From a bacterium (GTDB taxonomy: Bacteria > Calditrichota > Calditrichia > RBG-13-44-9 > J042), in NCBI GenBank assembly GCA_015485355.1, contig WFTQ01000061.1, positions 1 through 40,327 on the forward strand: a stretch of DNA of 40,327 bases, given 5' to 3'. Made by a program: the position numbers and the translations under genes. Positions 1-40,327 of this stretch are shown piece by piece; positions within the stretch are counted from its first letter, which is position 1; every line of letters begins with the position of its first letter. A model generated the notes under the pieces. It did no database searches, was not told the origin of the DNA, and saw only the letters and a list, made by a program, of their open reading frames with translations.

Positions 1-1
1 C

Positions 2-58
2 AACCCGCAGATGCAGCCCGGTGATGATTCCGGCTTACCCGATAGCGAGTACCATTGA
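2..58 (+). CDS. 3' end of a convergent plus-strand gene (partial)
   Basis: One plus-strand frame is open from the window edge to a TGA at 56-58. It encodes 18 residues, rich in Asp, Ser, Gln and Pro and ending in Glu-Tyr-His. The stop lies two bases before the stop codon of the minus-strand VWA gene, a tail-to-tail arrangement typical of two convergent genes. The other two plus frames are less convincing. Eighteen residues are too few to name a family, so this is only a likely C-terminus. Confidence 0.25.
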   Translation, partial: NPQMQPGDDSGLPDSEYH

Positions 59-60
59 GT

Positions 61-2229
61 TTACAGCATTCCCCAGCGTTTTCGCAGGAACCATTCCAGC
101 GCCAGGAGAAAAACAATCATGGGCAACCAGATCCATTGTTCCCATAAGTATTTTTCCACCGCGGCAAACCGCGTTTGAGGGGCGAGATCGATGAAATCGG
201 GCTTATCGGGCACCATTTCCGGCAGATAAAATTTTCCCCCGCTGACAGCAGCCAATTGCCGCATGAGATGGCCGTTCGCCACCGTTTGCTGAAATTCACG
301 ATTAAACGGATGCACCACCACTTTTCCCGTACGGACTCCCAGGGACTGGTCATTTCGCAGGGCCGTAATTGTATAACGGTACTCTCCCACGGGCAGGCTC
401 GGAAGGATCAACCGATAGTACCCTTGCCCCACAGCCATCAACGCGTCTTTTAAATAATAATTCTCGCCGGAAATTTCCAGAAACACGCTGGCATCAGCCA
501 CCGGCTGAAACAGCTCATCAAAAATCCGGCCCGAAAACTCCAAGGCATCTCCAAGATTTAACACCGCCTTTAAGGGAAGCACCTGTACAGGATTCAAATC
601 CTCCCGACTTACCAGCCATTTTAACATTTTCTCTAAAAATCGAGAGAAAAAACGTTCTTTTAACGGGTCTTCCTGGAGCTGGAAATGCCAAAACCCCCAA
701 TTGGCGCTGCTCAACACCACCTGTTTCCTTCCTTGTTCACGCCATACCCACAGTAAAGGAATGCCTTCTTTTGGTAAGCCGTTTTCCCGGGCACCCAAAG
801 AAGCCGTCAAAAGTATCCGGGCCGCCTTGGGCAGCCGGAAGCCGGAATAGACTTCCAATGGTGGAAGTTTATCCCATAGTTGCCGATTTTTAACGGGATC
901 TTCATCCAGCTGTAACAGAGGATGGCGCCGTCCCTGGGCCGTCCGTTGGACCGATGTTCCCTTCAAGGAAGACAGGGAGGTTCCTTTTAAGAAAAACGGC
1001 AATGTTTCTTGAAACTCGGCCAATCGGGATGGGGAAAAATTCCGATTCACCAACCACAAAACCGAGGGATTTCTCTGGCGGATAGATACCCAGATTCTCT
1101 GAATGGTGCCCTTGGGGGTTTGATCCGTTGGAAAACCGTGCAAGAGGATCAGATCCACAGAGTCCAATCGGCTTTGCTTCAGCTCCCCTTCGTAAAAGCG
1201 CCCCCCCCGTTTTTCTGTGTAAAAATGGAAGCGAAATTCTGTGAAAAAATCGCTCACGTATTTTAAAAAACGGCGATCGAAATCCGGTCGACCGGAAAAC
1301 ACCAACACGTGATACTTGTCCTTTAAAACGGTCACTTTAAAAACCGTTTCGTTATTCCGATCGGTCAATTCTCCAGGCAGAGGGTGCAGCCGGATGCGGT
1401 ATTGCCAATCCCCTACTTCCTGAGGAACAAAGGAAAGCCGCAGTTTCTGTTCCAGGCCGGATCGGCCCAATCGAGCCGTTGTTTCGTAGACAACTTTTTC
1501 TCCTCGCAGGATGGATACCCGGACGCGCTTGTTTTCGAACCCGTTATGCCAGAGCAACACTTCTACAGGCAGTGCTTTTCCGCGGTAACTGATCCGGTTG
1601 CTTCGAACACTTCGAAGAATCACATCTTTCGGTAACGAGGAATCGCCCACGAGCACTGTGAAAATGGGAACGGGCATGTGAGTTGCCAGACGAACAGGAT
1701 CGGGACCTTCAGTTACAATCCCATCGCTGAAAATCACAACGGCTTTTAAGTTGTGACCCATCAGACTATCCACCACTTGCCGGAGGGCCAGGGAAAAATT
1801 GGTGGCGTGCTCATCGAAGCGAAGGGAATCGTCCGTCCAGGGCTGTAGCTTTTTACCGAAGGTAAAAAACCGCACATTCAGCGAATCGCCCTTCCACTGG
1901 TTTTGCAGGCGGCGAACGCTTTGAAAAAGCCGGCGCGTGCGGGGGCCCGCCGGATCTTTCACCTGCATACTGGAAGAATTATCTATCAATACGGCCACGG
2001 TGGGCAATTGCTTTTGGGTGAAGACGAAATGGAGTCGTGGTTCCAGGAGCAACAGAATGATCAGGAACAGAGTGCCGGCACGCAACCCGATCAGCAGGCG
2101 CTTCCGCGCCGGGGATAAAGGCGGTAAGGAACGAAAATAATAAACAAAGCTGAGGCCCCCTACCAGAATCACAATTCCCAGCAACGTCCAGCTCGGCCAG
2201 GTCAATTTCAAGAACAGTTTATCCAGCAT
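61..2229 (-). CDS. Membrane-anchored von Willebrand factor A domain protein
   Basis: This 722-residue protein begins with two hydrophobic helices (about 14-32 and 46-63), followed by a VWA domain whose MIDAS-type motif DNSSSM is at 83-88. A long Ig-like/beta-rich region follows, and a last transmembrane helix near 697-714 ends in basic residues. The large central part should therefore face the periplasm. Proteins of this build (Bat-like N-terminus, VWA, then a glutamine-amidotransferase-like fold) are common in FCB-group bacteria, and their exact role is unknown. The start ATG overlaps the end of tsaD by 11 bp, so the two are probably translationally coupled. No catalytic residues could be assigned, so the name stops at the domain level. 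Confidence 0.8.
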   Translation of the reverse strand: MLDKLFLKLTWPSWTLLGIVILVGGLSFVYYFRSLPPLSPARKRLLIGLRAGTLFLIILLLLEPRLHFVFTQKQLPTVAVLIDNSSSMQVKDPAGPRTRRLFQSVRRLQNQWKGDSLNVRFFTFGKKLQPWTDDSLRFDEHATNFSLALRQVVDSLMGHNLKAVVIFSDGIVTEGPDPVRLATHMPVPIFTVLVGDSSLPKDVILRSVRSNRISYRGKALPVEVLLWHNGFENKRVRVSILRGEKVVYETTARLGRSGLEQKLRLSFVPQEVGDWQYRIRLHPLPGELTDRNNETVFKVTVLKDKYHVLVFSGRPDFDRRFLKYVSDFFTEFRFHFYTEKRGGRFYEGELKQSRLDSVDLILLHGFPTDQTPKGTIQRIWVSIRQRNPSVLWLVNRNFSPSRLAEFQETLPFFLKGTSLSSLKGTSVQRTAQGRRHPLLQLDEDPVKNRQLWDKLPPLEVYSGFRLPKAARILLTASLGARENGLPKEGIPLLWVWREQGRKQVVLSSANWGFWHFQLQEDPLKERFFSRFLEKMLKWLVSREDLNPVQVLPLKAVLNLGDALEFSGRIFDELFQPVADASVFLEISGENYYLKDALMAVGQGYYRLILPSLPVGEYRYTITALRNDQSLGVRTGKVVVHPFNREFQQTVANGHLMRQLAAVSGGKFYLPEMVPDKPDFIDLAPQTRFAAVEKYLWEQWIWLPMIVFLLALEWFLRKRWGML

Positions 2230-3256
2230 GGGGCAGAACGGGTTCTCCTAATGGTAGGGTTGCAAAGGCATTGAGAGAGAGTTCGGACCGGAAGCCGGCC
2301 TTTAGACGTTGCCAACCGGCGCGGGCGATCATGGCCGCATTATCGGTACAATACTGGAATTCGGGCACGAAGAGTTGTAGATGAAACGCTTTGGCCTGAC
2401 GTGCCATCTCTTCCCGAAGATAAGAATTCGCCGCCACACCTCCCGCAACCGTGATCCGGGGCACCTGGAATGTTCGTGCCGCCCGAATGGTTTTCGCCAC
2501 CAGGACATCCACCGCAGCCTTCTGGAAGGAGGCGCAAATATCGTTTATATGTCGGGACTGTTCTTCTGCCGCGATACTCTTCAAAAAGTTCGATACCGCC
2601 GTCTTTAAACCACTATAACTAAAGTCAAAGGATTCGTCCTGAGCCAATCCCTTAGGAAAGGTCACATAATCGGCATGCCCCTGCCGGGCTTTTTGATCGA
2701 TAATGGGTCCGCCCGGATAACCCAGGCCCATCATTTTGGCGACCTTATCGTAGGCCTCTCCAATGGCGTCATCCCGGGTTTGGCCCAGCAAACGATAGCT
2801 TAGGTGATCTTCCACCAGGATCAGCAGGGTATGGCCTCCGGAGACCAACAGCGCTAAAAAGGGAGGAACCAATTCAGGATGGCTTAAAAAGTTGGAATAG
2901 ATATGGCCTTCCAGATGATTCACACCGACAAACGGCTTATCCAGGACCAGGGACAGGCCCTTGGCATAGTTGAGGCCCACCAGCAACGCCCCGATTAAAC
3001 CGGGTCCATATGTCACGGCAATGGCGTCGATAGCCTCCCAGCCTGCCCCGGCACGATGGAGAGCCTCTTCCACGATGGGCACAATTTTCCGCAGGTGCGC
3101 CCGGGACGCCAGTTCGGGTACGACCCCTCCAAACTGCAAATGCACCGCCTGCGAGGCGATAACATTGGACAATACCCGATTCCCCTCCACCACAGCAGCG
3201 GAAGTCTCGTCACAGGACGTCTCGATACCCAGAACTCTCATGAACCGTCTATCCAC
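2219..3256 (-). CDS. tsaD: tRNA N6-threonylcarbamoyladenosine transferase TsaD
   Basis: TsaD transfers the threonylcarbamoyl group from TC-AMP to A37 of tRNAs reading ANN codons, working with TsaB and TsaE. The 345-residue product has the expected length. It shows the N-terminal ASKHA signature GIETSCDETS (from residue 10), the metal-binding HLEGH motif (His114 and His118), the SGGHT segment near 139 and the C-terminal CTDNAAMIA region. The frame opens with GTG at 3256, preceded by GGGAG eight bases upstream. An in-frame ATG at 3241 gives the canonical MRVLGIETS start but has a weaker ribosome site. The gene overlaps the VWA gene and follows the YbbR gene by about 30 bp. Confidence 0.97.
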   Translation of the reverse strand: MDRRFMRVLGIETSCDETSAAVVEGNRVLSNVIASQAVHLQFGGVVPELASRAHLRKIVPIVEEALHRAGAGWEAIDAIAVTYGPGLIGALLVGLNYAKGLSLVLDKPFVGVNHLEGHIYSNFLSHPELVPPFLALLVSGGHTLLILVEDHLSYRLLGQTRDDAIGEAYDKVAKMMGLGYPGGPIIDQKARQGHADYVTFPKGLAQDESFDFSYSGLKTAVSNFLKSIAAEEQSRHINDICASFQKAAVDVLVAKTIRAARTFQVPRITVAGGVAANSYLREEMARQAKAFHLQLFVPEFQYCTDNAAMIARAGWQRLKAGFRSELSLNAFATLPLGEPVLPHAG

Positions 3257-3288
3257 ATTTTTAACTCCCGTTTCCCAATTTACAAAGA

Positions 3289-4221
3289 TTATTTTCGTTG
3301 AACAAATAATTCGAATTGTGAGGGCTTCGATTCAACATACAAGATATTCAGAGGGGTATCGATACGGGCGGGGATTTTTTTTCCCTCGCCTTTCCAATCG
3401 CGTCGAAAATCGATAACCACCCGAAAATCGCGGGCTCGGGCGTTGGCCAAAATTTTCTCTCCGCCTTTTATATAAAGAGTCACAAAGGATGGCAAAGGGA
3501 TGACCTCCAGCCTGGAGGGAACGTTGACGACTTCCACCGGAACGTTCGGAATTTCCTTTTCGGCCAAGCGTTGAATGTCGAAATAAATCTGTACAGCCTC
3601 GGGCCGATACTGGGCCAGAAATTCCTGACTTTTTTGTAACGGAACGTCGCGAGTAAAAGGGAAACGGGCTGCCTCCTCCCGCACCGGGGCGGTATACACT
3701 TTACTCACCGTATCGATAAAAGAAGCCGGCCCACGAACCACAACGGTATCCGGTTTTAAACGAACCGCCACCAGTGTGAATCCGGGCTCTGTTTTTACCT
3801 GGTAGACCGGTTGAACCACCACTTCCCTTTCCTGACAGCGATCCATTTCAAAAACAATTTGCTGGGGGCGAACAATCGATTTCACCGTTATCGATAAATC
3901 CTCCGGAAAACGGACATACTCTGGATGTTGAGTGATGTCCATAACAATGCGATCTTTAACGTCGGAAAGATCAATCCGATACACAACCGGGTAGAACTGG
4001 AGCCGGAACAGGGCATCTCCTGTTCCGGAAAATTCTACCCGAACCGTATCCGGCACGGGATATTTCAGGCAATAGTCCATATTCGTATTGACAATTTTCA
4101 AAGGCACATCAAAGGCGTAATCATACTTTTTGCTCATTTTCACCATGAACCACAGGAAGACGGCCAGTAATGTGACCGCCACCATGGCCTTATAATTCTT
4201 TTGATTTTCGTAACGATTCAT
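3289..4221 (-). CDS. YbbR-domain (CdaR-like) membrane-anchored protein
   Basis: This 310-residue protein has one N-terminal transmembrane helix (about 11-28) followed by three tandem beta-rich repeats of YbbR type. Segments such as PDTVRV and PDTVVVRGP, each followed by an aromatic or acidic strand, recur. In Firmicutes the related CdaR regulates the diadenylate cyclase CdaA, but no cdaA lies next to it here, so a role in c-di-AMP control is only a family analogy. It is transcribed with tsaD (32-bp gap). Its ATG overlaps by 4 bp the stop of a possible 52-residue reading frame upstream. Identification rests on fold pattern and length, not on a catalytic motif. Confidence 0.75.
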   Translation of the reverse strand: MNRYENQKNYKAMVAVTLLAVFLWFMVKMSKKYDYAFDVPLKIVNTNMDYCLKYPVPDTVRVEFSGTGDALFRLQFYPVVYRIDLSDVKDRIVMDITQHPEYVRFPEDLSITVKSIVRPQQIVFEMDRCQEREVVVQPVYQVKTEPGFTLVAVRLKPDTVVVRGPASFIDTVSKVYTAPVREEAARFPFTRDVPLQKSQEFLAQYRPEAVQIYFDIQRLAEKEIPNVPVEVVNVPSRLEVIPLPSFVTLYIKGGEKILANARARDFRVVIDFRRDWKGEGKKIPARIDTPLNILYVESKPSQFELFVQRK

Positions 4222-4376
4222 TGTATCAGCCCCGATCTTCCCTTGGAACTCCAGATCAATCCAGAGGTCTTGTAAACGATTTTATCCTTCATCAGCGAAA
4301 GCCCGCCCTCGGTTGGGATTCCGCAGGGTTCGGCAATCGGTCTTGTTTCCAACGGGGAAGCGGCATGGGCAACCAT
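4218..4376 (-). CDS. Possible small ORF coupled to the YbbR gene
   Basis: A 52-residue minus-strand frame starts at ATG 4376, with AAAGGA a few bases upstream, and stops at TGA 4218. It shares an ATGA overlap with the start of the YbbR gene. That overlap and the ribosome site are the only support. The sequence has no recognisable motif, a different-frame 47-residue ORF (4282-4425) overlaps it, and the 286-bp gap it lies in (4222-4507) may simply be a leader. Treat as a weak candidate. Confidence 0.18.
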   Translation of the reverse strand: MVAHAASPLETRPIAEPCGIPTEGGLSLMKDKIVYKTSGLIWSSKGRSGLIQ

Positions 4377-4507
4377 TCGGGTATCCTTTCAAAATGTCAT
4401 AACTTCCGGCCGTTTCGCTGTACATAAATCTTCGTCTCCTCGGGCCATCGCTTTCCGTCCTTAATCTGTGGGTGGATGATCCGAATTCCCCGCACCGAGT
4501 GACGGCT

Positions 4508-5305
4508 TTAACCGGACTTTATTCCGGCACACAGGCGTACTCCGTCGCCCACCCGAAGTTTCAGCCTTCGCGCGGCATGCCCCTGGTTACAAGCGATCTG
4601 GAGAAAACCGGAACTGTCCCATAGCATGCACAATTCGCCTTTTCCGGCCTCGCCGAAGGTCGTGAGAAACCGTCGGATGATAAAACCCTTTCCCTCCAGC
4701 TTTTCGGGAAGAAATGGTGCGGCCAGTTCCAGGTCTCGTTTGCGTAAATTTAAAATGGCGTTCCCAAAATGGTCGATATGAATAATTTTTAGGCGCCATT
4801 CACCGGGAGCAATTTCCTCCGGACGTTCCCAGAATGAAAACGCGTTCCGGACTTCCTGCAGGTAGGCCTCCACCGTTTGCCCCGCACTGATCCAGGCCGC
4901 CAGGGGCGCAAACACATCCCTCCCATGAAACGTGGGAGAGACTTCCCCCGGCAATCGATGCAACAGGATCTCGTAAATCCGCGGGGAATGTTCTTCCAGA
5001 ATAAAAGAAAACACTCCATTATCCGGACCCACAAAGACGTAAGATTCGGTTTGAACGACCAATCCTTTTCGCTCCGTTCCCACACCCGGATCGACAACCA
5101 CCACAAACACCGTTCCCTCGGGAAAAAAGGAATAGCTGTTGTATAGGCAAAAAGCAGCCCCGCGGATATCGAAAGGAGGAATCTCGTGAGAAATATCCAC
5201 AATCTCCGCGGCGGGATTCAAGGACAAAATTTTACCCTTCATGGCCCCCACATAGCCGTCCAGAGTACCAAAATCCGTGATGACAGCCACAATGTTCCGA
5301 TTCAT
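4508..5305 (-). CDS. SAM hydroxide adenosyltransferase (DUF62/SAM hydrolase family)
   Basis: Members of this family hydrolyse S-adenosylmethionine to adenosine and methionine with an activated water, and are relatives of the SAM-dependent fluorinase/chlorinase. The family hallmarks are present: the N-terminal TDFGTLDGYVGAMKG segment, DPGVGTERKG, VGPDNGVFS, and FHGRDVFAP further on. The frame is open farther upstream, to 5374, but that stretch lies inside mutM. I chose ATG 5305 because it shares an ATGA overlap with the mutM stop; ATG 5314 is the alternative. This gives about 265 residues, normal for the family. A hydroxide rather than halide acceptor is inferred from how common the hydrolases are; the residues that distinguish them were not checked. 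Confidence 0.9.
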   Translation of the reverse strand: MNRNIVAVITDFGTLDGYVGAMKGKILSLNPAAEIVDISHEIPPFDIRGAAFCLYNSYSFFPEGTVFVVVVDPGVGTERKGLVVQTESYVFVGPDNGVFSFILEEHSPRIYEILLHRLPGEVSPTFHGRDVFAPLAAWISAGQTVEAYLQEVRNAFSFWERPEEIAPGEWRLKIIHIDHFGNAILNLRKRDLELAAPFLPEKLEGKGFIIRRFLTTFGEAGKGELCMLWDSSGFLQIACNQGHAARRLKLRVGDGVRLCAGIKSG

Positions 5306-6108
5306 CGTTGACATAACGGACAATAAAAAGTAGATCGGTTTCCGATTACAATCTTTTGAATCCTCGTCCCACAACGCCGACAGGGTTTCCCATCCTGTTG
5401 GTAGACGTTTAAAAAATTCTGGTTTTCGCCGCTTTCGCCTTCCACCGTGCGGTAAGCCCGATAGGTGGTACCCAATCGATCGACGGCCCGCCGCAAAACC
5501 AGGGGAACGGCCTTGTATAACCGTCGCACCTCTTCTTCCGCCAGGCTGCGGGTCATCCGTTCCGGCGAAATTCGGGCTCGAAACAAGATTTCGTTGGCGT
5601 AAATGTTTCCAATCCCCGCAATAATCGATTGTTCCATAAGAAACCGCTTGATATTCATGCGTTTTAAATGTAATAATTTCTTGAGGTTATTTAAAGTAAA
5701 ATCTTTGCTTAATGGTTCAATACCCAGATGATGAAACGGCACCGGGTGGGAATAGAACCAGATTTTACCAAACTTGCGGACATCCTGGTAAAACAAGCGT
5801 TTTTCAGAGGTCAGATCGAACATCAAATGGATATGACGAGGCTGCCGCGATTGAGCGGCATGGCGTAGGAAAATGCCGGACATGCCCAGATGAAACACCA
5901 GCCAGTGCGTATCCAATACAAAAATCAGAAGTTTCCCCCGACGTCGAATGTCCCGAATGGTTGTCCCCCTCACATTTTCCTGCAATTGCCGGGAAGTGAT
6001 ATTTTGCAACAATACCGGCGTATAGACCGTTACCTCGGTAATGCGCTCGCCAAGATAATATTTTTTCAGCTGTCGGCGAATCGTTTCCACTTCGGGCAAT
6101 TCGGGCAT
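5302..6108 (-). CDS. mutM: Formamidopyrimidine-DNA glycosylase (Fpg/MutM)
   Basis: A base-excision repair glycosylase/AP lyase that removes 8-oxoguanine and formamidopyrimidines. The 268-residue product starts MPELPEVET, so the catalytic Pro2 and Glu3 are in place, with a conserved lysine near 59 in RRRGKLL. The helix-two-turn-helix segment MEQSIIAGIGNIYANE is present, and the C-terminal zinc finger has Cys243, Cys246, Cys263 and Cys266. Length and motif order are standard. Its stop overlaps the start of the SAM hydroxide adenosyltransferase gene (ATGA), so the pair is cotranscribed. Upstream, a short gap separates it from the membrane-anchored winged-helix-like gene. Confidence 0.96.
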   Translation of the reverse strand: MPELPEVETIRRQLKKYYLGERITEVTVYTPVLLQNITSRQLQENVRGTTIRDIRRRGKLLIFVLDTHWLVFHLGMSGIFLRHAAQSRQPRHIHLMFDLTSEKRLFYQDVRKFGKIWFYSHPVPFHHLGIEPLSKDFTLNNLKKLLHLKRMNIKRFLMEQSIIAGIGNIYANEILFRARISPERMTRSLAEEEVRRLYKAVPLVLRRAVDRLGTTYRAYRTVEGESGENQNFLNVYQQDGKPCRRCGTRIQKIVIGNRSTFYCPLCQR

Positions 6109-6153
6109 GGCCTTCCCGCCTCCTGATGGTTTGAAGGATCACACCGCTCCATT

Positions 6154-6996
6154 TTAGCGGATCGATGGTCGTTCGATGCTTTTTACCAGATGCAGAATTT
6201 TCCGCAACCTTCGGTATTCCTCCGGTTTCCCGATAATATCGAGGTAGCGTAAATGCTCTTGTAGGTAATACAAAAATGTCTTCCGTGTAAAAGTCGGGGT
6301 ATAATCGCTCCGATTTCCCTTTTTCCGATACCGAACCATTCCCATGGTTTCCAATCGTTTTATGCGCTCTTTAAACCCGGTTAAAGTGCTGCCCTGACGC
6401 GGAAAGTTCTGATTGACCGCACGGTACCAGTCAACGGCGTTCAGAGCACCCTTTTCCCACAAGACCAACAAAAGCCGCACATCTTGTTCCTGAAGGGTTT
6501 TCCAGGGTACCACCCATCCGGGAAGCGCATGTACCCGGACCCGATATCGTTGAAACAATCGTACCGCCATAAGGGCTATATCGATGGGCGACAGTTGAAG
6601 CACGTAACGCTCCTGTCCCATCCGCAAGCGAATCCACTCCTGGACATTTCTGGGAATCCGATGGGAAAAGGGCCGGCCGGCATAGTACAGATATTCCGGC
6701 AGCAGATTCCGGCTTTGTTTCTTAACAATCAAGGGAAGTTGATCCTGGGTATCCCGGTATACCACGGCAAACCGCCGCTGTATGTCTTTCTGATGTTCCC
6801 AGGCCCATAATTGAGCAATAGCCCCCAGCGAGGCCCCTTGCAACCAGCGCGGGTTGTTCAGGAAGGGATTGCCGAGTTCCAGGGGATAGATGCTGTTCCG
6901 GCGCGCCGGCATGGGATGCTTAACATTTCCATCGTAAAAAAGAAACAACAATCCCATATACCCGATCAGCAAACCACCTGCCGTTTTCCACCTCAC
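6154..6996 (-). CDS. Unknown protein: N-terminal membrane anchor plus winged-helix-like C-terminus
   Basis: I do not recognise this 280-residue protein. It opens with one hydrophobic helix (about 6-21), then a central region rich in Arg and Tyr (about 30-165). Residues 168-250 read as a winged helix-turn-helix: QDVRLLLVLWEKGALN, then a helix, then FKERIKRLETMGMVRYRKKG followed by a strand-like Tyr/Thr segment. The C-terminus is strongly basic. If this is right, the protein is a membrane-tethered DNA- or RNA-binding factor. The start is GTG 6996, just after GGGAGG (a short four-base spacing). It lies between priA and mutM, in the same direction, so a link to DNA repair or replication restart is possible but unproven. 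Confidence 0.6.
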   Translation of the reverse strand: MRWKTAGGLLIGYMGLLFLFYDGNVKHPMPARRNSIYPLELGNPFLNNPRWLQGASLGAIAQLWAWEHQKDIQRRFAVVYRDTQDQLPLIVKKQSRNLLPEYLYYAGRPFSHRIPRNVQEWIRLRMGQERYVLQLSPIDIALMAVRLFQRYRVRVHALPGWVVPWKTLQEQDVRLLLVLWEKGALNAVDWYRAVNQNFPRQGSTLTGFKERIKRLETMGMVRYRKKGNRSDYTPTFTRKTFLYYLQEHLRYLDIIGKPEEYRRLRKILHLVKSIERPSIR

Positions 6997-7028
6997 ACAT
7001 CCTCCCTATCGTATGTGCCTGGATACGA

Positions 7029-9518
7029 TTATAAAATTTCTATGGGATCCACATCAATTTGGATGGCCACCGGCCATTTTCTTACTTCAGGATTTTTATA
7101 AATACCCTCTCGAATGAGCTTGCGAAGGAAACTCATAGACGGGTCTTCTTGGCGAGGTTGCTTGACCAATATCTGATATCGATACCGATGGTTGATTTTT
7201 ACCAACGGTGCCGGAGCCGGGCCCATCACCACATAATTCCGCCCCTTTTTCTGATCGGTCAGGAAAGAAGCGATCACCTTTCCATAGGCAACGACTTGAT
7301 CTTCCTGCTTGCCTATCACCCGCAGAAGAATCAAGCGGGCGAAAGGAGGATACTTCAACGTTTTCCGGGTTTCCATTTCCCGCTCATAAAATTTTAAATA
7401 ATCGTGAGCGGCCAGGTAACGAAAAATGTAATGCCGGGGATCGAACGTTTGGATGACGACTTCCCCTCCGCCAGCGCCCCTGCCGGCCCTTCCGGCTGCC
7501 TGCACCAGCAGTTGAAAGACTTTTTCCGATGAGCGAAAGTCCGGGAAATTCAGTCCCTGGTCGGCCGAAATGATGCCTACCAGGGTAACCCGTTGAAAAT
7601 CCAGTCCCTTGGCAATCATTTTAGTCCCGATCAGAATATCGGCATCTCCCCTGCGAAATTTTTCCAAAATGGAGGCATGACCAAACTTCCCCCCGGTCGT
7701 ATCCTGATCCATGCGCAGCGTCCGGGCATAAGGAAAAACCGCCGACACTTCCTGCTCAATTTTCTGAGTACCCACTCCTTTGTACAGCAAATCGATGCCC
7801 TGGCAATGAGGGCACCCATCGGGCGCGGACTCTTGATGCCCGCAGTAATGGCACCGCATCCGTCGATCGCTGATATGATAGGTCAGAGTAATCTCGCAAT
7901 TGGGGCAACGGGCGACATACCCGCAATCCTGGCACTGAATATACGGCGCAAACCCCCGACGGTTTTGCAGCAACATGACCTGTTCCCTGCTTATCAGGCG
8001 AGCCTCGATCTTTAACTTCAAACTTTCCGAAAGAATGGGGGGCACCCGACTGCGTTGCCATTCGTTGCGCAGATCGATCAGTACGGTTCGGGGAAGATTC
8101 CGGATATGAATACGCTGGGACAAATGGAAATATCGGTAATTACCCGAAAACGCATTGTATAAGCTTTCGAAGCTGGGGGTGGCCGAGCCCAGTATGATGG
8201 GTATCTTGTTGAGGTAGGCCCGATACATTGCCACATCCCGGGCATGATACCGTGGAACCGCATCTGTTTGCTTATAACTCCCCTCGTGTTCTTCGTCCAC
8301 GACGATTAACCCGAGGCGGTGAAAGGGGACAAACACCACGGAGCGGGGTCCCAGTACGACGCGATAGCGGCCTTCCCGGATGCGCTGCAACACTTCCAAT
8401 CGCTCGCCACGGGAAAGGCGGCTGTGCAGCACCGCCACCGTATCCCCCAACTCCCGATAAAACCGTGCCATGGTCTGGGGGGTCAGGACAATTTCGGGAA
8501 TCAACACAATGGCCTGCTTGCCGGCCCGCAGGGCCAGGCGAATCAATTCAATATACACCTGCGTTTTACCGCTACCGGTTATACCATGCAATAGAAAGGG
8601 CCGGTAGGCAGGCGCATCCACCAAATAGGGCCGTACCTGCTGAATGAACCGCACCTGTTCCTGAGTCAATCGAATTTCCGGCGGTTCTTCCTGGAAAACC
8701 ACCGGTTGCTCTCTGGGAACCTCACTCTCGCTCACCGTCACCACGCCTTCCTTCACCAGCCGACGCACCAGAGAGGGCGAAAAGCCGGCCTCTTGCAACC
8801 TCCCCAAGGACACCGGTTCTTTGTTCGCCAGAAATTGCACCAGCTCAAAGGTGGAAGCGTACTTCTTCCCCGATCGATCCCGGTATTTCTTCTTTGCAGC
8901 TTCCGGCCACTCGTTCGGCTCCCGCAGAGCATACCGTTTTTCGGTTTTGATCGTTCGACGGGGCCGAGGCAATCGATAACGGCTTTCCACCAATCCCAGG
9001 TGTTTCAATTTGTGGATGTGATAAAGCAGATTCGATCGGGAAAGGATTTTCTCTATCGTTTGCACCGCTTGCCAGCGGTCTTTTTCCAGGACATCGAGTA
9101 TCGCCTTCTGTACCGTGGTTATTCGTTCGGGGATTTCCGAAGACGTTTTGCACACCTCCAGGCGGCTTTTGATGATGTTGGCGGCAGGATTTACCAATCG
9201 GTAAGCTTCTCCCAGATGGCAAATATAATAATGCGCTATCCAATCCAGTAAACGGATCACGTCTTGCGGCAGAAATACCTCCAAGGAGACGACGTCGGCA
9301 ATCGGTTTTAACTGTTCGACTTCCGGGACATCCCTCCGGGCGGCGGTGAATCGTTCCACCACAATGCCCGCCTCGTAACGATGACCAACCGGTACGACAA
9401 CCTGCATCCCAGGTGCAATATCCTCCCGCCATTCCGGAGGAATCCAATAGCTCAATGGTGTATCGATAGGGATTGGAACAACCACGCGGGCGATGTGAAC
9501 GAACTTTTCTTCCGACAC
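7029..9518 (-). CDS. priA: Primosomal protein N' (PriA helicase)
   Basis: PriA reloads the replicative helicase at stalled forks. The 829-residue product has the N-terminal 3'-DNA-binding domain, a winged-helix region (about 130-260), Walker A GITGSGKT at 312-319 and the DEEH box at 408-411. A zinc-binding insert has eight cysteines (529, 532, 538, 541, 556, 559, 569, 572). Late helicase motifs are also present (GTKMIAKGLDF, QAAGRAGRG). Length is slightly above the usual 730-820. The start is GTG 9518, with AGGA about eight bases upstream. The gene is followed after 30 bp by the membrane-anchored winged-helix-like gene; upstream, a 222-bp gap contains the rplI terminator. Confidence 0.97.
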   Translation of the reverse strand: MSEEKFVHIARVVVPIPIDTPLSYWIPPEWREDIAPGMQVVVPVGHRYEAGIVVERFTAARRDVPEVEQLKPIADVVSLEVFLPQDVIRLLDWIAHYYICHLGEAYRLVNPAANIIKSRLEVCKTSSEIPERITTVQKAILDVLEKDRWQAVQTIEKILSRSNLLYHIHKLKHLGLVESRYRLPRPRRTIKTEKRYALREPNEWPEAAKKKYRDRSGKKYASTFELVQFLANKEPVSLGRLQEAGFSPSLVRRLVKEGVVTVSESEVPREQPVVFQEEPPEIRLTQEQVRFIQQVRPYLVDAPAYRPFLLHGITGSGKTQVYIELIRLALRAGKQAIVLIPEIVLTPQTMARFYRELGDTVAVLHSRLSRGERLEVLQRIREGRYRVVLGPRSVVFVPFHRLGLIVVDEEHEGSYKQTDAVPRYHARDVAMYRAYLNKIPIILGSATPSFESLYNAFSGNYRYFHLSQRIHIRNLPRTVLIDLRNEWQRSRVPPILSESLKLKIEARLISREQVMLLQNRRGFAPYIQCQDCGYVARCPNCEITLTYHISDRRMRCHYCGHQESAPDGCPHCQGIDLLYKGVGTQKIEQEVSAVFPYARTLRMDQDTTGGKFGHASILEKFRRGDADILIGTKMIAKGLDFQRVTLVGIISADQGLNFPDFRSSEKVFQLLVQAAGRAGRGAGGGEVVIQTFDPRHYIFRYLAAHDYLKFYEREMETRKTLKYPPFARLILLRVIGKQEDQVVAYGKVIASFLTDQKKGRNYVVMGPAPAPLVKINHRYRYQILVKQPRQEDPSMSFLRKLIREGIYKNPEVRKWPVAIQIDVDPIEIL

Positions 9519-9670
9519 GAACGCTTTCCTGTTCTCTAACTCTCAGGGCATAAATTACAAGAGAAGTTCGATAAAATCTATCGATTTAGAAATGAAAAGG
9601 CGGGGACCCTTCCGCGACAAAGCGTGGAGGAGAATACCGGCATGATCCATGAATGTTTCTATTTTTACAA

Positions 9671-9698
9671 AAGGCCTGTTTGATTCAAAACAGGCCTT
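9671..9698 (-). terminator. Stem-loop terminator after rplI
   Basis: An 11-bp perfect stem (AAGGCCTGTTT/AAACAGGCCTT) with a six-base loop lies about 40 bp past the rplI stop. On the minus strand it is followed by TTGTAAAAA rather than a long T-run, so termination may be partial. The position, between rplI and priA, supports an operon end. Confidence 0.7.
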
Positions 9699-9740
9699 GT
9701 ATCACAGAGTTTTGGGTCTACCGACGTTTCGGGAAAAGCG

Positions 9741-10184
9741 TTATTCTTTCACCACCCACACTTTAATTTTTGCCTGAACCTCTGGATGCAGCCGGATGGG
9801 AACCGAATAGATGCCCAACTCTTTAATGGGTTCTTCCAGTTCGATTTTTCGGCGATCAATTTCGACACCCTGTTCTTTCAGCGCATCTGCAATATTTTGA
9901 CTGGTGACCGAACCGAACATCTTGTCTTCTTCGCCGACGGTAACGGCGATGGTTACCGAAACATTTTCCAGTTTTTTGGCCATTACTTCGGCCTGTTTTT
10001 TTTCTTTTTGCAGTTTCTGCTGCTTCTGTTTTTTCTCTTCGGCCAGGATTTTCAAATAGTTGGATTTGGCGGGGTAAGCAATTTGCTTGGGAATCAAATA
10101 ATTTCGAGCAAATCCGGCTTTCACCTCCACAATATCGCCCGCCTTCCCCAGCCGTTCATGATCTTCGCGTAAAATGATTTTCAT
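9741..10184 (-). CDS. rplI: 50S ribosomal protein L9
   Basis: A 147-residue L9. It starts with the typical MKIILREDHERLGKAGDIVEV segment and the conserved GFARNYLIP rRNA-binding motif, followed by a long Lys/Gln/Glu connecting helix (about 45-75) and a C-terminal domain. I chose ATG 10184 because GAGGGG lies four bases upstream; the frame is open four codons farther, but those do not belong to the family. It is the last gene of the rpsF-rpsR-rplI operon and is followed by a stem-loop terminator. L9 stabilises the ribosome near the L1 stalk and limits frameshifting. Confidence 0.97.
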   Translation of the reverse strand: MKIILREDHERLGKAGDIVEVKAGFARNYLIPKQIAYPAKSNYLKILAEEKKQKQQKLQKEKKQAEVMAKKLENVSVTIAVTVGEEDKMFGSVTSQNIADALKEQGVEIDRRKIELEEPIKELGIYSVPIRLHPEVQAKIKVWVVKE

Positions 10185-10217
10185 AATTCCCCTCACTCTG
10201 CTTTGCGGTGGTAAAAC

Positions 10218-10445
10218 CTATCGTGGAATATCGGATACAAACGGGATCAATGCCAGATGGCGGGCCCGTTTAATGGCCTGAGCCAGTTGGCGTTGATGTT
10301 GAGCACAATTCCCCGAGGTTCGCCGGGGAACGATTTTTCCCTGCTCCGTTAAAAACCGTACCAGACGCTTCTCTTCCCGAAAATCGATGAACACATCCCC
10401 ATTTTCACAAAAACGACAAATTCTTTTCTTCTTCCCGCGCAACAT
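10218..10445 (-). CDS. rpsR: 30S ribosomal protein S18
   Basis: A 75-residue S18 of normal length. The core motifs are RICRFCENG near the start, then [15 protein letters not shown], and [20 protein letters not shown], which contacts 16S rRNA and S6. An in-frame ATG at 10463 immediately follows the rpsF stop, but the family start fits ATG 10445, which has AGAGG ten bases upstream. The rpsF-rpsR order is classic. No ssb gene lies between them, unlike in many bacteria. The paired Cys residues (RICRFC) near the N-terminus resemble the C+ form of ribosomal proteins that can hold zinc. Confidence 0.96.
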
Positions 10446-10464
10446 GTTGTGTAATCCTCTCATT

Positions 10465-11034
10465 TTACTCTTCTTTCTTTGTTTTCTTTTCGGTGGAAGG
10501 TTTGTCCTCGGTGGCTGTTACCGGGGCGTTTACACGGTCCTTAGAGGATTCCGTTTTCTGAGCTTCCTGGTCGGCTTTTGCTTCGGCCACCGATGCTTGG
10601 GTTTCGGGAGTCTCTTCGGCCGCCGGCTCGGTCTTCTTTTCTTCGGCGGCCCGGGCCTCCGCGGCGGCCTTAATCTCTGCCGCCCGGGCCTCTATCTTGG
10701 CTTTTTCCCCAGCCTTTTTGGCCCGCTGGATGAGTTCTTTCTTATCCACCACATAGGTCAAATACCGCAAAACCCGATCGTTCATGCGGTATTCCTGTTC
10801 CAGCGTATAGGGAATGTTCAGGCGACTGTTAGCGGTGAATTCGATTTCCACATAATACCCATGGGTCTTTTTCTGGATAGGATAGGCCAGACGACGTTTT
10901 CCCCAGCGGTTGATCTTTTTGACGATTCCACCGTGATCTTCGATGAGTTGCTGAATTCGGCTGGAAACGGTCTCCACTTCTTCGGGGTTTTGCGAAATGT
11001 CCACAACAAAGATGCTACAATACAACTTTTCCAT
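10465..11034 (-). CDS. rpsF: 30S ribosomal protein S6 with long charged C-terminal tail
   Basis: Residues 1 to about 98 form a standard S6 ferredoxin-like fold: YCSIFVVD at the start, [19 protein letters not shown], then [19 protein letters not shown]. From about residue 99 to 189 the protein continues as a low-complexity Ala/Glu/Lys/Thr tail, nearly doubling the usual length of 95-135. The tail is presumably disordered and ends in Lys/Glu. In E. coli, RimK adds glutamates to S6 after translation; here an acidic/basic tail is already encoded. ATG 11034 follows GGAGGAGG. First gene of the rpsF-rpsR-rplI operon. Confidence 0.95.
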
Positions 11035-11108
11035 AACACCTCCTCCGGTCTTTAGGCCCTGCCCAACGGCGGACAGGACAGGATGGTTATCGGTTCTCCT
11101 TTTTACAA

Positions 11109-11138
11109 GGCGGGCAAAATATAGGTATTTTGCCCGCC
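11109..11138 (-). terminator. Stem-loop terminator after hppA
   Basis: A 13-bp perfect stem (GGCGGGCAAAATA and its complement) with a four-base loop lies 15 bp past the hppA stop. As with the rplI stem, the minus strand continues TTGTAAAAA instead of a run of T. It separates hppA from rpsF. Confidence 0.75.
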
Positions 11139-11153
11139 GGATACAATCGATTT

Positions 11154-13199
<2,046 letters not shown>

Positions 13200-13215
13200 C
13201 GCCAACCCTCCTACA

Positions 13216-13791
13216 TTAGTTATCCACCAGAACATTTTTATTAAAACGATTCATCGCCGCCGCTATGCCGTGGGCGATAAACACTTTCACGGCCTCTGCC
13301 GCCTGCTCCAACAGGAACGGCAATTGTTCTCTTTCCTGGGAATTAAAGGGAGAGAGCACATATTGACTGGCATCGGTGTAATGATCCCCGATGCCGATGC
13401 GTAACCGGGGAATTTGCTGGGTCCCCAGAGCGTTGATAATAGAACGCAACCCTTTTTGTCCCCCATCGCTGCCTCCGGGACGCAGGCGCAGTACGCCAAA
13501 CGGTAATTGCAGATCATCCAGCACGATCAACATGCGAGCATAATCGCCAAGCTGGTATCTGTTTACCGCCCGTTTAACCGCTTCACCGCTGTGGTTCATA
13601 TACGTTATGGGTTTCACAAACACAATTGTCTTTTGTCGCCAACGGGTCGATGCTTCGAAAAAAAGCCCCTCCCTCAGGCGAAACGAGAGACCTAACATCC
13701 GGGATAATTCATCTATGACCATGAATCCCACATTATGCCGGGTGTCTGCATACTGTGGGCCGGGATTTCCAAGGCCAACAATCAGGTACAC
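13216..13791 (-). CDS. pth: Peptidyl-tRNA hydrolase
   Basis: Pth frees tRNA from peptidyl-tRNAs dropped by the ribosome. The 191-residue product has [21 protein letters not shown], giving the conserved Asn (residue 9) and catalytic His (19). It also has [13 protein letters not shown] with the substrate-binding Asn, and [27 protein letters not shown]. The start is GTG 13791, with GGATAAAG just upstream. The rplY-pth pairing is widespread. The gap to rplY is 46 bp, so cotranscription is likely. Confidence 0.97.
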
Positions 13792-13837
13792 GCTTTATCC
13801 TGTTTACATTGGGCCCAACCGCAAAGGGCGCCTGGAA

Positions 13838-14482
13838 TTATTCGCCCTCTTCCTTTTCTTCCTTCTTGCCGGTAATCACTTCCGGTTCGGGCATCTCTTC
13901 TTCCAGGGCTTCGGCCGCTTCCGCCACCGCTTCCTCCACCCTTGGCGCCTCGATGACCAAGATCACTTCATGGGGATCGTCTAAAATGCGAATATTTTCG
14001 AAAGACAGATCCTTCACATGCAGGGCATCCCCAATTTTAAAACCACTCACATCGATCTCCAGCTGTTCCGGTAGATGACTGGGCAGACATTCAATCTCCA
14101 ACTCCCGAATCATATGCTCCAACAGCCCACCTTCCTTCACCCCTTTCGGCGTTCCCCGAAGCACCAAAGGCACGGTGACGGCTATCTTTTCGCCCATGGT
14201 AACACCCTGAAAATCCACATGGACCACCTCATCGGTCACCGGATGATACTGAACGTCTTTTAACACACATTTGAGGGGCTTTTGATTCCCTTCGATATGA
14301 ATGTCCACCAATCCATGGGTATGGGAGAGAAAATATTGCAAATCCTTTTTGTCGAATGTCAGGTGGAGGGCGGGTTTTCCTTTTTCATAGAATACCCCCG
14401 GCACCAGGCCGTTTCGGCGCAGCCTTTTTGAAGATTTTTTGCCCACCAGTGCTCTTTTACGAGCCTTTATTAAAACCGTCAT
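13838..14482 (-). CDS. rplY: 50S ribosomal protein L25 (CTC/TL5 type)
   Basis: A 214-residue two-domain L25 of the general-stress CTC/TL5 type. It has an N-terminal 5S-rRNA-binding domain (ARKRALVGKKSSKRLRRNGLVPGVFY near the start, VDFQ near 93) and a C-terminal beta domain (about 100-190). It ends in an acidic tail rich in Glu. ATG 14482 is preceded by AGGAG with good spacing. The gene lies only about 23 bp downstream of a strong terminator that follows tRNA-Gln, so there is no room for a promoter of its own. Expression probably comes from readthrough of that terminator. Confidence 0.96.
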   Translation of the reverse strand: MTVLIKARKRALVGKKSSKRLRRNGLVPGVFYEKGKPALHLTFDKKDLQYFLSHTHGLVDIHIEGNQKPLKCVLKDVQYHPVTDEVVHVDFQGVTMGEKIAVTVPLVLRGTPKGVKEGGLLEHMIRELEIECLPSHLPEQLEIDVSGFKIGDALHVKDLSFENIRILDDPHEVILVIEAPRVEEAVAEAAEALEEEMPEPEVITGKKEEKEEGE

Positions 14483-14505
14483 AGCCTCTCCTTTATTACT
14501 TAATG

Positions 14506-14530
14506 AAAAAATGCAAGCGAGATGCTTGCA
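14506..14530 (-). terminator. Rho-independent terminator between tRNA-Gln and rplY
   Basis: On the minus strand the stem TGCAAGC, loop ATCTC and stem GCTTGCA are followed directly by six T. It starts 16 bases after the tRNA 3' end and finishes about 23 bases before the rplY ATG. It probably ends most tRNA-Gln transcripts and lets a fraction through into rplY. Confidence 0.85.
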
Positions 14531-14545
14531 ATCCTTTTACCGAAG

Positions 14546-14617
14546 CTGGGGTGGGAGGATTCGAACCTCCGAATGCCGGGACCAAAACCCGGTGCCTTAC
14601 CGCTTGGCTACACCCCA
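14546..14617 (-). tRNA. tRNA-Gln (anticodon TTG)
   Basis: The minus strand folds into a full cloverleaf of 72 nt. It has a seven-pair acceptor stem starting TGGGGTG, a D-loop with AGCCAAGCGGTAAGGC, and an anticodon stem CCGGG/CCCGG around loop TTTTGGT. The T-arm is GGAGG-TTCGAAT-CCTCC. The discriminator base is G and no CCA is encoded. Anticodon TTG reads CAA/CAG glutamine codons. A good promoter lies upstream and a terminator just downstream. Confidence 0.96.
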
Positions 14618-14650
14618 GTAAATGAGATACCACATAAAATTCAGACAATA

Positions 14651-14679
14651 AATTTACAGTGGCATAAAAAAGTTGTCAA
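14651..14679 (-). promoter_or_regulatory. Sigma-70-type promoter for tRNA-Gln
   Basis: On the minus strand a perfect -35 TTGACA (14674-14679) is separated by 17 bases from TAAATT (14651-14656). Transcription would begin near 14644, about 27 bases before the tRNA. It probably also supplies readthrough transcripts for rplY and pth. Confidence 0.7.
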
Positions 14680-14814
14680 GACAATTGTAAAATTGATCGT
14701 GTCTATGATTTGACTCCCAATAGAGGGAACCGAAGCGACTTCAAAAAGGCTTCGTTGCCTCATAATTTACATTACCCATAATCGTGGAACCCGATTATGA
14801 ACAACGAAACCTAA

Positions 14815-15250
14815 AAGGCATATTTCGAGGAGATTCTACTGCGCTATGGAACCACCCGCCGCAAGGAGAAACAGCGCATTCGGGATGAGTTCGGGATCAA
14901 TTGTGGATATCATCGCAAATACACCATTCGATTATAGAATCAGGCCTCCCCAAGAACCTCTGAGAGTCCCGAGAAGCGGGGCTCCGGAGCTCAATACAAT
15001 GCCCCTTTAATCTTTGATGGGCTTAAGTACTGTGGGAAACGTACCCATTTTCCGTACCCAAAACGCTTAAAGGTCATTGCGGGCCTTTGGCTGCTCTTTC
15101 CGTTTTTCTATCTGCTCGACACAGAAGGAAAGACTTCTCGGCCGTCACTGACCGATTAACGAAACCCATAAGGAAACACTATTTAAAAATCGGCGTGGCG
15201 ACCATCCAACGATCGGCCTCTCGAACACCATGAACATAGGCAGATACGTA
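14815..15250 (+). pseudogene. Degraded transposase (integrase-core type) N-terminal fragment
   Basis: A plus-strand frame from 14815 reads FEEILLRYGTTRRKEKQRI and then DEFGINCGYHRKYTIRL. This is the helix-turn-helix region typical of transposases whose next part reads GYHRKYAIRLL. An in-frame TAG at 14935 interrupts it, and the same frame continues with an APLIFDGLKYC...PYPKRLKVI...LWLLFPF segment that matches the next conserved stretch. It stops at TAA 15157. A shifted frame then carries a KIGVATIQR segment resembling the following ISPATIDR motif. No catalytic DDE core remains in the window. Clearly a dead insertion-sequence remnant; the family assignment is from memory and ends are approximate. 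Confidence 0.7.
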
Positions 15251-15343
15251 GGAACACCCCAAAACCCCTTTTCAATGTATCCTGGATTGTCCCCACATAT
15301 CCGATAAGACAAAAGAAAAACAATCCGATTTGCTCAATCCCCT

Positions 15344-15925
15344 TTAATGATAGGCGACAGGAAACAACGAACGGAGCACCATAACAGAAATTATTCCTCT
15401 ATTCGCTCCGCTCTTTATCCAGCCAGTGTGCCACGCCGGCAAACGCAAAGTAAAAAACATCGCTGACGCCGCCATCGCAGTGACAGTGGACCCGAGGGGC
15501 GGCGGGAAAATATTCACCGCATTAACAATCAGCATCAGGCCGATAAAGAACACCATTCCATATCTTCCCCAGAAGGTTGTTCCCTGGTTTTCGGTACCAT
15601 ACAACCTCAAACCGATTAACAGCAGGATGGCTTCCAGCAGATAAGTGGCCACGGCGTTGTTCCACAGGCCAAATCCCAATTTGGGGGAGGCATCGGTAGA
15701 TACCGGCAAGCCCGGTGTGTGGACAATTAAGTCCAGAAACCAATGGGACAGCACCGCGATGGCAACCACCAGGGCGATGCGTTTTCGGTTGCCATTCCAT
15801 TTAAACGGAAAAAAGCGGATGAAAAGATAAACTGCTGCCGTCCACGGGACGGAGGCGACCGGACTGTGCATAAAGGGCATGTATTCCAGAACAAAATGGG
15901 TGGATGCAGTGTAATGCTCCACCAT
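15344..15925 (-). pseudogene. Truncated and frameshifted multi-spanning membrane protein
   Basis: The product has four or five hydrophobic helices and the motif SHWFLDLIVHTPGLP, which is seen in a family of small integral membrane proteins sometimes labelled metal-dependent hydrolase or permease. Relative to family members I remember, the first 45 or so residues (a GHFAVG... start) are missing. The C-terminus also departs from the family after residue 157. If the A6 run at 15452-15457 had one more base, the frame would continue FAFAGVAHWLDKERSE and stop at 15399, matching the usual ending. The gene starts one base after the TorD-type stop. It is probably a decaying gene next to the transposase remnant, though a sequencing error in the run is possible. 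Confidence 0.6.
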
Positions 15926-15926
15926 T

Positions 15927-16529
15927 TTAAACCGCTCTCCTTTTAATTAAATCTACCATCAACTCGGCACAATAACTATAAAACGGATGCGTTTCCGCCT
16001 TCTTTATCTCCTTGCTTAACATGGGTATCCACCTCCGCATATGCACTCTGATAAAATTTTCCCGCATTTCAAGCCAATTTGATTCCCGGGATGTGAGATA
16101 TTGATAGGTCAAATAATAAAGGAATTCCCATTCCAGTGCCACGTGATCGGGTATTTCCTTAGGACCATCTCCTGGCTTTAAACCCGCTTCCACATATCGT
16201 TCAGCAACCCAAAAACTGGTTGCACCCATGACCTTATGGTCAGGTTCCAAATAAAAAGAAGCGTAAGGGGGGGCCAAAATTTCAAATGGCCCTAAAAACA
16301 AGCGAGCATATGCGAGAGATAATGCTTCTTTGTCATTGAGAGCAGTTTTCCAGAGATCTGCAAATTTTTGGATGGCGGGAACCCATTCTGGAGGCGCTTT
16401 TACCATTAGTTTGCGTAAATTCTCCGGTTCTTCTCCACTCATATTTAATGGAGAAGAGAACCCGCCAGAGATAAATCTTGCGAGTTCTCCCCAAACATAT
16501 TGGCTATTGAAATCATCTTTATCCAACAT
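15927..16529 (-). CDS. arrD: TorD/DmsD-family molybdoenzyme chaperone (ArrD-like)
   Basis: An all-helical protein of about 200 residues with the TorD-family pattern: ARLFLGPFEILAPPYASFYLEP in the middle and, later, PDHVALEWEFLYYLTYQYL. Such chaperones bind the twin-arginine signal of a molybdoenzyme and hold it until cofactor insertion is complete. I chose ATG 16529, which has AAGGA seven bases upstream directly after the arrB stop. ATG 16565, inside arrB and also with a purine-rich site, would add 12 residues. Its place right after arrA and arrB makes ArrA the obvious client. The symbol follows the arrCABD convention and rests on context. Confidence 0.85.
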   Translation of the reverse strand: MLDKDDFNSQYVWGELARFISGGFSSPLNMSGEEPENLRKLMVKAPPEWVPAIQKFADLWKTALNDKEALSLAYARLFLGPFEILAPPYASFYLEPDHKVMGATSFWVAERYVEAGLKPGDGPKEIPDHVALEWEFLYYLTYQYLTSRESNWLEMRENFIRVHMRRWIPMLSKEIKKAETHPFYSYCAELMVDLIKRRAV

Positions 16530-16539
16530 AGATCGTTCC

Positions 16540-17232
16540 TTAGAATTCTCCAATGTAGAGGACATTTGGCTCCGTTCCTTTCTCTGGTTTAAGTACGCGT
16601 GCATGATTTTTGGCTAATACCTTACTCACCTCGCTATTGGGATCGTTTCGATCTCCAAAAATCCGCGCATTGGCCGGGCAGGCTTCCACACATGCCGGCG
16701 GCAATCCCTTCGCCAGGCGGTGATCGCAGAAGGTGCACTTTTCCACCACTCCCCGCGGTCGAATTCCTGGTAAAGTGGCTTCCCGTTCCGGATTGTAATA
16801 TCCCACTGGAACACCCAATTTCTTCTGAATTCCAGGTTGAGATGAGGTACATTCAGGAATTAAAGGTTCCAGAAACTCTTCCCGTACCAATGGCTCTTTG
16901 TCATTAAAATAAATAACATCATAAGGGCATGCAATCCGGCATGCTGCACAACCAATACATTTACTTGGGTCGTGCATTGTGATACCATTGTCCAGCTTAT
17001 GCATCGCGGTTGTTGGGCATGCTGCTACACAGGGTGCATTGGAGCAATGGTTACACAAGGTGGGGATATATCGGTATTTCACATCCGGAAATTTACCCAC
17101 TGTTTCGATGATATGGTTGGACCAGGCGAAGCTTGCCGGTACGTTATTCTCCACCTTGCAGGCAATATCACAAGCAGAGCAACCCACGCACGCCTCTAAG
17201 TCTATTACCATGCAATATTGAACTTTACCCAT
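16540..17232 (-). CDS. arrB: Arsenate reductase iron-sulfur subunit ArrB (four [4Fe-4S])
   Basis: A 230-residue electron-transfer subunit of the DmsB/PsrB/ArrB type. Four ferredoxin-like cysteine sets are visible: C-x2-C-x2-C-x3-C at residues 15-25, then CNHCSNAPCVAACP, CIGCAACRIACP and CTFCDH...CVEACP. There is no signal peptide; partners of this type are carried across the membrane with the Tat substrate. It would pass electrons from the quinol-oxidising membrane subunit to ArrA. It starts 15 bp after arrA, with AAGGA before ATG 17232. Family members serve many substrates, so the arsenate assignment comes from the adjacent catalytic subunit. Confidence 0.9.
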   Translation of the reverse strand: MGKVQYCMVIDLEACVGCSACDIACKVENNVPASFAWSNHIIETVGKFPDVKYRYIPTLCNHCSNAPCVAACPTTAMHKLDNGITMHDPSKCIGCAACRIACPYDVIYFNDKEPLVREEFLEPLIPECTSSQPGIQKKLGVPVGYYNPEREATLPGIRPRGVVEKCTFCDHRLAKGLPPACVEACPANARIFGDRNDPNSEVSKVLAKNHARVLKPEKGTEPNVLYIGEF

Positions 17233-17246
17233 AGTTCACCGTCCTT

Positions 17247-19850
17247 TCATGCTTGTGAAATCTTTTCTATTTTAACCCGAGTCACACCGCCATGTCGAGC
17301 GGTGGAACCACTTAGCCGATCATAATCGGGTGGTAGAATCACATTGTTATTCCCACCACGAGGAATGCGTTTATGAAAATCGAACGCCGCTATACGACCA
17401 TAAGCCCAGTGTCCCTGTCCATAACATTTGGTAACCGTTCCCGGACGAACACCTTCCCATAATTTCGCTTTCACCACAATCGATCCGGTAGGCGATACAA
17501 CCTTGATCTTATCCCCATTTTTCAAGCCCAGTTTTTGAGCATCCACCGGGTTGATTTTTAACACATCATCCCAATTCTCATCACCCGGATCTGCATTCTT
17601 ATGGGCCTGATACCAGAGACAATTCGCCGATCGGCCTTCCCGATTCAGTCGGCTGCGATGTTCGAAAAAGATAAATGGGTATTCAGAAGGATCACCCCAA
17701 CGGTACGCCGGTTCATAGTGTGGAACAAAAGCCTGTTCACCTCTGGCCGTATATTGGGTGGCTTCCAAAACAGCATCCACCGTAGTATGGTGTTTCTTGG
17801 CGTGTTTTTCAAGTGCTTCTTTTAGTGTTAAGCTGTAAAATTCAAATTTACCGGTTTTCGTTTTATATTTTTCCCTAATCTTACCCGGTTTAAACCGATG
17901 GGAATTCCAAACACCTTTTTCTACAAAATCCGCCCATCCTTTCAATTTTTCGCCGTATTTACCATAATTTTTATCTGTAGGATCCCAACAGGACCGGGTG
18001 AACATTTTTACCGCTGTAACCGCAAATTCCTTGCTATTGGTAGGTGCTTTTCCAGTTTCTGGATCTTTAAACTGTTCCTTAAAATAACGATAGAGATTGT
18101 CAAAACCCTTTTGTGCAAGCTTTTCCGCGAGTAGCCATGGAATTTCCGTTTCGTCCTGTCTTACATCCCACATGGGTTCGATAACCGGTTGAGTCAGACT
18201 TGCATACCCATACAGATTTTGTTTGCTTTTCAAAAAGCTCCATTTTTCGAATAATTGATGGGCAGCCGGTAAAACAATATCTGCAAAGTGAGACATCTCA
18301 GACGCATGGGTCGTAATGTGAACGAAAAACGGAATTTTTTGCAAGGCTCTCTCCCATCGATCGGTACCGGAACAGGAGAAAGTGAAGTTTGCCCAATATG
18401 CTATGGCCACCTTTACGTCGTAGGGATCTTCCTTAATGATGGCGTCCGCGGCGTTGTTGGTTACCACGCCACCGCCGCTTTTTCCTTTTTTCAAAGAAGG
18501 AAAGTGCAAAGTGCCTCTCTGATCGATCTTGGGCTTCTTGGAGTTTTTCTTAGCCATTTCATCCTGATAAGGCTTGATATCAGGAATAGAGTAGGCGGGC
18601 ACTTTTGTCTTTTGCACCACGCCACCTTCATGGTCGGTTGATCCTACCAGTCCATTCAGAGCATGGGTTATCATCGCGGTGTATCCACCCCGGACTTGCA
18701 TGGATGCACCAGGAGACAGCCAGCTGATGGCATAAGGACCCGCTTTGGCAAAATCAGTCGCAACCCGGCGAATTTGTTCAGCGGAAACGCCACAAATCTT
18801 TTCGGCCCATTCGGGTGTCCGATCTTTCAATTCGATATTCCACCATTTCACCAGGCCGTATGTGTAATTTTCCTTAAAGCTGGATTCATCAACCGTTTTC
18901 CCGGGAACGAAAGCATTCTTTCCATCAACGAAATCTCCCACGAATTCCCGATTCCATAATCCCTCTACCAAAATCACATGTGCAATCGCAGTCGCCAGAG
19001 CACCATCCTCACCAGGGATAACGGGCAACCATTCATCTGCTTTAACGGCCGTGGCCGACAGGCGAGGATCCACAACGGCAATTTTAGCCTGTTTTTTTAC
19101 CTTTTTCCAAATACTGATGGCATGGGGAACCTGACGATTAGATGCCAGCGGATCTGCGCCCCAGCTTAATACATACCGGGTATTTTCCAGATCATAGTCT
19201 CTGTAATCCCAATACCCTTCGGTATAATAAGCGCCAAACTTCTCTGCTTCGGCACAAATTGCCGAGTGACTGATTCCGTTTGGTGATCCAAAAATCTTGG
19301 GTAGTGCAGAATAAATAATGTCCCGCATATAACTATACCGCCCCCGGAACAACACAAATTTGTGCGTTTCGTTGGAAGCTCGAAGCTCCATCATTTTTTC
19401 CGCAATCATATCCATAGCTTCCTCCCAGGTAATCGGTACGAACCTGGGATCCTCATTGCGTCCCTTCTTGGGATTGGTGCGTTTCATGGGCACCTTAATC
19501 CGATCAGGATCATATACCTGCTGAAGTGCCAGATGCGGTCGGGGACAAATTTCACCATGATTGGCTTTACTATAAGGATTTCCGCGTAATGCCACTGCCC
19601 GGCCATTGATAACTTTTACCTGAACCGGACACCAGCTGGTACATCCCTGACAGGTAGAAGCGATCCATTTACTGACCAGCTCTTTTTGAGCCTCTTCGGG
19701 AGAGGCCATCGCAAAATATTTCAACATGGGAGAACCGGCCATCAAGGCTGCCATACTTAAACCACCCATTCCCTTTAAAAATCCTCTTCGGGTCACTTTT
19801 TTGTTTACGACTTCTTCCACTTGCCCTTCTAATTTCATCTTCATAATCAT
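17247..19850 (-). CDS. arrA: Dissimilatory arsenate reductase catalytic subunit ArrA (molybdopterin)
   Basis: An 867-residue molybdopterin oxidoreductase that would reduce arsenate to arsenite in the periplasm. A twin-arginine signal (VTRRGFLKG, 19-27) precedes the [4Fe-4S] ligands Cys67, Cys70, Cys74 and Cys102. Next is RGRY, the motif I remember as ArrA-specific (ArxA has GRGWG instead). Arg171, Tyr172, His195, Cys199 (the Mo ligand), Lys204 and Tyr216 all match the Shewanella ArrA active-site residues, as I recall them, at a constant offset of six. Length also matches (about 850). The frame opens at ATG 19850, but ATG 19844 has better spacing from GGAG. Flanked by ArrC- and ArrB-type subunits. 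Polysulfide or thiosulfate reductase is the alternative, made unlikely by RGRY. Confidence 0.9.
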   Translation of the reverse strand: MIMKMKLEGQVEEVVNKKVTRRGFLKGMGGLSMAALMAGSPMLKYFAMASPEEAQKELVSKWIASTCQGCTSWCPVQVKVINGRAVALRGNPYSKANHGEICPRPHLALQQVYDPDRIKVPMKRTNPKKGRNEDPRFVPITWEEAMDMIAEKMMELRASNETHKFVLFRGRYSYMRDIIYSALPKIFGSPNGISHSAICAEAEKFGAYYTEGYWDYRDYDLENTRYVLSWGADPLASNRQVPHAISIWKKVKKQAKIAVVDPRLSATAVKADEWLPVIPGEDGALATAIAHVILVEGLWNREFVGDFVDGKNAFVPGKTVDESSFKENYTYGLVKWWNIELKDRTPEWAEKICGVSAEQIRRVATDFAKAGPYAISWLSPGASMQVRGGYTAMITHALNGLVGSTDHEGGVVQKTKVPAYSIPDIKPYQDEMAKKNSKKPKIDQRGTLHFPSLKKGKSGGGVVTNNAADAIIKEDPYDVKVAIAYWANFTFSCSGTDRWERALQKIPFFVHITTHASEMSHFADIVLPAAHQLFEKWSFLKSKQNLYGYASLTQPVIEPMWDVRQDETEIPWLLAEKLAQKGFDNLYRYFKEQFKDPETGKAPTNSKEFAVTAVKMFTRSCWDPTDKNYGKYGEKLKGWADFVEKGVWNSHRFKPGKIREKYKTKTGKFEFYSLTLKEALEKHAKKHHTTVDAVLEATQYTARGEQAFVPHYEPAYRWGDPSEYPFIFFEHRSRLNREGRSANCLWYQAHKNADPGDENWDDVLKINPVDAQKLGLKNGDKIKVVSPTGSIVVKAKLWEGVRPGTVTKCYGQGHWAYGRIAAFDFHKRIPRGGNNNVILPPDYDRLSGSTARHGGVTRVKIEKISQA

Positions 19851-19865
19851 GACTCCACTTTTTCC

Positions 19866-20816
19866 TTACAATAAAGGATTGAGGGGTAAACTCAATTGAC
19901 CAGCCAGAACAACCGCCAAGCGGAAGAAAAATCCGCCGAAAAGTATCAGAAAACTGGTGACCATAATAATTACTACCTGCAAGCGGCGGTCTTTCTCTTC
20001 GCCTTTCAAGATGGCTATTCCTCCTAAAAGCAGGGGTAATATTAAACCCATACCAATACCTAAGAACCAGAACATGGGACCATAATGCTCATTCGCAAGG
20101 GCCAAAGCCTGTCGGTCGGTTAAAACCCCAAACCGTAAACTAAGCCACCATAAAAAGAAAGTAAAAAGTTGAAGCAAAATTGCACCGACCAGAATGTTTC
20201 GAACTACTTTCATGTCATCAATAAACTTTGCAAAATGATCACCATCATCCAGGCGACCCGCCAATTTCATTCGAATCAGGTGAACGAGCATTACGGCGGC
20301 AATACCGGTTGTAATGAAACCCAGAATCGCTGCTACGACTGTCGGTCCAGTGTTCCACAGGGGGCGAGATACATTAATTGCAAGCAATAATCCATGATAA
20401 GTGCCGACTATAATTGACAGTGGTACCAGAATGCGGCCCAACGTTCGATGATTGGTACTGTCTTCATCAATGTTGTTTAATTTACGGGCATACATAACAC
20501 CCAGGATTACCAACAACGGTTGGAATATGCCCCCCCACCATAGTGGAGAGTGGGGGTTAAAATTAATGAGAGTATTAAAGGCATGGAATGGACGCCCCAA
20601 TTTTAATAGAAGGAATACTAAACCCAAAGTCACCAGAATCGGGGACATCCAGGCAGCAGTTTGACGAATACGGCGATATTTTCCCTGAAAGAATTCATCC
20701 ACAAAAACCGCAAAGAGAATGGAACCCACACCTGCCCCACCGAGGAACAGGTCCATGGCCACGCGCCAATCCCATGCCAAACCAGGATACGTATTGTAAA
20801 TGATTTCAGGATTCAT
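19866..20816 (-). CDS. arrC: NrfD/PsrC-type membrane subunit ArrC
   Basis: A 316-residue integral membrane protein with about eight to nine helices and the NrfD/PsrC pattern. It opens with WDWRVAMDLFLGGAGVGS, continues LKLGRPFHAFNTLINFNPHSPLWWG, and has a later TYHGLLLAIN segment. These proteins anchor molybdoenzyme complexes and oxidise menaquinol without haem. ATG 20816 follows GGGAGAGG. It lies 15 bp upstream of arrA and 15 bp downstream of the porin gene, so the subunits are made from one transcript. In ArrA systems that lack a cytochrome partner such as CymA, an ArrC of this type supplies the electrons. Confidence 0.9.
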   Translation of the reverse strand: MNPEIIYNTYPGLAWDWRVAMDLFLGGAGVGSILFAVFVDEFFQGKYRRIRQTAAWMSPILVTLGLVFLLLKLGRPFHAFNTLINFNPHSPLWWGGIFQPLLVILGVMYARKLNNIDEDSTNHRTLGRILVPLSIIVGTYHGLLLAINVSRPLWNTGPTVVAAILGFITTGIAAVMLVHLIRMKLAGRLDDGDHFAKFIDDMKVVRNILVGAILLQLFTFFLWWLSLRFGVLTDRQALALANEHYGPMFWFLGIGMGLILPLLLGGIAILKGEEKDRRLQVVIIMVTSFLILFGGFFFRLAVVLAGQLSLPLNPLL

Positions 20817-20831
20817 GATCCTCTCCCTTTA

Positions 20832-21860
20832 TTATTTAAACACCCAGTAAAAAGTTAGCCGAGGAATAATATCAGTATCGGGTTTCACTCCTTCATCATT
20901 TTCTTCGTAAACCACCGCTTCAATATTGGGCATTAAGTGCACATTCTTAATGGGGGTGAAATCCAAACCGCCAACAAAGAAGGTGGACCTGGCGGTAGGG
21001 TCAAATGGGATATAGGCAATGGCGTCGCCTTTAGGATTGGGGTCCAACATGTTATCTACCCGCAGGAAGAAATTCAGCGTTTCGCTCATCTGGCCGGCGA
21101 TAAATACCGAAGCCATATCCAGTACTAAGTCTTCACTGCCTTCCTTCTTACGAATTTGCCGAACGTAATGCAGCCCAACACGAATGCGATCAGTCTTATA
21201 AGCAGCAAACCCCTGGGCAGTAATCTGTGATGTGACATCCAGCAGCCCATCATAGTCACCATAAAATTGGAGAATAATATTTTTGGCCGGATTAAAAGTA
21301 ATCGCCGCCAATATTTTCTTCCCCTTGTTCGTTTCCGATTTATTGCTGTTTCCATTGGCAAACATCACATGGTATTTCACAATTCCCTTTTCCACTAAAC
21401 TGCCCTTCGCAGCAATACCAAAATCGCGGGAACTGCCGAATTTCTGTAAATCTAACGGGGTTTTCTCCACCGAACGATATCCCCATACCTTTTCCAACAC
21501 CTCCCATGTGGGGGTTGGTGAAATGCCCAGAATAATCTGGTGCCGGCCGTTTTTGTATTTCAAATAAGCATCCTTTACAAAAGGAACAGCAGTAGCCTTG
21601 GTGGAAAAATCGCCCGGATGCAACATCTCCAATCGCAACCGCACGGAAAAGGCCTCGTTGAGTTTGCGGTCGTACGTAAAATAAATTCGCCGGAACCAGA
21701 AGCCGTTACGTTCTTGCAGGTCTGTTTTGTGATTTTTCAGAATGTAGTAATAATCTCCAAACATATACCCACTAAACTTACCGGCAGGCTTTTCGCCGGC
21801 CAACGACAGAGAAAAGGTAATACCGAGCAGAGCAACAACTACGTACTTAATCCGCTTCAT
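20832..21860 (-). CDS. Outer-membrane porin (phosphate-selective porin-like beta-barrel)
   Basis: A 342-residue protein with a cleavable signal peptide (MKRIKYVVVALLGITFSLSLA) followed by alternating polar and hydrophobic strands through to a C-terminal aromatic ending (TFYWVFK), as outer-membrane barrels show. Segments such as FWFRRIYFTYDRKLNEAFSVRLRLE and the motif-poor barrel resemble Porin_O_P-type proteins, which pass phosphate and similar anions. The gene sits between tatA and arrC in the arr operon, overlapping the tatA end by 14 bp. An entry or exit pore for arsenate or arsenite is a reasonable inference, since arsenate mimics phosphate. The specificity is not visible in the sequence. 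ATG 21860 follows GAGG. Confidence 0.75.
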   Translation of the reverse strand: MKRIKYVVVALLGITFSLSLAGEKPAGKFSGYMFGDYYYILKNHKTDLQERNGFWFRRIYFTYDRKLNEAFSVRLRLEMLHPGDFSTKATAVPFVKDAYLKYKNGRHQIILGISPTPTWEVLEKVWGYRSVEKTPLDLQKFGSSRDFGIAAKGSLVEKGIVKYHVMFANGNSNKSETNKGKKILAAITFNPAKNIILQFYGDYDGLLDVTSQITAQGFAAYKTDRIRVGLHYVRQIRKKEGSEDLVLDMASVFIAGQMSETLNFFLRVDNMLDPNPKGDAIAYIPFDPTARSTFFVGGLDFTPIKNVHLMPNIEAVVYEENDEGVKPDTDIIPRLTFYWVFK

Positions 21861-22035
21861 GATGATCCCTCGTGATTTGTTGAGTTTCTTGGGTTAAAGG
21901 AGAACGAATCTCTTGTTTAAATTCTCTAATACCTCGTCCCAAACTCCTGGCAATTTCAGGCAATCGCTTGGCGCCAAACAGCCCAATAATTACAATGGTA
22001 ATGACCAATATTTCCGTCGGGCCCAGACCGAACAT
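21847..22035 (-). CDS. tatA: Sec-independent translocase subunit TatA
   Basis: A 62-residue TatA/E-type protein: a short N-terminus with FGLGPTEILVI, one membrane helix, then the FGAKRLPEIARSLGRGIREFK hinge and amphipathic helix, and a charged tail. The frame is open to a TTG at 22041, but ATG 22035 has AAAGGAG six bases upstream and gives the usual start. It is the first gene behind the candidate sigma-54 element and overlaps the porin start. Co-expression with a Tat-dependent ArrA suggests it boosts export capacity when arsenate respiration is switched on. No tatC is present in the window. Confidence 0.93.
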   Translation of the reverse strand: MFGLGPTEILVITIVIIGLFGAKRLPEIARSLGRGIREFKQEIRSPLTQETQQITRDHHEAD

Positions 22036-22070
22036 GTTCAACTCCTTTTATTGATGTCAATTATTCCTTT

Positions 22071-22085
22071 TCAAGAACAATGCCA
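22071..22085 (-). promoter_or_regulatory. Candidate sigma-54 promoter of the tatA-porin-arrCAB operon
   Basis: The minus strand reads TGGCATTGTTCTTGA, compared with the consensus TGGCAC-N5-TTGC. The -24 GG and the -12 TTG are correctly spaced; the final C is A. Transcription would begin near 22060, about 25 bases before the tatA ATG and just before its ribosome site. The adjacent regulator has the GAFTGA loop that contacts sigma-54. Confidence 0.5.
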
Positions 22086-22173
22086 GGGATTCAAGAAGGA
22101 GGTTTTCGGGGTAAGGAAATAGCATTAACCAATTGTTTTACAACAAATTACAAAAAATAAATAAACACCTGAA

Positions 22174-22196
22174 ATCCAGAGGATAACCATCTGGAT
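22174..22196. promoter_or_regulatory. Inverted repeat, candidate activator site
   Basis: The arms ATCCAGA and TCTGGAT are perfectly complementary around a nine-base spacer. The centre is about 110 bases upstream of the -12 of the candidate sigma-54 promoter, the distance at which NtrC-type activators usually bind. Between the regulator stop and tatA there is nothing else coding. Confidence 0.4.
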
Positions 22197-22202
22197 ATTT
22201 TA

Positions 22203-22218
22203 AAAATCCGCGGATTTT
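22203..22218. promoter_or_regulatory. 16-bp perfect palindrome upstream of the arr operon
   Basis: AAAATCCGCGGATTTT is a perfect palindrome with no loop, so it is better suited to binding a dimeric protein than to forming an RNA hairpin. It lies about 7 bases from the neighbouring inverted repeat, and the two could form a paired activator site. Confidence 0.35.
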
Positions 22219-22271
22219 CGTGAAGCAGAAGCGAAATCTCGCTTTAATACACACGTTGTTGTCGGTAGGGA

Positions 22272-23612
22272 CTACAGGCGGTACTTTTTTAATTTGGAAC
22301 GCAAGGTGGAGGGTGGAATATGCAATAACGCAGCAGCCTGGGCTTGATTTCCTTCGCTCTGCCGGAGGGCATCCTGAATGAGTTTTTTCTCAATAGTATT
22401 TAAAATATCATCCAGGGCCATTTGACCCAAGCAGACTTCCGGAACAGAACAATCCGGTTGGCTGATTTCGAGAGGAACCATTTCAGGACGAATTTCATTT
22501 TGGCGGGCCAACAAAAGCATCCGCTCCACCACATTTTTCAGTTCCCGGACATTGCCGGGCCAGTGGTAATTCGCTAAACAATCCATGACCTGAGGGGAAA
22601 TTCGGAATTGGCGCCCACCAGTCAGTTGGTCAACAAAATAACGGTATAAAACGGGAAGATCTTCCAGGCGTTCCCGCAGCGGAGTCAGGTGAAGGGGAAA
22701 CACGTTCAGGCGATAATACAAATCTTCCCGAAATTTCCCTTCTTGAATTAACTTACGTAAATCGGCCTTGGTAGAGGCGATGATCCGCACATCCACGGGG
22801 ATTGGTTGATTGCTCCCCACCCGTTCAATTTCTTTTTCTTGAAGTACCCGCAGCAACTTGACCTGCAGTTCCAGGGGGATATCGTCGATATCATCCAGGT
22901 AGATGGTACCCCCATCGGCCTGTTCAAAACGGCCAATCCGTTCCTTTATGGCACCGGTAAACGCCCCCTTTTCGTGTCCAAATAATTCACTTTCAAACAC
23001 CTCCTGCGCCAGAATTGCGCAACTTACTTTAACCAGCGGCTTGTCCTTCCGGGGGCTATTGTAATGGATGATATTGGCGACCAATTCTTTTCCGGTTCCG
23101 GTTTCCCCGGTAATTAACACGGAAGCATCGGACGCTGCGACGGTTCGAATCATTTCCTTAATTTGGCGCGCCGCCGGGCTATCCCCAACAAATGCTTCAA
23201 TGGGATAATGCCTGGAAAGTTGTTTTTTAAGCTGAATATTTTCGTTTTTTATCGACTGCAACTCCTTTAACCGTTGCAAGATCAATAACAATTCATCGCT
23301 GTGAAACGGTTTGGTGAGGTAATCATAGGCGCCTTTTTTCATGGCCTCCACGGCCGAATCCACTGAGCCGTAAGCCGTCATCATAATGACTGTTATGTGT
23401 GGGAATTTGGATTTTATCCGTTCCAGAAGGGTCATACCGTCCATACCCGGCATTTTCATATCGGTCAGCACCACATCAACCGGTTGTTTTTGCAAGGTTT
23501 GCCAGGCTTCATTCCCATCGACAAACCCCACCGCCCGGTATCCGGCATCGGTTAGCTCATCCACCAAAGAAACCCGTAAAATCTGTTCATCTTCCACCAC
23601 AAAAATGGTCAT
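22272..23612 (-). CDS. arrR: NtrC-family sigma-54-dependent response regulator (ArrR-like)
   Basis: A 446-residue regulator with three domains. The receiver has phospho-acceptor Asp51 and the TDMKMPGMDG motif. The AAA+ domain has Walker A GETGTGKE at 169-176, GAFTGA at 216-221 and an arginine-finger region. A Fis-type helix-turn-helix closes the protein at about 421-446. It would activate sigma-54 promoters after phosphorylation by the kinase encoded just upstream, with which it shares an ATGA overlap. The next operon downstream starts with tatA and has a sigma-54-like element, so the arr genes are the likely target. The symbol is by context. Confidence 0.9.
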   Translation of the reverse strand: MTIFVVEDEQILRVSLVDELTDAGYRAVGFVDGNEAWQTLQKQPVDVVLTDMKMPGMDGMTLLERIKSKFPHITVIMMTAYGSVDSAVEAMKKGAYDYLTKPFHSDELLLILQRLKELQSIKNENIQLKKQLSRHYPIEAFVGDSPAARQIKEMIRTVAASDASVLITGETGTGKELVANIIHYNSPRKDKPLVKVSCAILAQEVFESELFGHEKGAFTGAIKERIGRFEQADGGTIYLDDIDDIPLELQVKLLRVLQEKEIERVGSNQPIPVDVRIIASTKADLRKLIQEGKFREDLYYRLNVFPLHLTPLRERLEDLPVLYRYFVDQLTGGRQFRISPQVMDCLANYHWPGNVRELKNVVERMLLLARQNEIRPEMVPLEISQPDCSVPEVCLGQMALDDILNTIEKKLIQDALRQSEGNQAQAAALLHIPPSTLRSKLKKYRL

Positions 23613-25168
23613 GGTCTATCCCCTACCTTTTGATTTCGCACCGATTTTTCGCCCCGACTGGATAATTGGGGAGAGAGTGGTAACGTAATGGAAAACGTCG
23701 TGCCCCGATTCAATTCACTGCTAACTGAAATATTTCCGCCATGGGCCACGATGATGTTGTAACAGACTGACAGCCCCATCCCCGTTCCTTTGCCGATGTC
23801 CTTGGTTGTATAAAAGGGGTCGAAAATTTTGGTTAAATTTTCCTGAGGGATTCCTACCCCGGAATCTTTCAGGAAGATTTCCAACGTATTCTGCTTATGT
23901 TTTACGCCAATATAAATACTTTTGGAAGCCGCCTGGGATTGTAAAAACCGCTCTTCAATGGCATCAATGGCATTGAGCAATAAATTCACCATTACCTGCT
24001 CCAGATGATGCCGACTGGCATAGATGGAGGGTACATTTGGCGGAACCTCTTTTGTAATGGCAATGCGGTGTTTTTCCAGTTTGTAGGCGACCAAAAGCAG
24101 CGCCGTTTCGATAACCTCTTCAATATTGACCGGAGCAAAATCCATCTCCCGGGGACGGGCATAATCCAGTAAACTGCGCACCACCGTGGCGATCCGGTTG
24201 GTGGCCTCCTCCATCAGCTCCAGGTACATTTTAGTCTGCTCCACATTCTGCGGATTCTGTTTTAACCGCCGCAGGCAATTTTGTATTCCTGCAATGGGAT
24301 TATTGATCTCATGCGCCAACCCGGCCGAAAGGGTGCCCAGGGAGGCCAGCTTTTCGGATTGCACCAATTGCGCGTAGGCTGCTTCCAGCTCCTGATGGGC
24401 ATTTTCAAGCCGCTCAATCATGGCGTTAAATTTTTCCGTTAATACATCCAATTCATCGGTCGCACGGAAAACCATGGGAAATTTTCCGAATAATTTTTCC
24501 CGAATCCGCACCCAGGGATGCTTCTTGTAACGGAGTGAATCCAGGTCAATGCCTTCGGCAATTTCACTAATGGAACGAATGGGATGCGTGATGACGTGGG
24601 AGAAAAATAACGCACCCAATATGCCAAATACCAGAAAAATGAAAACCATCATTAACAATTGATGCATGGTAGTATTTACATTCTCCATAAGCGAATTTTC
24701 ACGAATACCAACCCGAACCACTCCTATTTCCGGTGTTAAGATAGGAACCGCAATATCCCGAATTATCCAATTCGGTTGCTCTACAATTTCCAACAAACGA
24801 ATGCTTTCCGGTTGATTTTCGGCCAAATGATTGGCATGTAGAATACCGCTAGGTACAGTGTCTGTAAAATTGTGGATAATGATGTTATTTTGTTTATCCC
24901 ACACAAAAACGTATGCAATAGAAGAATCAATTTTTACAATGTCTTCAATCCAGCTTTGAATAGCAATGTAATCCTCATACAACAAGGGATTTACAGATAA
25001 AGAAGCCAATTGCTGGGCAATAAAAATTCCCCGTTTTTCAGACTCTGCCCCCAGGGAACGAGTAATACTTTGGTTTAAAATATATAGATTGATGGAACCG
25101 AATAAAGCAACAATAATGACTATGGCAATTGTAAATTTCCAGAATAATGGTAAATGAATCCGTTTCAT
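23609..25168 (-). CDS. arrS: Membrane sensor histidine kinase (ArrS-like)
   Basis: A 519-residue kinase with a first membrane helix (about 11-31), a periplasmic sensing region (about 35-168), a second helix (about 171-192), a HAMP-type linker and a coiled coil. The dimerisation domain carries His286 in GLAHEINNPIAGIQN. The ATPase part has NLLLNAIDA, DSGVGIPQ and GKGTGMGLSV. The subclass resembles NtrB/ZraS-type partners of sigma-54 activators. It overlaps both neighbours by ATGA, so binding lipoprotein, kinase and regulator are one transcription unit. It may read the state of the binding protein through its periplasmic domain; that is inferred from known three-component arsenic sensors. Confidence 0.9.
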   Translation of the reverse strand: MKRIHLPLFWKFTIAIVIIVALFGSINLYILNQSITRSLGAESEKRGIFIAQQLASLSVNPLLYEDYIAIQSWIEDIVKIDSSIAYVFVWDKQNNIIIHNFTDTVPSGILHANHLAENQPESIRLLEIVEQPNWIIRDIAVPILTPEIGVVRVGIRENSLMENVNTTMHQLLMMVFIFLVFGILGALFFSHVITHPIRSISEIAEGIDLDSLRYKKHPWVRIREKLFGKFPMVFRATDELDVLTEKFNAMIERLENAHQELEAAYAQLVQSEKLASLGTLSAGLAHEINNPIAGIQNCLRRLKQNPQNVEQTKMYLELMEEATNRIATVVRSLLDYARPREMDFAPVNIEEVIETALLLVAYKLEKHRIAITKEVPPNVPSIYASRHHLEQVMVNLLLNAIDAIEERFLQSQAASKSIYIGVKHKQNTLEIFLKDSGVGIPQENLTKIFDPFYTTKDIGKGTGMGLSVCYNIIVAHGGNISVSSELNRGTTFSITLPLSPQLSSRGEKSVRNQKVGDRP

Positions 25169-26085
25169 GGAACAGCCATTCTCTTATTCCTGAGTATACC
25201 AGAATAATTCACCGTATCCCCACGAATAAACCGGTCAATATTCAGCTGGGACAAAATCTGTTGGCCTTTCGAATCGCGGTGTAAATTGAGAAATACAGTT
25301 TGTAATTGTTCCTTTAATTTCGGGTTTAACCCTCTGGGCACTACAATGGGAGGCATACCAAACGGCTCAGATTTTTCAATCACCCGTAAATTTTCCACCA
25401 GTATGGGATTATTCTTTGCCAGATAATCAAAAATTAATCCATCCACACTGGCCCCATCCACCAGTTTTCGGGCTACGGCCTGAATGGAATAATCATGGGC
25501 ATAAGTAAAAATGGTTTTACTGAAGAAGCGGTGCAAGGTAAACCCCAATTCTTTAACCCGTCGTAACGGATAATAATATCCCGTGTTCGAAAGGGGATCC
25601 GTCAGCGCAAAGCGTCTATTTTTTAAATCAATCAACTGGCGATACGGGGAATCCTTATGGACAATGATGTAAGCCTGATAATATGCTTTATTATTAATCA
25701 CCGGGACGGCAATAATTTCCATATACCCTTCCGGAAGGGCATACACATAGGCTCCGGAACAGATAAAGGCAATATCCACCACCGCTTTCTTAAGGAGTTC
25801 ATTTACCTCCTTGTAACTCTTCCGTTGTTTAAATTGAATAGGCCGACCTAATTGTTGCGAGATGTATTCTACCAGTTTTTCGTAATAAATATAGGTCTCT
25901 TTAGGCGAGGTCATTGCCGAAATAGCCAGACTAATCGGTTCGTTGAAATCCGAAGGTAAGGTATGTCGTTTTAGGGTATCGGATGAATGAAGGGAGATTC
26001 TGACGACAGGCCTATCTTTTTGCTGTGCCCCCTCGCATGCAAAAAATACAACAACAAACAACAATATGTAAAAGAACCGAGCCAT
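25165..26085 (-). CDS. arrT: PhnD-family substrate-binding lipoprotein (ArrT/AioX-like sensor)
   Basis: A 306-residue lipoprotein: a hydrophobic N-terminus ends in a lipobox with Cys17 (FFAC). The rest is a PhnD-type periplasmic binding fold: an opening segment EPISLAISAMTSPKETYIYYEKL, then DIAFICSGAYVYA, DLKNRRFALTDPLSNTGYYYP and a late FGMPPIVVPRGL. There is no transporter gene beside it; it is coupled by ATGA to a kinase, so it probably serves sensing. Cys109 lies in the ligand-facing FICSG segment. In AioX, a related arsenite sensor, a Cys near 108 binds the oxyanion (recalled), which makes arsenite or arsenate recognition plausible here. The symbol is by context. Confidence 0.8.
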   Translation of the reverse strand: MARFFYILLFVVVFFACEGAQQKDRPVVRISLHSSDTLKRHTLPSDFNEPISLAISAMTSPKETYIYYEKLVEYISQQLGRPIQFKQRKSYKEVNELLKKAVVDIAFICSGAYVYALPEGYMEIIAVPVINNKAYYQAYIIVHKDSPYRQLIDLKNRRFALTDPLSNTGYYYPLRRVKELGFTLHRFFSKTIFTYAHDYSIQAVARKLVDGASVDGLIFDYLAKNNPILVENLRVIEKSEPFGMPPIVVPRGLNPKLKEQLQTVFLNLHRDSKGQQILSQLNIDRFIRGDTVNYSGILRNKRMAVP

Positions 26086-26497
26086 TTTTCCCGGCCTTTT
26101 TTTGAAAAAATAGGCATAAAAATTTTAAAGGTAAATACTTTTTAATTTTCGATGACTGAACCGTAATAGAGCCTGTCCGTTTTGGGAAAACAATTCCTCC
26201 TTTTAATGGGAGGCCAACGGGACTAACCATAAAAAATTATTGTATTTAATTTCCTTCCACGGCCACCACCGGGGCGGGGGTAAACTGTAAGGGAATCGCG
26301 CAGGGCTGCTGTTTTCCGTTCGGGAGCGTTCAACTCCACCCCATTCAACTCGGGGATCCTCCCCAAGCCGCTCAACGTTTTCCTTTTAAGTCAATTGCAC
26401 AACGAGATGCAAACCTCAAGTCCACTCTCCGGTAAACGGTCCAAAACCGAACGCCTTCTAAACCCCTTTGTTGTGTCCGTTCTTTTCCTCCATCCGG
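26086..26497. other. 412-bp intergenic region upstream of arrT
   Basis: No convincing gene. It should hold the promoter of the arrT-arrS-arrR unit. A CCTCC-N8-GGAGG inverted repeat lies at 26196-26213. A 50-codon minus frame (TTG 26375 to TAG 26223) with a purine-rich stretch before it has no recognisable motif, and I do not count it as a gene. Confidence 0.4.
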
Positions 26498-26968
26498 TTA
26501 ACCCGGACTTTTTCCGTCTTGGTTTTCCTCATCGATGTACACTCCTCGATGCCTGAAAGCGATTCCGAGATTGATGAGGCTAACCACCATCAGCAAAACA
26601 CTTAACAGAGTGAATACATTCGTCCGAAACGGCACCATTGGAGGGATATCCGAGGCCCGCATAATCGACCTCATCTCTGGAAAAAACACCAGGATGATGA
26701 CAAACATCATGAATAAGGTGAATAACGCTTTCTGCTTTAACCAGCGTTCCGCTTTAAACCGATACCCCCGGTAAACCACCAGCAAGATTCCTGATACAAA
26801 TCCAACGATGAATCCGGGTACCATTAATCCATAAAATATTTGAGACACCAAGTAAAGCATAGAAGCCGATTGTGGATGAGCGTTCAGCAGTAGAGTGATA
26901 TACAGGATCGAGGAAATAAAGAGACCATTTCCCAGATAATGCAGGATACGGAGGGCCAGGACCACCAA
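26498..26968 (-). CDS. Unknown four-helix integral membrane protein
   Basis: A 156-residue protein with four hydrophobic helices (about 4-28, 45-66, 82-100 and 117-138) and charged linkers, including GYRFKAERWLKQKA between helices two and three. The layout, with a conserved-looking His near residue 10 (RILHYLGNG), resembles small HemJ/CopD/DUF2269-type proteins, but I cannot choose among them. It starts at TTG 26968 (or GTG 26965), 11 bp after the csrA stop, with AGGA in between, so it is likely cotranscribed with csrA. Its function is unknown. Confidence 0.65.
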   Translation of the reverse strand: MVVLALRILHYLGNGLFISSILYITLLLNAHPQSASMLYLVSQIFYGLMVPGFIVGFVSGILLVVYRGYRFKAERWLKQKALFTLFMMFVIILVFFPEMRSIMRASDIPPMVPFRTNVFTLLSVLLMVVSLINLGIAFRHRGVYIDEENQDGKSPG

Positions 26969-26979
26969 GGGTTGACGTC

Positions 26980-27231
26980 CTACTTTTCTTTATCGTCCTT
27001 TTCGTCCGTTTTAAAAATTTTAGCGGCTTTCTTTAAATCTTCCGATGTTGCCTGGGCCGCACGTAAGTTCTCCTGTTTAATCCGTTCATACACTTCCTCC
27101 CTGAAGACGGCAATTTCTCGAGGCGCCTCTATTCCTAACTTGACCTGCTTACCATCGATATCTACAACGGTAATTTTTATATTATCACCGATGTTTATAG
27201 ATTCTCCCAACCTCCTTGTTAATACTAACAT
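26980..27231 (-). CDS. csrA: Carbon storage regulator CsrA
   Basis: A small RNA-binding regulator that blocks or remodels the ribosome sites of target mRNAs. It starts [23 protein letters not shown], with the conserved Arg near 44 in [19 protein letters not shown]. At 83 residues it is longer than the usual 61-75 because of a charged Lys/Asp/Glu tail. ATG 27231 has GAGG seven bases upstream. In many bacteria csrA sits beside fliW and flagellar genes; none are seen here, only an interrupted small frame upstream. No CsrA-antagonising sRNA was recognised. Confidence 0.96.
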
Positions 27232-27322
27232 AGGAGTACCTCATCACTTTAGTTTGACGGAATTTAAAGAACATGGAAAACAAAGTCAATAGATAAAATC
27301 TAACCTATAAATAAATATTAAT

Positions 27323-27490
27323 TTACCCAAAATTATTATCCAAGCTTTTTGGGGATTCCTGTATAAATTCCTGTATCTCGTTTTGAGCAGAAATCTGTGC
27401 CTCCCGTAAACCGTTCTATTTTTCGTACCCGTTCAGGTTCCCAATATCTAATGAAATCCACTGATCTTCCGTTAAACGGATCACATCCAT
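27323..27490 (-). pseudogene. Small reading frame with one in-frame TAG, upstream of csrA
   Basis: A frame starting at ATG 27490 reads 24 protein-like residues (MDVIRLTEDQWISLDIGN and on), then TAG at 27416-27418. It continues in the same frame for 30 more residues (including REAQISAQNEIQEFIQES) to TAA 27323. Both halves look like helical soluble protein. I do not recognise the family. It may be a decayed gene, possibly a lost flagellar neighbour of csrA, or an untranslated coincidence. The rest of 27232-27650 is AT-rich and holds no gene. Confidence 0.35.
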
Positions 27491-27621
27491 CTTTTTATCT
27501 AAAATGGTTATGTGTTTTATTCTTTACTCAAGAATGTAGGGTATAGGAATGAAATTTCCAAAAACAAAACGAAACTTTTTTTCTGATCCGAATTTGGGAG
27601 GTGACCACTAAACCCATCGCC

Positions 27622-27643
27622 CCCCCGATTTTTCGGAGGGGCG
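27622..27643 (-). terminator. GC-rich stem-loop after a small membrane-protein gene
   Basis: On the minus strand a ten-pair stem (GCCCCTCCGA against TCGGGGGGGC, one G-T pair) with an AAAA loop lies about 8 bases past the stop at 27651. No T-run follows, so it is only a possible end of the stress operon transcript. Confidence 0.4.
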
Positions 27644-27650
27644 CCATCGC

Positions 27651-27854
27651 TCAGCGATGAACCAGCGCCGGTTTTATCCGGTGAGTAAATGCCCAGCGAA
27701 GGCGTTGCAAGAGGGTCCGCTTTTGTAACCGCCGTTCCCGGAAAGGAGCTCGCACGGTATGGTGTCCCCACCAGAGTCCGATCACCACACCAAGGAGAAT
27801 GGACGCGACAAAGATGATCATGATGGTTCTATGTGCCATCCAGGCCTCAACCAT
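27651..27854 (-). CDS. Small single-helix membrane protein of unknown function
   Basis: A 67-residue product with one clear transmembrane helix (about 9-27, IMIIFVASILLGVVIGLWWG) and a strongly basic C-terminal half rich in Arg, ending in His-Arg. I chose ATG 27854, preceded by GGGGG at eight bases; GTG 27863 and ATG 27839 are alternatives. It follows the DnaJ-like gene by 18 bp and is probably the last gene of that operon. I do not recognise the family; the membrane-plus-basic-tail shape is all that can be said. Confidence 0.5.
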   Translation of the reverse strand: MVEAWMAHRTIMIIFVASILLGVVIGLWWGHHTVRAPFRERRLQKRTLLQRLRWAFTHRIKPALVHR

Positions 27855-27872
27855 CCTCCTCACCCCCTTTTT

Positions 27873-28514
27873 CTAATAATATGAGACTTTGAAGAAAATA
27901 GTCAATTCTCCTTCGATACCAAAAGGGCTTAAATCCAGCTTAAATTTTCCACGTCCTTCGTACAATTCCGGTACTTTTATGCTAATGGATTTCTTCTGTT
28001 CCACGCGGCCTGTTCCTCCACAATGAAAGCACCGGAAAGGGAAACTGACTCCCCGCCCCCCACAGGAAGGACAATCGGTATGGATGGGAACATCCAGGGT
28101 CAAATTTCCCCCGGTTTTAGCCTCTTCCGGTGTCAGGACAATCTCCACGGCCAGTTCTTCCGGCAGGTAATATTGGGGTCGACGCCCCGCCGGCCGTTTC
28201 CGGAATCCGCCTTCCCGACGCAAGGATTCTACTTCTTTCAATAGTATTTCCAGGTCGGAAAATAAACGCCCCAGCGTGCCTTCCATGGGGTAATAACGGC
28301 GATGTTCTTGCCGGCGGATTTTCTCGTCGTATACCCGACGCTTTTCTCTGCTGCTTAACACCTCGAACGCTTCCTGCACCTCCAGAAAGCGCTCCACATC
28401 CGAGGTTTCCCCCATGTCCGGGTGATACTTCCGTACCAGTTCCCGGTAAGCCTTCTTAATCTCTTCCAACGAGGCATCCCGGCGCACACCCAGTATGGCG
28501 TAGTAATTCTTCAT
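27873..28514 (-). CDS. DnaJ-like J-domain protein with half a zinc finger
   Basis: A 213-residue J-domain protein. The J domain occupies residues 1-70, with the HPD motif at 31-33, so it can stimulate the ATPase of DnaK. It lacks a Gly/Phe-rich region. Only two of the four CxxCxGxG repeats of DnaJ are present (Cys148, Cys151, Cys162 and Cys165), and the C-terminal substrate-binding part is a single short domain. Full DnaJ has about 375 residues. I chose ATG 28514, with AAAGGAGGG six bases upstream. It follows grpE, so it is probably the J-protein partner of this DnaK; a full DnaJ may exist elsewhere. Confidence 0.9.
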   Translation of the reverse strand: MKNYYAILGVRRDASLEEIKKAYRELVRKYHPDMGETSDVERFLEVQEAFEVLSSREKRRVYDEKIRRQEHRRYYPMEGTLGRLFSDLEILLKEVESLRREGGFRKRPAGRRPQYYLPEELAVEIVLTPEEAKTGGNLTLDVPIHTDCPSCGGRGVSFPFRCFHCGGTGRVEQKKSISIKVPELYEGRGKFKLDLSPFGIEGELTIFFKVSYY

Positions 28515-28568
28515 AAAGGTCCCTCCTTTCACCTTTATGAAGAGCCTCTTTTCCCGCCTCCACGGGAT

Positions 28569-29195
28569 CTATCCTTCGGCGCTATATTTATTTTCTTCCT
28601 GGCTGTATTTTCCAACCACCACCTTACTGGGTCGTAGCAATTTTTCCTTCAGCCGATAACCCTCCTGATAGACTTCGACGACTTTTTCATGTTCTTCCTT
28701 CTGCTTTGTCGGCCGGGTCATCAGGGCCTCATGAATTTCGGGATTGAAGGTTTCACCCAGCGACTCGATCTTTTCCAGACCCTCTTTTTCCAATATCGTC
28801 TTCAGTTTTTCGTAAATGATTCGAGCGCCTTCTCGCATACTCTGTTCATTCGCACCTGCTGCGGCGTTATCCATCATGATTTTAAAATCGTCCAGTACCG
28901 GCAGCAATTTCTTGAAAATCTCACCTTTTATAAAATCGGCCAATTCCAATTGTTCCCTCTCAACCCGTCGCTTGTAATTTTGGAACTCCGCCAGCAGGCG
29001 CAGATGTTTTTCCTCCAGTTCTTCGATTTTCTTCTCATAATCTTTTCGTATTTCTTCCGTTTCAGGGGTTTTGTCTGTCAGGGCGGTGGGCTGTCCCGGT
29101 GCGTCTGCCCGCCCCTGGTTTTCCACAAACTCGACATTCACCTGTTTCGCCTGATCGGACGCCTGTTTGGATCTGTTTCTATCCTCATTGACCAT
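28569..29195 (-). CDS. grpE: Nucleotide exchange factor GrpE
   Basis: GrpE releases ADP from DnaK. The 208-residue protein has a disordered N-terminal stretch (1-45), then the long coiled-coil helix (KKIEELEEKHLRLLAEFQNYKRR, about 55-78), the four-helix bundle, and the C-terminal beta domain. That domain has FNPEIHEALM followed by VVEVYQEGYRLKEKLLRPSKVVV. All are characteristic. It stands between dnaK and the J-domain gene on the same strand, 86 bp after dnaK, with a strong stem-loop in that gap. Confidence 0.96.
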   Translation of the reverse strand: MVNEDRNRSKQASDQAKQVNVEFVENQGRADAPGQPTALTDKTPETEEIRKDYEKKIEELEEKHLRLLAEFQNYKRRVEREQLELADFIKGEIFKKLLPVLDDFKIMMDNAAAGANEQSMREGARIIYEKLKTILEKEGLEKIESLGETFNPEIHEALMTRPTKQKEEHEKVVEVYQEGYRLKEKLLRPSKVVVGKYSQEENKYSAEG

Positions 29196-29244
29196 TGGAA
29201 TGTTTCACCTCCTCTTTCGGATTGACCCTATCGGGAAAACGGTC

Positions 29245-29271
29245 AGGGGAGGACGCCCTCCGTCCTCCCCT
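29245..29271 (-). other. Stem-loop between dnaK and grpE
   Basis: An 11-bp perfect GC-rich stem (AGGGGAGGACG and its complement) with a five-base loop sits about 10 bases past the dnaK stop. No T-run follows on either strand. It may set relative transcript levels by stabilising the dnaK 3' end after cleavage, rather than terminate transcription. Confidence 0.5.
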
Positions 29272-29281
29272 GCTTATGTTC

Positions 29282-31198
29282 TTATTTTTCTTTATTATCG
29301 TCGTCGACCACTTCAAAGTCGGCTTCTTCCACGTTTTCGCCGCCGCCGGGGGATGATCCCTGTGCCGTGGAACCGGCGGTAGCGGTCTGCTCCGAGGTCG
29401 CCTGCTGATAGAGCTGCGACGAAGCTTCGTTCCAGACCTGGGTCAGGGCATCGGTCGCAGAGCGGATTTCGCTGATGTTATCGGTTTTCATCGCCTCCTT
29501 CACCCGATTGACCGCCGCTTCCACTTTATTTTTCGTGGCGGCATCCAGCTTATCGCCATATTCTTTAAGATTCTTTTCGGTCTGATAGATCAATGCATCG
29601 GCAGCGTTTCGGGCATCAATCAATTCCCGGCGTTTTCGGTCCTCGGCCGCATGTTCTTTGGCATCCTTGATCATGCGTTCGATTTCTTCCTCGGTCAAAC
29701 CACTGCTGGCCTCGATGCGGATCTTTTGTTCCTTACCGGTGGCCAGATCTTTGGCCGATACATGCAAGATTCCATTGGCATCAATATCAAACGTGACTTC
29801 TATCTTGGGCACGCCCCGTGGTGCAGGGGGAATGCCATCCAGGATAAATCGTCCCAGGGTACGATTGTCCCTCGCCAGTTCTCGTTCCCCCTGTAACACG
29901 TGGATTTCCACCTGGGTCTGGTTATCGGCGGCGGTGGTAAAGATTTCGCTTTTGCGCGTGGGGATGGTGGTATTGCGCTCAATCAATTTGGTAAATACAC
30001 CACCCAGAGTCTCGATTCCCAGGGAAAGGGGGGTCACATCCAGCAATAACACATCCTTCACATCTCCGGCCAACACCCCAGCCTGAATGGCAGCCCCAAT
30101 GGCCACCACTTCGTCGGGATTGATTCCCTTATGCGGCTCTTTGCCAAAAAATTCTTTTACCAGCTGTTGCACCCGTGGAATCCGGGTCGATCCACCAACC
30201 AGGATCACTTCATCGATATCTGATGGATTCAGACCCGCATCTTTCAAAGCCATTTCGCAGGGTCCCAGCGTTTTCTGCAACAGGTCCTCGATCAACTGTT
30301 CGAATTTGGCGCGAGTAATGGTCATTTGTAAATGCTTGGGGCCGCTGGCATCGGCGGTAATAAAGGGCAGATTGATGTCGGTCTGAAGCGTGCTGCTCAG
30401 TTCAATCTTGGCTTTTTCGGCGGCTTCCCGCAATCGTTGCAGGGCCATGGGATCCTTACGCAGATCGATACCATGGTCTTTCTGAAATTCATCGGCAATG
30501 TAATCCACCAACCGCTGGTCGAAGTTGTCTCCACCCAGATGCGTGTCTCCATTGGTGGCTTTCACTTCGAATACACCATCCCCGATTTCGAGAATGGAGA
30601 TATCAAATGTCCCTCCACCCAGGTCATAAACCGCAATTTTTTCGTTTTTCTTTTTATCCAAACCGTAAGCCAGGGAAGCGGCGGTAGGCTCGTTAATAAT
30701 GCGCAATACGTTTAATCCCGCAATTTCGCCGGCTTCCTTGGTAGCCTTTCTCTGACTGTCGTTAAAATAAGCCGGTACGGTAATCACCGCGTCGGTCACT
30801 TTTTCCCCCAGATAATCCTCCGCCGTTTGCTTCATCTTCTGCAGGATCATGGCCGAAATTTCCTGAGGGGTATAATCTTTCCCGTTCACCTCCACCATCG
30901 CCAGATCGTTGCGACCCCGCTTCACTTTATAGGGCACCATCTTAATCTCTTCCGGAACCTCATTATAACGGCGTCCCATAAAGCGCTTGATGGAGTAGAC
31001 TGTGTTTTCGGGATTGGTAATCATTTGCCGCTTTGCCGGCGCCCCCACTAAAATCTCCCCCGATTTGGTAAAACCGACTACCGACGGTGTGGTCCGGCTT
31101 CCCTCTGCATTGGGAATAACAATGGGCTCGCCGCCTTCCATCACCGCCACTACGGAGTTCGTCGTCCCCAGATCGATACCAATGATTTTTTTGGCCAT
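29282..31198 (-). CDS. dnaK: Chaperone protein DnaK (Hsp70)
   Basis: A 638-residue Hsp70 of normal length. It has [18 protein letters not shown] at the start, the phosphate-2 loop ([19 protein letters not shown]), the adenosine motif ([14 protein letters not shown]), the linker [18 protein letters not shown] and a C-terminal lid. It ends in an acidic tail ([15 protein letters not shown]) after a Gly/Ser-rich stretch. ATG 31198 has AAAGGAGG upstream. It is preceded, 26 bp away, by the ferritin-like gene and followed by grpE and a DnaJ-like gene. Confidence 0.98.
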
Positions 31199-31224
31199 AT
31201 TATCAACCTCCTTTTCTTCAAATT

Positions 31225-31707
31225 TTAAACGATTGTATTCACTCTCATAATAACCCGTTCGATGGCTTCCATGTTGGCATGATGCTCCGCGTCCAACTCC
31301 CGGAGCACCCGGGCATGATGCCAGAAACCATAATCTTCGGCCCAGTTGGCCTCTTCCATTAAACGTTCTCCCAGCTCCTTTTCCACCACCAAGAGCTGAG
31401 TGAATTCCCCATCCGGTTTGGCCTGATAGGTCGATTCAATATGCCGGTCCACCTCACCACCCAACTCCACAATCAATCCGGCAATTTTCTGCGCATGGTC
31501 GTGTTCTTTCCGGGCAATCGATAACACCTCCTTTCTCAAATGCTCATAGGGCAACAACCGCGCCTCGGCTTCCAATTCCATGGCCAGAATCTTTTCATCG
31601 TTATAATTGCGCTGCAATTTCCGGATCAGTTCCTGCCGATACTCCTTTTTACCTTTCGCATCCACTTGTAACCGCTCGATCCATCGGTTAACGGTTCGCA
31701 GGATCAT
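31225..31707 (-). CDS. Ferritin-like four-helix protein in the chaperone operon
   Basis: A 160-residue all-helical protein with the layout of ferritin-like diiron proteins. The first core helix has Glu44, Glu46 and Glu48 ([16 protein letters not shown]), the second an E-x2-H pair (Glu68 and His71). The third has Glu109-Glu114, and the fourth is Glu/His rich ([15 protein letters not shown], 137-151). These could form a diiron site like rubrerythrin or bacterioferritin, but the exact ligand set is uncertain, and no rubredoxin domain is present. It stands between hsp20 and dnaK, 26 bp before dnaK, and ATG 31707 follows AAGGGG. A role in iron or oxidative stress during heat shock is inferred from position. 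Confidence 0.75.
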
Positions 31708-31722
31708 GACTTTCCCCTTATT

Positions 31723-32109
31723 TTATTGAATTCGAATCTCTTTCACGCGTTCGTCGGCTTTCTTCTTCAGGGAAATTTCCAGAATGCCCTGGCGGTATCG
31801 AGCAGAGATCGAATCGGTATCAATGTCTTCCCCCAGTTCAAAGATGCGTTCGTAGCGGGCGTTTTTGCTTTCCCGTAACAGGAACTTTTGTACATTTTCA
31901 TAGTCTTTCTTTTCGCCCTCGATGTGTAACTGCCCATCTTTTACGTAAACTTTTAAACTGTCCCGCTTCACATTGGGCATTTCCAGCAACAACACGAACT
32001 TATCCGGCATTTCGTAAATATCCGTGGCGGGACGATAGGCGACTTTTTTCACCTCTTCAACGCCAGAGACGTCGGCCGGCGCATTGTTTACCCTGACTTG
32101 TTCGACCAT
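31723..32109 (-). CDS. Small heat-shock protein (Hsp20), second copy
   Basis: A 128-residue alpha-crystallin-domain chaperone. The domain spans about 30-128, with PATDIYEMPDKFVLLLEMPNV, then KDGQLHIEGEK, and the closing ARYRQGILEISLKKK, which forms the usual final strand. The tail ends in VKEIRIQ, an I-x-I type motif for oligomer contacts. I chose ATG 32109 because AGGAGG lies eight bases upstream; the GTG at 32118 is inside that site. It follows the first hsp20 gene by 32 bp, and its sequence is clearly diverged from that one, so the pair may form mixed oligomers. Confidence 0.94.
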   Translation of the reverse strand: MVEQVRVNNAPADVSGVEEVKKVAYRPATDIYEMPDKFVLLLEMPNVKRDSLKVYVKDGQLHIEGEKKDYENVQKFLLRESKNARYERIFELGEDIDTDSISARYRQGILEISLKKKADERVKEIRIQ

Positions 32110-32141
32110 TGTTTTCACCTCCTTTTTAATCGATAGTCACG

Positions 32142-32594
32142 TTATTGAATTTTTACATCAATTTTTTTCGGTCGCGTTTCTGCCCTTTTATCGATGACAA
32201 TGAGAAGAATACCATCTTCGTAGCGCGCCTTGATTGTTTCGAGATCGGCATCTTGGGGCAAGGGCAGGGTCCTCTGGAATTTCCCATAGGGCAACTCTTC
32301 CCGTATTTTCTGACAATTCTCCGAAAACCGGGGTTCTTTCCGTTCTCCGGAAAGATAGAGCGTTCCGTCTTTAACCATTAATTTGATATCCGCCTTATCC
32401 ACACCCGGAATTTCCACGAAATAGGTATAATTCTGATCGTTCTCCACGATATCGACCACCGGATGCATTGCTCTGCTGGCCAACTGCACATCCCCGCTAA
32501 ATACACTATTGAGCAGTTCGTTTAACTGTTGACGAAATTCGTTAAACTCCTTTAAAAAGTCCGGTCCCCATTGAGGGAATCCTCGTTCCACCAT
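32142..32594 (-). CDS. Small heat-shock protein (Hsp20), first copy
   Basis: A 150-residue alpha-crystallin-type chaperone with an N-terminal amphipathic region (1-45: FLKEFNEFRQQLNELLNSVFSG) and the domain at about 46-150 (HPVVDIVENDQNYTYFVEIPG, VKDGTLYLSGERK, ARYEDGILLIVIDK). The C-terminus ends IDVKIQ. These ATP-independent holdases keep unfolding proteins soluble for DnaK. ATG 32594 has AAAAGGAGG upstream. It is the first gene of the operon that continues with a second hsp20, the ferritin-like gene, dnaK, grpE and a DnaJ-like gene. Confidence 0.94.
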   Translation of the reverse strand: MVERGFPQWGPDFLKEFNEFRQQLNELLNSVFSGDVQLASRAMHPVVDIVENDQNYTYFVEIPGVDKADIKLMVKDGTLYLSGERKEPRFSENCQKIREELPYGKFQRTLPLPQDADLETIKARYEDGILLIVIDKRAETRPKKIDVKIQ

Positions 32595-32633
32595 TCTACC
32601 ACCTCCTTTTTTCCTTTCCGCACGATTTTAATT

Positions 32634-32648
32634 ACAAATTTGATGCCA
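32634..32648 (-). promoter_or_regulatory. Sigma-54-like element upstream of the hsp20 operon
   Basis: The minus strand reads TGGCATCAAATTTGT, again with GG at -24 and TTG at -12, very like the element before tatA. It lies 40 bases before the ATG of the first hsp20. The spacing fits a start about 28 bases upstream of that ATG. The AT-rich flank could make this a chance match. No CIRCE-type hrcA operator was seen. Confidence 0.3.
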
Positions 32649-32737
32649 AGCCGGGGGAATTTAGCTAACTACAATTAAAACAAGCGATTATAATAATTGC
32701 TTCCGTCCGCGGGATGGTCGCGTGTTCATCACGAAAA

Positions 32738-32770
32738 TGTCACCCTGCCATTTATTATGCCAGGGTGACA
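32738..32770 (-). terminator. Terminator after pyrC
   Basis: On the minus strand the stem TGTCACCCTG and its complement CAGGGTGACA (ten pairs) surround a 13-base loop and are followed by TTTT. It lies about 40 bases past the pyrC stop and separates the pyr operon from the hsp20 operon. Confidence 0.8.
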
Positions 32771-32811
32771 ATACCCAACAGGGAAGTTGATGCGCTCGAC
32801 GTTTGATGTTC

Positions 32812-34143
32812 CTATAAGGTCGAAAAAAACAGCTGGTGATTGTTGATGACTAAAAATGGTTTACCTTTTAATCGATGCCCGATAAACGGTGAATTGGAGG
32901 ATTTGGAAAGGAAGCGTTCTTCTTTTACCTGCCATTCTGCTTCGGGATCGAAAACGGTCAAATTGGCTGGAACATCCGGTTGAATGCCGGGAATCGGCAA
33001 GTTCAGTATGCGGTAGGGATTGACGGCAAATTTTTCGATAATTTGAACCAGTGTAAGCACTCCGGTATGGTAAAGGTGGGTCAGGCTTACTCCTAAAGCC
33101 GTTTCCAGACCAATGATGCCAAAGGGGGCACGTTGGTACTCGGCTTCTTTCTCTTCCCAGGAATGGGGGGCGTGATCGGTGGCAATAACCTCGATCGTAC
33201 CATCTTTCAGGCCTTCCAGCAGTGCCCGACGATCGGCTTCGGTTCGTAGGGGCGGATTCATTTTGGTATTGGTATCAAAGGAGCGCACCGCTTCCTCGGT
33301 CAGGCTGAAATGGTGAGGCGTGGCTTCGGCGGTGACCCGAATACCCTTGGCTTTTGCCTGCCGCACCAGCTCCACCGATTTACCGGAAGACAGATGAGCC
33401 ACATGGAATCGGGCACCGGTGTACTCGGCCAACATGATATCCCGGGCCACCATAATGTCTTCCGCCACGGTGGGGATACCGCCTAAGCCCAGGCAAGTGG
33501 ACGTATAGCCTTCGTTGATGTCCCCGCCTTCCGTCATGGTGATATCCTCTTCGTGCCCAATGACGGGCACATCTACCATGCGGGAATATTCCAGGGCCCG
33601 TCGCATCATTTCGGCGCTCATCACTGGACTTCCGTCATCGGATATGGCTACCGCACCCTGTTCCACCAGTTCCAGAATCTCGGTCAGCTCTTTCCCTTCC
33701 CGCCCCTTGGTTATGGCGGCAATGGGGTGCACATCCACTAGGGCATTTCGGGAACGATCCTTAATGTATTGAATGATTTCCTGAGTATCGATAGGGGGTT
33801 GAGTATTGGGCATACAACACACCGTCGTAAATCCACCGTTGGCCGCCGCCAGCATACCGCTTTCGATGGTCTCTTCATCCTCCCGCCCCGGTTCGCGCAG
33901 GTGGGTGTGCATATCCATCCAGCCGGGAGAAACCACTTTGCCCGTCAGATCGATGATCCGCCCCTCAAAAGCGGCCTCATTGACCTGCCCAACCTGGGTA
34001 ATCACACCGTCCTGAATGACAATATCGCCCCGCATGTCCACATCGCGGGAGGGATCGATAATACGGGCGTTTTTTAACAACAACCGCCTTGGAACAGACT
34101 GATACGCCTTGCGACTGATAATCACGGTTTTAGTTAATTTCAC
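32812..34143 (-). CDS. pyrC: Dihydroorotase, type I
   Basis: Closes carbamoyl-aspartate to dihydroorotate, the third step of pyrimidine synthesis. The 443-residue product has MDMHTHLREPG (metal-binding His-x-His), CMPNTQPP, the AISDDGSPV segment with an Asp typical of type I enzymes, HVAHLSSG, and ATDHAPHSWEEKE with the metal-binding Asp. The frame is open for another 32 codons upstream, but these overlap pyrB. GTG 34143 has AGGAGG five bases upstream and is the likely start, overlapping the pyrB stop by 14 bp. Type I dihydroorotases can associate with aspartate transcarbamoylase, and the adjacent pyrB fits that. Confidence 0.95.
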   Translation of the reverse strand: MKLTKTVIISRKAYQSVPRRLLLKNARIIDPSRDVDMRGDIVIQDGVITQVGQVNEAAFEGRIIDLTGKVVSPGWMDMHTHLREPGREDEETIESGMLAAANGGFTTVCCMPNTQPPIDTQEIIQYIKDRSRNALVDVHPIAAITKGREGKELTEILELVEQGAVAISDDGSPVMSAEMMRRALEYSRMVDVPVIGHEEDITMTEGGDINEGYTSTCLGLGGIPTVAEDIMVARDIMLAEYTGARFHVAHLSSGKSVELVRQAKAKGIRVTAEATPHHFSLTEEAVRSFDTNTKMNPPLRTEADRRALLEGLKDGTIEVIATDHAPHSWEEKEAEYQRAPFGIIGLETALGVSLTHLYHTGVLTLVQIIEKFAVNPYRILNLPIPGIQPDVPANLTVFDPEAEWQVKEERFLSKSSNSPFIGHRLKGKPFLVINNHQLFFSTL

Positions 34144-35062
34144 TTTTCCCTCCTGCCAATAAATACAACACCGCCATGCGCACGGCCACCCCGTAAGTGA
34201 CTTGTTCCAGGATGACGGAGTGTTCACTGTCCGCCACATCGCTGGATATTTCCACCCCTCGGTTCATAGGCCCGGGATGCATAATCAACAATGTTCGGGT
34301 GGCCTTTTCCAGACGTTCCCGAGTAATGCCGAAGTAATTGTGATACTCCCGCAAGCTGGGGAACAACCCCTGGCGTTGCCGTTCCAATTGCAGCCGCAGA
34401 ATGTTCAATACATCCGCCTGGGGAATCACTTCGTCGACATTGTAGTAGACTTCCACGCCCAGTCGTTCGATGTCCTTAGGGATTAACGTCGAGGGTCCAC
34501 AGACCAGCACCCGGGCCCCCATGGTTCGTAAGCCGTAGATATTGGACATGGCCACACGGGAATGGGAGATATCGCCCACCAGGGCCACGGTAATGTCTTG
34601 CAGGCGTCCCAACTTCTCGCGAATGGTCATCATATCCAGCAACGCCTGCGTGGGATGTTCATGCCCACCATCGCCGGCATTGATGACATTGGCATCCACC
34701 ACCCGGGTCAGCAGATGAGGAGCGCCGGGAGAGGAATGCCGGACCACAACCATATCAATTTTCATGGCTTCAATATTGCGTACCGTATCGATCAACGTTT
34801 CCCCTTTTTTCACGGAGCTGGCCGCTGCGGTAAAATTGATGATATCCGCCGACAGGCGCTTCTCGGCCAGCTCGAACGATATGCGGGTACGCGTAGAGGG
34901 TTCAAAAAACAGATTGACCACCGTTTTTCCCTGCAAAGTGGGTACCCGCTTGATCGGCCGCTCCAGTATTTCGCGAAACGACCTCGCGGTATTTAAAATG
35001 GTGGTGATTTCTTCTCGAGTCACGCCGTCCATCCCCAACAAATGCTTGCGATCAAGCCTCAT
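34130..35062 (-). CDS. pyrB: Aspartate carbamoyltransferase catalytic subunit
   Basis: Condenses carbamoyl phosphate with aspartate, the committed step of pyrimidine synthesis. The 310-residue product has the carbamoyl-phosphate loop FFEPSTRTR (Ser56-Arg60 of STRTR), the SSVKKGE loop supplied by the neighbouring subunit, HPTQALLD, and the aspartate-binding HPGPMNRG near the C-terminus. I chose ATG 35062 with GAGGAAG upstream; the longer frame to 35107 includes part of a stem-loop. No pyrI regulatory gene is adjacent, so control is probably through PyrR and partner interaction with dihydroorotase. Confidence 0.96.
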   Translation of the reverse strand: MRLDRKHLLGMDGVTREEITTILNTARSFREILERPIKRVPTLQGKTVVNLFFEPSTRTRISFELAEKRLSADIINFTAAASSVKKGETLIDTVRNIEAMKIDMVVVRHSSPGAPHLLTRVVDANVINAGDGGHEHPTQALLDMMTIREKLGRLQDITVALVGDISHSRVAMSNIYGLRTMGARVLVCGPSTLIPKDIERLGVEVYYNVDEVIPQADVLNILRLQLERQRQGLFPSLREYHNYFGITRERLEKATRTLLIMHPGPMNRGVEISSDVADSEHSVILEQVTYGVAVRMAVLYLLAGGKSEIN

Positions 35063-35099
35063 CGCTTCCTCTTCTTTTTCATTGGTCACCAACAGACCC

Positions 35100-35131
35100 G
35101 GAACCACCCCGCCGGGTATCCGGGTGGTTCC
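35100..35131 (-). other. Strong stem-loop between pyrR and pyrB
   Basis: A ten-pair perfect stem (GGAACCACCC and its complement) with a 12-base loop starts about four bases past the pyrR stop. No T-run follows, so it is not a classic terminator. It could be an attenuation or RNA-stability element for the downstream pyr genes. Confidence 0.5.
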
Positions 35132-35134
35132 GTC

Positions 35135-35698
35135 TTAGGAAGCACCGCCCCGGGGCGATTCCACTAATAGCACGGCATCTTCGTCATCCACTTCGCTCAT
35201 CCGGACACTGATTTCTTCGCCGATGGATGTGGTGATCTCCTTACCCACAAAGTCTGCTTTAATGGGCATTTCCCGATGACCTCGGTCCACAAGAACCGCT
35301 AAATAGATCCGAGCGGGTCGACCAAAATCCATCAAAGCATCCAGGGCCGCACGCACCGTGCGGCCGGTAAACAGCACATCGTCTACCAGGACGATGTTTT
35401 GCTCGTCTATCGCAAAAGGGATGTTGGTTACTTCCACCGAGGGTTGTTTTAAACGTTGTCGGAAATCATCGCGATATAATGTAACATCCAAATAGCCCGT
35501 CGGTACTTCCATCCCTTCAATTTCTTTAATCTTTTTAGCCAGCCGCTCGGCCAGGTAAGCACCCCGAGTACGCAAACCGATGATGACCAGATTCCGGGTC
35601 CCTCGATTTTTTTCCAGAATATCGTAAGCCAGGCGGTTTATGATCCGCTCCATGTCTTCACGGTTCAGAATAACGGCCTTCACTTTGGGAGAGGTCAT
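35135..35698 (-). CDS. pyrR: Bifunctional pyr operon attenuator / uracil phosphoribosyltransferase PyrR
   Basis: PyrR binds pyr mRNA when UMP is high and favours a terminator; it can also be a weak uracil phosphoribosyltransferase. The 187-residue protein has the standard PRPP loop in VLVDDVLFTGRTVRAALDAL (around 104-123), an N-terminal RIINRLAYDILEKN helix, and GLRTRGAYLAERLA. ATG 35698 is preceded by AGGAG. It is first in the pyrR-pyrB-pyrC operon, behind a leader with a strong terminator, so PyrR-dependent attenuation of its own operon is likely. The canonical PyrR RNA-binding loop was not clearly found in the leader. Confidence 0.95.
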   Translation of the reverse strand: MTSPKVKAVILNREDMERIINRLAYDILEKNRGTRNLVIIGLRTRGAYLAERLAKKIKEIEGMEVPTGYLDVTLYRDDFRQRLKQPSVEVTNIPFAIDEQNIVLVDDVLFTGRTVRAALDALMDFGRPARIYLAVLVDRGHREMPIKADFVGKEITTSIGEEISVRMSEVDDEDAVLLVESPRGGAS

Positions 35699-35721
35699 CG
35701 CCGGTTTCTCCTTTCGCTTCG

Positions 35722-35757
35722 AAAAAAAATAGCCTCTGGAGAAGCTTCCAGAGGCTA
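35722..35757 (-). terminator. Rho-independent terminator in the pyrR leader (possible attenuator)
   Basis: On the minus strand the stem TAGCCTCTGGA and its complement (11 pairs), with a short loop, is followed by eight T. It ends only 24 bases before the pyrR ATG, leaving no room for a separate promoter, so pyrR must be reached by readthrough. It starts 73 bases after the tRNA-Val 3' end. It may serve both as the tRNA terminator and as the pyr attenuator. Confidence 0.85.
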
Positions 35758-35829
35758 CAAGGCTATGGCCAGAATACCGATCCTCGACTGCGTTTCCTGC
35801 AATGTCCCTTCATTTACATCCTCAACTTG

Positions 35830-35903
35830 TGGGCGGTACTGGACTCGAACCAGTGACCTCTGCGATGTGAGCGCAGCGCTCTAGCCGACTGAGCTAACCG
35901 CCC
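35830..35903 (-). tRNA. tRNA-Val (anticodon CAC)
   Basis: The minus strand folds into a 74-nt cloverleaf. The acceptor stem starts GGGCGGT, the D-arm is AGCTCAGTCGGCTAGAGC, and the anticodon stem CTGCG/CGCAG encloses loop CTCACAT. The T-arm is CTGG-TTCGAGT-CCAG. The discriminator is A and CCA is not encoded. Anticodon CAC reads GTG. It is followed by the terminator in front of pyrR. Confidence 0.95.
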
Positions 35904-35924
35904 ATTGCCTCAAACCGGGCAAAA

Positions 35925-35951
35925 ATTATAATGTCTGTTCCCCAAAATCAA
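35925..35951 (-). promoter_or_regulatory. Probable promoter for tRNA-Val (and pyr readthrough)
   Basis: On the minus strand TTGATT (35946-35951) and a perfect TATAAT (35925-35930) are separated by 15 bases, slightly shorter than the ideal 17. Transcription would start about 15 bases before the tRNA. Confidence 0.5.
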
Positions 35952-35979
35952 GCCTTTTTATTCGCACCGTTATCCGGGG

Positions 35980-36858
35980 TCAGAGTTTCATCAAATACTG
36001 ACGGGCTTTTTCCACCAATGGTGAATCGGGATAGTTGTCGATCAGATGCTGAAACTCTACGCGCGCTCGTTTCTTATCCCCCAGTTGAAAGTAGCACAAC
36101 CCCAGTTTGTATTGGGCGTAGTCGTTTTTATTCGACTGTTTAAAGGTGAAGACTTTTTCGAAAGCCACGATCGCCGCGCGATAATCTCCCAGAGCGAAAT
36201 AGCATTCCCCGATCCAATACTGGGCATTGTCCGACAGCGGCTGCCGGGTATCCTGCGCCAGGAGCGATTCGAACACCTGGATCGCCTGGCGATACTGCCG
36301 ATTCTGAAATAACTCCAATCCCCGAGCATACTCGGCTTCATAGTCACCCTCGGCGACACCGCCGAAACTTCCGCTGGCGGCAAAACGCCGGCTACTGCCG
36401 CTGAAGCCCTTCTCACCACTTGTGAATTTCCGCAGTTCCTCTTCTTTCATCATCAACTGGGCCTTCAGATCGGCGATGATTCGTTTTTGCTCCAAGACTT
36501 GCTGGTTCAAGTTTTCCACCTGCCGCTGCAGTTGTTCCAACCGAGGATCGCGCCGGGGCATTTCGGGTTCCGCAGCCGTGCCTTCATCAATCGTTCCACC
36601 GGCTTCGTCGGCCTGTAACAATTTCATCAAATCATCTTCTCCTTCCTGAGAGGTTTCGGCAGCTTCTTGCTGGGATGCTTCTTCCCGAGAGATACCCAGC
36701 AACTTTTCAATTTCGGCGTAGTCGTCTTCCTGTCCGGTCTGCTCTTCTTCCACCACATACTCTTCATCCACGGAAGGCCGGGATGCGGCGCAACCTCCCA
36801 ATACGAGCAACCCCACAAAAAGCCCAAAAACAACCAAGCAAGCCACGTATCTGTTCAT
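35980..36858 (-). CDS. CpoB/YbgF-like lipoprotein with TPR repeats
   Basis: A 292-residue lipoprotein: a signal peptide with a lipobox (LGGC, Cys23), an acidic low-complexity segment (30-100), a coiled coil (about 103-145: LEQLQRQVENLNQQVLEQKR) and three TPR-like repeats (about 175-292). These are the features of the TolA-binding coordinator CpoB/YbgF of cell division. No tolA, tolB or pal gene is in the window, so the link to Tol-Pal is by resemblance only. The lipobox is an addition compared with E. coli CpoB, which is soluble. ATG 36858 is the natural start. Confidence 0.75.
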   Translation of the reverse strand: MNRYVACLVVFGLFVGLLVLGGCAASRPSVDEEYVVEEEQTGQEDDYAEIEKLLGISREEASQQEAAETSQEGEDDLMKLLQADEAGGTIDEGTAAEPEMPRRDPRLEQLQRQVENLNQQVLEQKRIIADLKAQLMMKEEELRKFTSGEKGFSGSSRRFAASGSFGGVAEGDYEAEYARGLELFQNRQYRQAIQVFESLLAQDTRQPLSDNAQYWIGECYFALGDYRAAIVAFEKVFTFKQSNKNDYAQYKLGLCYFQLGDKKRARVEFQHLIDNYPDSPLVEKARQYLMKL

Positions 36859-37016
36859 GAAAGACTCCCATTATTAACCCTTTGGCCAAAATTAGATATT
36901 AAATTAAGTAAAGTCAAGATGTTAATAGCAAGAATTTATTATTTTTCCACCGTAGCAGAAAACCCCTTGCAAAAGCCATGTTGCGCTTATCGGGGGCCAG
37001 TCTTTCCAAGCATAGC

Positions 37017-37625
37017 TCAATTGTTCCGCTGCTCCGGATTTTTTAATTTATTCCACGCTTCCAACCACCGCAACCATTCCCGGGCGTTCTCTTCATTGTA
37101 ACGGTACTTCCCCCGGGGCAACAACTTGCGATAGATGTGGGGTTGGGTTTTTTCCAACCATTGGACAAACTGCTCATACCGTTGAATGCTTTTCGGGTGC
37201 TTTTGTAGATTCATCTTTGCCACATGAACCCGGGCGATTTTTCCCTCACGAAAAACAAAGTACGTTCCGGGAAAATATTCCACCTCGGCCAATCCGAGCA
37301 GACGAAAAAACCGACTCCGCTCCACCACCGAATCCACCCACTGCGTGTCCCCGCGGGCATGCATCTGTCCAAATTCCAGCCGAGATTCCATCACCCGGTC
37401 CCATTCCAGCAACCCCCGGAGCGCCTGCCTTCCCTGCAGGGGGGGCTGTCCCGGCAAATAAAAGATCACATCTTCCGTGTGAAGCGCCAAAAGCCCCTCC
37501 ACATCTCCTGCGCGATGTTTTTCCAGATACACATCGAGAATTTCTTTGTCCGGCACCGGGCGGGAACATCCCAGAAGCATTAAACCCACCCACAGAATAT
37601 ACCCTTTGATAAACATATTTCGCAT
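37017..37625 (-). CDS. SnoaL/NTF2-like lipoprotein
   Basis: A 202-residue lipoprotein whose start I place at ATG 37625, with a G-rich site upstream. A short hydrophobic leader ends in the lipobox LLGC (Cys20). The mature part reads as a nuclear transport factor 2-like cone (SnoaL-type): an opening helix (DVYLEKHRAGDVEGLLALHTEDVIFYLPG), then strands (REGKIARVHVAKM). A C-terminal helix is rich in Trp and Arg. Such folds serve many enzymes and binding roles; nothing shows which one this is. The frame is open 52 codons farther upstream, but that part has no family support and includes no signal sequence. Confidence 0.65.
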   Translation of the reverse strand: MRNMFIKGYILWVGLMLLGCSRPVPDKEILDVYLEKHRAGDVEGLLALHTEDVIFYLPGQPPLQGRQALRGLLEWDRVMESRLEFGQMHARGDTQWVDSVVERSRFFRLLGLAEVEYFPGTYFVFREGKIARVHVAKMNLQKHPKSIQRYEQFVQWLEKTQPHIYRKLLPRGKYRYNEENAREWLRWLEAWNKLKNPEQRNN

Positions 37626-37969
37626 TTCCTTACCCCCCGACTTGGAAACCGTTTTGTATCTATCAGTTGGTTTCACAATCCGAAAGAACCGTTGAAGACT
37701 ATTGGCTTGTTTGTCCATCCCGTTACGCTGGGAGGCCGGGATCTGCTTCAGGAAGTCGATGCGATGGCGGAGCCGTTTCATCCATCGCGAGAAAGATAAT
37801 CCCCCTCGTCTACGGCTCTTCTAAAAGCGTTGGAAAACCCAGGGATATCCATCATGGCTTTGCCGCCTCGACCCGTTGAATGATAAACCCACCTCTCTTC
37901 TTGCCCGATCATGGGAATCGGGGAGGATACCAATTCGTTTCCTTCGGCGGTAACAGAAATATTGCCCGG
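37626..37969. other. 344-bp region between the SnoaL-like gene and lgt
   Basis: No gene is convincing. A minus-strand frame starting at ATG 37781 runs into the SnoaL-like gene with basic, helix-like residues (RHRIDFLKQIPASQRNG), but no family. Another at 37821-38012 overlaps lgt. I see no terminator or repeat; a decayed gene is possible. Confidence 0.35.
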
Positions 37970-38773
37970 CTACCCTTGGCGATGCTTCGTAGCGATGTGA
38001 CGCCGCTTCCACACAATGATCAGGCCCGCCAGAAACATCAGAAGGCTAATCAATTGGTTAAATCCCAGACCGGCGATAATGAACATCTGGCTCTCATAAT
38101 AACGGAAAAAATCCACCGAAAAGCGGGCGATGCCGTATAAAATCAAAAACATTCCGAAAAGGAAGCCCTCAAAACGCGGCCTTCTGTCCAGCCCCATCAA
38201 TATCCCAAAAATTATTAATCCATACAAAGAAGCATAAAGCTGAGTTGGATGGACGGCCATATCTTTCATGATCAATCCGGCAGGACTATTCGGCGGAAAG
38301 GTTACCGCCCAGGGCAGATCACAGGCTTTTCCAAAGCAACATCCGTTCAAAAAACAGCCGATGCGTCCAAGAAAGATTCCCAGAGCCAGAGCGGGGGCCA
38401 CCGAATCGACGACTTTCCAGAAAGGCATTCCCTTTTGCACCACATAAATCCCCCCTGCTAAAAAGCCCCCCAGGACACCGCCCAGCAGAATCAAACCACC
38501 CAGTCCAATGGTACCATCCGGCTGGATGGGTAAGAAGGTGTACAGCCATCGTCCCCGAAATTCATCCAGATGGAACAGCACATATAACAGGCGCGCGCCC
38601 ACAATGGAGCTGATCATGACCACAACGGCCAGATTCATGATGTCGTTGGGATCAATTTTCCGCTGAGCCGCTTTATAATTGGTAATCCATAAGCCCAATA
38701 TAAAGGCCAGAGCCAGCATCAAACCATAACTATTGATGACAAGAGGACCAATACGAAACAACTCAGGATACAT
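37970..38773 (-). CDS. lgt: Prolipoprotein diacylglyceryl transferase
   Basis: Lgt adds the diacylglyceryl group to the lipobox cysteine of lipoproteins. The 267-residue product has seven or so membrane helices, the GARLLYVLFH segment and the signature GRIGCFLNGCCFGKACDLPWAV (about 140-160). HPTQLYASLY precedes the last helices, as does a late RFSVDFFRYYE. I chose ATG 38773, with GAGG about nine bases upstream, which gives the usual MYPELFRIGP start; the longer frame to 38800 overlaps rodA. The window has several lipobox proteins that would be its substrates. Confidence 0.95.
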   Translation of the reverse strand: MYPELFRIGPLVINSYGLMLALAFILGLWITNYKAAQRKIDPNDIMNLAVVVMISSIVGARLLYVLFHLDEFRGRWLYTFLPIQPDGTIGLGGLILLGGVLGGFLAGGIYVVQKGMPFWKVVDSVAPALALGIFLGRIGCFLNGCCFGKACDLPWAVTFPPNSPAGLIMKDMAVHPTQLYASLYGLIIFGILMGLDRRPRFEGFLFGMFLILYGIARFSVDFFRYYESQMFIIAGLGFNQLISLLMFLAGLIIVWKRRHIATKHRQG

Positions 38774-38789
38774 GCATGCTTTCCTCGCT

Positions 38790-40016
38790 TTAATATTCAA
38801 AACGATGACGATAAAAGTTCAACAGCATACCGATCATGCCGAGATTGGTAAGCATGGCAGAACCTCCATAACTAATGAAGGGTAAAGGTAATCCGGTTAC
38901 CGGCAACAAACCAATGGTCATTCCAATATTAATGACCATATGGAAGCCGATGACCGTAGCGATGCCGACAGATAAAATGCTAAAATAACGGCTTTTGACC
39001 AGGGATGCGATACGAAAGATGCGAAAGAGCAGCAGGGTAAAAAGAAACAGCCCCAGGGTAACCCCGACGAAACCGAATTCTTCTCCAATAACGGCGAAAA
39101 TAAAATCGGTATGCTGTTCGGGAAGGAAGCGCAACTGGGTTTGGGAACCTTGTAAAAACCCCTTTCCTGTCAGTCCTCCGGAGCCGATGGCGACCATGGA
39201 TTGAATCACCTGATATCCGGCCCCCAGAGGATCGGATTCCGGGTTAGCAAAGGTTAAAATTCTTTTCTTTTGGTAAGGCTGGAGTTGATTCCACAAAAAG
39301 GGGGTGATCATGCCGATGAAGATATTGAGCAGGAAATTAACAATGGCGACACGAAGCGGGCGGCGAGAATAGCCCAAATAGCCCACCAGAATCCCCATGA
39401 CCCCAAAAAAGGCGTAGTAATTAAAAGAAGCGATCAGGGTTAAAAAGGGAATGATGATGAGAAACAGGTTCCCGGTGTTTAATCCAGCCCAGTAAAATAC
39501 CGGTAAAACCATCACAATAAAAACCAGACCGGTGCCCAGGTCGGGCTGCTTTACGATGAGTAAAAACGGTAACAGGAAAAACATGGAAGCTGTCAGGAAA
39601 TAGCGGACCTGGTTGATATTAATCCGTTCGCTGGCCAGGTACCGGGCCACCGCCATCAGGGTGGCAATTTTGGCAATTTCAGAAGGTTGAATATTGAAGG
39701 GTCCCAGACGCAACCAGCGGGTCGCCCCCATGCCCCGGGTCCCCACAAATAAAACCATCAGCAACAACAGTAAAGCCAGGCCATAAAATACATAGGACAG
39801 ATTGAAAAACGTGCGGTGGGGGATGAAGGCGATAATCACCATACCTATTGTTCCCACCAACACCCAAAACAGTTGAAACATGAAATAATTGGTTCCCTTT
39901 CCGCTTTGAATAGCCGGATAAGAAGAAGAGTACAGCGCCACCAATCCCATGCCGATGAGTCCAAAAACGGCCAAAAGGAGCCAGGGATCCACCTGTTTGA
40001 ACCAGCGTTCAGTCAT
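38790..40016 (-). CDS. rodA: Peptidoglycan polymerase RodA (SEDS family)
   Basis: RodA polymerises glycan strands for cell elongation, paired with PBP2. The 408-residue product has about ten membrane helices and the SEDS landmarks: GTRGMGATRWLRLG with QPSEIAKIATLM, then KQPDLGTGLVF, IAIGSGGLTGKG (periplasmic loop), LPEQHTDFIFAVIGEEFG, and the closing LPVTGLPLPFISYGGSAM. It overlaps the PBP2 gene by 8 bp (ATG inside the end), the usual mrdA-rodA coupling. It probably forms the elongasome core with PBP2. Confidence 0.95.
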   Translation of the reverse strand: MTERWFKQVDPWLLLAVFGLIGMGLVALYSSSYPAIQSGKGTNYFMFQLFWVLVGTIGMVIIAFIPHRTFFNLSYVFYGLALLLLLMVLFVGTRGMGATRWLRLGPFNIQPSEIAKIATLMAVARYLASERININQVRYFLTASMFFLLPFLLIVKQPDLGTGLVFIVMVLPVFYWAGLNTGNLFLIIIPFLTLIASFNYYAFFGVMGILVGYLGYSRRPLRVAIVNFLLNIFIGMITPFLWNQLQPYQKKRILTFANPESDPLGAGYQVIQSMVAIGSGGLTGKGFLQGSQTQLRFLPEQHTDFIFAVIGEEFGFVGVTLGLFLFTLLLFRIFRIASLVKSRYFSILSVGIATVIGFHMVINIGMTIGLLPVTGLPLPFISYGGSAMLTNLGMIGMLLNFYRHRFEY

Positions 40017-40327
40017 TTTGAAGCGCCTCCTGAGCCCGGCGCAAACTGTCTTCCCGCGCTTTTTGCCTTTGCTTTTCCCGAATGGCTTTCAATACGGCCC
40101 ATTCCTTTCGGTAATCGAATTCCCCTCTGTAATAAAAATATTTGCGCAAAAAATTTCCGGCAATCGGTGCGGCCACGGCTCCTCCCGATCCACCATTTTC
40201 CACCAACACCACCAGAGCGATTCTCGGATCGGCGTAAGGGGCAAATCCCAAGAACCAGGCATGGGGTTTGCCGTGGGGATTTTGCGCCGTTCCCGTTTTT
40301 CCGGCCACCTCGATGCCGATTATGCTG
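40009..40327 (-). CDS. mrdA: Penicillin-binding protein 2, C-terminal part (5' end outside window)
   Basis: Only the last 105 residues lie in the window; the 5' end is beyond 40327. The third transpeptidase motif KTGT is present (VAGKTGTAQNP), followed by AWFLGFAPYADPRIALVVLVENGGSGGAVAAPI, which is the end of a class B PBP transpeptidase domain. The final 35 residues form a charged helix. The stop overlaps the rodA start by 8 bp, and that pairing identifies this as the elongation PBP2 rather than FtsI. Confidence 0.92.
   Translation of the reverse strand, partial: SIIGIEVAGKTGTAQNPHGKPHAWFLGFAPYADPRIALVVLVENGGSGGAVAAPIAGNFLRKYFYYRGEFDYRKEWAVLKAIREKQRQKAREDSLRRAQEALQND

Follow-up and report, generated by a model that had tools for sequence, protein, structure and literature searches.

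In Rhizobium NT-26 and Agrobacterium, the genes for AioXSR lie beside aioBA, the operon for arsenite oxidase. The RpoN promoter of NT-26 aioBA reads TGGCACAACGATTGCA (PMC6011840), and the site of ArxR has been modelled on the NT-26 AioR site as gtaacaattcaagc (PMC5908839). In Chrysiogenes arsenatis, which has ArrXSR and arrAB, ArrX has an affinity of about 1 uM for arsenate and one 150 times weaker for phosphate; the ArrR of this species is of CitB/FixJ type without an AAA+ domain, and an RpoN promoter was not detected before arrAB (PMC5908839). The epsilonproteobacterial ArrR is of AtoC type (PMC5908839). At atoDAEB, the operator of Escherichia coli AtoC consists of two palindromic sites of 20 bp, each with an AAATTT core; separated by 21 bp, they occupy positions -184 to -144 of the sigma-54 promoter (PMC3118216).

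The locus and its arr-like operon

The window, that is, the whole stretch of 40,327 nt analysed here, carries sensor, kinase, regulator, tatA, porin, NrfD, ArrA-like, ArrB-like and TorD-type genes, all on the minus strand, with a 236-bp gap between the regulator gene and tatA:

25165..26085, minus strand: PhnD-family periplasmic sensor, closest solved structure ArrX
23609..25168, minus strand: sensor histidine kinase in the ArrS/AioS position
22272..23612, minus strand: NtrC/AtoC-type response regulator, ArrR/AioR-like, with receiver, GAFTGA AAA+ domain and Fis-type HTH
22042..22049, minus strand: ribosome-binding site AAAAGGAG ahead of the tatA ATG, as read from the sequence, with the same letters in the sister locus L001
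21847..22035, minus strand: tatA, first gene of the controlled operon
20832..21860, minus strand: probable outer-membrane porin, without a family match, 83% identical in L001
19866..20816, minus strand: NrfD-family membrane subunit in the ArrC position
17247..19850, minus strand: ArrA-like molybdoenzyme, matching the NCBIfam ArrA model and solved ArrA
16540..17232, minus strand: ArrB-like iron-sulphur subunit, 298 bits against a cut-off of 450
15927..16604, minus strand: TorD-family chaperone

A weakly matching YdjM-like membrane protein (window 15344-15925) lies at the operon end and closely overlaps its neighbours.

Compared with solved structures, the sensor matched ArrX (E 9e-51, 38% identity) and AioX (E 3e-33, 30%). 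A sensor of the AioX/ArrX subfamily is thus clustered with a kinase and a regulator beside an ArrA-like enzyme, the arrangement of a three-component system. The regulator combines a Pfam receiver, an AAA+ domain and a Fis-type HTH, as expected of the NtrC/AtoC type, and its best NCBIfam match is AtoC, at a score below the cut-off of that model. The GAFTGA motif that the first-pass annotation had read in it is present. AAA+ regulators with GAFTGA are known to work from sites upstream of the promoter and on RpoN polymerase alone.

The molybdoenzyme scored 1169 bits with the ArrA model of NCBIfam. No other model came near this, but the score is short of the cut-off of 1600; among solved enzymes, ArrA reached 1023 bits and the next 166. 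Because the best model is ArrA but the score is below its cut-off, 'ArrA-like' is the accurate name. Judged by these matches, the operon is arr-like, with ArrA, ArrB, an NrfD-type subunit, a TorD chaperone, TatA and a porin, and it probably serves arsenate respiration.

Predicted promoter and operators ahead of tatA

The gap between the regulator gene and tatA holds the following features:

22230..22243, minus strand: predicted activator site 1, AGCGAGATTTCGCT, centred some 178 bp upstream of the predicted start
22209..22222, minus strand: predicted activator site 2, CACGAAAATCCGCG, centre about 157 bp before the predicted start
22203..22218, no strand assigned: perfect 16-bp palindrome AAAATCCGCGGATTTT, off register with activator site 2
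22174..22196, no strand assigned: 7-bp inverted repeat ATCCAGA-N9-TCTGGAT, of chance-level frequency
22148..22191, minus strand: 44-bp block identical in the window and its sister L001, between operators and promoter
22071..22085, minus strand: -24/-12 element TGGCATTGTTCTTGA, 36 bp ahead of the tatA ATG (22035)

A sigma-54 element with -24/-12 spacing had been proposed just before tatA, and this proposal is supported: the element is present at 22085-22071, it is kept in relatives, and RpoN is encoded in the genome (Sigma54_DBD match, E 1.1e-60). TGGCATTGTTCTTGA reads TGGCAT-N5-TTGA, with GG at -24, correct spacing and GA as the -12 dinucleotide, TTGA replacing TTGC, and places the predicted transcription start at about 22059. 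The form TGGCAY-N5-TTG occurs twice in the whole window on both strands, TGGCATTGTTCTTGA being one of the two matches. At the matching place it was found in 13 of 22 promoter regions (window and sister included), against 0.01 expected from mononucleotide shuffles, and in none of nine control regions. The sister carries an unchanged copy of TGGCATTGTTCTTGA, and other groups have the same form as TGGCATTTCCATTGCT (L004), TGGCATTTCAATTGCT (L012), TGGCATTTCTTTTGCA (L128) and TGGCATGGCCCTTGCC (L141); across the 21 listed elements, the -12 dinucleotide is GC in 11 and GA in four.

Side-by-side reading of the intergenic regions suggested a repeated palindrome, and this was put to the test. When we compared about 20 homologous promoters, whose genomes are Calditrichota-like, ignavibacterial or of Bacteroidota, a 14-bp palindrome emerged with a consensus close to AACGAAAWTTCGTT, present in tandem copies centred 20-21 bp apart; in the alignment, the C and G of its CG ends are invariant or nearly so. 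To guard against circularity, we scored each locus with a 14-bp palindromic matrix retrained after its own clade, itself included, had been left out, and let the pair spacing vary freely (12-40); the matrix seeds were picked by eye, a caveat on the training set, though not on the whole-genome scan and the further tests described after it. The best-pair spacing in the 20 promoters was 20 bp in 14, 21 bp in three (the window, its sister and L129), 19 bp in two and 23 bp in one, whereas spacings were scattered in the control regions, where the regulator has no target behind it. A matrix built without window and sister gave the best pair of the window promoter a score of 30.2, where shuffles averaged 5.0 (sd 4.4) and peaked at 18.6. 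Across the 40 kb this pair ranked first by a clear distance, at 26.8 against 13.6 for the runner-up. A motif-free statistic, in which the best palindrome pair was set against shuffles, was underpowered for individual loci. Sites 1 and 2, both assigned by the leave-one-clade-out matrix and alignment A1, have their centres 21 bp apart; site 2 is imperfect (CGAAAATCCG).

When a sequence-only model was run over 30 whole genomes, the window site was the sole match in its genome (E 0.004, with site 2 itself included in the model). The scan also recovered sites that had not been used in model building, in L196, L197, L198 and L199, each with a sigma-54 element 88-106 bp beyond the operator. For the first three of these the element is TGGCATATGYYTTG, 88-91 bp past the operator, and the sites precede an outer-membrane-like gene, which either converges on the regulator gene or lies separate from it. 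In these Bacteroidota loci (L196:4037-4068, L197:3997-4028 and L198:4024-4055), operator and element stand ahead of a gene for an outer-membrane-like protein of 440-450 aa, probably a further target of the ArrX-type regulator family. In L199, the operator stands in the gap that separates a related but divergent sensor-kinase-regulator cluster from its neighbour, and TGGCACATTTCTTGTA lies 106 bp past it; the sensor there is only 20% identical, and the operator type therefore reaches beyond the ArrX group. The gene set neighbouring this site (L199:4725-4760, on the single contig of a 4.98-Mb genome from the same class) includes a TctC-like transporter protein.

Where regulator gene and tatA lie apart, in L130 and L132, operator and promoter accompany tatA. 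Among 95 loci with more distant regulators, the pair stands beside a sigma-54 element only in ArrX-type ones, and the carriers of the pair share the recognition helix P-x-STL[RK][ST]K, as judged by comparing helices by eye. No comparable pair was found elsewhere in the 40-kb window, including before the sensor gene, where it would have pointed to autoregulation; in the open-access literature we found no report of a CGAAAWTTCG pair as a regulator site. The comparison argues strongly that this conserved pair, missed by the first-pass annotation, represents the real candidate landing sites. At 22209-22243, it would supply the tandem palindromic upstream activator sites of an NtrC/AtoC-type system. 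Activator sites upstream of the sigma-54 promoter had indeed been anticipated; they are predicted about 150-180 bp before the start, at neither of the palindromes named for that role.

Between operators and promoter, the 44-bp block shared with the sister is more conserved than the third codon positions of the regulator gene (74% identical between window and L001; overall intergenic identity is 83%). It occurs once per genome, and the only further copy in the genome or in the searched relatives is the orthologous one of the sister; the block could serve to bend the DNA or to bind a second factor. A 21-codon ORF from an ATG in the block was not treated as a gene, because its first codons are identical even at silent positions while later codons drift. 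The promoter and operator comparisons indicate a genuine control region dependent on sigma-54, but only partly as first drawn.

Enzymes behind the switch in relatives

The sister locus L001, from the same family of organisms, encodes a sensor 81%, a kinase 88% and a regulator 93% identical to those of the window. It keeps the promoter, tatA (87%) and the porin (83%), followed by TtrB-like and NrfD genes, without arr. A second contig of the sister genome overlaps the NrfD gene by 369 bp at 94.6% identity and continues into a TtrA-like gene; this contig could represent a variant strain or another copy. L001:4651-7907 and L204 thus hold a TtrB/NrfD/TtrA-like operon where the window has arr genes. 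Since the sister module joins a conserved sensor and promoter to a TtrA-like operon, the enzyme behind the control block appears to have been exchanged.

Operons of other relatives encode TtrA-like enzymes (L004, L012, L130, L141 and L144), a PhsA-like enzyme (L128) or multihaem cytochromes; scores of the TtrA-like genes fall well short of the TtrA cut-off. One relative, L137, has an ArrA-like enzyme. This second ArrA-like enzyme (L137:4281-7121, 987 bits) is encoded directly behind such a regulator, its promoter has an operator pair and a CGGCAT-type element, and the sensor stretch DPLSFSG is ArrX-like. The window sensor has the stretches DPLSNTG and FTYAHDYSIQAV, which are those of Ttr/Phs-linked sensors; DPLSNTG is unlike the DPMSFSG of Chrysiogenes ArrX and the DPLSFSG of the ArrA-linked L137 sensor. 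That the same switch precedes different respiratory enzymes in relatives weakens the case for arsenate as the signal. The label 'arsenic-responsive', which derives from the ArrA-like enzyme and the ArrX-like sensor, is plausible but provisional.

Competing explanations and comparison with known systems

The first drawing had the regulator bind at the 16-bp palindrome and at the 7-bp inverted repeat with its nine-base spacer. Both exist, and AAAATCCGCGGATTTT is the sole perfect 16-bp palindrome in the 40 kb, but it covers ten bases of site 2 and runs on past it, and its symmetry is lost already in the sister (one mismatch) and elsewhere (3-7 mismatches). The 7-bp repeat also has one mismatch in the sister and 4-6 elsewhere, being absent beyond L001, and the window-wide count of inverted repeats of this kind (spacer 0-20) predicts 0.77 for every 236 bp. 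The two have no common motif, whereas the conserved pair has one. Both were rejected as operators on conservation and frequency, and we regard that role as highly improbable. Just as improbable, in our estimate, is that the inverted repeats serve the regulator operon as terminators or leader hairpins, with tatA transcribed by read-through or from a sigma-70 promoter. The 7-bp repeat does fold well as RNA (-11 kcal/mol, z -3.0), the base altered in L001 would still pair, as G-U, and one weak sigma-70-like match lies on the same strand. However, sigma-70-like matches in the region are at chance number (2 against 1.0 expected from shuffles), no terminator-like site was found (such sites are no commoner there than in shuffles), and both a sigma-70 promoter and an intrinsic terminator were rejected at this chance level; 21900-22400 yielded no Rfam element. 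The sigma-54 element and the operators are conserved where terminators are not, and where tatA and the regulator gene are separated, as in L130 and L132, the promoter is found at tatA.

A different signal for the same switch is a more substantial possibility, to which we give somewhat less than even weight. The sensor would detect another oxyanion, such as tetrathionate, thiosulphate or a phosphate-like anion, and the arr enzyme would have been placed behind a module that drives tetrathionate- or thiosulphate-reductase-like operons in relatives. The sister locus, with its overlapping contig, and the TtrA-like, PhsA-like or multihaem-cytochrome genes of further relatives speak for this, as do DPLSNTG and FTYAHDYSIQAV, shared with Ttr/Phs-linked sensors and unlike ArrX or L137. 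Against it, the sensor comes nearest to ArrX among solved proteins, and the ArrX of Chrysiogenes binds arsenate (PMC5908839); the operon mates are arr genes. The pocket stretches are putative specificity determinants only, and the TtrA-like genes fall so far below the TtrA cut-off that their own substrate is equally uncertain. Tentatively, sensor, promoter, tatA and porin could form a transferable control cassette in which the enzyme is exchanged; either its ligand would be broader than arsenate, or the TtrA-like enzymes would use an arsenic-like oxyanion.

We favour, with considerable confidence, a sigma-54-dependent promoter of the tatA-porin-arrCABD-like operon, predicted to be switched on by the adjacent three-component system. 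The PhnD/ArrX-like periplasmic protein would bind an oxyanion, probably arsenate, and the kinase, judging from its domains, would phosphorylate the NtrC-type regulator. Phosphorylated dimers would then bind the two tandem CGAAAWTTCG palindromes at 22209-22243, sites for which the comparative evidence is strong; with two helical turns between them, both dimers would sit on the same side of the helix. As known for the GAFTGA family, the assembled AAA+ ring would remodel RpoN polymerase at the -24/-12 element (22085-22071), and transcription would begin near 22059. What speaks against this reading is the GA at -12, the imperfect site 2, the ArrA score short of its cut-off and the sister operon, which is not arr despite a sensor, kinase and regulator 81-93% identical. 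Comparison among relatives shows the predicted promoter, the operators and the linkage of both to the regulator type. The first-pass view that the parts form one switch thus survives for the promoter, the adjacent regulator and the existence of upstream sites, and fails for either palindrome.

This provides a concrete predicted operator and promoter for an arr-type operon; the published Chrysiogenes case is without a detected RpoN promoter and has another regulator class. Used for searching, two copies of CGAAAWTTCG at a distance of 20-21 bp followed by TGGCAY-N5-TTG find candidate targets of the sensor family across several phyla, including genes that are not beside the regulator. It also raises the question of which ligand is read by a sensor that is kept almost unchanged while the controlled reductase is swapped.

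Like the window, ArrXSR/arrAB of Chrysiogenes has an ArrX-like sensor and a kinase beside arr genes, but the window regulator is of NtrC/AtoC type and has a sigma-54 promoter. The operons behind homologous modules in relatives, TtrB-NrfD-TtrA-like or PhsA-like, recall TtrSR/ttr and Phs-type systems, although the Ttr-like enzymes score far below the TtrA cut-off; TtrSR has another type of regulator and is not known to use sigma-54. AioXSR/aioBA shares with the window a PhnD-family sensor, a kinase and a sigma-54-dependent regulator beside a molybdoenzyme operon, but its enzyme is arsenite oxidase and not ArrA-like, and the CGAAAWTTCG pairs of the window are unlike gtaacaattcaagc, so that the operator is not of the AioR/ArxR kind. 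The AtoC operator of E. coli has nearly the layout of the window pair, with flanks GCTATGCAG...TGCACA in place of CG...CG and a different signal and target operon. In its overall logic the predicted switch resembles AioXSR, and in its layout it comes close to the AtoC operator.

Follow-up and report, generated by a model that had tools for sequence, protein, structure and literature searches.

The DnaK–ClpB–Hsp20 network is often taken as a closed set of parts. The dnaK operon of Thermus also encodes a small lineage-specific protein, DafA, which serves in the assembly of DnaK with DnaJ. A second group of described systems is provided by the ferritin-like proteins, whose canonical diiron ligands occupy six positions: a Glu of helix A, an ExxH motif of helix B, a Glu of helix C, and a second ExxH motif of helix D. 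One ferritin-like protein, that of the Bacillus anthracis sigma-B operon (PDB 2qqy), is linked to a stress operon by its PDB molecule name, an operon that is presumably a sigma-factor operon and not a chaperone operon. According to the Balon paper (PMC10901736), the neighbors of Balon genes include Hsp20, DnaK, and DnaJ. Here, a ferritin-like protein (FLP) is described that is encoded by a conserved extra gene of a chaperone operon and is a candidate co-factor of this network.

The FLP gene lies in the window, the whole stretch of 40,327 nucleotides of a Calditrichota contig (WFTQ01000061.1) that was analyzed. On the minus strand, the genes run in the order pyrR–pyrB–pyrC, hsp20, hsp20, FLP, dnaK, grpE, dnaJ-like, and csrA; the pyr genes and csrA are named from their translations, and the chaperones by Pfam (HSP20 twice, HSP70, GrpE, and DnaJ). 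The operon opens with the hsp20 gene of HspA (150 aa, 32142..32594), which is spaced by 23 bp from that of HspB (131 aa, 31723..32118). After 15 bp (31708–31722) follows FLP (160 aa, 31225..31707), an open reading frame that starts with ATG, and 26 bp (31199–31224) separate it from dnaK (638 aa, 29282..31198), an arrangement that agrees with the original prediction of a gene 26 bp before dnaK and just after two hsp20 genes. Next come grpE (28569..29195) and a short dnaJ-like gene (219 aa, 27873..28532), in the product of which Pfam recognizes a J domain and, weakly, the zinc finger, but not DnaJ_C. In several relatives of the order, no match to this short gene is found at the same place. Compared with a genome of the same genus (G001), FLP is 82% identical, with pN 0.116 and pS 0.77, similar to its hsp20 neighbors; since pS is saturated, no ratio is given. 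Judged from these values, the FLP gene is under purifying selection, and a pseudogene or spurious open reading frame was rejected on the same constraint. No close paralogue of FLP was found in its own genome, where the second match reaches only E 0.097.

Upstream of the first hsp20 gene, a pattern search located a sigma-54-type −24/−12 promoter-like site, TTGGCATCAAATTTGTA (minus strand, 32633..32649), in a genome in which an rpoN gene is present. The motif TTGGCAY-N5-TTGT (TGGCAY-N5-TTGT in two) is found upstream of the operon in all 12 genomes of the order that were read (of 16), and its position holds whether the leading gene is hsp20, FLP, or dnaK. The exact pattern TTGGCAYN5TTGYW occurs nine times in the window's own genome, compared to 0 times in a reversed control, and three of the nine sites precede hsp20 genes, namely those of this operon and two further ones. 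In the usual sigma-54 promoter, the −12 element has GC; the spacing found here fits sigma-54, and GT is present in eight of the nine sites, with this operon reading TTGT and not TTGC. Sigma-54 control of chaperone genes has been reported for Bacteroidota and Planctomycetota (PMC12316311) and is therefore not new as such. An inverted repeat read in the sequence, GTCACCCTG...CAGGGTGAC (minus strand, 32739..32769), likely ends the pyrC transcript, in which case the pyr genes and the chaperone operon would be distinct transcription units. Two other modes of control were considered and rejected: no CIRCE repressor site is present in the window, and a scan for a housekeeping sigma-70 promoter did no better than on shuffles.

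An AF2 model of FLP, computed from nine sequences of the window's order, has a mean pLDDT of 88.4 and a pTM of 0.79 and is composed of four helices (residues 2–50, 55–81, 102–125, and 129–159). Its top fold matches in the PDB (Foldseek, VIA-align) are bacterioferritins, ferritins, and Dps, and it overlays on bacterioferritin 1nf4_H with a VIA-align Z of 19.1 and an rmsd of 2.0 over 143 residues. For helical bundles, a Z above ~13 is needed to exceed the common arrangement, and the values for FLP and for the divergent FLP of locus L039 are both above that. The latter retains two of six ligands and is modeled with the same fold (pLDDT 85.4; Z 18.6 and rmsd 1.8 over 138 residues to 3hiu_D). In its predicted structure, FLP is thus a four-helix bundle of the ferritin type, with the fold of the ferritin-like superfamily, and the four-helix protein that had been proposed is supported by the model. 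Sequence profiles of known families respond weakly to the window's FLP: both Pfam matches, Rubrerythrin (19.6 bits, cutoff 22.8) and Ferritin (17.8 bits, cutoff 24.5), are subthreshold, and in NCBIfam, including the PA2169 family and encapsulin cargo, no family is matched up to an E of 1. One Thermus-like FLP exceeds the cutoff of Rubrerythrin (PF02915) with 28.4 bits. None of the 160 residues of the window's FLP is a cysteine, and the C-terminal rubredoxin-like FeS4 domain of classical rubrerythrin is therefore absent.

Within the window's order, FLP is present in 11 of 16 genomes. In all 10 Calditrichota loci whose contig continues, dnaK follows immediately after FLP, at a distance of 4–34 bp between script-called open reading frames; at the remaining locus, L010, 61 bp of contig are left past FLP. 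The survey of dnaK neighborhoods that the original prediction had called for thus finds the FLP setting kept in relatives, not absent in all of them. Two, one, or no hsp20 copies lie between pyrC and FLP, so that the pairing of FLP with dnaK is what stays constant. Where the order lacks FLP, in five genomes (G005, G006, G010, G011, and G013), the setting of dnaK is unchanged, with pyrC seen in four of them and outside the stretch read for G013, and DnaK therefore does not need FLP. The match found in G011 is a canonical paralogue. Of the phylum's 24 other genomes, 0 have FLP, G025 matching only by a canonical paralogue, and a phylum-wide trait was rejected on this count; in the 13 genomes outside the order that were read, some with short flanks, the surroundings of dnaK differ.

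In a DnaK tree from which G009 was left out, the FLP-lacking label changes three times, and DnaK branches are longer in some of the lineages without FLP. A residue of DnaK that would mark the loss of FLP was looked for, and D327E alone was found in all five FLP-lacking genomes of the order; it is uninformative because five outgroup genomes, which are also without FLP, keep D. No convincing change in DnaK was found upon FLP loss, which counts against the function by protein contacts favored below.

In addition to Calditrichota, a second group of FLPs was traced from a weak match to two genomes of high GC content and is present in 43 of the 111 genomes of their phylum. The ClpB of one Thermus-like genome is near-identical to PDB 1qvr, the ClpB of Thermus thermophilus, and from this near-identity we infer that the phylum is Deinococcota. 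FLP would hence also adjoin clpB in bacteria closely related to a laboratory thermophile, T. thermophilus. All 28 Thermus-type loci read clpB–FLP–Balon–hsp20, and the other 15 Deinococcota-type genomes have FLP–Balon–hsp20 (n = 11), FLP with hsp20 and clpB (n = 3), or FLP–Balon without hsp20 (n = 1). The gene after FLP in the Thermus-like loci matches baeRF10, with the MSMEG_1130 hibernation-factor model below its cutoff. In the Thermus-type genomes (L100–L127), FLP usually overlaps the start of this Balon-type gene by 4 bp, and the two genes are likely to be translationally coupled. A third lineage is represented by G071, which is alone in its phylum and has, in this order, the C-terminal part of clpB, dnaJ, and FLP. 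In a further phylum, the FLPs of G136 (L177:6676–7104) and G510 (L221) have no chaperone neighbor in the flanks read.

A second ferritin-like gene was also observed a few bases after clpB in G407–G409 (L130:7904–8338, L131:7573–8007, and L132:9147–9581). In G407 (L130), this gene keeps all six ligands, and the link may therefore be to oxidative stress in general.

Chaperone linkage was scored for DnaK, DnaJ, GrpE, ClpB, or Hsp20 genes with one threshold throughout. Of the 57 FLP loci, 53 have a chaperone gene at a distance of 3 kb or less, a figure that stands for about three lineages because related genomes do not count independently; of 40 other ferritin-like loci, 0 do. These controls have flanks of unequal length, leave out G150, do not count L188 (which gave no match), and omit L089 and L130–L132, ferritin-like loci near chaperones inside Thermus-like chaperone clusters. 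Judged from the omitted loci, chaperones and ferritin-like proteins may be tied more broadly in Thermus-like genomes. By lineage, the linkage is observed in 10 of 11 Calditrichota loci, 42 of 43 Deinococcota-type loci, and one of three other FLP loci; it is missing at L010 (contig end), L144, L177, and L221. Within 6.5 kb, one of the 40 controls is near a chaperone gene. This sole case, L195 (G382), is a different ferritin-like protein located 3.8 kb from dnaK. A chance juxtaposition of FLP and chaperone genes was rejected on the synteny within the order and the linkage in other lineages. In a tree of 55 proteins, a branch with support 98/88 sets the 33 FLPs apart from canonical ferritin-like proteins as one group, and the Calditrichota (100/97) and Deinococcota-type (99/98) subgroups are recovered; the long branches of G391, G071, and G136 leave their own places in the tree unsure. 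Taken as part of the interpretation given below, FLPs could well constitute a branch within the ferritin-like superfamily that is linked to chaperones and for which no description was found; in a search of open-license papers, none on FLP or its neighborhood was recognized.

The diiron ligand positions were set by alignment to 11 canonical paralogues, each with six of six ligands, and not by coordinates. At these positions, the window's FLP has E38, E68, H71, E109, H142, and N145, which amounts to four of six ligands. The Glu of helix A is kept (E38, codon 31594..31596, minus strand, as are all codons given here), and so is the ExxH motif of helix B (E68-H-D-H71, 31495..31506), which as a pair is kept only among the window's near relatives. 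The helix C position (E109, 31381..31383) is acidic in 11 of 11 Calditrichota FLPs. Helix D has HxxN (H142-x-x-N145, 31273..31284) where the canonical paralogues have ExxH, with H142 at the Glu position. In the order of the six positions, ligands are kept in 7, 3, 4, 11, 0, and 5 of the 11 Calditrichota FLPs and in 20, 19, 20, 20, 20, and 0 of 20 Deinococcota-type FLPs, the latter being 20 of the 43 Thermus-like proteins and carrying an uncertainty of one or two positions in the alignment of helix C. All 20 tabulated Thermus-like FLPs have Asn in place of the helix D His and keep at least four ligand positions, and 19 keep five. The G071 protein has one of six ligands, and that of G136 five of six by position. 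By these counts from the alignment, neither main branch has a complete canonical six-ligand diiron center; the loss is mild in the Thermus-like and strong in the Calditrichota branch. The plausible metal site that the original prediction had looked for is therefore found in part: E38, E68, H71, and E109 remain, whereas the helix D Glu and His are gone (H142 and N145).

Position, fold, and selection are conserved while the metal center erodes, and a function via protein contacts, dedicated to stress chaperones, is suggested by this combination. At a rough probability of 0.47, we favor FLP as a dedicated member of the stress-chaperone operon that would act mainly by protein contacts and not as an iron store or ferroxidase. 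The retention of at least four ligands in Thermus-like FLPs, as if metal still mattered there, speaks against this reading, as do the ferritin-like genes directly after clpB in G407–G409, the five genomes of the order with dnaK but no FLP, and the FLPs of G136 and G510 that have no chaperone neighbor in the flanks read. The original prediction had offered iron sequestration, peroxide detoxification, or a new type of co-chaperone; its ferritin fold and chaperone-operon membership stand, the latter more generally than claimed, and since the canonical diiron site is incomplete, the iron or peroxide role is weakened and the co-chaperone role favored.

The chief alternative is a residual role with metal or peroxide, for which the case is strongest in the Thermus-like branch, in which five of six ligands are kept. 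FLP would then still be a metal protein, with a reduced mononuclear or altered dinuclear site, built from E38, E68, H71, E109, and perhaps H142, that would bind iron or another metal and remove Fe(II), peroxide, or O2 during chaperone repair, a role that is somewhat unlikely. Among solved structures, bacterioferritins, Dps, and sulerythrin are nearest in sequence profile and fold, and E38, E68, H71, and E109 align to canonical ligands, with H142 in place of the helix D Glu; all but the helix D His are kept in 19 of 20 Thermus-like FLPs, and the retention of the same four residues makes this role a serious one for the window's close relatives as well. In contrast, all 11 Calditrichota FLPs lack the helix D Glu and 8 of them also the helix B Glu, and the proteins of G009, G007, and G071 have lost most ligands, yet their chaperone linkage stays, as does the fold (modeled for G009 only).

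Another reading, that FLP is co-regulated with the chaperones because stress calls for both at once, with neither physical nor functional contact between them, is improbable. The differing partners of each lineage (dnaK; clpB, Balon, and hsp20; clpB and dnaJ) and the loss of FLP alone from intact operons would fit such a protein, but FLP adjoins dnaK or clpB with gaps that are mostly below 35 bp, overlaps the Balon-type gene in most Thermus-type genomes, and shows a linkage that other ferritin-like stress genes do not (0/40). Ferritin-like diiron sites can serve as sensors in other proteins, and operon position would suit a redox or temperature sensor that adjusts the chaperone machinery or its own operon, but this is very improbable for FLP, in which Pfam finds no DNA-binding or signaling domain, cysteine is lacking from the window's protein, and the ligands are not conserved.

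As a protein dedicated to the chaperones, FLP would be made together with Hsp20 and DnaK from the sigma-54-type promoter and might function as an adaptor or holdase, keeping damaged proteins or chaperones workable for the DnaK machine and, elsewhere, for the ClpB machine. A broader proposal, which we regard as doubtful, is that FLPs represent a new class of Hsp70/Hsp100 co-factor, in which a ferritin scaffold without ferroxidase serves DnaK–ClpB–Hsp20 and, in Thermus-like bacteria, ribosome hibernation, across at least three phyla. The comparisons suggest that, in several unrelated bacteria, a metal-storage fold may have been put to new use in assisting the machinery of protein folding during stress; if true, the fold of an iron protein has become a part of protein quality control.

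Similar to bacterioferritin, ferritin, and Dps (1nf4, 9qq4, and 8w1d, PA4880), FLP has a four-helix fold, with a weak profile match to these proteins; it differs from them in lacking the full six-ligand center and in having about 20 extra N-terminal residues. Rubrerythrin/sulerythrin (PF02915) is the best Pfam match of the window's FLP, below cutoff, and differs from it in that FLP has no cysteine and an incomplete set of diiron ligands. With respect to Balon, the word ferritin occurs 0 times in the searched text of PMC10901736, and the flanks read around the 11 Calditrichota FLPs contain no Balon-type match up to a distance of 3 kb. Like FLP, 2qqy (profile E 8.1e-6, Z 18.4) is a ferritin-like protein tied to a stress operon; unlike FLP, it is titled a diiron-carboxylate protein in its entry. 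FLP also resembles DafA in being small, lineage-specific, and encoded in a dnaK operon.
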